From: Nitrospiraceae bacterium
Lineage (GTDB): Bacteria; Nitrospirota; Thermodesulfovibrionia; Thermodesulfovibrionales; UBA1546
Direction: 5' to 3'
Length of the DNA stretch: 45,139 nucleotides
Assembly: GCA_021373015.1 (NCBI GenBank)
Contig: JAJFTJ010000008.1
Span: 1 to 45,139 of the forward strand
Shown here piece by piece: positions 1-45,139 of the stretch. Numbering within the stretch: the stretch's first letter is position 1; the number at the start of each line of letters is the position of its first letter. Under the pieces are notes generated by a model. The model was given only the letters and a program-made list of their open reading frames with translations, ran no database searches and was not told where the DNA came from. Made by a program: the position numbers and the translations under genes.

Positions 1-141
1 GAGATGGTAATGCCTGGAGACAACGTAACAATAACAGTAGAGTTAATAGCGCCGATAGCCATGGAAAAAGAACTGAGGTTTGCAATAAGAGAAGGCGGAC
101 GTACAGTGGGCGCTGGAGTCGTAACTGAGGTGATTGCATAA
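1..141 (+). CDS. tuf: Elongation factor Tu, C-terminal end (partial)
   Basis: The first 46 codons of the window read in frame to a TAA stop and match the end of EF-Tu domain 3, with the typical MVMPGDNV and [15 protein letters not shown] segments. EF-Tu carries aminoacyl-tRNA to the ribosome in the cytoplasm. The 5' part lies outside the window. Its position directly before rpmG, tRNA-Trp, secE and nusG is the widespread bacterial tuf-secE-nusG order. Identity is clear despite the truncation. Confidence 0.97.
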
Positions 142-168
142 AAAGTAATGGAGGCAGGGAGATAAGAA

Positions 169-321
169 ATGCGTGAGATAATTCTTTTTCAGTGCGGTGA
201 TTGCAAGAATAGAAACTATTCGAGCATGAAGAACAAAAAAAACACAACTGAGAAATTGCAGCTGAAAAAATATTGCAGGCATTGCAGAAAGCACACACTG
301 CACAAGGAGACTAAGGCATAG
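169..321 (+). CDS. rpmG: 50S ribosomal protein L33
   Basis: This 50-residue protein has the normal length for bacterial L33. Cysteines C9, C12, C36 and C39 form two CxxC pairs, so it is the zinc-binding (C+) form of L33. The start ATG at 169 is preceded by a GGGAG-type ribosome binding site. It sits 27 bases after tuf and only 4 bases before the tRNA-Trp gene, so it is likely co-transcribed with both. The protein binds 23S rRNA near the E site of the large subunit. Confidence 0.96.
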
Positions 322-325
322 GAAA

Positions 326-401
326 AGGCCAGTAGCTCTAACGGCAGAGCGTCGGACTCCAAATCCGGGGGTTGGGGGTTCAAATCCCTCCTGGCCTGCC
401 A
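326..401 (+). tRNA. trnW: tRNA-Trp (anticodon CCA)
   Basis: The 7-bp acceptor stem pairs bases 326-332 perfectly with 391-397, followed by discriminator G398 and an encoded CCA at 399-401. The anticodon loop (357-363) carries CCA at 359-361, which reads UGG. The T arm (374-390) has a 5-bp stem with one G-T pair and a TTCAAAT loop, and the variable loop is 5 bases. It lies between rpmG and secE, a common location for tRNA-Trp in bacteria. Confidence 0.98.
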
Positions 402-436
402 TATAACTATTAAAGAGGATAGAAAAGAGGCAAGAG

Positions 437-619
437 ATGCAGAAGCTGAGAGAATTTTTTAAAGAAGTGAATGTAGAGATAAGAAAGGTTACCTACCCAA
501 GCTGGGAGGAACTTAAGGGTTCTACATGGGTGGTCATAATTACAGTCATAGTTATTTCGGTATTCTTGGGCATTGTTGATCTTGGTCTCGCAAAATTTGT
601 CAGCAGGTTATTGAGGTAA
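437..619 (+). CDS. secE: Preprotein translocase subunit SecE
   Basis: This 60-residue protein is the short, single-span form of SecE found in most bacteria outside the enterics. Residues 1-30 form the amphipathic cytoplasmic helix with the conserved VRKVTYPSW-like segment (here EIRKVTYPSWEEL). Residues about 31-52 form one membrane helix. SecE clamps SecY in the inner-membrane translocon. The stop is 8 bases before nusG, so the two are translated from one transcript. Confidence 0.97.
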   Translation: MQKLREFFKEVNVEIRKVTYPSWEELKGSTWVVIITVIVISVFLGIVDLGLAKFVSRLLR

Positions 620-627
620 GGAGAGAA

Positions 628-1158
628 ATGGAAAAAAGCTGGTATGTAATTCACACATATTCTGGCTCTGAGGAAAAGGTCAGACAGTCTATAGAAGATA
701 TGGCCAAGAAGCTGAATCTTGAAGAAAGGATATCAAGGATACTTGTTCCAACAGAGAAAGTAGTCGAGCTCCGCGGCAGCAGTAAGAAAAAAAGAGAGAG
801 TGATAAAAAATTCTATCCTGGTTATATATTGGTGGAGATGGAGCTTGATGATGAGACTTGGCATCTTATAAGAAAGAGTCCAAGAGTAACAGGATTTGTG
901 GGAGGCTCAAAACCAGTTGCACTTTCTAATGAAGAGATAGAAGTCATATTGCAGCAGATGGAAAAGGGTCATGCTGTTCAGGTCAAGACCCAATATCAGA
1001 AGAATGAAAGCGTAAGAATAATAGATGGACCATTCTCCAATTTTACTGGATATGTTGAAGATGTTGATATGGATCATGGAAGGCTTCACGTTATGGTCAG
1101 CATATTCGGCAGACAGACGCCTGTTGAGCTGAATTTTTTCCAAGTGGAAAAGGCATAG
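628..1158 (+). CDS. nusG: Transcription termination/antitermination factor NusG
   Basis: At 176 residues this is a standard NusG. The N-terminal NGN domain starts with the typical WYVIHTYSGSEEKVRQ and contains FYPGYILVEMELDDETWHLI. A KOW domain follows at about residues 125-176 (VRIIDGPFSNFTGYVEDVD). NusG binds the RNA polymerase clamp helices and couples transcription to Rho or to ribosomes. Rho is also encoded in this window. A GGAGAG site precedes the ATG. Gene order secE-nusG-rplK is canonical. Confidence 0.98.
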   Translation: MEKSWYVIHTYSGSEEKVRQSIEDMAKKLNLEERISRILVPTEKVVELRGSSKKKRESDKKFYPGYILVEMELDDETWHLIRKSPRVTGFVGGSKPVALSNEEIEVILQQMEKGHAVQVKTQYQKNESVRIIDGPFSNFTGYVEDVDMDHGRLHVMVSIFGRQTPVELNFFQVEKA

Positions 1159-1212
1159 ATAATAAATTTGTAGTTTTTATAAATATTGGATTTAATAATT
1201 TTGGAGGTATAA

Positions 1213-1641
1213 ATGGCTAAGAAAGATGTAAGTGCGCTGGTAAAGCTTCAGATATCAGCAGGAAAAGCAAATCCTGCTCCGCCTGTAGGTCCGGCGCTTG
1301 GTCCGCATGGTATCAATATTATGGAGTTTTGCAAACAATTTAATGCGCAGACACAGGCATTGGGTGATACTATTATTCCTGTCGTTCTCACAATATATTC
1401 AGACAGGTCATTCACCTTTATAACAAAAACTCCGCCTGCATCTGAACTTATTAAGAAGGCAGCAGGCATTATTAAAGGTTCAGGTGTTCCAAATAAGGAT
1501 AAGGTTGGCAAATTGACTTCTGCACAGGTCTTGGATATAGCCCGCACAAAACTACCTGACCTCAATGCAAGCTCCCTTGAGCAGGCAGCAAAGATTATAC
1601 GCGGCACTGCAAGAAGCATGGGAGTGGATGTCACTGATTAA
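1213..1641 (+). CDS. rplK: 50S ribosomal protein L11
   Basis: The 142-residue length and the proline-rich N-terminal stretch ([18 protein letters not shown]) identify L11, the GTPase-centre protein that binds the 23S rRNA thiostrepton loop together with L10/L12. The C-terminal RNA-binding domain has the expected KTPPAS and GTARSMG segments. A TTGGAGG site precedes the ATG. The gene heads the rplKA-rplJL-rpoBC series, with 26 bases to rplA. Confidence 0.98.
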
Positions 1642-1667
1642 AGATATAGTAATTGGGGGAATATAAA

Positions 1668-2357
1668 ATGGCTAAAAAAATAACAGCGGCTAGAGAAAAA
1701 GTAGAAAGAGAAAAAGAATACTCTCTTGAAGAGGCAATTGGCATTGTAAAAGATGCTAAATTTACCAAATTTGACGAGGGTGTTGATATTGCAATAAATC
1801 TGGGAATTGATGCAAAAAAGACTGACCAGATGATAAGAGGCGCAGTTGTGCTTCCGCACGGCACAGGGAAGAAAGTAAAGGTTCTTGTGTTTGCAAAGGG
1901 AGAAAAAGAAAAAGAGGCAAGAGATGCAGGCGCAGATTTTGTCGGAGCTGAGGATTTTGTTGATAAGGTTCAGAAGGGATGGCTTGATTTTGACAAGGTG
2001 GTTGCCACTCCTGAGATAATGGGGCTTGTTGGAAAACTTGGAAAGGTTTTAGGACCAAGAGGCCTGATGCCAAACCCAAAGCTTGGCACTGTTACATTCG
2101 ATGTTGGAAAGGCCGTAAAAGAGCTCAAATCAGGCAAGGTTGAATACAAGACTGAGAAGGCCGGAATAATACATGTTTCTATTGGAAAGGTATCATTCGA
2201 CAAGCAAAAGCTTGTAGAGAATGCAACGGTCATTATTGATTCTATTGTTAAGTCCAAGCCTGCAACAAGCAAGGGTAAATATCTCAAAAAGATATCTGTC
2301 TCATCTACAATGGGGCCTGGCTTAAAGATAGATGTTGGAAGCATGACAGTAAAGTAG
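1668..2357 (+). CDS. rplA: 50S ribosomal protein L1
   Basis: L1 forms the L1 stalk and in many bacteria represses its own operon. I place the start at ATG 1668, giving 229 residues beginning [13 protein letters not shown], because a GGGGGA ribosome binding site ends about 7 bases upstream and the length matches the family. An in-frame TTG at 1653 would add five residues, but that TTG overlaps the ribosome binding site itself. The family signature region near [20 protein letters not shown] is intact. Confidence 0.97.
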
Positions 2358-2401
2358 TTTTGTAAAATAGAAATTTTAAAAATAAAATTTAAAACTAAAG
2401 T

Positions 2402-2530
2402 CAGAGACAGCGGGCAGTCCGGAAAACATTAACCGGGCTTTAATCGGTAAAAAAGCCAGCCTGCCGAGACACTTTCCTCGTAGTCACGCAATGGTAAAGT
2501 TGCTTGACTCGGTCTCTGGGAAAGGAGGAG
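2402..2530 (+). ncRNA. Ribosomal protein L10 leader (autoregulatory mRNA element)
   Basis: The 176-base gap between rplA and rplJ folds into a leader typical of the L10(L12) autoregulation element. An outer 7-bp helix pairs 2402-2408 (CAGAGAC) with 2512-2518 (GTCTCTG). An inner helix pairs 2413-2417 (GGCAG) with 2461-2465 (CTGCC). The outer helix ends only a few bases before the AAGGAGG ribosome binding site at about 2522-2528, so protein binding could hide or expose that site. Assignment rests on position and pairing; a covariance-model search was not possible. Confidence 0.8.
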
Positions 2531-2533
2531 AAA

Positions 2534-3052
2534 CTGAAAAGGGCAGAAAAAGCAAACCTTATAGCAGATCTCAAAGATAAATTCAGCAAGGCAAAGGCGG
2601 TTGTATTCACTGATTATAAAGGCCTTACTGTAGCTGAACTCTTTGAATTCAGGAAGAACCTGCGCGGTGCAGACATAGAGTATAAAGTTGTCAAGAATAC
2701 TCTTGCAAAATCAGCTGCGAGCACTACGTCTATCTCTCCGGCAAATGATTTGTTTAAGGGTACTGTAGGTGTTGCAATCGGTTATTCAGATCCTGTTCAG
2801 GTTGCAAAGAGAGTCCTCGAGTACTCCAAAAAAAATGAGAAGCTTAAGATAAGCGGTGGAGTGGTCGAAGGGATGTTCTGCAATGTGCAGGAGATAAAGT
2901 CGTTAGCAGCGCTGCCGCCAAGAGAGATTCTGTTGAGTATGCTTGCCGGAGTTCTTCAAGCGCCGCTAAGCAAGATGGCCGGCACCCTAAATGCTACAAT
3001 TGCAACATTTGCTTATGCAGCTGAAGCATTAAAGAACAAAAAAAGCAATTAG
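2534..3052 (+). CDS. rplJ: 50S ribosomal protein L10
   Basis: L10 anchors the L7/L12 stalk and is the usual autoregulator of this operon. The open frame extends upstream to a TTG at 2504, but that codon lies inside the leader structure. No ATG, GTG or later TTG is available. A CTG at 2534 lies 5 bases after a perfect AGGAGG and gives 172 residues beginning (M)[19 protein letters not shown], matching family length and N-terminus. I therefore propose a rare CTG start. The core segment [17 protein letters not shown] is typical. The gene ends 38 bases before rplL. Confidence 0.9.
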
Positions 3053-3090
3053 TTTTAAGGTTTAAAAATATACCAGGAGGTTATTTAATA

Positions 3091-3474
3091 ATGGCAGGAG
3101 TAACAAGAGAACAGGTTTTCGAGTTTTTCGATAATATGACAGTATTAGACATGTCAAAGTTTATAAAGGAATTTGAAGAGAGATATGGAGTTACAGCAGC
3201 AGCGCCAGTTGCAATGGCAGCAGCGCCGGCAGCTGGAGGAGCAGCACCGGCAGCGGAAGAGAAATCAAGCTTTGATGTAATTCTCTCTTCAGCAGGAGAC
3301 AAGAAGATTCAGGTGATTAAAGTTGTTAGAGAACTTACAGGTCTCGGTCTTAAAGAAGCAAAGGATGTCGTTGAGGGTGCACCTAAGGCAATTAAGACAG
3401 GTGTATCTAAGGAAGAAGCAGAGTCTATGAAGGCAAAGCTCGAAGAACAGGGCGCAAAAATAGACATAAAATAA
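3091..3474 (+). CDS. rplL: 50S ribosomal protein L7/L12
   Basis: This 127-residue protein has the L7/L12 layout. An N-terminal dimerisation domain is followed by an alanine-rich flexible hinge at about residues 34-55 ([20 protein letters not shown]). The C-terminal domain contains the conserved [20 protein letters not shown] helix that recruits translational GTPases. AGGAGG precedes the ATG. It is followed by a hairpin before rpoB. Confidence 0.98.
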
Positions 3475-3492
3475 TTAATCTAAAGGGGTGTT

Positions 3493-3521
3493 AGGGCCAT
3501 GATAAAAATCAACATGGCCCT
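3493..3521 (+). terminator. Attenuator-like hairpin between rplL and rpoB
   Basis: A perfect 9-bp stem (3493-3501 AGGGCCATG with 3513-3521 CATGGCCCT) encloses an 11-base loop. It is followed by a mixed T-rich run (3530-3540) rather than a clean T tract. Bacteria commonly make less rpoBC than rplJL mRNA by partial termination or processing here. The weak T tract suits partial read-through. Function is inferred from position. Confidence 0.6.
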
Positions 3522-3559
3522 TAAGCCTTAATTTATTTTTAGTTGGAAGAAGGAGAAAT

Positions 3560-6500
3560 ATGGCAAGGGTTCTTAGAGAAAGGCTAAATTTTGGGAAGGT
3601 TCCTCCTTTTCTGGAAGTACCAAACCTGATAGAGATACAGAAGAGCTCATTCGAGAAATTTTTGCAAAAGGATGTACAGCCAGAGAAGAGGGAAAATTTC
3701 GGGTTGCAGTCAGCTCTCATGAATGTTTTCCCTATTGTTGATTACAATGAGACAGCGACACTTGATTTTCTTTACTACATGTTAAAAGAGCCCAAGTTCA
3801 ATGTAAGGGACTGTCTTCAAAAGGGAGTAACACATTCTGCTCCGCTTAAGATAAAGGTAAAACTCAATCTATATGAGATACCTGAGGGGAGCAAGAACAA
3901 AAGACTCAGGGAATCAAGAGAGCAGGAGGTATACATCGGCGAAATACCGCTGATGACAGACACAGGCACGTTTGTTATTAATGGTACAGAGCGTGTAATC
4001 GTCAGTCAGCTTCATCGTTCTCCGGGAGTATTCTTCAGCCATGATAAGGGCAAAACCCATGTCAGCGGCAAGGTTCTTTATTCAGCCCGTGTAATTCCAT
4101 CAAGGGGTTCATGGCTGGATTTTGAATTTGATACAAAAGACATTCTTTATGTCAGGATTGACAGGAGAAAGAGACTGCCGGCAACTATAGTGTTGAAGGC
4201 TCTTGGATACAAGAATGAAGATTTGCTTAAGATTTTCTATCCTATCGAGACGATAAAGCTTGCTAAAGGCAGCTTCACGAGATTGGTTAGTGAAACCCTT
4301 GCTGGTATTAAATCTACTCAGAATATTATTGTTCCAAAAACAAAGGAATTGATAGTAAAAGAAGGAAGCAAAATCACAAAAGCCGCCATCAAGAAAATGG
4401 AGGCTTCAAATATAAAAGAGATCCCTATAGCTCAGAACGAGATAGTAGAAAGAGTTACCCTCACTGATATTGTTGACCCTGATACGGGTGAGATAATACT
4501 GGAAGGCAATGAGGTCATAACCGAGGATATATTCAAAAAAATACTTGCTGCAAAAATTGAGACTTTGTCTCTTCTGTTTATTGATAATGTAAATTATCTA
4601 CCTTCACTAAGAGATACACTTCTCACAGATAAAATTAATACTCAGGAAGAGGGATTGGTAGAGGTTTACAGAAAACTTAGGCCAGGAGAGCCCCCTACAG
4701 TAAATGCTGCCAGAGAATTGTTTAGCGGTCTTTTCTTTGATCCAAAGAGATACGACCTTTCTCCGGTTGGAAGACTTAAACTCAACAAAAGACTTGATCT
4801 TGATGTGCCGCTTGAAACACGAGTGCTCACAGATAAGGATATTATCGAAATTGTTCGTTATCTGCTTTCATTAAGAACAGGTAAGGGCGAGGTTGATGAC
4901 ATAGATCATCTTGGTAACAGAAGAATAAGAGGAGTAGGCGAGCTTCTTGAGAATCAGTTCAGAATCGGACTTGTAAGAATGGAAAGAACGATTAAAGAGA
5001 AGATGTCGCTTGCTGAACTTGATAAGGCAATGCCGCATGACCTGATAAATGCAAAACCTGTGATGGCTGCAGTAAAGGAGTTTTTCGGCACAAGCCAATT
5101 AAGTCAGTTCATGGATCAGACTAATCCTTTGTCTGAGATTACACACAAGAGAAGACTTTCTGCTTTAGGTCCAGGAGGACTGACAAGAGAAAGAGCTGGT
5201 TTCGAGGTCAGAGATGTTCATCCAACGCATTACGGCAGAATATGTCCAGTTGAGACTCCAGAAGGTCCGAACATCGGGCTTATAACATCACTTGCATCAT
5301 ATGCAAGGGTTAATGACTTTGGTTTCATAGAGGTTCCATATAGAAAGGTTGTTAACGGAAAGGTTACGGGACAGGTTGATCTGTTGTCTGCAATCGATGG
5401 GGAAAAATATATCATTGCTGAGGCAACGACTCATTTAGATAAAGACGGGAAAATTGTCGGGGAGACAGTTTCTGCAAGAGTTGGCGGAGACTTCAGAATG
5501 GTTACTCCGCAGGAAGTTCATTATATGGATGTGTCTCCAAAGCAGATAGTGGGTGTGTCAGCAGCTCTTGTGCCATTTCTAGAAAATGACGATGCTAACA
5601 GAGCACTGATGGGCTCTAACATGCAGCGTCAGGCAGTGCCGTTGCTTTGTTCAGAGGCGCCTATTGTAGGAACAGGAATGGAACATGTTGCTGCAAGGGA
5701 TTCAGGCGCGCTTGTACTGGCAAAAAGGGCAGGCATTATTGAGAGCATAGATGCAACCAGAATTGTTGTAAAGAGTATGGTGGAAGGCGGAGGCGTTGAC
5801 ATATACAATTTAATAAAATTTCAAAGATCGAATCAGGCCACATGCATAAACCAAAAACCTGTTGTTAATGTCGGCGACAAGGTTGGTAAAGGTGATGTGC
5901 TTGCAGACGGACCATGTACTGATAGAGGAGAACTCGCACTCGGCAAAAATATTCTTGTAGCATTCATGCCATGGGGAGGTTACAACTTTGAGGATGCTAT
6001 ACTCATAAGCGAAAGAATTGTAAAAGAAGATGTATTCACATCAGTTCATATAGAAGAATTTGAAGTAGAAGCTAGAGAAACAAAGCTTGGTCCCGAGGAA
6101 ATTACAAGGGACATCCCGAATGTCGGCGAAGAAGCCCTGAAGGATCTGGATGACAGTGGAATTATAAGAATCGGAGCTGAAGTAAAACCCGGAGATATGC
6201 TTGTCGGAAAAGTAACTCCTAAAGGTGAAACCCAACTCACGCCTGAAGAAAAACTCCTTCGCGCAATATTTGGGGAAAAGGCCGAGGATGTAAAGGAAAA
6301 CTGTCTTTATGTTCCGCCTGGGATAGAGGGAACAATCGTTGATGCAAGAGTCTTTTCAAAGAAAGGTTCAGAGAAAGATGTAAGGGCAAAGAGCATAGAA
6401 GACGATGACATCCTTAGACTTCAACGAGATCTTGAAGAAGAAGTCCGAATTGCAAAAGAAGACAAGGCAAAAAGGATCAGAGAGCTTCTCATTGATCAAA

Positions 6501-7495
6501 AGGTTATGGAGGATGTCAAGGATTCAAAGACAAAAGAAGTTATATGTCATAAAGGGAAGAAGCTTACAGATTCTCAGCTTGAGAGAGTCAAAAATGAGCA
6601 CCTTATGAATATAAAGATAGCAGACAGCGATGTAATAGATAAAATAAGGGCTGTAGATGAAGAAACAACACAGCATATTCATTATCTTGAATCGCGCTAT
6701 GACCAGAGTGTTGACAGAGTAAAAAGAGGCGACGAGCTTCAGCCTGGTGTAAGCAAAGTAGTTAAGGTTTACATTGCAATGAAACGCAAACTTCAGATCG
6801 GCGACAAAATGGCAGGAAGACACGGGAACAAAGGTGTTGTTTCTATGGTTATGCCTGAAGAGGATATGCCTTATCTTCCTGATGGAACACCTGTAGATGT
6901 TGTTTTAAATCCTCTCGGGGTTCCATCAAGAATGAATGTGGGGCAGGTTCTCGAAACCCATCTTGGCTGGGCTGCAAAGGCATTAGGTCTTCATGTTGCA
7001 ACGCCAGTATTTGAAGGAGCAAATGAAAACGAGATTAAAGAACTCCTGAAGAAAGCAAATCTTCCTTCAACTGGACAGATAATGCTGAGTGATGGAAGGA
7101 CAGGCGAGCCTTTTGACAGACCTGTTACAGTAGGACAGATGTATATGTTAAAACTTCATCATCTTGTTGATGATAAGATGCATGCACGTTCGATCGGACC
7201 ATATTCGCTTGTCACACAGCAGCCGCTTGGAGGTAAGGCTCAGTTTGGAGGACAGAGACTTGGGGAGATGGAAGTTTGGGCGCTTGAGGCTTATGGCGCT
7301 GCATATACTTTACAGGAGTTCCTAACTGTCAAGAGCGATGATGTAACGGGAAGGACACGAATGTATGAAGCAATAGTTAAAGGTGATGCGACTTTGGAAC
7401 CAGGTGTTCCTGAGTCTTTCCATGTTTTAATAAAAGAACTCCAGAGCTTGGCGCTTGATGTAGAGCTCTTAGAGAGAAAGGAAAAGGTGGACTAG
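3560..7495 (+). CDS. rpoB: DNA-directed RNA polymerase subunit beta
   Basis: This 1311-residue protein is full-length RpoB, with GAAGGAG before the ATG. The rifampicin region (about residues 510-545, [20 protein letters not shown]) keeps the residues equivalent to E. coli D516, H526 and S531, so no classical rifampicin-resistance change is seen. The flap and the C-terminal [13 protein letters not shown] and [22 protein letters not shown] segments are present. RpoC follows after one base, so the subunits are translationally linked. Confidence 0.99.
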
Positions 7496-7496
7496 A

Positions 7497-10400
7497 TTGG
7501 CAGAGGAAACCTATACAGTTTTTCAGAGACCAAAGAATCCTACGGATTTTAAGGCAATAAGGGTAAAACTTGCTTCTCCTGAGAAAATCAGAGAATGGTC
7601 GTATGGAGAGGTAAAAAAACCAGAGACAATAAACTACCGTACATTCAAACCTGAGAGAGACGGCCTCTTCTGTGCAAAAATTTTCGGTCCTATGAAGGAC
7701 TGGGAATGTATATGCGGAAAATACAAGAGGATGAAGCACAGAGGAGTTGTCTGTGATAAGTGCGGCGTTGAAGTTATCCAGGCAAAGGTCAGAAGACACA
7801 GACTTGGACATATAGAGCTTGCAACTCCAGTAGCCCATATATGGTTCCTCAAAGGTGTGCCGAGCAGAATAGGAACTCTGCTTGATATGACCATGAGACA
7901 CCTTGAAAAGGTTCTCTACTTTGAGAGCAATGTTGTTATTGACAAAGGCGATACCAATCTCAAGGATAAGGAGCTTCTTTCAGAAGAAGATTATAAGAAA
8001 AAGACTGCTGAATTTGGACCAAGGTTCAAGGCAGGTATGGGAGCTGAGGCAATAAGAGAGCTCCTCAGAAGGGTTGATCTCGATGTTCTCAGCAAAGAAT
8101 TAAAAACAAAAATAAAAAACGCATCCTCTATTGGGATAAAAAAGAAACTCACTAAGAGGCTGAAGGTTGTAGAGGCATTCAGAAGTTCTGGAAACAAACC
8201 AGAGTGGATGATAATGGATGTTATTCCTGTTCTTCCTCCTGATCTCAGACCGCTTGTCCCGCTTGAGGGCGGAAGGTTTGCAACATCTGACCTCAATGAT
8301 CTTTACAGAAGGGTCATAAACAGGAACAACAGATTAAAGAGACTTATGGAGCTCAAGGCGCCAAGCGTAATTATAAAGAACGAAAAGAGAATGCTCCAGG
8401 AAGCAGTTGATGCTTTGTTCGATAATGGAAGAAGAAGCAGAGTTCTGAAGAGTTCAACAAAAAGACCGCTCAAATCTTTGAGCGATATGATAAAAGGAAA
8501 GCAGGGCCGTTTCAGGCAGAACCTGCTTGGTAAGCGTGTTGATTATTCAGGCAGGTCAGTTATTGTCGTAGGTCCTGAACTTAATCTTCACCAGTGCGGT
8601 ATTCCAAAGAGAATGGCTTTGGAACTATTCAAGCCGATGATATTCAATAAACTTGAGGAAAAGAATTTTGCAACAACAATAAAAGCAGCAAAAAAATTGG
8701 TTGAGAAGGAAATCCCAGAGGTATGGGATGCACTTGAAGAAGTTATAAAAGAACATCCTGTTCTCCTGAACCGTGCTCCAACCCTTCACAGACTTGGCAT
8801 ACAGGCATTTGATCCAGTGCTTGTTGAGGGCAAGGCTATCAAGCTTCATCCTCTGGTATGTACTGCTTTCAACGCTGATTTTGACGGTGACCAGATGGCT
8901 GTTCATGTGCCGTTGTCGATAGAGGCGCAGATAGAGGCAAGGGTGCTCATGATGTCTGTCAATAATATACTTTCGCCTGCAAACGGGAAGCCGATAGTTG
9001 TCCCTACACAGGATATGGTTTTGGGAATATATTATCTGACAAAAGCAAGAAAAGGTGTAAAGGGCGAAGGCAAGGTATTCAGAGATGTGGAAGATGTCAG
9101 AATTGCATACGATTCTGGAATGCTTGATGAGCATGCAGCCATAAAATTCAAAATTGACGGGAAGTATGTTGATACAACATCCGGAAGAGTATTGTTCAGT
9201 GAGATAGTTCCTGATGTAATATCTTTTGCGGCAATAAATAAAGAGCTTACGAAGAAAGAGCTTGCCAGGATAATCGAGTTTGCCTATATAAAGGCTGGAA
9301 AGAGAGCAACAGTTGTATTCCTTGATAATCTTGAAAAGCTTGGTTTTAAGTATGCTACAAAATCAGGGATATCGATATCAATGGTTGATATGCATATACC
9401 TTCCAAAAAGCCTGAACTTATTAAAGAGGCTGAGCAGGAAGTTATCGATGTGCAGAAACAATATGCAGACGGTTTTATAACACAGGGCGAACGTTACAAC
9501 AAGGTTATAGACATATGGGCGAATGTTACTGAGAAGATAGCTGAAGAGATGATGGAAGAACTTGGAGCTGAAGAAGGCAAAAAGTTCTCTGAGGAAGAGC
9601 TTCAGGAAAGAAGATCATTCAACAGCGTCTATATGATGGCTGATTCCGGCGCAAGAGGAAGCACAGCGCAGTTGAGACAGTTGGCGGGTATGAGAGGGCT
9701 TATGGCAAAACCTTCAGGCGAGATCATCGAGACTCCTATTACCGCTAACTTCAGAGAAGGTCTTACACCAGTGCAGTATTTTATATCTACACATGGGGCA
9801 AGAAAAGGTCTTGCTGATACAGCGCTTAAGACAGCTAACTCAGGATATCTCACAAGAAGACTTGTCGATGTTGCTCAGGATGTAATCATTATGGAAGAAG
9901 ATTGCGGAACAACTGACGGCATTACAGTTACATCCCTTATAGAAGGCGGCGAGATAATACAGCCTATAGAGGAGAGAATCTTGGGAAGGACTCTTGCAGA
10001 GGATTTGAGAGACCCAATTTCTAAAGATATAGTTGCCAAGAAAAACAGCCCGATAGATGAAGAACTGACACTGAAAATAGTTGAGGCAGGTATTGATAAG
10101 ATTAAGATCAAGTCTGTTCTTACATGCCAGTCAAAATTCGGCGCTTGTGGTTTATGTTATGGCAGAGATTTGGCAAGAGGCGAGTCTGTTGGACTTGGCG
10201 AGTCTGTTGGTGTAATAGCTGCACAATCTATCGGCGAGCCTGGCACACAGCTTACAATGAGAACGTTCCATATTGGCGGAGCTGCTTCAAAAATTGTAGA
10301 ACAAACAGTCCTTGAGACAAAGAACTCAGGTTCGATAAAGTTCTTGAATATAAGTACTGTTAAAAACAGAGAAGGTCTCCATGTTGTTATAAACAGAAAC

Positions 10401-11615
10401 GGCAGCATTGCTGTTGTTGATGCAAAAGGAAGAGAAAAGGAAAAATATCCTATTGTTTACGGTGCAAAACTGCTCGTAAGCAATGGGCAGAAAGTTGATA
10501 TTGGTCAAAGGATAGTTGAGTGGGATCCATACTCAAATCCAATTTTGACTGAGGTCGGCGGTAAAATCGCCTTTGGAGATATAGTAGAAAATGTAACTGT
10601 TAAAGAAGAAGTTGATGAGGTGACAGGTCTTTCACACAAGGTTATTATTGATTATCCGACAAACATGAGACCAAGACTCTCGATCAAGGACGAACACGGC
10701 AAGGCAACTCTAAAAATCCCAAGCACAAACAATCTGGCAAGATATCTGCTTCCAGCAGGCGCTCATATTGTGGTTGAGAAAAACAGTATTGTTGCACCAG
10801 GAGATATCCTTGCAAAGATGCCTAGGGAAACAAGCAAGACAAAGGACATAACAGGCGGTCTGCCAAGAGTTGCAGAACTTTTTGAGGCAAGACGTCCTAA
10901 GGAACAGGCAATCGTAACAGAGATTGATGGTATGGTTGAGTTCAGAGGCGCACATAAAGGTATGCGCGTTATTGTTGTTAGAGGAAGCACTGAGTCCAGA
11001 GAATACCTCATACCAAAAGGCAAGCACGTGAGTGTTCATGAGGGTGACTGGGTAAGGGCTGGCGAACCATTAATGGACGGCGCTGTTAACCCGCACAGTA
11101 TTCTTGATATACTTGGGCCAAAGGAACTTCAGAGATATCTAGTCGATGAGGTACAGAAGGTTTACAGGCTCCAGGGTGTTACGATAAATGACAAACACAT
11201 CGAGGTCATTGTAAGACAGATGATGAAGAAGGTAAGGATCGAAGATCCGGGAGACACCATATTCCTTATTGGCGAACAGGTTGATAGAGTGGCGTTCAAG
11301 GAAGAAAATGCCAGGGTGAAGGCAAAAGGCAAGAAGCCTGCTCAGGGAAAACCGCTGCTTCTTGGTATCACAAAGGCATCTCTTACAACAGAGAGTTTTG
11401 TGTCAGCAGCATCCTTCCAGGAGACAACAAGAGTTCTCACAGAGGCAGCGATCAACGGCTTGATTGATGATCTCAGAGGACTGAAAGAGAATGTGATAAT
11501 GGGAAGAATTATTCCTGGCGGTACTGGCATTGAAAAATACTACAACACATTTGTGGAAAGAGAACCGCAGAAGCCTCTATTCTCTTCTGAAACACCTGCT
11601 GCAATAGAAGAATAG
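7497..11615 (+). CDS. rpoC: DNA-directed RNA polymerase subunit beta'
   Basis: This 1372-residue protein starts at TTG 7497, one base after the rpoB stop, with an AAGGAAAAGGTGG site upstream. The N-terminal zinc site uses C71, C73, C86 and C89. The catalytic NADFDGD magnesium loop is at about residues 459-465. The second zinc site lies near residues 800-890 (DCGTTDG and [15 protein letters not shown]). The bridge-helix/trigger-loop region with [16 protein letters not shown] is intact. It ends the long + strand operon and is followed by a strong terminator. Confidence 0.99.
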
Positions 11616-11638
11616 CTGAGACGATAGGTAAATATATT

Positions 11639-11674
11639 AAAAGGATTCAAGGCTAAGCCTTGAATCCTTTTTTT
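11639..11674 (+). terminator. Rho-independent terminator after rpoC
   Basis: A perfect 13-bp stem (11641-11653 paired with 11657-11669) with a 3-base TAA loop is followed directly by an unbroken run of seven or more T residues. This is a textbook intrinsic terminator, 25 bases after the rpoC stop. It isolates the ribosomal/polymerase operon from the Mut7-C gene. Confidence 0.95.
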
Positions 11675-11697
11675 GTTTTAGTAAAATAATAATAATT

Positions 11698-12156
11698 ATG
11701 AAGTTTATAGCTGATTCAATGCTGGGCCGTCTTGCAAAATGGCTGAGGCTTATAGGCTTTGATGTATTTTACTTCTCTGACATTGATGACAATACTCTGC
11801 TAAGAATTTCAAAACAAGAAAACAGGATAATTCTCACAAGAGACACACATTTTTTAAAAAGAAGGAACTTTAGCAATTATCTTTTTATCAAATCTAACAA
11901 CACAAAAGATCAGTTTTCAGAGGTGCTTAATGTTTACGGATTTGCAGATTTGGGGTCCTCAAGATGTGTCAAGTGCAATGGAATTCTAATTGTAGTTAAT
12001 GATAAAGACAGCATAAGAGCAGAAATCCCTGAGCACATATATGTTGAGTGCAATAAATTTCAGAGATGCGATATTTGCAGCAGTATATACTGGGAAGGCT
12101 CGCATATCAAGAGGTTCAGGGAAACAGCGCTGAGCCTTATTAAAAAAAATAAGTAA
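11698..12156 (+). CDS. Mut7-C RNase domain protein (PIN-like)
   Basis: This 152-residue protein resembles the stand-alone Mut7-C family. The N-terminal part (KFIADSMLGRLAKWLRLIGFDV) and the RIILTRDTHFLKRR segment carry PIN-like acidic residues (D6, D30-D31, D49), consistent with a nuclease fold. The C-terminal half has two cysteine pairs (CVKCNG and CDICSSIYWEGSH), forming a probable zinc ribbon. Substrate is unknown. No Shine-Dalgarno is visible before the ATG, and the gene lies just after the rpoC terminator, so it must have its own promoter. It converges with rho, leaving 7 bases between stops. Confidence 0.85.
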   Translation: MKFIADSMLGRLAKWLRLIGFDVFYFSDIDDNTLLRISKQENRIILTRDTHFLKRRNFSNYLFIKSNNTKDQFSEVLNVYGFADLGSSRCVKCNGILIVVNDKDSIRAEIPEHIYVECNKFQRCDICSSIYWEGSHIKRFRETALSLIKKNK

Positions 12157-12163
12157 CCGGAGA

Positions 12164-13426
12164 CTAAGTATTCATCAGGTCAAGAAAGTCCTTATTGCTC
12201 TTTGTGCCTGTGAGCTTGCCAAGCAAAAATTCCATGCTCTCAACAGTGCTGAGAGGATTAAGAACTTTTCTTAGAATCCACATTTTGTTAAGAACATCCT
12301 TATCAACAAGAAGTTCTTCTTTTCTTGTGCCGGATGCATTGATGTCAATCGTCGGGAATATTCTCTTCTCAACAAGTTTTCTGTCAAGGTGAAGTTCCAT
12401 ATTTCCTGTGCCTTTGAATTCTTCAAATATAACGTCATCCATTCTGCTTCCTGTGTCGACAAGCGCAGTTGCGAGTATGGTTATACTTCCGCCGTTTTCT
12501 ATGTTTCTTGCAGCTCCAAAAAATCTTTTTGGCTTTTGTAGCGCATTTGAATCAAGTCCTCCTGATAATACTTTTCCGCTTGTAGGCATGATAGCATTAT
12601 GAGCCCTTGCCAGTCTTGTTATGCTGTCGAGAAGAACAACCACATCTCTCTTGCTCTCTACAAGTCGCTTTGCCCTTTCAATAACCATCTCAGATACCTG
12701 ACAATGCCTCTGTGGCGGCTCATCAAATGTTGAGCTGATTATCTCTGCTCCCGGAACCTGCCTTTTCCAGTCTGTAACTTCCTCAGGACGCTCATCTATA
12801 AGTAAAATTATAAGATGTATTTCACGATGGTTTTTCTTTATGCCCTTTGCAATTGACTGCAGGAGCATTGTTTTGCCGGTTCTGGGTGCGGCAACGATCA
12901 TGCCTCTTTGGCCTTTGCCGACAGGAGTTATAAATTCCATAACCCTTGTAGAATAATCATTAGCATCATATTCCAGTTTTATCCTTTCAGTTGGATAATA
13001 AGGGATGAGATTATCAAACAGCGTTCTGTTAATGCTGTCTTCTGGAGATTCATGATTAACGGCCTCAACTTTTAACAGAGCAAAATATCTTTCGCTCTCT
13101 TTAGGGGGTCTTATCTGCCCGGAGACAAGATCTCCTGTTCTTAGATTAAATCGCCTGATCTGGGACGGAGATACATATATATCATCAGGACCGGGAAGAT
13201 AACTGTAGTCAGAAGACCTGAGAAACCCGAATCCATCAGGCAGTATCTCAAGCACGCCTTCTCCGAATACATTTCCTGTTTTTTCTGTTTGTGCCTGAAG
13301 TATTGCAAAAATTAGATCCTGCTTTCTCAACCCTGTTGCGCCTTCGACATTAAGTCCTTTTGCTACAGTAGTAAGCTCATCAATGGTTTTGTCCTTTAGT
13401 TCTGATATTGAAATATTGTTGTCCAT
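12164..13426 (-). CDS. rho: Transcription termination factor Rho
   Basis: This 420-residue protein has the Rho order of domains. A Rho N-terminal helical domain (about 1-45) is followed by an RNA-binding cold-shock-like domain ([15 protein letters not shown]) and an ATPase with a Walker A loop reading APRTGKT (compare the usual PPKAGKT) and a Walker [17 protein letters not shown]. It is a hexameric RNA translocase that ends transcription with NusG. An AGGAGTGTAGG stretch precedes the ATG. It is transcribed alone on the minus strand. Confidence 0.98.
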
Positions 13427-13450
13427 CCTACACTCCTAATATGGGATTTA

Positions 13451-13506
13451 TTGCGGTTTTTATTATTTTTATTACCCGGTAGGTCATTACCGACTTTGCG
13501 GTTTTT
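13451..13506. repeat. 11-bp direct repeat flanking a small hairpin upstream of rho
   Basis: TTGCGGTTTTT occurs at 13451-13461 and again at 13496-13506. Between them lies a short inverted repeat (13477-13481 CGGTA with 13488-13492 TACCG). The element sits in the 183-base gap between the divergent rho and queF genes, so it may belong to the rho leader. Function is unknown; the repeats are read directly from the sequence. Confidence 0.5.
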
Positions 13507-13593
13507 TGACTCTATCCTGGGAAGGTTTAATCAGTAAGAGATTGATCGATGCTAAATCTTACAAAAACAAAGTTGCTTTTGTCAATAGCTGCA

Positions 13594-13602
13594 TGTTAAA
13601 TT
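13594..13602 (+). promoter_or_regulatory. Extended -10 promoter candidate for queF
   Basis: TGT followed by TAAATT (4 of 6 matches to TATAAT) ends 7 bases before the queF ATG at 13610, where no Shine-Dalgarno is seen. Initiation about 7 bases after the -10 box would give an almost leaderless mRNA. This is the weakest member of a set of similar sites in the window. No preQ1 riboswitch is recognisable upstream. Confidence 0.35.
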
Positions 13603-13609
13603 TCTCTGT

Positions 13610-13981
13610 ATGCGATACGGGGAAAAAGCTGTCACGAAAGCAAAACTGGAAACATGGGCCAATCCAACTCCTGAGAGGGATTACGAGATAAACATAAATT
13701 TTCCTGAATTCACCTGTCTCTGCCCGCGCTCAGGATATCCTGATTTTGCAAATATAAAAATCATATATATTCCTAATAAAAAAATTCTAGAATTAAAAGC
13801 CCTGAAACTATACCTCAATTCATACAGAGACACTCACATATCGCATGAAGAAGTTACAAACAAGATTTATTCTGAGATTGAAAACAGACTTAACCCGAGA
13901 TTTCTCGAAGTAATAGGTGATTTCAATCCGCGCGGAAATGTTAAAACAGTGATAAGAGTCTGTTCTAAAGAAGACGACTAA
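13610..13981 (+). CDS. queF: NADPH-dependent 7-cyano-7-deazaguanine reductase
   Basis: QueF reduces preQ0 to preQ1 in queuosine tRNA modification. This 123-residue protein is the short unimodular type. The motif [14 protein letters not shown] holds the catalytic cysteine (C38, the position equivalent to Bacillus C55) and the proton-donor aspartate (D45). The C-terminal FNPRGNVKT segment is typical. The start at 13610 gives [16 protein letters not shown], matching the family N-terminus. An AGGAGG-preceded small gene follows 21 bases later. Confidence 0.95.
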
Positions 13982-14002
13982 TAAATCACAGGAGGCTTGA
14001 TT

Positions 14003-14152
14003 ATGGGGAATAAACGCAAGACTGAAGGCAATCAGAGATCAGGAGATGACCGCAGGAAATCCAATGACCCAAGCTACAAGGGACCTGAACGCAGGGTCGG
14101 CAAAGAAAGAAGATCTGGGAAAGACCGCAGGAAATCTTTTTGGACTATTTAA
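14003..14152 (+). CDS. Small basic protein with repeated RSG-DRRK motifs
   Basis: This 49-residue frame runs from ATG 14003 to TAA 14152, with a perfect AGGAGG 7 bases upstream. The product is highly charged and carries the repeat unit RSG(x)DRRKS at residues 12-20, then RVGKERRSGKDRRKS at residues 31-45, ending SFWTI. The repeat is also visible as DNA: 14 bases are identical at 14048-14061 and 14123-14136. Similar (E/D)RRSGxDRR stretches occur as linkers or tails in signalling proteins of anaerobic bacteria. I do not know a function. It follows queF by 21 bases and may be co-transcribed. Confidence 0.7.
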   Translation: MGNKRKTEGNQRSGDDRRKSNDPSYKGPERRVGKERRSGKDRRKSFWTI

Positions 14153-14187
14153 TAAACCGTTAAATATATTTCTCGACTACAGACTGT

Positions 14188-14808
14188 TTAGAGGTTTCTT
14201 TTTGCTCTTTCAATAAACATCTTCATCTTCTTATGATCTTTTCTGCCTTTTTCTGCCTCGACTCCGCTGCTCACATCCACAGCATAAGGTTGCACATAAT
14301 TCACAGCCTCTGAAATGTTTTCAGGATTCAGACCGCCTGCAAGGATGATCCTGCCGAATTTTTTTGCCTCTAAAGCAATATCCCAGTTAAATATCTTTCC
14401 TGTTCCGCCAAATTTTGCAGAAGAGTAGGTGTCAAGTAAAATGGCAGAGACCTTGTCTTTATATTTTGTTATCAGTTCAAGGTTTGAAATTGATTCTATT
14501 CGTATGGCTTTTATTATCTTGCAGCCTTTTATATTGCATGCTGACGAAGTTTCATTGCCGTGCAGCTGTATCGCGTTTAAGCCTGCAAGCTTAGAAATTG
14601 TTTCCATTTTGTCTCTGCCTTCATTAACAAACAGTCCAACAGTTGTGATAAAAGGAGGGAGTTTTTTTATTATTTTCTTTGCATTCGACGGAGTTATACA
14701 TCTCGGGCTTTTTTTGAAAAAAACAAATCCAAGCGCATCAGCTCCAAAGTCCACTGCTGCAAGGGCATCATCAAGATTGGTTATACCGCAAATCTTAACC
14801 CTGACCAT
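14188..14808 (-). CDS. trpF: Phosphoribosylanthranilate isomerase
   Basis: TrpF catalyses the Amadori rearrangement in tryptophan synthesis. The protein begins MVRVKICGIT, with the catalytic cysteine C7, and has the general-acid aspartate in LLDTYSS. The phosphate-binding segments ILAGGLNPENI and VDVSSGVE are also present. The frame continues 34 codons further upstream, but the family N-terminus and a promoter 8 bases before the ATG place the start at 14808, giving 206 residues. No other trp gene is in the window. It diverges from hisG. Confidence 0.95.
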   Translation of the reverse strand: MVRVKICGITNLDDALAAVDFGADALGFVFFKKSPRCITPSNAKKIIKKLPPFITTVGLFVNEGRDKMETISKLAGLNAIQLHGNETSSACNIKGCKIIKAIRIESISNLELITKYKDKVSAILLDTYSSAKFGGTGKIFNWDIALEAKKFGRIILAGGLNPENISEAVNYVQPYAVDVSSGVEAEKGRKDHKKMKMFIERAKRNL

Positions 14809-14815
14809 AATGCAG

Positions 14816-14824
14816 ATTATAGCA
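14816..14824 (-). promoter_or_regulatory. Extended -10 promoter of trpF, probably leaderless
   Basis: On the minus strand TGC is followed by a perfect TATAAT (14821 down to 14816). Only 7 bases separate it from the trpF ATG at 14808, and there is no Shine-Dalgarno. Transcription starting at the usual distance would begin at or next to the A of the start codon. No good -35 is seen, as is common for TGn-type promoters. Confidence 0.6.
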
Positions 14825-14843
14825 CAAGAGCTGTTTCCTGAAT

Positions 14844-14873
14844 TTGAATAATTACCATGGTGTTGTGTATTAT
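14844..14873 (+). promoter_or_regulatory. Promoter candidate for hisG
   Basis: A -35-like TTGAAT (14844-14849) and a -10-like TATTAT (14868-14873) are separated by 18 bases. Transcription would start near 14880, leaving a leader of about 29 bases that contains the GAGAGGG ribosome binding site of hisG. It overlaps the upstream region of the divergent trpF. Confidence 0.5.
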
Positions 14874-14908
14874 ATGTTTTAAATAAATGAATTGAGAGGG
14901 AAAATGTC

Positions 14909-15784
14909 ATGAGTAAAATTTTAAAACTCGGTCTTCCAAAGGGAAGCCTTCAAGAATCAACATTAAAACTGTTCAAAAAGGCTGGATATAGCATCTCAGT
15001 CTCATCGCGTTCTTATTATCCGAGTGTTGATGACATTGAGATTGAGGCAATGCTCATAAGGGCGCAGGAAATGTCAAAGTATGTTCAAGACGGGATACTT
15101 GACTGCGGACTTACAGGCAAGGACTGGATAATGGAGCAGAATGCCGATGTGCATGAAATCGTTGAGCTGAATTATGCAAAGGAAGGGTTGAGGCCTGTAA
15201 AATGGGTTATTGCTGTTCCTAATGATTCCAAGATAAAGAAACTGAAAGACCTGAACAACAAGAGGATTTCAACAGAACTGGTAGGTTTCACAAAGAGATA
15301 TCTTAAATCAAAAGGAATAAAAGCATCTGTTGATTTTTCATGGGGCGCAACAGAGGTTAAGCCTCCGCACCTTTGTGATGCGATAGTCGAACTAACAGAA
15401 ACAGGTTCTTCTCTCAGGGCAAATAATCTTAGGATTGTAGAGACTATTCTTCAATCCAGCACAAGGTTCATTGCCAATAAAAAGGCATGGCAGGATTCTT
15501 GGAAAAAACAGAAGATGAATAATATTGCGATGCTTTTAAAAGGCGCTCTCACTGCTGAGGAGAGAGTAGGGCTAAAGATGAATGTATCTGAAAGATCATT
15601 CAAGCGCGTGATGAGTCTTCTTTCATCAATGCACTCTCCAACGATCTCACAGTTGACTGATAAGGGATGGTATGCGCTTGAGGTTATCATTGACGAGAAG
15701 ACTGTGCGTGATATTATTCCCAAGCTCAAGATGGCAGGAGCAGAAGCTATAGTGGAGTATCAGTTGAATAAGGTGATTCCGTAG
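14909..15784 (+). CDS. hisG: ATP phosphoribosyltransferase (long form)
   Basis: HisG joins ATP and PRPP in the first step of histidine synthesis. The 291-residue length and the C-terminal domain (from about residue 210, with [15 protein letters not shown]-like features and AGAEAIVEY) mark the long form with its own histidine-feedback domain, so no HisZ is needed. The core [11 protein letters not shown] and [18 protein letters not shown] segments are typical. A GAGAGGG site precedes the ATG. The other his genes, hisC and hisB, lie 2.2 kb downstream, beyond a block of foreign-looking genes. Confidence 0.97.
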
Positions 15785-15842
15785 AGTGGATGATGAGGAC
15801 TAAGACTTTTTTTTGAATCTACCTTCACCCCAGATGTTTGTA

Positions 15843-15901
15843 TTGGAACGCCGCCATGAGGAACGCGGGTCTCAGCGTTTCTCTCGACGGCGTGGTTAAG
15901 A
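15843..15901 (-). repeat. attC-like site 3 (after the 15903-16610 gene)
   Basis: On the minus strand the 59-base site begins with R'' CTTAAC (15896-15901) two bases after the TGA stop of the preceding gene. It ends with GTTCCAA (15849 down to 15843). The inner arms ACGCCGTCGAGAGAAACGC and GCGTTCCTCATGGCGGCGT pair imperfectly, leaving unpaired bases as in attC hairpins. The AAC...GTT pair required in attC is kept, but the R' core departs from GTTRRRY, as expected for an old or terminal site. Confidence 0.55.
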
Positions 15902-15902
15902 C

Positions 15903-16610
15903 TCATGGTCGTTTTGATATTCTGTAAACTTCCGCGAGTAAAACATCTATATCATTAGAAAAGTCAACTTGATTCATTGTAGGAACAGATTCGCTTTTTC
16001 TAACCGGTGTATGTAAATGTTGGTCTGCAATTGTTCTACTAGAAGAATTCAATTTCCCCATGCTTTCCTTAAATGACTTCGTTCCTTGATAGTTATTAAC
16101 GACCTCATTGAAGGTTCTGCAGTCAAAAATAGGAGGGACATGATCTATAAGAGTTCGAGTAAGCAAAATGATAGAAAGAACGCTGTTATTCAAATAGGCA
16201 GCGTTTAGCTCTTCGCACAGCTTCAGCAGTTTACACAAATCGTATTTGTCAGATGCAACTCCCCGCAGCTCTTTTATTCTCTCTGGATGGATGTATTCCT
16301 TTGATGATGTTGCTATCTTAATTCCCTGGGGCTGATCAGTCGTGTCCAATTCGTGCTTTAGCTGCTCGATAGCTTGGAGCAGTGTCGTTCTCATCCGATT
16401 AGCCAGAGGCTCAGCAGTCTGAGAAGACAGGTTGGTATGAATCATATTCAAATCGACACGAAATCGATCTTGATATGCAACGTTAAATGACAGAAGCGGT
16501 TCAACTTTTGCAGCCCAGACCAGAAAATCATCTTTTGATTTAAACCTTCTTTGGTGGTTGACTTGTTCGTGCAACTGTTCTAGTTTTTTTAAAGTTTTGC
16601 GTTTATCCAT
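15903..16610 (-). CDS. Hypothetical protein, integron-cassette cargo B
   Basis: This 235-residue protein starts at ATG 16610. I do not recognise a named family. Residues about 1-110 are mostly helical and basic. A more conserved-looking core lies at about 130-235: LCEELNAAYLNNSVLSIILL, TRTLIDHVPPIF, an F-x-E-V segment, RTIADQHLHTP and a final DVLLAEVYRIS. There is no signal peptide and no membrane segment. It lies between two attC-like sites in the same orientation as its neighbour, so its acquisition as a cassette is likely. A defence or stress role is possible from context only. Confidence 0.75.
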   Translation of the reverse strand: MDKRKTLKKLEQLHEQVNHQRRFKSKDDFLVWAAKVEPLLSFNVAYQDRFRVDLNMIHTNLSSQTAEPLANRMRTTLLQAIEQLKHELDTTDQPQGIKIATSSKEYIHPERIKELRGVASDKYDLCKLLKLCEELNAAYLNNSVLSIILLTRTLIDHVPPIFDCRTFNEVVNNYQGTKSFKESMGKLNSSSRTIADQHLHTPVRKSESVPTMNQVDFSNDIDVLLAEVYRISKRP

Positions 16611-16625
16611 GTCTTATAGTCTCAC

Positions 16626-16681
16626 ACTTAATGCCGGGCTGAGCCCCGCGGGCTGCGATCGGCTCTAGCGACGGGTTAGCT
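16626..16681 (-). repeat. attC-like site 2 (after the 16676-17383 gene)
   Basis: On the minus strand the 56-base site begins with R'' AGCTAAC (16681 down to 16675), in which TAA is the stop codon of the preceding gene. Inner arms GAGCC and GGCTC pair across a GC-rich centre. The R' end reads ATTAAGT (16632 down to 16626), which is GTTRRRY with the first G changed to A. Its TTAAG matches the complement of the CTTAA in the next gene's own attC (site 3), the expected cassette bookkeeping. Confidence 0.6.
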
Positions 16682-17383
16682 TATTTTTAAATAGTCAAAA
16701 TAGTTACGACATTTACTTCTGTCAAAAAGAGGGCAAACAAGCACGCCAAGTAAAACCCGCCTCGTTAATTCATATTCAGATTTTCCGAAGGTCATAAAAT
16801 CCGTATCTGTTGGGTGCTCAACGCCATAGAGATGTATTTTATTACGCAACTTTCTTATTTTGCTTATCTCTTTGTATAAGTCATTTACGTTGCCAAGAAG
16901 CTTATGCGACTCGACTTTTTTAGCCAGTTGATCAAATGTCATATCAGCAATATTTAGATCTTCTGACTTAATAAAGATTTCTGTCTCGCACAGGAGCGCG
17001 CTGCCATTAATTTCATAGGGGTTACTTTTGAATTTGTTACATGATTTCCATTCTATCACATTTGCGTGCCCAGTACTGATAACAACGTAATGGAAAATAG
17101 ATTCAATCACAGCGGCAGAGTGGATTATGAATGATTTAATATTTTGAGTCCATAATACCGAACTCAGTTTGATGTCTTTTATTAGCCTATCAAGAAATTC
17201 GATATATTGTAAATTGTAAGCTATGTTCTTGCTAGTTGGATTTAAAACACTTGGGGGTAAGTGATGGCAAGGTACCAGGACAACACACAAGTGCTCTTCG
17301 AGTCTGCTTATTGGCGCAGGATACCAAGTAATTTTGTCATCTTTGTATGTCAGCTTATTTGAAGCCACTACCATCTCCAACAT
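16676..17383 (-). CDS. Hypothetical protein, integron-cassette cargo A
   Basis: Starting at ATG 17383 the protein has 235 residues (MLEMVVASNKLTYKDDK). A TTG at 17398 would add five residues. The family is not recognised. Around residues 80-100 is a helical segment (FIIHSAAVIESIFHYVVIS) and around 180-195 a segment reading ISKIRKLRNKIHLYG. This R-x6-H spacing recalls HEPN-type RNase motifs, but the match is weak. The TAA stop lies inside the R'' core of attC-like site 2, and the start is about 25 bases from the R' core of site 1. The gene therefore fills its cassette almost exactly. Confidence 0.75.
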   Translation of the reverse strand: MLEMVVASNKLTYKDDKITWYPAPISRLEEHLCVVLVPCHHLPPSVLNPTSKNIAYNLQYIEFLDRLIKDIKLSSVLWTQNIKSFIIHSAAVIESIFHYVVISTGHANVIEWKSCNKFKSNPYEINGSALLCETEIFIKSEDLNIADMTFDQLAKKVESHKLLGNVNDLYKEISKIRKLRNKIHLYGVEHPTDTDFMTFGKSEYELTRRVLLGVLVCPLFDRSKCRNYFDYLKIS

Positions 17384-17406
17384 TAAAATAATTATCAATA
17401 ATTTTT

Positions 17407-17464
17407 AGCTAACTACTGAATTATGCGGTAGCTATTCGCAATGTGCACGAATAATTCGTTAGGC
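17407..17464 (-). repeat. attC-like site 1 (after the DUF2283 gene)
   Basis: On the minus strand this 58-base site starts with R'' GCCTAAC (17464 down to 17458), a perfect RYYYAAC, whose TAA is the stop codon of the DUF2283 gene. It ends with R' GTTAGCT (17413 down to 17407), one base from GTTRRRY. Inner arms GAATTAT and ATAATTC pair, and an alternative hairpin ATTCG/CGAAT sits inside. This is the best of the three attC candidates. Confidence 0.7.
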
Positions 17465-17665
17465 GCTTGTTTTTTCCATTTGCAAGAAAGATACTTCTGA
17501 AATACCTGCCTTTTCCTTCGCATGCTCAATAGTCATGCTTACAAGATTGCCTTTTTCATCCATGTCAATGTAAAGGTTTTCTGATACTTCTTTTGTCTCA
17601 ACGACAGGCACATTTGCAAACTCAATCAATGCTGTATCCGTATCCGAGAAATACCTGATTTTCAT
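17459..17665 (-). CDS. DUF2283 family protein
   Basis: This 68-residue protein has the DUF2283 pattern: MKIRYFSDTDTALIEF, then ENLYIDMDEKGNLVSMTIEHAKE. The family consists of small proteins of unknown function, usually encoded beside a DUF4258 gene, a pairing often compared with toxin-antitoxin modules. Here the upstream DUF4258-like gene overlaps it by the ATGA sequence at 17662-17665, so translation is coupled. The TAA stop forms part of an attC-like core. Role as an antitoxin-like partner is inferred from pairing and size. Confidence 0.75.
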   Translation of the reverse strand: MKIRYFSDTDTALIEFANVPVVETKEVSENLYIDMDEKGNLVSMTIEHAKEKAGISEVSFLQMEKTSA

Positions 17666-17904
17666 TTTTCTTCCTCCTTAAAGTTTCTATCAAAGAAAAC
17701 ATTATGAACGGTCTCTCCATCCTCTAAAAGGATTACCCTTAAATACTTCCTTGCTTCTTCAATAAATCTCCATTTCCTTATTCTTCCATCGCTCTGCATT
17801 TCTGTTTTCACGGGTTTTCTGATGGTATCCAATATCCATTCTTCTTTAATAATTGCCCTGTCTGGTCGCTGCCTGATGAACAAAAAATATTGCGTACATT
17901 TCAT
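17662..17904 (-). CDS. DUF4258-like small protein (possible toxin partner)
   Basis: This 80-residue protein resembles DUF4258 proteins: RPDRAIIKEEWILDTIRKPVK, then RKWRFIEEARKYLRVILLEDG, ending VHNVFFDRNFK. Members are compact alpha/beta proteins often paired with DUF2283, as here with a 4-base ATGA overlap. A TTGACA lies on the minus strand at 17942-17947, but no good -10 box follows, so the promoter is uncertain. A toxin-like function is inference from size and pairing only. Confidence 0.65.
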   Translation of the reverse strand: MKCTQYFLFIRQRPDRAIIKEEWILDTIRKPVKTEMQSDGRIRKWRFIEEARKYLRVILLEDGETVHNVFFDRNFKEEEK

Positions 17905-17966
17905 GGATGTATCTTATCATCTTTTAGCTTTTTAATGCGTGTGTCAAGAAAAATGTACAGGACAGA

Positions 17967-17975
17967 TGTTATAAT
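17967..17975 (+). promoter_or_regulatory. Extended -10 promoter of hisC, probably leaderless
   Basis: TGT is followed by a perfect TATAAT (17970-17975), and 8 bases later comes the hisC ATG at 17984 with no Shine-Dalgarno. Transcription would start within a base or two of the start codon. This promoter lies just outside the cassette block and could supply hisCB independently of hisG. Confidence 0.6.
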
Positions 17976-17983
17976 TTCTCATC

Positions 17984-19012
17984 ATGAATATCAAAAAACT
18001 CGCCAACCCCAATGTGTTGTCTCTGAATGCATATATTGCAAAGGAAATTTCATGCAGGGTTAAGCTTGATGCAAACGAGAGCCCTTTCGGATTAAAAATT
18101 GACAGCTCTGTCTTAAAAATAAAAACCAACCGCTATCCTGACCCAGAGGCAAGGGAGCTGAAAAAAATCATTTCAAAAAATCTCGGAGTAAAGCCTGAGA
18201 ATCTGCTTATTGGAAATGGCTCTGACGAGCTTATCTATTATCTAATTACAACATTTGGTGGTCCTGTTTTATATCCTACGCCAACATTTTCAATGTATGG
18301 CATAATTTCTCAGGTGCTTGCTCAAAAAAATATCGCTGTTCCTCTTGATGAAGAGTTTGATCTTGATATAGATAAAATTTTATCAGTAATTAAAAAACAA
18401 AATCCAAGGCTGATTTTCCTGAGCACTCCGAATAATCCAACAGGCAATTGCTTTTCAGCAGACAGGATTTTAAAGATAATCGATGCTTCAAAAGGCATTG
18501 TTGTTATTGATGAAGCATATCAGCCTTTTGCAAGTGAAAAAGGTTTTCTGCCATTGCTTAAGGATTATAAGAACATGGTAATACTACGCACTGTGAGCAA
18601 AATAGGAATGGCAGGGTTGAGAGTAGGTTTTATGATAGCAGATTCTGAAATAATCTCGGTTATAAATAAAATCAGACTGCCTTTTAATGTGAACTCTTTT
18701 TCTCAGGCAATTGCAATACATGCTCTTAAAAATAAAAATAAATTAAATTTTTTTATAAAGGCGATTATTTCAGAAAGAGACAGACTCATGGATGAGCTGT
18801 CTAAGATTAGAAATATTAAGCCATATCCATCAGAGGCAAATTTTATATTATTTAAAACAAAGAATTCTGATAAAATCTATAATATTCTTTTGAAAAAAGG
18901 CATTCTTGTAAAGAATATGAAAGGCGTTGTTGATGGATGTCTGAGAGTGACAGTAGGGACAAAAGAGGAAAACGATATTTTTCTGAATGCACTTATAAAG
19001 GAGCTACGATGA
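17984..19012 (+). CDS. hisC: Histidinol-phosphate aminotransferase
   Basis: HisC is a PLP enzyme converting imidazole-acetol phosphate and glutamate to histidinol phosphate. The 342-residue protein has the N-terminal LDANESPFG, the STPNNPTGN and VIDEAYQPFA segments, and the PLP-binding lysine in RTVSKIGMAGLRVGF. The last bases overlap the hisB start (ATGA at 19009-19012), so the two are translationally coupled. Confidence 0.97.
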   Translation: MNIKKLANPNVLSLNAYIAKEISCRVKLDANESPFGLKIDSSVLKIKTNRYPDPEARELKKIISKNLGVKPENLLIGNGSDELIYYLITTFGGPVLYPTPTFSMYGIISQVLAQKNIAVPLDEEFDLDIDKILSVIKKQNPRLIFLSTPNNPTGNCFSADRILKIIDASKGIVVIDEAYQPFASEKGFLPLLKDYKNMVILRTVSKIGMAGLRVGFMIADSEIISVINKIRLPFNVNSFSQAIAIHALKNKNKLNFFIKAIISERDRLMDELSKIRNIKPYPSEANFILFKTKNSDKIYNILLKKGILVKNMKGVVDGCLRVTVGTKEENDIFLNALIKELR

Positions 19013-19596
19013 GAAAGGCATTGATTAAGAGAAAGACAAAAGAAACGGATATATCTCTGGAAATTATTCTTGAGGGCAAGGGGAATTACGCAATAAACAC
19101 ATCCATCCCGTTTTTCGATCATATGCTTTCTTTGATGTGCAAACACGGCTTGATTGATATGAAGCTCAAGGCTAAAGGCGATACAGACATTGACTATCAC
19201 CACACTGTAGAAGATATAGGAATAGTTTTCGGCAAGGCATTAAAAGACGCGCTTGGCAATATGAAAGGGATAACACGTTACGGCAAGGCATCTGTGCCAA
19301 TGGATGAGGCGTTGGCTGAGATAAGTCTTGACATCAGCGGAAGGCCATATCTTGTTTATAATGTGAAGCTTCCTAAAAAAACAAAGATAAGAAATTTCGA
19401 TCCTGACCTTGTGCAGGATTTTCTTCAGGCATTCGTAAGCAACGGGAATCTCACGCTCCATGTGAATGTGCCATACGGCAGAAATGAGCATCACATTATT
19501 GAAGCGATTTTTAAAGGACTCGGAAAAGCGCTTGGAGAGGCAGTCTCGATGAATAAAAAAGTAAAAGGCTTGCCTACAACAAAAGGGCTGATGTAA
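19009..19596 (+). CDS. hisB: Imidazoleglycerol-phosphate dehydratase
   Basis: HisB removes water from imidazoleglycerol phosphate in histidine synthesis. The start at ATG 19009, overlapping the hisC stop, gives 195 residues, the usual length of the monofunctional enzyme. The frame is open further upstream only as a shadow of hisC. The metal-binding motifs FFDHML, DYHHTVEDIGI and RNEHHIIEAIFKG are intact. There is no fused phosphatase domain. Confidence 0.97.
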   Translation: MRKALIKRKTKETDISLEIILEGKGNYAINTSIPFFDHMLSLMCKHGLIDMKLKAKGDTDIDYHHTVEDIGIVFGKALKDALGNMKGITRYGKASVPMDEALAEISLDISGRPYLVYNVKLPKKTKIRNFDPDLVQDFLQAFVSNGNLTLHVNVPYGRNEHHIIEAIFKGLGKALGEAVSMNKKVKGLPTTKGLM

Positions 19597-19681
19597 GAAT
19601 TCAAGATATGTGTGATTTAATTAGATGGGATACAGCATTCTCGCTCAGAAAAAAACATGACTGGCTCTTGCTTGCTACGAT

Positions 19682-19793
19682 ATTTTTCGACAGTTCTAAA
19701 GTTCATTGCGCTACATCCTCGAAACTTGACCTTCGGTTTCAAACAGTTGAGGATGTGGTCGCTTCATTTCACTAAGAACTGTTACCGAAAAAT
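19682..19793. repeat. Long imperfect inverted repeat (about 112 bp)
   Basis: Two arms of about 40 bases (19682-19720 and 19749-19793) pair in blocks. ATTTTTCG (19682-19689) pairs with CGAAAAAT (19786-19793). ACAGTTCT (19690-19697) pairs with AGAACTGT (19775-19782). ACATCCTC (19713-19720) pairs with GAGGATGT (19749-19756). Between the arms a further small hairpin (GAAAC...GTTTC) is possible. It lies in the 242-base gap between hisB and the HAD gene and codes for nothing evident. It could be a MITE/REP-like element or a structured RNA. Confidence 0.7.
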
Positions 19794-19838
19794 CTCTGAT
19801 GCCGCTCAAATACTATATCCTGTCATTTAGGAGAAATA

Positions 19839-20504
19839 ATGTTATTGCACTCTAAAATTCCATTGAATGAGATCAAATACGTGCTTCTTGATATGGACGG
19901 CACACTGCTTGATAAGTATTTTGACGATTATTTCTGGGAGCATCTTGTGCCTGAGAAATATGCTGAGAAGAACACTATGACCTTTGGCAGGGCAAAAAAA
20001 GAGCTTCTAAAAAAATATAAGCATCATGAAGGAACTTTAAACTGGACTGATATAGATTTCTGGTCAAAAGAGCTTGCCCTTGATATCCCTGCATTAAAGG
20101 AGCAGATAAGACACTTGATAGAAGTTCATCCTCGTGTCGAAGACTTTCTTTGTATGCTCAGAAAACAAAAAAAGAAGATATTTCTTGCAACCAATGCACA
20201 TTATAAAGTTCTTGACCTCAAGCTTAAGAAAACAGAGATTGGGAAATATTTCGACAAAGTTATCACATCGTTTGATATGGGATATCCAAAGGAAATGCTG
20301 GAGTTCTGGGAGAATGCAGAAAAGCATCTTGGTTTTACTAAGGACGAGACGCTTTTTATTGATGATACGCTGGAGGTATTGGAAACAGCAGCTAAGTACG
20401 GGATAAAATACATTCTTCACAAGGCAAAAGCAAATTCAAAAAACCAATCCAAGCTTTCTGACAATTTTTTGCATATATTTGATTTTAATGAATTGATGAA
20501 GTAG
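19839..20504 (+). CDS. HAD-family hydrolase (YrfG-like nucleotidase)
   Basis: This 221-residue protein carries the three HAD phosphatase motifs: DMDGTLLDKYFDD (motif I, residues about 18-30), FLATNAH (motif II) and LFIDDTLEVLETA (motif IV). The architecture, with a helical cap after motif I and a WEHL segment, resembles GMP/IMP nucleotidase YrfG. The substrate is not proven by sequence. A TAGGAG site precedes the ATG. It lies between the inverted repeat and the nadB promoter region. Confidence 0.85.
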   Translation: MLLHSKIPLNEIKYVLLDMDGTLLDKYFDDYFWEHLVPEKYAEKNTMTFGRAKKELLKKYKHHEGTLNWTDIDFWSKELALDIPALKEQIRHLIEVHPRVEDFLCMLRKQKKKIFLATNAHYKVLDLKLKKTEIGKYFDKVITSFDMGYPKEMLEFWENAEKHLGFTKDETLFIDDTLEVLETAAKYGIKYILHKAKANSKNQSKLSDNFLHIFDFNELMK

Positions 20505-20555
20505 TTTTGTAATTAAAGGGTAATAATATTACCTAGCACTATCCCATCTTGCGTT

Positions 20556-20576
20556 TAACGCCTATAATAGGTGTTA
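20556..20576 (+). promoter_or_regulatory. Palindrome over the -10 box upstream of nadB
   Basis: The 21-base near-palindrome TAACGCCTAT-A-ATAGGTGTTA has one G-T mismatch and contains a perfect TATAAT (20563-20568). It lies 24 bases before the GTG start of nadB. Overlap of a dyad with a -10 box is the usual geometry of a repressor site. The regulator is unknown, and NAD-related control would be a guess. A second small inverted repeat (GGTAATA/TATTACC) is just upstream at about 20519-20533. Confidence 0.45.
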
Positions 20577-20599
20577 GTGAGAAATAGCTCGGAGGATTT

Positions 20600-22153
20600 G
20601 TGGATATAGAGATTGTTGATCATCTTATTATCGGGAGCGGTGTGGCTGGTCTTAGAGCAGCTATCGAACTTGCTTCTTATGGCAATGTGTTGATTGTTAC
20701 AAAGGACATGCCGACAGAGAGCAGCACTGAATACGCTCAGGGCGGAATTGCTGTTGCATTAAGCGATGAAGATGAAGTCGGAATTCATTTTGAAGATACA
20801 CTGAAAGCAGGAGACGGCCTTTGCAATGAAGACGCAGTGAAAATTCTTGTTGAAGAAGGGCCTGAAAGAATTAACGAACTTATTTCATGGGGAGTTGAGT
20901 TTGATAAGGCTGGGACAAAGCTTGATTTTACAATGGAGGCTGCTCATTCAAGAAGAAGAGTTTTGCATTCGCATGGGGATTCTACAGGCAAAGAGCTTGA
21001 GCGTGTGCTTCTTAATAAAGTTCGGTCATTCCCGTCAGTTAAAAAATATCCCTTTTCTTTTACTGTAGATTTGATTGCATTAAACGGCGAATGTTTTGGC
21101 GCTTATGTTCTTAAAGACAGAAAAATGGTTGCTATTATTGCGAAGTCAACTATACTCTGCACTGGCGGAGCAGGACAGATATATTTAAGAACAACAAATC
21201 CTTTGGTTGCAACAGGCGATGGAATGGCAATAGCTTATCGGGCAGGTGCAGTGCTTGAGGATATAGAATTTGTTCAATTTCACCCTACGAGTCTTTATTC
21301 GCCGTATGCTCCGAGTTTTCTTCTCACTGAGTCGATAAGAGGAGAAGGCGGCATATTGAGAAATATAAATAAAGAACTTTTTATGAAGAATTATCATCCT
21401 GACGCAGAACTTGCACCAAGGGATATTGTATCTCGTGCAATCGTCTCCGAAATGGTAAAGACAAAGAGCAGTAATGTTTTTCTCGACATGACTCATCTTG
21501 AAAAAGATTTTGTAAAAAACAGATTTCCTAAAGTTTACTCGACATGCATACAGTACAACCTTGATATAACGCAGGAATTAATACCTGTTTCTCCTGCTGC
21601 CCATTACATAATGGGAGGGATAAAGACTGATTTAAATGGCATGACTAATATGCATAGGCTTTATGCAGCCGGGGAAGTTGCATGCACAGGCGTTCATGGA
21701 GCAAACAGACTTGCAAGCAACAGCCTTCTTGAGGGACTTGTTTATGGTGCACGCGCCGGTAAATCAGCATGCGCATCGTCTGATATTTCAGAAAAACTTG
21801 ATGCAGTAAAAGAGCAGACAGCAAAATATGCCATGGCATATCATACTATCCCAGGGCATGATGAGATAAGAATAACACTCAGAAAATACATGTGGGAAAA
21901 GGTTGGCATAATAAGATGCAAAAAATCTCTTGATGAGGCGAAGAAGAAACTTTCTGAATGGAGATTTATACTGGACAAGACTTTTTACACAAGACGTGAG
22001 CTTGAGTTAAAGAACATGCTTACATCCGCACTTTTAATTACAGAGGCTTCACTGCTCAGAAACGGAAGTGTCGGTGCACACTACAGGTCTGACTTTAGTG
22101 ATAAAGTTAATGGCTGGCAGAAACATATAACATGGGCAAAAAATAAAATTTAA
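20600..22153 (+). CDS. nadB: L-aspartate oxidase
   Basis: NadB oxidises aspartate to iminoaspartate for NAD synthesis, using FAD. The 517-residue protein starts at GTG 20600 after a CGGAGG site. The FAD-binding GSGVAGLRAAIELA is at residues about 13-26. The active-site region AAHSRRRVLHSHGDSTGKE and the GEVACTGVHGANRLASNSLL segment distinguish it from fumarate reductase/SdhA relatives by overall resemblance. Anaerobes use fumarate as electron acceptor for this enzyme. Pyk follows after 44 bases. Confidence 0.96.
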   Translation: MDIEIVDHLIIGSGVAGLRAAIELASYGNVLIVTKDMPTESSTEYAQGGIAVALSDEDEVGIHFEDTLKAGDGLCNEDAVKILVEEGPERINELISWGVEFDKAGTKLDFTMEAAHSRRRVLHSHGDSTGKELERVLLNKVRSFPSVKKYPFSFTVDLIALNGECFGAYVLKDRKMVAIIAKSTILCTGGAGQIYLRTTNPLVATGDGMAIAYRAGAVLEDIEFVQFHPTSLYSPYAPSFLLTESIRGEGGILRNINKELFMKNYHPDAELAPRDIVSRAIVSEMVKTKSSNVFLDMTHLEKDFVKNRFPKVYSTCIQYNLDITQELIPVSPAAHYIMGGIKTDLNGMTNMHRLYAAGEVACTGVHGANRLASNSLLEGLVYGARAGKSACASSDISEKLDAVKEQTAKYAMAYHTIPGHDEIRITLRKYMWEKVGIIRCKKSLDEAKKKLSEWRFILDKTFYTRRELELKNMLTSALLITEASLLRNGSVGAHYRSDFSDKVNGWQKHITWAKNKI

Positions 22154-22182
22154 ATATAACCATTCAATTTATTCTTTTTCAC

Positions 22183-22191
22183 TGCTACAAT
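22183..22191 (+). promoter_or_regulatory. Extended -10 promoter candidate for pyk
   Basis: TGC is followed by TACAAT (22186-22191, 5 of 6 matches), and only 6 bases later comes the pyk ATG at 22198, without a Shine-Dalgarno. This would give a leaderless pyk mRNA, although read-through from nadB is also possible. Confidence 0.5.
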
Positions 22192-22197
22192 AAGTTT

Positions 22198-23613
22198 ATG
22201 AATTACAGAAAATCAAAGATAATCTGCACAATAGGGCCTGCTTCTGCGGACAGTGACACGATCAATTCTTTTATCAAACATGGTATGGATGTTGCCCGTC
22301 TTAATTTCTCGCACGGGAATTATAAGTTCCATAAAAAAGCAATCAAGATGATTATGGAAGAATCAAAAAAACTGAATAAGACTGTTGCAATACTTCAAGA
22401 CCTCCAGGGGATAAAGATAAGAGTAGGGCTTGTTTCTGACGGTTCTGTTCAGTTAAAAAAAGGCGCTGAGATTTTACTACACAGCGGTTTAGAGATAAGC
22501 ACTGATAAAAATATTTATGTTTCTTATCCTGCGCTTAAAAAAGATGCAAGGATTGGCGACAGAATTCTTTTTGATGACGGCTTGATCCAGTCTGTAGTTA
22601 CCGCTAAAACAAAAGACGGTGTAAAGATAAGGATTATTGAAGGTGGTGTTTTAAAAGATAAAAAAGGCGTGAATTTCCCTGGGATGAAGACGACAGTATC
22701 ATCATTCACTTCAAAAGACAGAAAAGATATTGCATTCGGACTAAAGAACGGAGTCGATTATGTAGCACTTTCATTTGTGAGAAATGCAGAAGATGTAAGA
22801 ACAGTAAAAAAATGGCTTGGAAAAAATATAAAAGCAGTGTCTTTAATAGCAAAGATCGAAAAGCCTGAAGCTCTAAAGGATATAGATAATATTTTTGATG
22901 AAGTTGACGGGATAATGATTGCAAGAGGAGATCTCGGAGTAGAAGTCTCTTCTGAAGAAGTGCCGTTGATACAAAAGGCTCTCATTAATAAGGCTAATGA
23001 AAAAGGAAAGATAGTAATAACTGCCACCCAGATGCTCGAATCAATGACATCTCACAGGAGACCTACTCGCGCAGAGACAACCGATGTGGCAAATGCTGTG
23101 ATAGACGGCACTGACGCTTTAATGCTTTCAGCAGAAACAGCGGCTGGAAAATATCCGATAGATGCTTTGAAAATGATGGACAGGATTATAAGATACACTG
23201 AGATAAATACAGCAAATAACAGATTTGAATCTCGCATAACCACATCTGATTTTTCCGGAGCGGTTGCAGATTCTTCATGCAGGGCAGCGGAGGATATAAA
23301 GGCCAAGGCTATAATTGCCTTCACACAATCGGGTTTTACCGGCAGGCTAATGTCAAAATTCAGGCCTAATGTTCCGATAATTGCCTTTACGCCGCATATA
23401 AATATTAAGCGCAGGATGATTCTTTACTGGGGTGTTTATCCTGTGCTCATAAGGTATCTCTCAAATACTGATGAGATGATAAAGGCTGTCGAACAGTCGC
23501 TTATTAAAAATAATTTTGCCAGAAAAGGCGACAATATTGTTATAACTGCAAGTTCGCCTCTGCTTACGCGCGGAAAAACAAATTTGATGAAGCTGCACAC
23601 TATAACAGGCTAG
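22198..23613 (+). CDS. pyk: Pyruvate kinase
   Basis: Pyruvate kinase transfers phosphate from PEP to ADP. The 471-residue protein has the KIICTIGPASADSDTI start, the ARLNFSHG motif, the active-site lysine region SLIAKIEKPEAL, and IMIARGDLGVEV. The length lacks the extra C-terminal PEP-utiliser domain of Bacillus-type enzymes. It ends 3 bases before the stop of the convergent ntrX-like gene. Confidence 0.97.
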   Translation: MNYRKSKIICTIGPASADSDTINSFIKHGMDVARLNFSHGNYKFHKKAIKMIMEESKKLNKTVAILQDLQGIKIRVGLVSDGSVQLKKGAEILLHSGLEISTDKNIYVSYPALKKDARIGDRILFDDGLIQSVVTAKTKDGVKIRIIEGGVLKDKKGVNFPGMKTTVSSFTSKDRKDIAFGLKNGVDYVALSFVRNAEDVRTVKKWLGKNIKAVSLIAKIEKPEALKDIDNIFDEVDGIMIARGDLGVEVSSEEVPLIQKALINKANEKGKIVITATQMLESMTSHRRPTRAETTDVANAVIDGTDALMLSAETAAGKYPIDALKMMDRIIRYTEINTANNRFESRITTSDFSGAVADSSCRAAEDIKAKAIIAFTQSGFTGRLMSKFRPNVPIIAFTPHINIKRRMILYWGVYPVLIRYLSNTDEMIKAVEQSLIKNNFARKGDNIVITASSPLLTRGKTNLMKLHTITG

Positions 23614-23616
23614 TGG

Positions 23617-24969
23617 TCAGGGCGTCTTTATTTCATACTGTTTTATCTTGCGGTGGAGGTTGCTTCTTTCTATATCAAGTATGTCTGCTGTCTTTGATAT
23701 GTTCCAGCTATTTTCTTCGAGTTTCTTGGTAATATAATCTTTTTCAAATGCATCTCTTGCATCTTTTAGTTTTTTATAATTAAGGTATTCTGCGCTTTCA
23801 AGCTTACCTGGTATGAACATATCTTTGCTTGTTATTATATTGGAGGGTGTCATTATAAAAAATCTTTCGATTAGATTTCTTAATTCTCTTACATTGCCCG
23901 GCCAGTCATAATCAACAAGCGTCTTTATTCCTTCGATGTCAATTTTTTTCAAAGGTTTACCGTACTCTGTACTGATACTCTCAAGAAAATAATTAATAAT
24001 AAAAGGGATGTCCTGTTTCCTTTCTCTAAGCGGAGGAATTTCGAAAGGTATAACATTAAGCCTGAAAAACAGATCTTCTCTAAAGTTGCCTTTTTTTACT
24101 TCTTCTTTTAGATTTTTATTTGTTGCTGCGATTATCCATACATCTACATTTATTTTTTTGCTTCCTCCGACTCTCTGAAATTCCTGAGTCTCGATAACGC
24201 GAAGAACTTTTGACTGGGTCTGAAGAGACATGTCCCCTATCTCATCTAGGAACAATGTGCCATTATCAGCGAGTTCGAACTTTCCTTTTTTCTGTTCAAA
24301 TGCCCCTGTGAATGAGCCTTTTTCATGGCCGAAAAGCTCGCTTTCAATAAGTTCCTGTGGTATAGCTGCACAGTTAACCTCGATAAAAGGTTTGTCTGCA
24401 CGAGGACTTTTTTCATGCAGGAGTCTTGCAACAACCTCTTTACCGGTTCCGCTCTCGCCTGTTATCAAGACTCTGCTGCTGCTTTGCGATGCCATGTCTA
24501 TCTGTTTTTTGATATCGGCTATTTCTGCAGATTCGCCAATCAAGACCCATTTTTTTGTGAGATTTTTTTTGAGTGTTATGTTCTCAATTTCGAGATTGCG
24601 TCTTTCAAGTGCCCTGTTGGACACGAGTAACACTCGTTCTAGTGAAAGAGGTTTTTCCAGAAAATCATAAGCCCCAATCTTTGTTGCTTTAACTGCAACT
24701 TCTATATTCCCATGCCCTGATATCATGACTACAGGGATTTCAGGCCATTTTACCTTTATCTCATCAAGCGCCTGAATACCGTCTATACCGGGTAGCCAGA
24801 CATCAAGAAGTATCAGGTCTAAATCTGGAGATGAATTTTTTAAAATTTCCAGCGCATCTTCTGCTGAATTCGCAGTAATTGTCTCATAGCCTTCGTCTTC
24901 GAATATTCCCGAAAGGCTGTCCCTTATCCCTTCTTCATCATCAACAATAAGAACTAATGGTTTTGGCAA
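23617..24969 (-). CDS. NtrX-like sigma-54-dependent response regulator
   Basis: This 450-residue protein has a receiver domain with phosphoacceptor D56 (LLLDVWLPG), an AAA+ domain with Walker A GESGTGKE, and a Fis-type helix-turn-helix at the end ([20 protein letters not shown]). The sigma-54-contacting loop reads GSFTGA rather than GAFTGA. It is directly downstream of an NtrY-like kinase (15-base gap). The pair resembles NtrYX, linked to nitrogen and redox control in other bacteria. The actual target genes are unknown. Confidence 0.9.
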
Positions 24970-24984
24970 TCCGCTGCTCCTTTT

Positions 24985-27030
24985 TTATAAGTCATACGAC
25001 TTTATTGGTATTGATATAGTAAACACAGCTCCATTAGGATTATTATCTTTCACTCTTATATACCCCTTGTGCTCTGCTATTATTTTATTTGCAATAGCAA
25101 GACCAAGCCCTGTTCCGCCTTTTTTTGTAGAGAAGTAAGGTTTGAATATTTTTTCCTTATCTTCTTCTGTTATTCCAGGACCGTCATCAGCAATATCAAT
25201 CAACAATTTGTTAGCAGAATCATCTTTATACACTTTAATTTCTATATTGCCGCTGTACCCCATTGCCTGAAATGCATTATCAACAATATTGATCAAAACT
25301 CTTTTAAACTGTTCTCCATCAAGCTCTACCAGTATCATTTTATCAGGTATTGTTGTCTTTATGCTAAATTCTTTATAACCTTTATATAATTCAATAATTT
25401 CATCTATAATGCTGACAATATTTATTGGTGTTTTTTTAATCTCAGGCATTTTGCCTAAAGTTGAGAAATCATCAACAAGTTTTTTAAGGCTGTCTACTTC
25501 TTTAACTATCGCCTTTGTAGCATGCTCGAATATCTGGCCAAAGTTTTTATCTTTCTGTTCCCATTTTTTTTGCATTCTCTCTGCTGATAGTTTTATGGGC
25601 GTTAAGGGATTTTTTATCTCGTGCGCTATTCTTCTTGCAGCCTCTTCCCATATAAGGTTCTGTTGAGCCCTTATAATGTCTGTAATATCATCAAAAACAG
25701 CGAGGAGTCCTATGGGCGTATGAGTTATATCCCTTAATGTGGTGACAAAAACCCTCAAGGTAAGATTTTTTTCTGATGTTGTTACCTTTACGTTTTTTTC
25801 AACACCGCTGAGGTCTTTTATAATAATTCCCCTTATTAGTGCATGGAGTTCATCTGATTTAATCTTCTGCATTAATTCTTTGTAGGTTTTGCCTATGACG
25901 TCTTCCCGATTAAGATTAAGGATTGAGTAGGCAGCGCTGTTGATTGTGAGAATTTTCCCGGATATATCCAGAAACAGAACGCCAGAATTGATATTAGCAA
26001 GAATATTTTCCATCCAGAGTCTGCGCCTGTCAGATTCCATATGTGCTTTTTGAAGAACTTCTTTGCCGCTTTTTAATTCAGTCACCATGTGGTTGAATGA
26101 ATTAATCAGCAGGCCTATCTCATCTTCCCGTTGCATTTTTAAAGCAAAATTCAGATTGCCTGATGCAACTTCCTCTGTTGCCTGTGCAAGTTTTTGTATG
26201 GGGTCTGTTATTCCTCTTGATATCCTCAGTGCAACCCATAGGGACATGAACACAATGATCAGAGTGAAAAAAGTTAATATCATCATGTAGTTCATCTTCA
26301 GCGGCACTTTCCATGATTCAAGCTTCAGATAATCTTCATAGGCTTCTTTTATCTTTTCTACATTTGCAGAAATGCTCTTGGGCAGATGAGTCTCTACTAC
26401 AATGACCCCGGGTGTTTTTACAGATGATTTGTCAGGAACAACTGCTCTTATTATATCCCCGTTTTCACTTGAAATGACCTCAGTTCCCTCCTTCCCATTA
26501 AATGCGAATTTGACAGTCTCTGAAGGGTTATCAGGCAGTTTATTCAGGTGTGTAACCTTGTACTGAGGAGATATTCTGCTGCCTTCAACTGCTGTTTTTG
26601 CAAAATCCAGAGTTCTCTGCTTTTCCATGTCGTATAATGTTTTTGCCACTTCAATTGTGCTTACAAAAGGCTGTCTGAACTGCGGGGTGAGCAATTTGTC
26701 TATGTAATTAGTAACAAGACCGCTTGCAACAAAAAAGAGAAGTGCAGAAGGGATTGACGTGAGAATAACAAATACAACAACTATTTTTGTTTTGAATTTA
26801 TAGCCGAGAATTTTTTGTTTTCGCTCAATGTATATCCTTAAAAGGCTTTTGCCTACGTAGAACATTAAAGTTAACAGTGCAATTATATTCAAGTTGAATA
26901 ATATGACAAGGAGAATCCTGGTCATAATGGAGACGGTCTGAAGCCGCATATAGTGCAGTTCAATCGCAGTTGCTGCTATTATTAGAATGAAAATACCTAT
27001 GATTGTTATTCCATATCTAACGTTCTTCAT
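24985..27030 (-). CDS. NtrY-like membrane histidine kinase
   Basis: At 681 residues this is a multi-domain kinase. Two membrane segments lie near the N-terminus (about 8-25 and 37-60). A third follows at about 85-110 before a periplasmic domain of about 140 residues. A fourth lies near 250-270. Then come a HAMP domain (RGITDPIQKLAQATEEVASG), a PAS domain, the phosphoacceptor histidine in ARRIAHEIKNPLTPIKLSAE, and the ATPase boxes NIVDNAFQAM, DIADDGPGI and GGTGLGLAI. The ATG overlaps the DUF4390 stop (ATGA). Confidence 0.92.
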   Translation of the reverse strand: MKNVRYGITIIGIFILIIAATAIELHYMRLQTVSIMTRILLVILFNLNIIALLTLMFYVGKSLLRIYIERKQKILGYKFKTKIVVVFVILTSIPSALLFFVASGLVTNYIDKLLTPQFRQPFVSTIEVAKTLYDMEKQRTLDFAKTAVEGSRISPQYKVTHLNKLPDNPSETVKFAFNGKEGTEVISSENGDIIRAVVPDKSSVKTPGVIVVETHLPKSISANVEKIKEAYEDYLKLESWKVPLKMNYMMILTFFTLIIVFMSLWVALRISRGITDPIQKLAQATEEVASGNLNFALKMQREDEIGLLINSFNHMVTELKSGKEVLQKAHMESDRRRLWMENILANINSGVLFLDISGKILTINSAAYSILNLNREDVIGKTYKELMQKIKSDELHALIRGIIIKDLSGVEKNVKVTTSEKNLTLRVFVTTLRDITHTPIGLLAVFDDITDIIRAQQNLIWEEAARRIAHEIKNPLTPIKLSAERMQKKWEQKDKNFGQIFEHATKAIVKEVDSLKKLVDDFSTLGKMPEIKKTPINIVSIIDEIIELYKGYKEFSIKTTIPDKMILVELDGEQFKRVLINIVDNAFQAMGYSGNIEIKVYKDDSANKLLIDIADDGPGITEEDKEKIFKPYFSTKKGGTGLGLAIANKIIAEHKGYIRVKDNNPNGAVFTISIPIKSYDL

Positions 27031-27602
27031 TTTGTAATCCTGAGCTGGATTTTCTGAGAGTCTTTTGTGACCTTGAATTCTTTTTCAGGCACAAAAAAGA
27101 AGAGATAACTCAGAACCAGAGGCAGTCTTCTTAGTTTTGATTCAACAGTTATTTTTATGAAATATTCGTCTTGATCTAATTCTTTTATGTTTGTAAGCTT
27201 AATCTTATTCACTGAAAGAGCCCATTTAAGCATTGAATTAAAATTATTAAATCGTCTTTCGGTTATAACCATCCCGTCAAAGGATGACGCAACATATTCT
27301 TTTTTTATTGGATCTGATTTTAATGTTTTTACAATGACTTTCCCTAGAATAAATTCATTGGGCCATATGCTCCAAACCCTGAATAAATCAATATAAAAGG
27401 TTATTTCTTTTGAAATTCCGTTTTTTAAATCTTCAACATGTATCTCATCCAATATGACGCCTGTTGTAACAAATATTTCATTGTTTATGACAGTTGTCTC
27501 TGGTCCAATTATCTCTGCAGATTCAGAAAACAGCGGTGTGAGCATAATAGAGGCAAAAAGAAATAACAGAACAAAAACATGATTGCTTTTTCTTGTAGTC
27601 AA
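27027..27602 (-). CDS. DUF4390 exported protein
   Basis: This protein matches DUF4390, small exported proteins commonly encoded just before ntrY. The frame is open to 27740, but a promoter at 27640-27648 lies inside that extension, so the start must be later. TTG 27602 gives 191 residues with a clean signal peptide (TTRKSNHVFVLLFLFASIML, cleavage near SESAE). The AGGAG before it is 14 bases away, so the exact start is uncertain. The mature part is predicted beta-rich. It may sense or scaffold something for the kinase, by gene order only. Confidence 0.75.
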   Translation of the reverse strand: MTTRKSNHVFVLLFLFASIMLTPLFSESAEIIGPETTVINNEIFVTTGVILDEIHVEDLKNGISKEITFYIDLFRVWSIWPNEFILGKVIVKTLKSDPIKKEYVASSFDGMVITERRFNNFNSMLKWALSVNKIKLTNIKELDQDEYFIKITVESKLRRLPLVLSYLFFFVPEKEFKVTKDSQKIQLRITK

Positions 27603-27639
27603 TTTAAGCTTGATGTCTCCTATGAAAAATTTATTTTTA

Positions 27640-27648
27640 ATTATAACA
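27640..27648 (-). promoter_or_regulatory. Extended -10 promoter for DUF4390-ntrY-ntrX
   Basis: On the minus strand TGT (27648 down to 27646) is followed by TATAAT (27645 down to 27640). Transcription would start near 27633, giving a leader of about 30 bases containing AGGAG. It lies in the region shared with the divergent adenosine-kinase-family gene. Confidence 0.5.
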
Positions 27649-27690
27649 TACTGATTATAGCTATTAGTCAGCAGCATAAAGGGGGATTTT

Positions 27691-28173
27691 ATGGAAATAA
27701 GAAGCATTAAACTCAATATTCCAGAGGGATGCAATCTCATACTGGGACAGACTCATTTTATCAAGACAGCAGAGGACCTTTACGAAATATTAGTTACAAC
27801 AGTCCCAAAGGCAAAATTCGGGATTGCATTTAGCGAAGCATCAGGTCCATGCCTTATAAGAACAGAAGGGAATGACAATCATTTGATTGATGTTTGTGTT
27901 GCAAATATTCAGGCTCTTGGATCAGGTCATGTTTTTTGTATTCTCCTGAAAGATGCCTATCCTATAAATGTTCTTAACCAGATAAAAAACTGTCCTGAAA
28001 TATGCAGAATTTTCTGCGCAACATCAAATCCCGTAGAGGTTGTGATAGCGAATATGCTGCAAGGAAACGGAATACTCGGTGTTGTGGATGGCTTTGCACC
28101 CAAAGGGACAGAAACACAAGAAGACAAGACAGAAAGAAAGGAATTCCTGCGGAAAATAGGGTATAAATTATAG
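27691..28173 (+). CDS. Adenosine-specific kinase family protein (DUF355)
   Basis: This 160-residue protein matches the compact family first noted in archaea and anaerobic bacteria (Adenosine_kin, DUF355). Characteristic segments are LILGQTHFIKTAEDLYE, GIAFSEASGPCLIR, CATSNPVEVVIA and GVVDGFAPKG. Members have been annotated as adenosine-specific kinases, but the biochemical role is not well settled. There is no signal peptide. An AAGGGGGA site precedes the ATG. It lies 112 bases before dsrC on the same strand. Confidence 0.85.
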   Translation: MEIRSIKLNIPEGCNLILGQTHFIKTAEDLYEILVTTVPKAKFGIAFSEASGPCLIRTEGNDNHLIDVCVANIQALGSGHVFCILLKDAYPINVLNQIKNCPEICRIFCATSNPVEVVIANMLQGNGILGVVDGFAPKGTETQEDKTERKEFLRKIGYKL

Positions 28174-28285
28174 TTTCATCAGAAAAAATTATTTGACCGG
28201 GAATGTGAAAATGTATTAGCATCTAAAGTAATGGTATATAACTGAGAAGTTAATGCTGAGCTAAATACACAAGGAGGATTTCGAT

Positions 28286-28621
28286 ATGCCGATGCTTGAG
28301 TTTAAGGGAAAGCAATTTGAGATTGACGATGATGGCTATATTGTAAATCTCGAAGAATGGAATAAAGAACTTGCTGAACATCTGGCAGTGCTCGATGGCG
28401 TCAAGCTTACACCAGCGCACTGGGAGGTAATAGATTTTCTCAGAAACTATTACAAACAATACCAGATTGCTCCTATGATAAAGATTCTTGCAAGGGAAGT
28501 CGGCAAGGTTCTTGGCCCTGAAAAAGGGAATACAAAATATCTGTATGAATTATTCCCTGGCGGTCCTGCAAGACAGGCATGTAAATATGCAGGCCTTCCA
28601 AAACCCACAGGCTGTGTATAA
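28286..28621 (+). CDS. dsrC: DsrC/TusE-family sulfur carrier protein
   Basis: DsrC carries sulfur on C-terminal cysteines and is a substrate of the DsrMK membrane complex. This 111-residue protein ends QACKYAGLPKPTGCV, with both redox cysteines (C99 and the penultimate C110, spacing CX10C) present. It is therefore the DsrC type, able to form the trisulfide, and not merely TusE with one cysteine. The DGYIVNLEEWN and LTPAHWEVIDFLRNYY segments are typical. AAGGAGG precedes the ATG. The dsrM- and dsrK-like genes follow after a strong hairpin; dsrAB are not in the window. Confidence 0.92.
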   Translation: MPMLEFKGKQFEIDDDGYIVNLEEWNKELAEHLAVLDGVKLTPAHWEVIDFLRNYYKQYQIAPMIKILAREVGKVLGPEKGNTKYLYELFPGGPARQACKYAGLPKPTGCV

Positions 28622-28647
28622 ATCTAAGGTATAATTATAAGTAGATA

Positions 28648-28684
28648 AACATAAGGCAATGCAAAAAGCATTGCCTTATGTTTT
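28648..28684 (+). terminator. Strong hairpin/terminator between dsrC and dsrM
   Basis: A perfect 15-bp stem (28648-28662 with 28668-28682) with an AAAAA loop ends in four T residues and then AAGGGG, the ribosome binding region of dsrM. The short T tract suggests partial termination, or mRNA protection that makes dsrC transcripts more abundant than dsrMK. Confidence 0.75.
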
Positions 28685-28696
28685 AAGGGGCTGAAT

Positions 28697-29512
28697 ATGC
28701 CGACGTTTTTATTTATACTACCAGCAATAATATATGCTGCAGTCTTAATTTTTGCAGTTGGTATTGTTTGGCATTTTATTTACTGGCTTAGAAGCCCGAA
28801 TCCCTTAAAAATTCCATCGGGAGCAGCGCCTACAAATGCTGTCGGTACCTTTATCAGGGCAAGCAGTGAAATTATTTTTTTCACAAGCCTTGGCAAGGGT
28901 GAAAAAGGGCTGTGGCTGGGCAGTTATTTATTCCATCTCTTGCTTTTAATGACAGTCCTGGGTCATCTAAGATATTTTTTTTATCCTGTTCCTGCATGGG
29001 TTCTCTTCTTCTCCAGCCTTAGAATTTATACAGTATTCATTTTTATGTTGTCAATTCTCTATCTGATTATAAGAAAAATTGCGATTGACAGGATGCGTTA
29101 TATATCAAAACCAATAGATTATTTTTATCTTTTGGTTTTGTTTTCAATAGGCTTGACCGGCTTGATAATGAAATTTGTTGCAAGACCTGTCTTGGTGGAT
29201 ATCAAAGATTTTATTCTGCATATAAATGCGCTGAGTCCTATCCGCTTGCCCGAGACAGTTGGATGGTTTTTTATCCTTCATTTATGTTTTGTGCTTCTTA
29301 TCTTAATAATATTTCCTTTCAGCAAATTAATGCATGCAGGAGGTGTTTTTATCACGCCAACAAGACTGATGATTAACAATCCAAGATTAAAAAAACACAT
29401 TAATCCATGGGCTGATAAAGAATGGACTGAGAAACTTAAAGATTCTGCAAATGAAGCGGATTCATATAAACCATGGTCAGTTGAACAATGGAGTAAAAGA
29501 TGCCAGAGATAA
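28697..29512 (+). CDS. dsrM: DsrM/NarI-like membrane cytochrome b subunit
   Basis: This 271-residue protein has about five membrane helices (near 5-30, 73-95, 100-125, 140-162 and 187-210). Histidines H80 and H90 (10 apart) and H195 and H213 (18 apart) reproduce exactly the spacing of the four heme-b ligands of E. coli NarI. This supports a diheme quinol-oxidising subunit of the NarI/DsrM/HdrE type. The short hydrophilic C-terminus is about 55 residues. It overlaps the next gene (dsrK-like, start 29500) by 13 bases, so the two are co-translated. Confidence 0.88.
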   Translation: MPTFLFILPAIIYAAVLIFAVGIVWHFIYWLRSPNPLKIPSGAAPTNAVGTFIRASSEIIFFTSLGKGEKGLWLGSYLFHLLLLMTVLGHLRYFFYPVPAWVLFFSSLRIYTVFIFMLSILYLIIRKIAIDRMRYISKPIDYFYLLVLFSIGLTGLIMKFVARPVLVDIKDFILHINALSPIRLPETVGWFFILHLCFVLLILIIFPFSKLMHAGGVFITPTRLMINNPRLKKHINPWADKEWTEKLKDSANEADSYKPWSVEQWSKRCQR

Positions 29513-31065
29513 ACGACGAAGAAAAACCTGTTAAAAAAATAGAAGAGTTAATGAAATGGGAAAGACAGAATTATGAGGTTCCTGAACTGTCCGGCAAAAT
29601 AATAGTTCCTCCATTAAAAACCAATGCATCGAGAAAATACTTCCCGCAATTATTTAAAAACAAGGAAGCGTTAAAAAGACTTGGTTATCCGCTTGACGGA
29701 CTTGTCCCGGACTGGAGAGAAAAGTTTCTGCAGAAGATGAAGGAAGTTCTTAATAAGTACAGATCAGTTAAGCTTTTCATGGACATTTGTGTCAGATGCG
29801 GTGCGTGCACAGATAAATGTCATTTCTATCTTGGGACGGGCGATCCTCTTAATATGCCTGTTGCAAGGCAGGGGTTAATGAGAAAAATTTACATGAACCA
29901 TTTTATCCCCGCAGGCAATCTTATCCATCATGTGACTTCTTCGGAAGTTCTAACAGAGGAAATGCTTGTGCTTTGGTATACGTATTTTTATCAGTGTTCT
30001 GAGTGCAGACGATGCTCTGTTTTCTGCCCTTATGGCATTGACACAGCAGAGATTACAATGGCTGCAAGAGAAATATTAAACAGTATCGGACTTGTACAGA
30101 GATATACTCATGAGATAATGGATAAGTCTCAATATTTTGGAAATAATCTCGGCATGATACCTGCCGCCTTGAAAAATTCCATTGAATTTGTCGAAGCAGA
30201 TCTTAAAGAACAAACAGGCAAAGACATAAAAATTCCAGTGGATATAAAAGATGCTGATGTGCTTTTTGTGTCTCCTTCAGCAGATTTTTTTGCAACTCCG
30301 CATATTGAATCTCTTTACGGCTATGCAAAGGTGTTTCATCAGGCTGGAATAAGCTGGACGGTCAGTACATATGCCTCAGAAGGTTCAAACTTTGGTTCGT
30401 TTGTTTCTAACTACAATAATATGAAAATAATAAACAAAAGAATATGGGATGCGGCGAAAGAATTGAGGGTTAAGAGAGTTGTTGGAGGGGAGTGCGGGCA
30501 TATGTGGCGGGTTCTTTCTTCATATAGCAATACAATGTGGGGAAAGTTTGACTGGCTGGATAATAGATATCCGATACCCCAGCATATATGTGAATTCACT
30601 CTTGACCTTATAAAGAGAAAAGCAATAAAAATTGATAAAACCATGAACGATAATTTTATCGTTACTTACCATGATTCATGCCAGATTGCAAGAGGCTCTG
30701 AAATGGGCGGAACAAAGAATGGACCATATGAAATACCAAGACAGATTATAAAAGCTTGCGTTAATAAATTTATTGAGATGCCAAAAGATACGATTAAAGA
30801 AAGAACATTCTGCTGCGGCGCAGGTCAGGGGCTCCTTGGCGATGATATGCTTCCTATTAGAGTAAAAGGTTCAATGCCAAGAATGCAGGCGATAAAGTTA
30901 GTAAAAGATAAGCACAATGTTAATTTTCTTGCTCTAATTTGCGCTATTTGCAAGGCTCAGTTCACAGGCATATTCCCAATATATGGCTATAATATGGAAG
31001 AGGTTGGCGGTGTTCATCAGCTGGTTAACAGGGCAATTGTATTGGGAGAAAAGGAAGGCTTGTGA
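29500..31065 (+). CDS. dsrK: DsrK/HdrD-like iron-sulfur subunit
   Basis: This 521-residue protein has two N-terminal [4Fe-4S] motifs: C97, C100, C103, C107 and C166, C169, C172, C176. It also has a C-terminal CCG-type domain (YHDSCQIARG, FCCGAGQG and LICAICKAQF) that binds the noncubane cluster reducing disulfides in HdrB/HdrD/DsrK. DsrK is thought to reduce the DsrC trisulfide using electrons from DsrM. The gene is overlapped by dsrM upstream and by the small cytochrome gene downstream. Confidence in the DsrK label is high given DsrC nearby, though related HdrD-like enzymes exist. Confidence 0.9.
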   Translation: MPEINDEEKPVKKIEELMKWERQNYEVPELSGKIIVPPLKTNASRKYFPQLFKNKEALKRLGYPLDGLVPDWREKFLQKMKEVLNKYRSVKLFMDICVRCGACTDKCHFYLGTGDPLNMPVARQGLMRKIYMNHFIPAGNLIHHVTSSEVLTEEMLVLWYTYFYQCSECRRCSVFCPYGIDTAEITMAAREILNSIGLVQRYTHEIMDKSQYFGNNLGMIPAALKNSIEFVEADLKEQTGKDIKIPVDIKDADVLFVSPSADFFATPHIESLYGYAKVFHQAGISWTVSTYASEGSNFGSFVSNYNNMKIINKRIWDAAKELRVKRVVGGECGHMWRVLSSYSNTMWGKFDWLDNRYPIPQHICEFTLDLIKRKAIKIDKTMNDNFIVTYHDSCQIARGSEMGGTKNGPYEIPRQIIKACVNKFIEMPKDTIKERTFCCGAGQGLLGDDMLPIRVKGSMPRMQAIKLVKDKHNVNFLALICAICKAQFTGIFPIYGYNMEEVGGVHQLVNRAIVLGEKEGL

Positions 31066-31361
31066 TGAGTGTTTTGAGAATTATTTTGTCTTTTACGGTT
31101 TTATCCTTATTAGCTTCCTGCGAGATCGTTGAAAAACCAGCTATTGGAGGAAAGGGACCTCTGGGGCTCGAAATATCTAAGGGTCTGTCAGCCCCTGATT
31201 ATCACAATCCAAAAAAAATTTGGATGGCGAGACATATGGATGAACTTAATTCAGGAAAATATAAAACTCAGGAATGCTTTGTATGTCATCAACATCCTGA
31301 TAATTTCTGTAATAAATGCCATGATTACATTGGTGCAAAAAAGATAATAGCTGTAAATTAG
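31062..31361 (+). CDS. Two-heme c-type cytochrome lipoprotein (reduced DsrJ-like)
   Basis: This 99-residue protein overlaps the dsrK stop (GTGATGA). The N-terminus is a lipoprotein signal with lipobox LASC and lipidated C20. Two CXXCH heme sites follow: C72-C75-H76 and C83-C86-H87. The segment RHMDELNSGKYKTQECFVCH and the NFCNKCHDYIGAKK stretch resemble the C-terminal half of DsrJ, but DsrJ normally has three hemes and a membrane helix, and no third CXXCH is present here. It is probably a periplasmic partner of the DsrMK pair. The DsrJ relation is inferred. Confidence 0.75.
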   Translation: MMSVLRIILSFTVLSLLASCEIVEKPAIGGKGPLGLEISKGLSAPDYHNPKKIWMARHMDELNSGKYKTQECFVCHQHPDNFCNKCHDYIGAKKIIAVN

Positions 31362-31437
31362 TTTCCAACAGATATAAAAAAAGCTCACCTGTTTTTTATC
31401 TTGTAATAATAGTGCTGTATTGAGAGTCTTTTGACAG

Positions 31438-31446
31438 TGTGATAAT
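31438..31446 (+). promoter_or_regulatory. Extended -10 promoter candidate for the PilZ-J-TPR gene
   Basis: TGT followed by GATAAT (31441-31446, 5 of 6 matches) lies 8 bases before ATG 31455. There is no Shine-Dalgarno. A TTGAGA is also present upstream (31420-31425, 15 bases before the -10). Starting 7-9 bases after the box would make ATG 31455 the first codon of the mRNA. Confidence 0.45.
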
Positions 31447-31454
31447 ATATGCTG

Positions 31455-33161
31455 ATGAGTGAGAAAGACAGCAGAAGAGATTACAAAAGATATTTATCAA
31501 AAAGCGATTTTAGTACGAAGATAAACGGGAAAACAGTTAAGGGTGAATTAAAGGACTATTCTTTAGACGGTATAGGTGTATTTCTTTACAATAGCCCGCC
31601 AATAGAGAAAGGATCGCTTGTTGAAATAGATATTGATTCCCCTGCTATTTATGCAAAAGGCGAGATTAAGTGGACAGCACCGTCAGATTCTGGCATTGCT
31701 CTCGGTTTGAAAAGAATCGAGTTTCCAAGAAAAGGAAATTTAAAGGACTATTTCCTCGCAGATATTTTCTTGGGCATGCAGAGATGCGGGGTAACAGGCA
31801 CTTTTGAAGTCGAGAAAGAAGATACACTAAAAAAAATTTATATCAGTAACGGAGATATAATTTTTGCTTCTTCAAATCTTCATGCAGACCGGCTCGGAGA
31901 ATTTTTATTTAAAATACGAAAAATTAATATTGAACAATATAAAAATTACATTGCAGAGATTCAGACATCAAAAAGAAAAGAAGGCGCGCTCCTTGTTGAA
32001 CTAGGCTGCATAAATTCAAAAGATATTCCTGAAATGGTCAGGCGCATGGCAGAAGAAATTGTGTTCAGTACCTTCAATTTTAATGATGCTGAGTTCAAAT
32101 TTATTGAAGGTACACTTCCGCTTGAAGAAGTTATTTCTTTGAAATTGAGTACTGGAAATATTATCTATCAAGGCGTAAAAAGATTCGTAAACCCGCAGAA
32201 ACATTTTCAGTCCTTAAAGATTTCTCTGGAGTCAGTGATGGGTTTTTCAGAAGATCCTCTCGATTTATTTCAGAAAGTGAATATAGAGGGAATTGAAAGA
32301 AAAATCTTTTCGCTTGTTAACGGGGAAAGAACAATAAAAGAGATTATTTCTATATCATCTATCAATGATATTATTGTTCTGAGAACTCTGTATGCTTTGC
32401 TCAGCGCCAGAATAATTGAGTTGAAGAATAATAATGGAATAAATACTGGCGTATCAGCAGGTGATGTCATAGATGAACAGGATCAGATCGTTGACGAGAA
32501 TTTTTTCAAAAAAGTCGATAAAATATATTCCTCTTATGAACGTGAAGGCTATTATGGCGTTCTTCAATTGAATAAATGGGCGGATTCAAATGAAATAAAA
32601 AAAGCATATTATAAAGCTGCAAAGGAATTTCATCCTGACAAACACCTGCATCTTAAATCAGATTCTCTCAAGGAAAAACTTAATACGATTTTTACCTATA
32701 TAACTGAAGCCTACACAATCCTTGCAAATCCTCAGAAAAAAGCAGAATATGATATGCGTTCCGATGACAAACATTCAGGAACGGCAGATAATGTCGCGAT
32801 GGCAAAAGTAAAATTTGAGCAAGGCAGAATAGAATTCAGAAAAGGCAATTATTCTGTTTCATTTCAGTTATTCGGCCAATCAGTATACCTTGATAACAAG
32901 GTGCCTGAATATCATTTTTATTATGGTCTTTGCCTTCTAAAAATGGGAAGGCATAAAGAGGCTGAAAGAGCTATTTCAAGAGCTTCAGAAAAATCACCTC
33001 AGAACCATGAATATTTAACAGAACTTGGATATGTATTTCTTTTGCTGAATTTTCCTAAACGGGCAAAGACTAATTTTGAAAAGGCATTAAGGATAAACCC
33101 TTCGAACGCAAGAGCTGTTGAAGGACTAAGAAAAGCTGAGGAAATGGATGCAGGAAACTAA
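31455..33161 (+). CDS. PilZ-DUF4388(PATAN)-DnaJ-TPR protein
   Basis: The start at ATG 31455 gives 568 residues; an in-frame ATG at 31449 would add two. Numbering from 31449, an N-terminal PilZ domain has the c-di-GMP motifs RRDYKR (9-14) and DYSLDGIG (37-44). A DUF4388/PATAN-type region follows at about 105-250 (KIYISNGDIIFASS). A J domain at about 368-436 keeps HPDK (395-398), and about three TPR units end the protein (445-570). There is no membrane segment. It likely couples c-di-GMP to a chaperone or scaffold function. The partner Hsp70 is not nearby. Confidence 0.85.
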   Translation: MSEKDSRRDYKRYLSKSDFSTKINGKTVKGELKDYSLDGIGVFLYNSPPIEKGSLVEIDIDSPAIYAKGEIKWTAPSDSGIALGLKRIEFPRKGNLKDYFLADIFLGMQRCGVTGTFEVEKEDTLKKIYISNGDIIFASSNLHADRLGEFLFKIRKINIEQYKNYIAEIQTSKRKEGALLVELGCINSKDIPEMVRRMAEEIVFSTFNFNDAEFKFIEGTLPLEEVISLKLSTGNIIYQGVKRFVNPQKHFQSLKISLESVMGFSEDPLDLFQKVNIEGIERKIFSLVNGERTIKEIISISSINDIIVLRTLYALLSARIIELKNNNGINTGVSAGDVIDEQDQIVDENFFKKVDKIYSSYEREGYYGVLQLNKWADSNEIKKAYYKAAKEFHPDKHLHLKSDSLKEKLNTIFTYITEAYTILANPQKKAEYDMRSDDKHSGTADNVAMAKVKFEQGRIEFRKGNYSVSFQLFGQSVYLDNKVPEYHFYYGLCLLKMGRHKEAERAISRASEKSPQNHEYLTELGYVFLLLNFPKRAKTNFEKALRINPSNARAVEGLRKAEEMDAGN

Positions 33162-33172
33162 GAGGAGTTTTT

Positions 33173-33766
33173 ATGAATAATTTCTTGAGTGCATTAATAA
33201 ACACATTTATACCAATTTTTGTTGCTATTGATATTTTTGTTGTTCTTCCTCTTTTTATCTCTATTACAGACGGGATATCAGGTGATAAAAGAGTAAAGGT
33301 GGTCAGAGAATCTATTTTTACAGCACTTGCAGTTAGTCTCATCTTTGTTGCTATAGGTGAAATAATATTCAGAATTCTTGGAATAACTTCTGATGATTTT
33401 AAGATCGCCGGCGGACTTGTCCTGCTTGTCTTTGCTATTTTGGATATTGTCAAACATAGTGAAGATAATAGAAAATTCAGCGGTTACATGGGAGTAGTTC
33501 CTATAGGAGTGCCATTAATCGTTGGCCCTGCTGTACTTACAACAATACTGGTTCTTGTGGATCATTATGGAGCGCTGCCGACAATTGTATCCCTGCTGTT
33601 AAATTTCGTTATTGTTTATTTTTCTTTTATAAAAGCAGAAAGGATATTGAAAATATTCGGCAAAGGGGGAATTGCTGCAATATCAAAGATAATGGCTATA
33701 CTCCTTGCATCAATTGCAGTAATGATGATACGTATCGGAATAGTAAATATTATTAAATCTTATTAG
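33173..33766 (+). CDS. MarC-family integral membrane protein
   Basis: This 197-residue protein has six predicted membrane helices and the MarC-type segments FVAIDIFVVLPLFISIT, GVVPIGVPLIVGPAVLTTI and AVMMIRIGI near the end. Despite the name, the family has no proven role in antibiotic resistance, and its substrate is unknown. AGAGGAG precedes the ATG. It follows the PilZ-J-TPR gene by 11 bases and is probably in the same operon. It converges with the SPOR-protein gene. Confidence 0.9.
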   Translation: MNNFLSALINTFIPIFVAIDIFVVLPLFISITDGISGDKRVKVVRESIFTALAVSLIFVAIGEIIFRILGITSDDFKIAGGLVLLVFAILDIVKHSEDNRKFSGYMGVVPIGVPLIVGPAVLTTILVLVDHYGALPTIVSLLLNFVIVYFSFIKAERILKIFGKGGIAAISKIMAILLASIAVMMIRIGIVNIIKSY

Positions 33767-33786
33767 AGAAAATAAAATTTAAAAAA

Positions 33787-35106
33787 TCAGTCTTTATAGA
33801 TAACTGCTTTTATTTTTTCTTTTGTGCTAACCTTTTTTGCTGTCTTGGAAGCTTCTTTTTGTGTTTCAAAATTTCCTATCAGAACTCTGTATATCGTTTC
33901 TTTGTTTTTTAGTGTTCCTTGTTTTGTAAATGCCTCATAACCTTTTTCCTTGAGTTTTTTTGTGAGCGCATCTGCGTTATCATTATTTTTGAATGCACCT
34001 ATCTGAACGTGATATGGGGCTGTACTTGTTTGTTTGGTCTCAGTTTTTGCAGGCTGTTGGAAAGTTGGAGAAGTTGTTGCTGCTGGAACAGGTATTTTTT
34101 GAACAGCAGCAGGCGCAGGTTGAGTTGCCGCAGGAGCTATTGGCGTTACAGGTTTTGTTTGCTGGGGAACAGATTGAGTTGTAGCCTGTGTAATTGAACC
34201 CGGTAAAGATTTAACAGGCTCTGTGGTTGCAGGAACAATAGGGGGAGTGTTTTGTTGAGGTGTCTTGGCTGTTTGCTGAACAGGAAGAGAAGGTTTCTTT
34301 TGAGGCTGATCTTTTGACGGCATTACAAGAGATGTCATTGATGAAATAAATCCTTCAATCTTTTCTCCTTTAAGCATGCCCTTGTTGTAAAGAATAAACC
34401 CACCTCCGGCTATAACAACAAGTACTATTATTAAAAAAATGAATTTTATAAATTTGCCTACCATACTTCTCCTCCTGATGTTTGTTTTAAGAGTATAAGT
34501 CCTCTGATAACCAACATTTGTGTCATAAGGACTTTCGCTTATTATTTTCTTAAAATCAGTCTTTGCTTTGGTTTCTTCAGCATTAACAGGTTTTAGAACA
34601 ACGGTATCTGTAAGCTCTTCTTTGTTTTTTTCTGGTTTGATTATATCTGTCTTATCAGCAGAAAATTTTGTATTTTCATGGATCTCAGCAGTAGATGCGG
34701 ATGTAGAAGAATAAACAGGAGCAGGACTAGCAGCTTGCGGTGTGAGAGCGCTTGTTGTCTTTTTTAATAATTCATCATCGTTAATCGGTTTTTTAATGCT
34801 TCCTACTATACCGTAAAGAGATGTATAGCGCGGATCATTTGCCCCTTCGAATGCAGAAAGAACTATTATAGGCACACTGTTGAGATTTTCAGTGCTGTGT
34901 ATTTTTGTGCAGAGCTCAAGTCCGCTTGAACCTTCAATAATCGGGTTTACGAAAATCAACCGCGGATTGACTCTTTCAGCTACTTCTATACCTACGTCAG
35001 CATTAGGAGCAGTAAATACGAGATATTCCTCAGACTCCAATATGGATGCAATCTGTCTTATAGCCTCTTTGTCATTGTCTATTACTAGTATGGTTTCCCT
35101 GGCCAC
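33787..35106 (-). CDS. Pseudo-receiver/transmembrane/SPOR protein
   Basis: This 439-residue protein starts with a response-regulator receiver fold (residues 1-125; ILVIDNDKEAI, VPIIVLSAFEG, GSIKKPIND). The phosphoacceptor position carries N54 (RLIFVNPIIEG) instead of aspartate, so classical phosphorylation is unlikely. A linker leads to basic RRRS and one membrane helix (about 219-240). A Pro/Gln/Thr-rich stretch and a C-terminal SPOR domain (about 360-439, YHVQIGAFKNNDNADALTKKL) follow. SPOR domains bind peptidoglycan glycans stripped of stem peptides. The layout puts the receiver in the cytoplasm and SPOR in the periplasm. It is encoded 29 bases after the actin-like gene. Confidence 0.88.
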   Translation of the reverse strand: MARETILVIDNDKEAIRQIASILESEEYLVFTAPNADVGIEVAERVNPRLIFVNPIIEGSSGLELCTKIHSTENLNSVPIIVLSAFEGANDPRYTSLYGIVGSIKKPINDDELLKKTTSALTPQAASPAPVYSSTSASTAEIHENTKFSADKTDIIKPEKNKEELTDTVVLKPVNAEETKAKTDFKKIISESPYDTNVGYQRTYTLKTNIRRRSMVGKFIKFIFLIIVLVVIAGGGFILYNKGMLKGEKIEGFISSMTSLVMPSKDQPQKKPSLPVQQTAKTPQQNTPPIVPATTEPVKSLPGSITQATTQSVPQQTKPVTPIAPAATQPAPAAVQKIPVPAATTSPTFQQPAKTETKQTSTAPYHVQIGAFKNNDNADALTKKLKEKGYEAFTKQGTLKNKETIYRVLIGNFETQKEASKTAKKVSTKEKIKAVIYKD

Positions 35107-35135
35107 TTATCTCTCTCCAATGCGACTATCGATTT

Positions 35136-36152
35136 TTATAAAGGTTCCCAGTATTTTGCAGGCATATCTTCTGCAAGTTTCAATGCTCCATTTGAACCGG
35201 CAAATAATGGGTCTTGAACAGTTGTAACTCTGCATTCCCTGTAATCTTTGAGTGCGTCCTGAAGATATTCACGAATCCCCTTAATAAGACTTCCTCCGCC
35301 CGCAAGGACAATGTTGTTTTTAATCTTTGCCTGAAATTCAGGGTCAAATTTTGCTATCAATTCGATTGTTGTATCTATTATAGCAGGCATGATGCTTTCG
35401 CATGAGCGTTTTATTTCATTAGTTATGTCGTGGATTACAGGTTTGCCGTCAACAGGGATATCCACTTTTATTTCGTTAGGAATTTTTTTAACAAAACTGT
35501 ATTTTTCCTTGAACTGGCGTACCATATTTTTGTTAAATTTTGAATTGGGATATTTTTCATTCAGGTAATTGAACAGTTGTTCATCGATATAATCGCCTGC
35601 AAAGAGTATTGTCTTTTGATCTTCTTCAGAAGGAACAGTGCCATGCATAATGCAGAAATCAGTTGTACCGGCGCCAATGTCTATCACAAGAGCGTTATTA
35701 AGGAGACTTAATCCATATGCCACTGCAAAAGGTTCTGATACAACCATAAGGGATTGGGCAAACCCTGCAACCGCTTTCCTGATTGATAATTTATTAACCT
35801 TCAATGTGTCTGCCGGCACTCCTACAACTGCATGTATCTTCTGTCCAGAAGCTGGTTTTGCAAGTTCTATAAGATGCTTAATAATTTCCTTTACTGCCTC
35901 TTCATTTTTCTCTATGCCTTCTTTGATCACGCCATGCTCAAGAGGCCTGCACAGATCAAGAGACAGTCTGTTCTGGAGAGCATCTGAACCGAAAAGAACT
36001 GATTTGCCTATAACCTGAGCAGCAATAAAGTCTTTAGGCCAGCCAACATAGCTCTCTATCCATTCTCTTGAACCGTTACTTGATGAGATTGAACTCCTGG
36101 ATGTTCCAAGATCGATTCCTGCATATAGTGTGTTTTCATCTTTTTGCTTCAT
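35136..36152 (-). CDS. MamK-like bacterial actin
   Basis: This 338-residue protein has the actin/Hsp70 ATPase motifs: phosphate-1 GIDLGTS (12-18), the hydrolytic glutamate E140 in VVSEPFAVAYGL, phosphate-2 DIGAGTTD (158-165), and adenosine motif LAGGGS (283-288). By memory the sequence tracks magnetosome MamK more closely than MreB or ParM, including VGWPKDFI, GTVPSEEDQ and the ending ALKLAEDMPAKYW (MamK: ALRLAEELPPQYW). No other magnetosome (mam) gene is in the window. It starts 17 bases inside the end of the amidase gene, with AAGGAG upstream. A filament-forming cytoskeletal protein is strongly indicated; its cargo is unknown. Confidence 0.88.
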   Translation of the reverse strand: MKQKDENTLYAGIDLGTSRSSISSSNGSREWIESYVGWPKDFIAAQVIGKSVLFGSDALQNRLSLDLCRPLEHGVIKEGIEKNEEAVKEIIKHLIELAKPASGQKIHAVVGVPADTLKVNKLSIRKAVAGFAQSLMVVSEPFAVAYGLSLLNNALVIDIGAGTTDFCIMHGTVPSEEDQKTILFAGDYIDEQLFNYLNEKYPNSKFNKNMVRQFKEKYSFVKKIPNEIKVDIPVDGKPVIHDITNEIKRSCESIMPAIIDTTIELIAKFDPEFQAKIKNNIVLAGGGSLIKGIREYLQDALKDYRECRVTTVQDPLFAGSNGALKLAEDMPAKYWEPL

Positions 36153-37185
36153 AATTCAGTTCTCCTTTTTTTAGATATTCGAGAATACCTGCTTCCAGAT
36201 AACGAGCAATATTATCTCTGTGCATTTCATTATTAAGTTGGATTTCTTCTTCTTTATTGCTAAGGCATGAAACCTCTGCTAAAACAGAAGGCACATCAAC
36301 TCCGACCAGAACAACAAATGGCGCTCTCTTTACTCCGAAATTATGAATAGTGCTGTTATTTTTTTTACTGTTGAAGTATAAACTTTTTTGAATTGATGTC
36401 GCCAGTTTTCTGGATTCCTCTAGTTTTAATGTATAACCTATTTTTTCAATGAGCTGTTTGAATTCACTGATTGCAAACTGCGAACCTGCATTTTCCTGCT
36501 CTGCAAGTTTTAATGTTTTTATATCGCTGGAAGGACCGAAATAATATGTCTCTATGATATTTATGGGTTTGAACGGTAGATAATTAAGATGTACGGATAT
36601 GAATAAATCAGCTCTTTCCGTGCGGGCCATTTCTACTCTTTTGCTTAGGGGCATAGTTGTATCATTTTCTCTTGTCATGATCACAATTAAATTTTTATGT
36701 TTTTTAAGTCTGTCTTTTAGTCTTTTGGCTATATCAAGTGTAATCTCTTTTTCTTTTGCACCAAGTCTGCCAATGGTACCTGGGTCATTGCCGCCATGAC
36801 CTGGATCAATCATTATTTTTTTCACGCCCAGGCCGAAAATGCGGCTGATTGGTGTTTGTTTTGTGTCTATGAAGTTTGTGTATTCTGACAGATTTGCCTC
36901 TAATGGTTTTTCTGCATTCCGAGCAACTGGATTCTGTGTAATTAAATTTGCTGTTGTAATAAGCTCTTTCTCAGAAAAAAATGGAATATCAAGATAATTC
37001 CCCTGACCTAGAATTATTCCGAAAAGTACGATAGAAAATAAAAAAGTTTTTTTCAGTCTGAAAAATATTCTTGACGGGACAGTATAATTGTTCTTGCTGA
37101 TTATCCTTAGGTTGTCTTGATAGACACCTCGCAGGATACTCTGCTTAGCACGTATCTGCCATATTTTTAAGAAAATTGACAGCAT
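36136..37185 (-). CDS. N-acetylmuramoyl-L-alanine amidase (Amidase_3)
   Basis: This zinc amidase cuts the bond between glycan and stem peptide in peptidoglycan. The 349-residue protein has a cytoplasmic N-terminus of about 45 residues, one membrane segment (about 46-62), and a C-terminal catalytic domain. Zinc ligands are H130 (IDPGHGGNDPG), a glutamate near 145-147 (KEKEITL) and H199 (ISVHLN), with the catalytic glutamate in LAEVSCLSN. No AMIN domain is seen. The start at ATG 37185 is the only ATG in the early part of the frame, and its ribosome binding site is weak. The gene overlaps the actin gene start. Confidence 0.92.
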   Translation of the reverse strand: MLSIFLKIWQIRAKQSILRGVYQDNLRIISKNNYTVPSRIFFRLKKTFLFSIVLFGIILGQGNYLDIPFFSEKELITTANLITQNPVARNAEKPLEANLSEYTNFIDTKQTPISRIFGLGVKKIMIDPGHGGNDPGTIGRLGAKEKEITLDIAKRLKDRLKKHKNLIVIMTRENDTTMPLSKRVEMARTERADLFISVHLNYLPFKPINIIETYYFGPSSDIKTLKLAEQENAGSQFAISEFKQLIEKIGYTLKLEESRKLATSIQKSLYFNSKKNNSTIHNFGVKRAPFVVLVGVDVPSVLAEVSCLSNKEEEIQLNNEMHRDNIARYLEAGILEYLKKGELNYEAKR

Positions 37186-37287
37186 AACTTATAGAATAAC
37201 TTTAACAATTTGTTCTAATTAATTCAAATAGATTTCAGGGCTGATTTCTATTCCTTTGCGTTTTTCAGAAATAACATTGATATTATT

Positions 37288-38034
37288 TTAGGCTGGACTC
37301 TCTGCTTCTTTTTTCTGAGGATTGATTACCCATATATTCCCAAAGTCTTTTTCCTGATACACTCTGGCAAGACCTAATCGTATAATTTCCAGTAATGCCA
37401 TGAATGTGACTATAAGCTGAGGTCTTGTCCTGTCTTCCTGAAAAAGTTCCTCGAACCTTATAGTCTCTTTGTTTTCCAGTATATCGATAATCAACGATAT
37501 CTTATCTTTTACAGTGAGAGTTTCCCTTGTTATCTCCTTAAGTTCAGTCGGAGCTTTGTCTATTATTTTTTTAAAAGCTCCTAAGAGATCAAAAAGATTT
37601 ATATCAAAAAGGCAGAGTTCTGGTTCTATTCCTTCTGGTTCTTCTTCTATTGCAGCAGGTTCTCTTTGAAATACCTTTGCCCAATCATCTTCCTTTTCCT
37701 TAAGCCCCAGAGCAGCTTCTTTGTAGGTTTGATATTCAAGCAGCCTCTGCACAAGTTCAAGTCTTGGATCTTCCTGTTCCTCAGGAGGAGTTTCTTCATC
37801 AGGAGGCAGCATCATCCTTGATTTAATATGAATAAGCGTTGCCGCTATGACAAGGAATTCTCCGGCAATTTCAAGGTTGAGCTCTTTCATTATCTCTATG
37901 TATTTAAGATACTGACCGGTTATGAGCGAGATTGGTATGTCATAAATGTCGAGCTTGTTCTCTTTGATAAGATGAAGCAGGAGATCAAGAGGACCTTCGA
38001 AAACAGGTATTTTTATTTTATATTCTTCTTCCAC
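37288..38034 (-). CDS. scpA: Segregation and condensation protein A
   Basis: ScpA is the kleisin that bridges SMC heads in chromosome condensation. The 248-residue protein begins EEEYKIKIPVFEGPLDLLLHLI, the family's N-terminal signature, followed by IKSRMMLPPDEE. The C-terminal winged-helix region (FMALLEIIRLGLARVYQ) is present. The start is GTG 38034, with a poor ribosome binding site. ScpB is not adjacent in this window. It lies 50 bases after nfnB and 102 bases before the amidase gene, all on the minus strand. Confidence 0.95.
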   Translation of the reverse strand: MEEEYKIKIPVFEGPLDLLLHLIKENKLDIYDIPISLITGQYLKYIEIMKELNLEIAGEFLVIAATLIHIKSRMMLPPDEETPPEEQEDPRLELVQRLLEYQTYKEAALGLKEKEDDWAKVFQREPAAIEEEPEGIEPELCLFDINLFDLLGAFKKIIDKAPTELKEITRETLTVKDKISLIIDILENKETIRFEELFQEDRTRPQLIVTFMALLEIIRLGLARVYQEKDFGNIWVINPQKKEAESPA

Positions 38035-38084
38035 AGGTCAGGTTCTTAAGTTTGATTTGCAGATATTCTAACAGATAAGCATGA

Positions 38085-39488
38085 CTATTTGCTTTTTTTG
38101 CTGAGGTATTCGTTGATAGCTTTTGCAGCTTTTCTTCCTGCGCCCATTGCGGATATGACTGTAGCAGAGCCGGTGACAATATCACCGCCAGCATAAATTC
38201 CCTCTCTGCTTGTTTTTCCTGTTGTCTCATCAACTATGATATATCCCCATTTTGTAAGCTTAAGGTCTTTTGTGCTTCTTGGAACAAGAGGATTAACACT
38301 TGTTCCTACAGCCATTATCACAATATCAATTGGTATCTGGAATTCAGATCCTTTTTTCTGAACAGGTTTTCTCCTGCCCGACTCATCAGGTTCGCTCAAA
38401 TCCATTTTGATGCATTCTATTGCCTTGACCCAGCCATTTTCTCCGATTATTCTCACTGGATTAGTAAGCATCTCGAATCTTATGCCTTCTTCTTTTGCAT
38501 GGTGTACTTCTTCTAGTCTCGCAGGCATTTCTTCTTCGGAACGCCGATAAATTATGATCGCCTCTTTTGCCCCAAGTCTTTTTGCAGTTCTTACAGAATC
38601 CATGGCAACATTTCCGCCTCCGACAACAGCAACTCTCTCGCCGATTTTTATCGGAGTGTCATACTCAGGGAAATTATACGCCCTCATAAGATTTGCGCGC
38701 GTGAGAAATTCATTTGCCGAATAGACTCCATTTAGGTTTTCACCATCAATGCCCATAAATCTTGGAAGTCCAGCGCCTGTCCCGATGAAACATGCATCAA
38801 ATTCATGCATCAGCTCATCGACAGTCATTAATTTTCCTACTACAGCATTTGTTGTAATCTCAACACCCATTTTTTTCAGAGTGTCGATTTCTTTAGCAAC
38901 AATGTTTTTAGGAAGTCTGAACTCAGGGATACCGTATATAAGCACTCCCCCGGGCTCATGCAATGCCTCGAATATCGTAACCTTATGTCCTGATTTTGCC
39001 AGATCAAAGGCACATGTAAGCCCGGATGGTCCGCTTCCCACAACCGCTATTTTTTTGCCTGTTGGAGGAGCTGACACAGGGATTTCAGTAAGACCGTTTT
39101 TTATTACCCAGTCCGCTGCAAATCTCTCAAGCCTTCCGATTGCGACTGACTCGAACTTTTTTGTCAGAGTACAGTATTTTTCACACTGGCTTTCTTGAGG
39201 GCAGACTCTTCCGCACACTGCAGGCAGGACATTAACCTCTCTTATAATGTCGAATGCTTTTTTATAATCTTTTTCTGTAATAGCCTTTATGAATCTGGGA
39301 ATCGGAACGCTTACAGGGCATCCCTCAATACATTTTGGAACTTTACATTGAAGGCATCGCTCTGCTTCTTTTAATGCGGTTTCTTCCTGATATCCGAGAG
39401 CAACCTCTGTGAATTTTTTTGCCCTTTCCATAGGGTTCTGTTCAGGCATTGGATTTTTTTTAGGTATGATTTTTTTTGGTTCAGCCAT
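38085..39488 (-). CDS. nfnB: NfnB / glutamate synthase small-subunit-like oxidoreductase
   Basis: The large subunit of NADH-dependent ferredoxin:NADP+ oxidoreductase belongs to the GltD-like family. The 467-residue protein has N-terminal cysteine clusters (CLQCKVPKCIEGCP and CGRVCPQESQCEKYC). It has an FAD-binding VVGSGPSGLTCAFDLA, an NADP-binding VAVVGGGNVAMDSVRTAKRLG, and a final EGIYAGGDIVTGSATVI. The preceding NfnA-like subunit (18-base gap) supports Nfn rather than glutamate synthase; no gltB is present. Nfn bifurcates electrons between NADPH, NAD and ferredoxin. Confidence 0.92.
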   Translation of the reverse strand: MAEPKKIIPKKNPMPEQNPMERAKKFTEVALGYQEETALKEAERCLQCKVPKCIEGCPVSVPIPRFIKAITEKDYKKAFDIIREVNVLPAVCGRVCPQESQCEKYCTLTKKFESVAIGRLERFAADWVIKNGLTEIPVSAPPTGKKIAVVGSGPSGLTCAFDLAKSGHKVTIFEALHEPGGVLIYGIPEFRLPKNIVAKEIDTLKKMGVEITTNAVVGKLMTVDELMHEFDACFIGTGAGLPRFMGIDGENLNGVYSANEFLTRANLMRAYNFPEYDTPIKIGERVAVVGGGNVAMDSVRTAKRLGAKEAIIIYRRSEEEMPARLEEVHHAKEEGIRFEMLTNPVRIIGENGWVKAIECIKMDLSEPDESGRRKPVQKKGSEFQIPIDIVIMAVGTSVNPLVPRSTKDLKLTKWGYIIVDETTGKTSREGIYAGGDIVTGSATVISAMGAGRKAAKAINEYLSKKSK

Positions 39489-39506
39489 ATTTTGACTTTC
39501 TATCCT

Positions 39507-40352
39507 CTATTCAGAGAGTACTCCTGCATGTCGCTTTTTCCATTCATCAAATGATTCTTTCTCTTTATCAATGTATGTTTTTTGTCTGCTCATAAGAACA
39601 TCCCAGTCGACTAAATGTCCGTCAAAATCAGGGCCGTCAACACATGCAAATTTTGTCTCGCCTTTAACATACACCCTGCATCCTCCGCACATTCCTGTGC
39701 CGTCAATCATTATTGAGTTAAGACTGACAATAGTCTTTGTACTAAATGGTTCTGTTGTTTTGCAGACAGAACGCATCATTACTGCAGGGCCGACTGTTAC
39801 AACAAGCTCTGCTCCATTTTCCACTAACTCCTGCTCAAGTGCTTTTGTTACAAATCCCTTGATCCCTTTGCTTCCGTCATCAGTAGTTATGATGACTTTA
39901 TCGCTTACCATATTCATTTCCTCTTCGTAAATAAGCAGGTCATTGCTTCTTGCGCCCATTATTGTTACTACATGATTTCCTGCTGCCTTGAATGCCCGTC
40001 CGATCGGGTACAGAGGAGCAACTCCAAAACCTCCACCTACAAGAATGACTTTTCCGATTTTTTCTATGTGTGTCGGCTGGCCAAGCGGACCGCAGAGATC
40101 GAGAATATTATCACCGGCTTTCAGCATGGACATCTCGGTTGTTGTTTTTCCTACTGCCATGACAATAAGACTTATTGTTCCTTCATCAGGATTTATATCA
40201 GCAAGTGATATCGGTATTCTCTCACCCTTGTCATGAATGCGCAGAATAACAAACTGTCCGGGCTGTGCCTTCTTAGAAATAAGAGGGGCATCTATTTTGA
40301 AATAGAATACATCAGGATTGCGGATTATTTTTTTTTCTAAAATCTTAGCCAT
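39507..40352 (-). CDS. nfnA: NfnA / ferredoxin-NADP reductase subunit
   Basis: This 281-residue protein has an FAD domain (GQFVILRIHDKGERIPISLAD), an NAD-binding stretch (ILVGGGFGVAPLYPIGRA) and a cysteine-rich [2Fe-2S] site near residue 220 (GTGMCGGCRVYV, then FACVDGPDF). This is the NfnA (small) subunit of the bifurcating transhydrogenase, also annotated sulfide dehydrogenase subunit alpha or dihydroorotate dehydrogenase electron-transfer subunit. Pairing with nfnB immediately downstream settles the Nfn assignment. The start at ATG 40352 begins MAKILEKKIIRNPDV. Confidence 0.93.
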   Translation of the reverse strand: MAKILEKKIIRNPDVFYFKIDAPLISKKAQPGQFVILRIHDKGERIPISLADINPDEGTISLIVMAVGKTTTEMSMLKAGDNILDLCGPLGQPTHIEKIGKVILVGGGFGVAPLYPIGRAFKAAGNHVVTIMGARSNDLLIYEEEMNMVSDKVIITTDDGSKGIKGFVTKALEQELVENGAELVVTVGPAVMMRSVCKTTEPFSTKTIVSLNSIMIDGTGMCGGCRVYVKGETKFACVDGPDFDGHLVDWDVLMSRQKTYIDKEKESFDEWKKRHAGVLSE

Positions 40353-40381
40353 AATTGTTTATTTTGATATCCAATTGGTTT

Positions 40382-40426
40382 AAGAATTAAACAGCACCTG
40401 CTTAAAAATGGCGCTGTTTAATTCTT
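40382..40426 (-). terminator. Hairpin after cooS
   Basis: A perfect 14-bp inverted repeat (40382-40395 and 40413-40426), extendable inward by GC pairs, lies 12 bases after the cooS stop in the gap before nfnA. It has no clean T tract on the minus strand. It could be a weak terminator or an RNA-processing/stability element that sets nfnAB below cooS expression. Confidence 0.55.
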
Positions 40427-40438
40427 ATGTATCTATTG

Positions 40439-42424
40439 TTAGTATATTCCCATATGAGGTTTTGCTGATTTCTCAAGTTCACGTCTTGCAGCCATATCCA
40501 TAAGCACTTTTTCTGTGCCGAACTGCCCACGCTCATACTTTTTTAATTTAAGCGCTGTTCTTGCATTGTCAATGTATTCAAGAGCCATAGAGAGTACTTT
40601 CTCGGGATTCGGCTCAAAGTGGAGCGCACCCTTAAATCTCTCGAACCATACATCAGTCATTATTTTAGTTACTTCTTTGCTTGCCTCGACAGGTGAACTT
40701 CCGCCGAATATGACAGGAACGCCTGATGCTGCGAAATAGCATCCAATTGCAATCGCTTTTTCAGACATCCACTCTGGCGCAATTCCGACTGCCGGCATTC
40801 CGCCGATCTCGTCTGAGAGTCCGCCTTCTTCAGCCATTGCGCTTGCAATTGTGAGTATCCGTGAATTATCAACGCATGAACCTAAGTGAAGTATCGGAGG
40901 GATCCCTATTGCCTCGCATACCTCGCGCAATCCCGGTCCTGCATTTTCCAGAGCCATCTCAGGTGTGAGATACCCTGCTGTACCGCAGGCAGCTGAACCG
41001 CAGCCTGTTGATACTATAAGCACATCATTTTTTATCAGTTCTGTAGCAAGGAATCTGTGGAGTCCTGTTGAAGGAACTCTCGGGTTGTCGCATCCGGCAA
41101 GACCGACTACGCCGCGTATTCTTCCTGCGGTAATAGCATCGTTCAGCGGCCTGAATGATCCCCTCCATCTGCCTCCCTGCATATACTCTATATATTCATG
41201 CGAGAACCCTGCTATAACAGGGAACTTTTCTGATATGTGGCTTCCAGTTTTTTTTCTGTTAGGAAAATTGTCTGCTGCCAGCTTAATTATCTCTCTTGCT
41301 ATTTCTTTCGCCTTATGTTCATTGAATTCAATATGCATTGCCCCCTGAATCTTTGCCTTTTCAGAAGTTGTGATAACCTTTGTATGAAATTTTTTCGCAA
41401 GTTCAGTGATTGCAGGCATTATGCACTGGACATCAACGGTCATTGCATCAACAAGACCTGTCATGATACCAAGCTCTTGGTTTGTGAATCCGCCTGCTGT
41501 GGGTATTCCGTGTCTCATCAGAACTTCATTTGCTGTGCAGCACATGCCTCCGATGTTGATGCCTTTTGCGCCCTTGGATTTTGCATAAGATATCATCTCA
41601 GGTTCTGATGAGATATCAACGATGGTTTCAGCCAGCAATGGTTCATGTCCGTGCACGATGAGATTTACCTCATCTTCCTTGAAAATCCCGAAACTTGCCT
41701 CTGCTTTTACAGGCTGCGGTGTTCCGAAGAGGATGTCTGTGATGTCAGTTGATATCATTGAGCCTGCCCAGCCGTCAGCAAGGGATGTCCTCAATCCCTG
41801 AAGCAGGAGATGGTCTGGATCATGGTCAACGCCTATTGCAGTCCGATGCATTGTTTCGCAGACCTCTCTGTCTATCCCTCTTGGCACAACACCCCATTTC
41901 TTCCATCTTTCCTGTGTCTTTTTCGGCGCACGTTTTAAATAATTTATCTCTCCTGTCTGTCTGCCGAAATCCTCAAGCAGTTTCAGTGCAATGTCTTTTG
42001 CAACGTCATTTACAGGTCTTCCTTCGAATTCTATTTCAAGAATTCCAGCGACCTTATATAATTTTCTAACATCAGTAATCTTGAAATCTTTTGTTTCTCC
42101 TGTTGCAACGGCAAGAAGAGCTAACACCATTCCTCTTGCGTGATCAGAGTGTGCAGCTGTTCCTGCTGCAATCATTCTTAAAAGATTTCTAGCTGTAACT
42201 GTAGAGAGTGTTGCTCCGCATACGCCTCGAGCTTCCTCCTCTGCGTTTTTGCCTGTTAGTCTGCATGGACCCATATGACAGTGTTTGCAACATGCTCCTA
42301 TATGACCGATGGGGCAGGGTTTAAGTTTTTCTGCCCGGTCAAAACATGTTTCTATATTATTTGCTTTCCCCCACTCGATTATTTTTTCTGCTGAAGGATT
42401 AGCGCTTCTAGTTTTCTTATCCAT
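40439..42424 (-). CDS. cooS: Anaerobic carbon-monoxide dehydrogenase catalytic subunit
   Basis: CooS/AcsA interconverts CO and CO2 on a Ni-Fe-S cluster. The start ATG 42424 follows GGAGGG at 5-base spacing and gives 661 residues (MDKKTRSANPSAEK). The open frame runs 36 codons further, into the acsB end, without a ribosome binding site. Cysteines C37, C45, C46, C49 and C54 belong to the B/D clusters. The C-cluster ligands are visible in IVHGHEPLL, GGMCCTANEV, DVQCIMP, GCGSAACGTAGY, GSCVDNSR and AIGCYFAASG. It is encoded right after acsB, so it probably feeds acetyl-CoA synthase. Confidence 0.96.
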   Translation of the reverse strand: MDKKTRSANPSAEKIIEWGKANNIETCFDRAEKLKPCPIGHIGACCKHCHMGPCRLTGKNAEEEARGVCGATLSTVTARNLLRMIAAGTAAHSDHARGMVLALLAVATGETKDFKITDVRKLYKVAGILEIEFEGRPVNDVAKDIALKLLEDFGRQTGEINYLKRAPKKTQERWKKWGVVPRGIDREVCETMHRTAIGVDHDPDHLLLQGLRTSLADGWAGSMISTDITDILFGTPQPVKAEASFGIFKEDEVNLIVHGHEPLLAETIVDISSEPEMISYAKSKGAKGINIGGMCCTANEVLMRHGIPTAGGFTNQELGIMTGLVDAMTVDVQCIMPAITELAKKFHTKVITTSEKAKIQGAMHIEFNEHKAKEIAREIIKLAADNFPNRKKTGSHISEKFPVIAGFSHEYIEYMQGGRWRGSFRPLNDAITAGRIRGVVGLAGCDNPRVPSTGLHRFLATELIKNDVLIVSTGCGSAACGTAGYLTPEMALENAGPGLREVCEAIGIPPILHLGSCVDNSRILTIASAMAEEGGLSDEIGGMPAVGIAPEWMSEKAIAIGCYFAASGVPVIFGGSSPVEASKEVTKIMTDVWFERFKGALHFEPNPEKVLSMALEYIDNARTALKLKKYERGQFGTEKVLMDMAARRELEKSAKPHMGIY

Positions 42425-42437
42425 TTTTCCCTCCATT

Positions 42438-44636
42438 TTATAAAATCGGTTCCATCTCAAGCGCCGGATGTCCGGTCTTTGCGAGATGTTCGAGAAGTTT
42501 CTCTGAATCCTCACAAATGGTTTCATCAGCAATTTTGTCGAGCAGGTCAGGGATGCCTTCCTCTGCTGCTCTTTGATTGAACTGCTCCTTGAGACTTTCC
42601 TTTAGATTTTTTGTCATCCATACAATTCTCTTTATGCCGCCGTCACCGTACAGGAACTTTTTGCTTATGATGAAATTTCTTCCAACGCCCATAAACCCTG
42701 GGTTTTGTGTGCCGCCTCCTACGCTTCCAGCGAGTGTTGAGAATTTCATTCCTGCCGGAGTCATTCCTGTGTGGCCTCTTTGAACAAGCATAATGCCGTT
42801 TGCCTCGGGTATTATCGCGATTATGCACTCAAAACATCCGCATGATGTCATTGGGTTAGACATGATTGTGTATAGATTGAGTGTTTCTACAGCTCCGCCT
42901 GACGCTTTCTTGAGATACTCATCAATCCCTGAATATCTTCCGTATCTCTTATCTAGCATTGTGCCTTTTGGTATAGGCTGATTTCCGCCTGTAGGGTCTA
43001 TCTCGAATGCTGCCTTGCCGTCAAGCCAGTTGTATGCGCCGCAGAGTCCAAGCCTTTCAGGGCTTATAACACAAACGTGGCTTGGTGCGAATGACTGACA
43101 GAGCAGACAGGAATAGAATGTATCAACTGCTTCGTCTGTTAATGAACCCAGTCTGAGATCTCTTTCTTTATATGCCTTTCTTGCTTCATCCTGGACTTTG
43201 ATCACATCCTTTTCATCAACATAGATCGTTACCTGCACTTTATCAACAATTGACTTAAATCTATGGTGTGTCATTGTTGCATTCAATACTCCCAGATGTT
43301 CGAGAGTAAAACCCAGCTTCTTTGCCGCTGTGCTTATTCTTATCCAGTTAATGTCGCGCTGTCCCATATGCCATATGCCTTGCGCTTCGTTAATGTTTGA
43401 GTGAATCTTTCTTTCCATGACAGACTCAAAGTCTTTCTGCATTTTTCTGCCGGCAACATCTATAACAATACCGATAGGCATCTGTCCGCCTTTTTCATAT
43501 CTTTCCTGCCAGTTTTCACCGATAACTATCACCTTGTTATCCTCGATCTCATTGAGTTCCTTCATTCTTACCCATTCAAAAGCCGGTGTTCTCTGTCCTC
43601 CGAACTCGATGAACATATCTTCTTTTCTTATTCTCTCTCCTTCAAATGCAGGTCCATAAGCAACAGGTATAGGAGGTTTCTCAACTGTGATTTTCAGTCC
43701 TCTCATTTCGATAGCTCTCTGGACTATCTTGCTGTGATCAAGTTCTTTATCAACTTCTTCATATATACAAACGCCTGTTGGGTGGATTACAGGAATATCT
43801 GTATCGCCTACTGCAGGGAATCCCATATTGATTGCGCCTGCGCCTGTTGACCATTTGATGTCATCCAGAGGACCAAGCACAATTGCAAAGGCAAATACTC
43901 TGTCTTTTTGATATTTCAGATGTTCTTTAAAATCACCGGGCTTTTTGCCGCCGAAAATTAATGATGCTCTGATTGCCCAGTCTAAGGCATAAAGTGTGTG
44001 TTCGGTGTCAGGACCTAATGGAACAATTCTTGTATCCCAGCCAAGCTCAACTCCTTTTCTTAGTAGCTGTTTTGTTACGCTGTTCCCATTAGACTGGCCT
44101 GAAAGAAATGTGAGGATGTTTTTTTCCTGTAGTTCTCTTACTATATTTACAGCTATATCATCTGTCGGCGCAGCGCCGATTATCGCGGCAAAGCCTGGCA
44201 TTGTCCCGTCAACCAGCTGTATTCCTAAATTGCGCTGTATTGTGTCAGTGATAAAACCATTATAGACAAACCCTGTTTCCGCATCTTTTACAGGTTCAAG
44301 TCCTTTTATATAGCGAAGAGCAAGCAGTATCTCCTCTGCAAACAATGTTGCCATTCCTGAATCAAGCGCTTCTCCAAGATACGGTTTCCAGAGTTTTTCA
44401 TCAGGTTCGTCATGAAGCATATCTTTTGCCATGCCTAGCGCAACTTTCATATCTGCAAGTGTTTTCACAGGAAATGCGGTCATCGCATATATCATAGGCA
44501 GATAAAATGCAGTGTCCGGGAACTCAAAAACATAATCCTTGCCTTTTTCAGCAGTAACTTTTTCAAGCATCTCTTCAGCCTGCTTAACAAGTTTGTTAGC
44601 GCCTCTAATGGCTGCAGATGCAATTAGCTTGGACAT
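42438..44636 (-). CDS. acsB: CO-methylating acetyl-CoA synthase
   Basis: AcsB joins CO, a methyl group from the corrinoid protein, and CoA. The 732-residue protein carries the A-cluster ligands with the spacing known from Moorella: CLLC-x8-C-x9-C (CLLCQSFAPSHVC then ERLGLCGAYNW) and the C-G-C pair in MTSCGCFECI. GGAGG precedes the ATG. The gene lies between acsC (upstream on the minus strand) and cooS (13 bases downstream). It can work in acetate formation, carbon fixation or acetyl-CoA oxidation; direction cannot be read from sequence. Confidence 0.97.
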   Translation of the reverse strand: MSKLIASAAIRGANKLVKQAEEMLEKVTAEKGKDYVFEFPDTAFYLPMIYAMTAFPVKTLADMKVALGMAKDMLHDEPDEKLWKPYLGEALDSGMATLFAEEILLALRYIKGLEPVKDAETGFVYNGFITDTIQRNLGIQLVDGTMPGFAAIIGAAPTDDIAVNIVRELQEKNILTFLSGQSNGNSVTKQLLRKGVELGWDTRIVPLGPDTEHTLYALDWAIRASLIFGGKKPGDFKEHLKYQKDRVFAFAIVLGPLDDIKWSTGAGAINMGFPAVGDTDIPVIHPTGVCIYEEVDKELDHSKIVQRAIEMRGLKITVEKPPIPVAYGPAFEGERIRKEDMFIEFGGQRTPAFEWVRMKELNEIEDNKVIVIGENWQERYEKGGQMPIGIVIDVAGRKMQKDFESVMERKIHSNINEAQGIWHMGQRDINWIRISTAAKKLGFTLEHLGVLNATMTHHRFKSIVDKVQVTIYVDEKDVIKVQDEARKAYKERDLRLGSLTDEAVDTFYSCLLCQSFAPSHVCVISPERLGLCGAYNWLDGKAAFEIDPTGGNQPIPKGTMLDKRYGRYSGIDEYLKKASGGAVETLNLYTIMSNPMTSCGCFECIIAIIPEANGIMLVQRGHTGMTPAGMKFSTLAGSVGGGTQNPGFMGVGRNFIISKKFLYGDGGIKRIVWMTKNLKESLKEQFNQRAAEEGIPDLLDKIADETICEDSEKLLEHLAKTGHPALEMEPIL

Positions 44637-44691
44637 CCTGACCTCCTCGTTTTTTAATCAAACGGTTATTTTTAAAAAATTTAGCTTTTAA

Positions 44692-45139
44692 CTAGTTTCT
44701 TGCTTTAAAGAAAGCCGGAAGTGCGTTTGCCTCTCTGGGACCAACGGTAACTTTCCAGCCTTCGAGTTTTTCCTCGATTGCACCGCTCAATATAGCAACG
44801 TATCCTGGGATTATCAGTTCACGGTGTTTGACCATGTTTTCTACGCCGCTGTCCTTGATGAATTGAGCTATTTTTGAGGCAGTGAACTTTCCTGCTGCCC
44901 ATGCAGTCAAGACAGATAATCCTTCGCAATCCATTACAGCCAGCCAGCTTGGGGTTTTGCTGTTTTCGATCTCTCCAGAGACAATAAAATATGTGAGAGA
45001 GAAATTTGTCGTGATCGCCAGAGGCGAATCTGTCGTAGGCTCTCCGATCTTATATATCTTTTGTTCAACCTGCATCGGCACCTGAGGATCTGTATATACG
45101 TTCTGTCTTAAAGTGAACAAGGCGATGTTTTTCCATTTC
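44692..45139 (-). CDS. acsC: Corrinoid iron-sulfur protein large subunit, C-terminal part (partial)
   Basis: The frame is open to the window edge and reads KWKNIALFTLRQNVYTDPQ, then GEPTTDSPLAITTNFSLTYF and SAWLAV-like SWLAVMDCEGLSVLTAWAAG, ending in about 149 residues. This matches the C-terminal cobalamin-binding region of AcsC (also CdhE), whose corrinoid passes the methyl group to AcsB. The TTG at 45120 is not a start, since coding continues upstream. The N-terminal [4Fe-4S] motif lies outside the window. The gene ends 55 bases before acsB. Confidence 0.93.
   Translation of the reverse strand, partial: KWKNIALFTLRQNVYTDPQVPMQVEQKIYKIGEPTTDSPLAITTNFSLTYFIVSGEIENSKTPSWLAVMDCEGLSVLTAWAAGKFTASKIAQFIKDSGVENMVKHRELIIPGYVAILSGAIEEKLEGWKVTVGPREANALPAFFKARN

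Follow-up and report, generated by a model that had tools for sequence, protein, structure and literature searches.

The genome of this Nitrospiraceae bacterium carries a mosaic dsr locus, in which the family's own dsrT-M-K-J-O-P genes have, with good sequence support, been replaced in place by foreign, oxidative-type dsrM'K'J'. It is these two things, the mosaic locus and a carrier of M'K'J' that lacks dsrAB, that are new here; the M'K'J' set itself is not private to this genome. The locus lies on the plus strand of the window, by which we mean the whole 45,139-nt stretch of DNA that was analysed. It consists of dsrC in its two-cysteine form (28286..28621, 111 aa), dsrM' (28697..29512, 271 aa; PF02665, 49 bits), which encodes a NarI-like heme-b membrane subunit, dsrK' (29500..31065, 521 aa), which encodes an HdrD-like Fe-S catalytic subunit, and dsrJ' (31062..31361, 99 aa). 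The last starts with GTG and specifies a lipoprotein cytochrome (lipobox LASC) with two CXXCH sites. The dsrM and dsrK frames overlap by 13 bases, and those of dsrK and dsrJ' by 4. The first-pass annotation had described just such a set, and all four open reading frames are there with their functional residues intact.

Immediately left of dsrC stands a gene for an adenosine-specific kinase (27691..28173, plus strand; PF04008, 252 bits), and beyond it, on the minus strand, genes for an NtrX-like regulator, an NtrY-like kinase and a DUF4390 protein (23617..27740). The order from the adenosine-specific kinase into the dsr genes is the same in genomes G001, G003, G004, G008, G009 and G010 of the bacterium's own family (f1); elsewhere in f1, this kinase adjoins a dsrC-dsrTMKJOP locus. 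The NtrX/NtrY/DUF4390 genes are found next to dsrC/dsrM in eight f1 genomes, at 54-75% identity; by this comparison, the block is a conserved left flank that anchors the dsr locus. Neither dsrO nor dsrP was found at the locus or within the window, which leaves a DsrMKJOP complex incomplete. Matches of the dsrO/dsrP type in the other stretches examined were only subunits adjoining molybdopterin enzymes.

DsrC scores over the cut-offs of both TIGR03342 (152 bits) and PF04358 (148 bits). Both C-terminal cysteines are present (C99 and C110, in ...QACKYAGLPKPTGCV), placing the protein among the redox-active two-cysteine DsrCs of the DsrC/TusE family; the nearest solved structure is 1yx3. It retains 55 of the 57 columns that are invariant among relatives, the changes at columns fixed in those relatives being V69A and K70R. 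A whole-genome search revealed a single dsrC, which is most likely the native copy of f1, judging from its phylogenetic placement. It is 77% identical to the dsrC at the same place in the f1 relatives G003 and G004. In approximately unbiased (AU) tests, grouping it with the f12 copies was rejected (p 0.003-0.018), and grouping it with the f1 copies was not (p 0.2, with G013 and three other long rows left out; a first test that included G013 gave p 0.046). The dsr set of G013 is an odd long branch.

The two genes that follow have a different affinity. DsrM reaches 161 bits with the equivalog model NF038037, under the cut-off of 300, but this is still its best family by far. Its four heme-b histidines (H80-x9-H90 and H195-x17-H213) are invariant in the alignment, and its match among solved structures is NarI. 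In the tree, the protein groups with the f12 genomes G075 and G076 (support 98) and is well removed from f1 DsrM. DsrK, of which the genome has one real copy, exceeds its equivalog cut-off (NF045796, 544 bits against 400). Its two CX2CX2CX3C motifs and the cysteines of its CCG domain are intact and invariant in the alignment; a search of solved structures returned no match. It falls inside a 19-row Nitrospirota clade (support 100), with G080 as its sister. Both proteins thus belong to the oxidative-type clade: their trees place them with proteobacterial sulfur oxidisers, not with the Thermodesulfovibrio type. That M' and K' are foreign, set beside a conserved left flank and dsrC, makes an in-place swap a well-supported reading. 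It is similarly well supported that the host descends from a family of sulfate reducers and has lost dsrAB and aprA. An in-place swap around a seemingly native DsrC suggests that DsrMKJ may be exchanged as a module.

Two observations could have undone the earlier reading of the set as a pared-down DsrMKJ complex: a small cytochrome unrelated to DsrJ, or a full-length dsrJ elsewhere. Neither was made. Aligned with hhalign, DsrJ' and DsrJ matched at 99% with a score of 97.2, against at most 44.3 for column-shuffled controls that retained the heme cysteines and histidines; with the CXXCH sites masked, the score was 52.3 and the controls gave at most 12.7. The best NCBIfam model for DsrJ' is that of DsrJ (NF038038, triheme), though at only 17.8 bits against a cut-off of 100. 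On these alignments, the small cytochrome is a true DsrJ homologue, and a whole-genome search found no full-length dsrJ. It is nevertheless no triheme DsrJ, having two CXXCH sites instead of three and no N-terminal cysteine, a residue that is present in 0 of 23 DsrJ' and 31 of 36 triheme DsrJ sequences. As the other five triheme sequences do without it, we do not claim this cysteine as a necessary ligand of the lost heme. No solved structure matched DsrJ' significantly, and an AlphaFold2 model built from a 16-row alignment was too poor to use, with a mean pLDDT of 60 and a pTM of 0.36. A literature search, in which subscription papers were sparsely covered, located no description of a two-heme DsrJ or of a genome of this type.

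What might such a set do? We propose, with about even confidence, that it forms a compact DsrMKJ-type quinone:DsrC oxidoreductase that would carry out menaquinol-dependent reduction of sulfane sulfur or of the DsrC disulfide without a sulfite reductase. The genetics are well supported, whereas we infer the direction and substrate of the reaction. TusA and DsrEFH would load the last DsrC cysteine with sulfane sulfur, whose donor could be polysulfide, a cysteine desulfurase or some other source; attack by the second DsrC cysteine would free sulfide and leave a DsrC disulfide. Menaquinol electrons would reach DsrK via the pair of b hemes in DsrM and reduce that disulfide, and the two-heme DsrJ' may exchange electrons at the periplasmic side. 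The reductive direction is preferred because, to our knowledge, there is no route without DsrAB for taking oxidised DsrC-bound sulfur to sulfite. In published work, DsrEFH hands sulfur to the penultimate DsrC cysteine, and DsrK is the proposed DsrC reductant (PMC3397948). Outside organisms with DsrAB, the second cysteine of DsrC is hardly ever seen (PMC3397948); its retention here thus suggests that disulfide chemistry has been kept. More tentative is the fuller scenario of a DsrAB-independent sulfane-sulfur respiration that would have arisen by exchange of DsrTMKJOP for the foreign M'K'J' and loss of sulfite and APS reductase.

The putative sulfur carriers are encoded on another, 11.8-kb contig (C12; L201:3021-4417), where homologues of tusA, dsrE, dsrF and dsrH occur in the order seen in the dsr clusters of relatives. 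The CPYP site of TusA and the CEAC cysteine site of DsrE are kept; TIGR03011 scored 50.6 bits, over its cut-off, and DsrE and DsrF scored below theirs yet matched their own models. By genes and sites, the TusA-DsrEFH-DsrC relay is complete. The same proteins also make up a full complement of TusA, TusB/DsrH, TusC/DsrF and TusD/DsrE homologues, and the Escherichia coli homologue of DsrC is TusE (PMC3397948); DsrC could therefore be the end of a TusA-TusBCD-TusE route to tRNA 2-thiouridine, with M'K'J' incidental. We consider this unlikely: the second cysteine, almost always missing in TusE-type proteins (PMC3397948), is kept, the TusE equivalog model gives DsrC 117 bits against a cut-off of 191, and an intact, swapped-in membrane complex adjoining dsrC would go unexplained.

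The rate of evolution bears on whether the locus is instead a decaying leftover of a lost sulfite-reduction pathway. Compared with relatives, DsrC, M' and K' sit on accelerated end branches (DsrK, 0.33 vs. 0.11 for G080; DsrC, 0.26 vs. about 0.01-0.08 for f1); the RpoB end branch is 0.14 vs. 0.04-0.11. The faster evolution of the dsr set could mean relaxed constraint, and this is the only genome of its kind that we found. However, the four genes are intact and tightly overlapping, and every residue that binds a metal or heme is conserved in M', K' and J', as are both DsrC cysteines. The dsr set shows a purifying pattern, with dN (0.15-0.57) far below dS, although saturation of dS between genomes precludes a real dN/dS. 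The set is also whole, yet aprA and dsrAB have vanished without trace. A relic is thus distinctly improbable.

The absence of dsrAB, reported earlier from the window, holds genome-wide. A search of the whole 1.69-Mb genome with PF01077, reading through stops, gave no match and no remnant, and hence siroheme sulfite reductases of every type are absent; aprA (TIGR02061) is likewise missing from the whole genome, so that the pathway of dissimilatory sulfate/sulfite reduction is incomplete. Could the organism simply be a normal reducer of sulfite or sulfate that has a compact M'K'J', with its dsrAB in a stretch that was not assembled? The assembly is in 22 contigs, TusA-DsrEFH lies on a short one, and PF01077 proteins occur in all the other M'K'J' carriers examined. 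Against this, the genome is rated 100% complete with 0% contamination, dsrAB is neither on C12 nor at the dsrC-M'K'J' locus, aprA is gone as well, and the only two other genomes of the sample without PF01077 are both less than 75% complete. A gap therefore seems very doubtful.

Many Nitrospirota have a compact M'K'J' set, as do Chloroflexota and some Thermodesulfobacteriota. Of the other carriers or near relatives by DsrK that were tested, 39/39 had PF01077, in many cases a few kilobases away at most, and the sole carrier found without dsrAB is the present genome. The shortening of dsrJ' is thus independent of dsrAB loss, and M'K'J' was rejected as a marker of missing sulfite reductase. A role outside sulfate reduction, which the first-pass annotation had suggested, accordingly fits this genome, which lacks dsrAB and aprA; its link between the reduced form and absent sulfate reduction is not borne out. 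That annotation was silent on the mosaic locus, on how widely the two-heme form is found next to dsrAB, and on TusA-DsrEFH on C12. The least probable alternative, in line with the thiol/disulfide chemistry that the annotation had suggested, is that DsrMKJ' sets the thiol state of DsrC or other proteins (disulfide balance, regulation) without sulfur respiration: the HdrD-like DsrK acts on disulfides and the molybdopterin proteins gave no certain dedicated sulfur-respiration enzyme, but a quinone-linked membrane complex with retained DsrEFH-TusA better fits sulfur trafficking.

The locus resembles DsrMKJOP of sulfate reducers (Desulfovibrio, Thermodesulfovibrio) in that a single operon next to dsrC encodes DsrM with two b hemes, an HdrD-like DsrK and a homologue of DsrJ. 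It differs in lacking DsrO, DsrP and DsrT, in its two-heme, lipid-anchored DsrJ' without the N-terminal cysteine, in its oxidative-type DsrM and DsrK, and in a genome without dsrAB. Oxidative-type DsrMK with reductive-type dsrAB has been described (Neukirchen et al. 2023, PMC10504309): the side of the DsrK tree, the lack of DsrOP and the reductive-dsrAB lineages agree, whereas the clade, in the portion of that paper considered here, has MK alone or full MKJOP, and dsrAB is missing from our genome. The same portion makes no mention of a DsrJ' with two or four hemes encoded behind dsrK. Cable bacteria likewise have a single dsrMKJ locus with dsrOP not adjoining and a divergent DsrJ (PMC13047784, PMC10926707), but their DsrMK is of the reductive type, dsrAB, apr and qmo are present, and dsrOP homologues lie elsewhere. 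In the Allochromatium vinosum relay (PMC3397948) and with type II DsrEFH (PMC13293266), the chain similarly ends at the penultimate DsrC cysteine with DsrMK as redox partner; there, however, it feeds DsrAB, which our genome lacks. Escherichia coli TusABCDE has homologous carriers and also lacks dissimilatory sulfite reductase, but in TusE one cysteine of the pair is present, and there is no DsrMK to partner it.

Exactly what the DsrJOP unit does has been called unclear (PMC10926707). DsrJ', with its third heme and N-terminal cysteine gone, is a natural truncation experiment across several phyla, and with DsrC-DsrMK uncoupled from DsrAB, one can test directly whether DsrMK acts on DsrC persulfide when sulfite reductase is missing. 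The gene content suggests that DsrC and a compact DsrMKJ' may serve the chemistry of sulfur or disulfides in a cell that does not respire sulfate. Finding dsrC and dsrMK in a genome is no proof of sulfate reduction, and a two-cysteine DsrC is an unsafe marker for DsrAB.

The gap between dsrC and dsrM (28622-28696) folds at -25.5 kcal/mol. Inside it is a hairpin, not listed by the consensus terminator scan (28647..28683, no strand assigned), whose 16-bp perfect stem, followed by a few T residues, looks terminator- or attenuator-like.

The four genes lie on the forward strand where the first-pass annotation had placed them (dsrC, 28286-28621; dsrM', 28697-29512; dsrK', 29500-31065; dsrJ', 31062-31361; primes mark M and K of the oxidative-type clade and the short DsrJ homologue), and each keeps its functional residues. 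They are tightly packed, with overlaps of 13 bases (dsrM'/dsrK') and 4 bases (dsrK'/cytochrome). DsrC is indeed full, its C-terminal end (QACKYAGLPKPTGCV) containing both cysteines, and the NarI-like heme spacing claimed for DsrM' is evident in the histidine pairs H80-x9-H90 and H195-x17-H213. DsrK' has the CCG-domain cysteines and two CX2CX2CX3C motifs; the last product is, as described earlier, a 99-residue lipid-anchored cytochrome (lipobox LASC) with two CXXCH sites. A perfect 16-bp hairpin between dsrC and dsrM' (28647-28683) could conceivably be a terminator or attenuator. For the dsr genes of the window, dN was 0.15-0.57 with dS saturated, and DsrC kept 55 of 57 columns; by these sequence comparisons, the genes are under constraint. 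Their evolution is faster than in relatives, which a change of partners would lead one to expect; relaxed constraint may be an alternative cause. The set is likely functional, not a relic.

Is the small cytochrome a DsrJ? By sequence model alone, it was barely detected as such (17.8 bits). Profile comparison of 23 such cytochromes with 36 triheme DsrJ proteins scored 97.2 (99%, E 5.5e-18). In 60 controls, columns were shuffled with the heme cysteines and histidines held in place; the maximum was 44.3. With CXXCH residues masked, the score was 52.3 vs. a control maximum of 12.7, and other multiheme cytochromes scored 32-40. The caveat that the cytochrome might be unrelated to DsrJ thus fell away, as the profile score exceeded all shuffled and masked controls. 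Both profiles share an HM helix followed by C..CH, (F/S)C..CH and Y.G, and the gene sits directly 3' of dsrK, DsrJ's usual position. It is nearly certain that the cytochrome is a DsrJ homologue, which we name DsrJ'. In contrast to triheme DsrJ, DsrJ' has a deletion after the HM helix and lacks the third CXXCH. The N-terminal Cys, present in 31 of 36 triheme proteins, occurs in none of the 23 DsrJ', 19 of which have [YTS]H at about that position.

The genome (1.69 Mb, 22 contigs, rated 100% complete) has one dsrC and one real dsrK. A whole-genome search returned no protein of any kind matching PF01077, the profile used for siroheme sulfite reductases. Neither aprA nor a full-length dsrJ elsewhere, which would have spoken against the pared-down complex originally proposed, was found in this genome. 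PF01077 was present in 58 of 61 sampled genomes of the order; apart from the window genome, the two that lack it have completeness values of 74% and 66%. It is highly probable that dsrAB is truly absent.

With DsrK' as the query, M'-K'-J' sets with a two-heme J' were found in Nitrospirota (loci L059-L062, L064, L066) and Chloroflexota (L118, L121, L123, L124), mostly with dsrC upstream, and in Thermodesulfobacteriota/Deltaproteobacteria (L128, L130, L131), with dsrC not adjacent. A four-heme J', in which the two-heme unit stands twice in tandem, occurs in the Magnetobacteriaceae-like family f2 and genome G080 (L045-L049, L057, L058, L167, L170, L171, L173, L174). Among 176 genomes of the order, DsrK' occurs in f2, G025, G075, G076, G080 and the window genome. 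The four numbered genomes share the order dsrAB-dsrD-dsrN-dsrC-M'-K'-J', adjoined by TusA-DsrEFH wherever the contig extends far enough. PF01077 was found in 30 of 30 other genomes of one test set (20 being M'K'J' carriers) and 19 of 19 in a second set of DsrK' carriers or close kin, though the profile is broader than DsrAB and may match another siroheme enzyme in a few genomes. The proposed check for relatives that keep the set without dsrAB yielded no example; the compact complex normally accompanies a sulfite reductase, and the window genome is the exception. Genome G110 holds an isolated M'K' pair on a long branch (L172, the same as L068), with dsrC and J' not adjacent, besides a canonical DsrK.

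In six relatives from the genome's own family, f1 (G001, G003, G004, G008, G009, G010), the gene order is NtrX (-), NtrY (-), DUF4390 (-), adenosine-specific kinase (+), a ~125-aa ORF (+), dsrC (+), a 180-210-aa ORF and canonical dsrM-K-J-O-P. The second ORF is DsrT-like, and its G016 counterpart matches RsbRD_N. G006 and G012 have the same flank plus dsrMKJOP. The window has the f1-type flank and dsrC, then M'K'J' at the place that T-M-K-J-O-P takes up in f1; no trace of those six genes is left at the locus. The window DsrM and DsrK fall far from their family's copies: DsrK lies in a clade with G080, G075, G076 and f2 (support 100), and DsrM groups with G075/G076 (98). In the DsrC tree, the window copy lies nearest those of f1; AU tests rejected joining it to copies of family f12 (p 0.003-0.018) and did not reject joining it to f1 (p 0.2). 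Because DsrC offers only 111 columns, its native status rests on position and the AU test. By RpoB, the genome belongs with f1 (83-86% identity), G080/G075 being more distant (75-76%). Its DsrK' is nearest that of G080 (about 75%) and only 61% identical to that of G025, although G025 is close by RpoB. From trees and gene order, M'K'J' is best read as a lateral transfer with in-place replacement, and the locus is very likely a mosaic. In f12 as well, the DsrC copies from genomes with M'K'J' cluster with that of a canonical-type member of f12 (98/86); hence, more than one exchange of the membrane module beside a native DsrC may have taken place. The dsr genes of G013 (L050; L051, contig C70) have long branches unlike its supposed family, and this genome has five PF01077 matches; its bin possibly holds a foreign contig.

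DsrEFH transfers sulfur to the penultimate DsrC cysteine, sulfur release leaves a disulfide between the two DsrC cysteines, and DsrK is the proposed reductant of DsrC (PMC3397948; PMC13293266). The second cysteine is confined to DsrAB organisms, except Methylococcaceae, Marinobacter and Lawsonia (PMC3397948); the window genome is a further exception. On contig C12 of this genome, genes for homologues of DsrH, DsrE, DsrF and TusA follow one another (L201:3021-4417), with CPYP in TusA and CEAC in DsrE kept. A matching set adjoins the dsr clusters of G075, G080, G025 and canonical G022 and G037. The parts are present and intact. Upon loss of DsrAB, DsrEFH would take over as the DsrC loader, and menaquinol electrons would pass via M'K'J' to reduce the DsrC disulfide or persulfide, setting sulfide free. 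We offer this specific mechanism tentatively, at slightly under even chances. The oxidative direction is less likely, since there is no enzyme to take sulfur off as sulfite.

CODH/ACS and an Nfn-like pair are encoded within the window; elsewhere the genome has a complex I operon, formate dehydrogenase-N and HdrABC-type genes. This gene content suggests an anaerobe whose carbon metabolism runs through the Wood-Ljungdahl pathway. At the end of contig C5 (L202:3773-10997), an octaheme cytochrome, kin of hydrazine dehydrogenase/hydroxylamine oxidoreductase, adjoins a 1116-aa NapA-like molybdoenzyme and an Fe-S protein; molybdoenzymes of comparable size occur in G075 and G080. The window also encodes a MamK-family actin-like protein (35136-36152, minus strand; 417.5 bits vs. 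an NCBIfam cut-off of 400), a match in a genome of 1.7 Mb.

Among other variants, four DsrK genes, all from Thermodesulfobacteriota/Deltaproteobacteria, are interrupted by a single in-frame TGA that falls exactly on the conserved cysteine position within GE[C]GH (L131:10778, L130:2381, L128:10871, L129:3899). A hairpin, GGCC-GGTCT-GGCC, follows shortly 3' of each TGA, and three of the four adjoin a two-heme DsrJ'. These sequences likely encode a selenocysteine-containing DsrK, of which our literature search found no mention. In a Thermoleophilia DsrJ (L084:11467-11883), the third heme motif is CLDKNGGCH, with unusual spacing.
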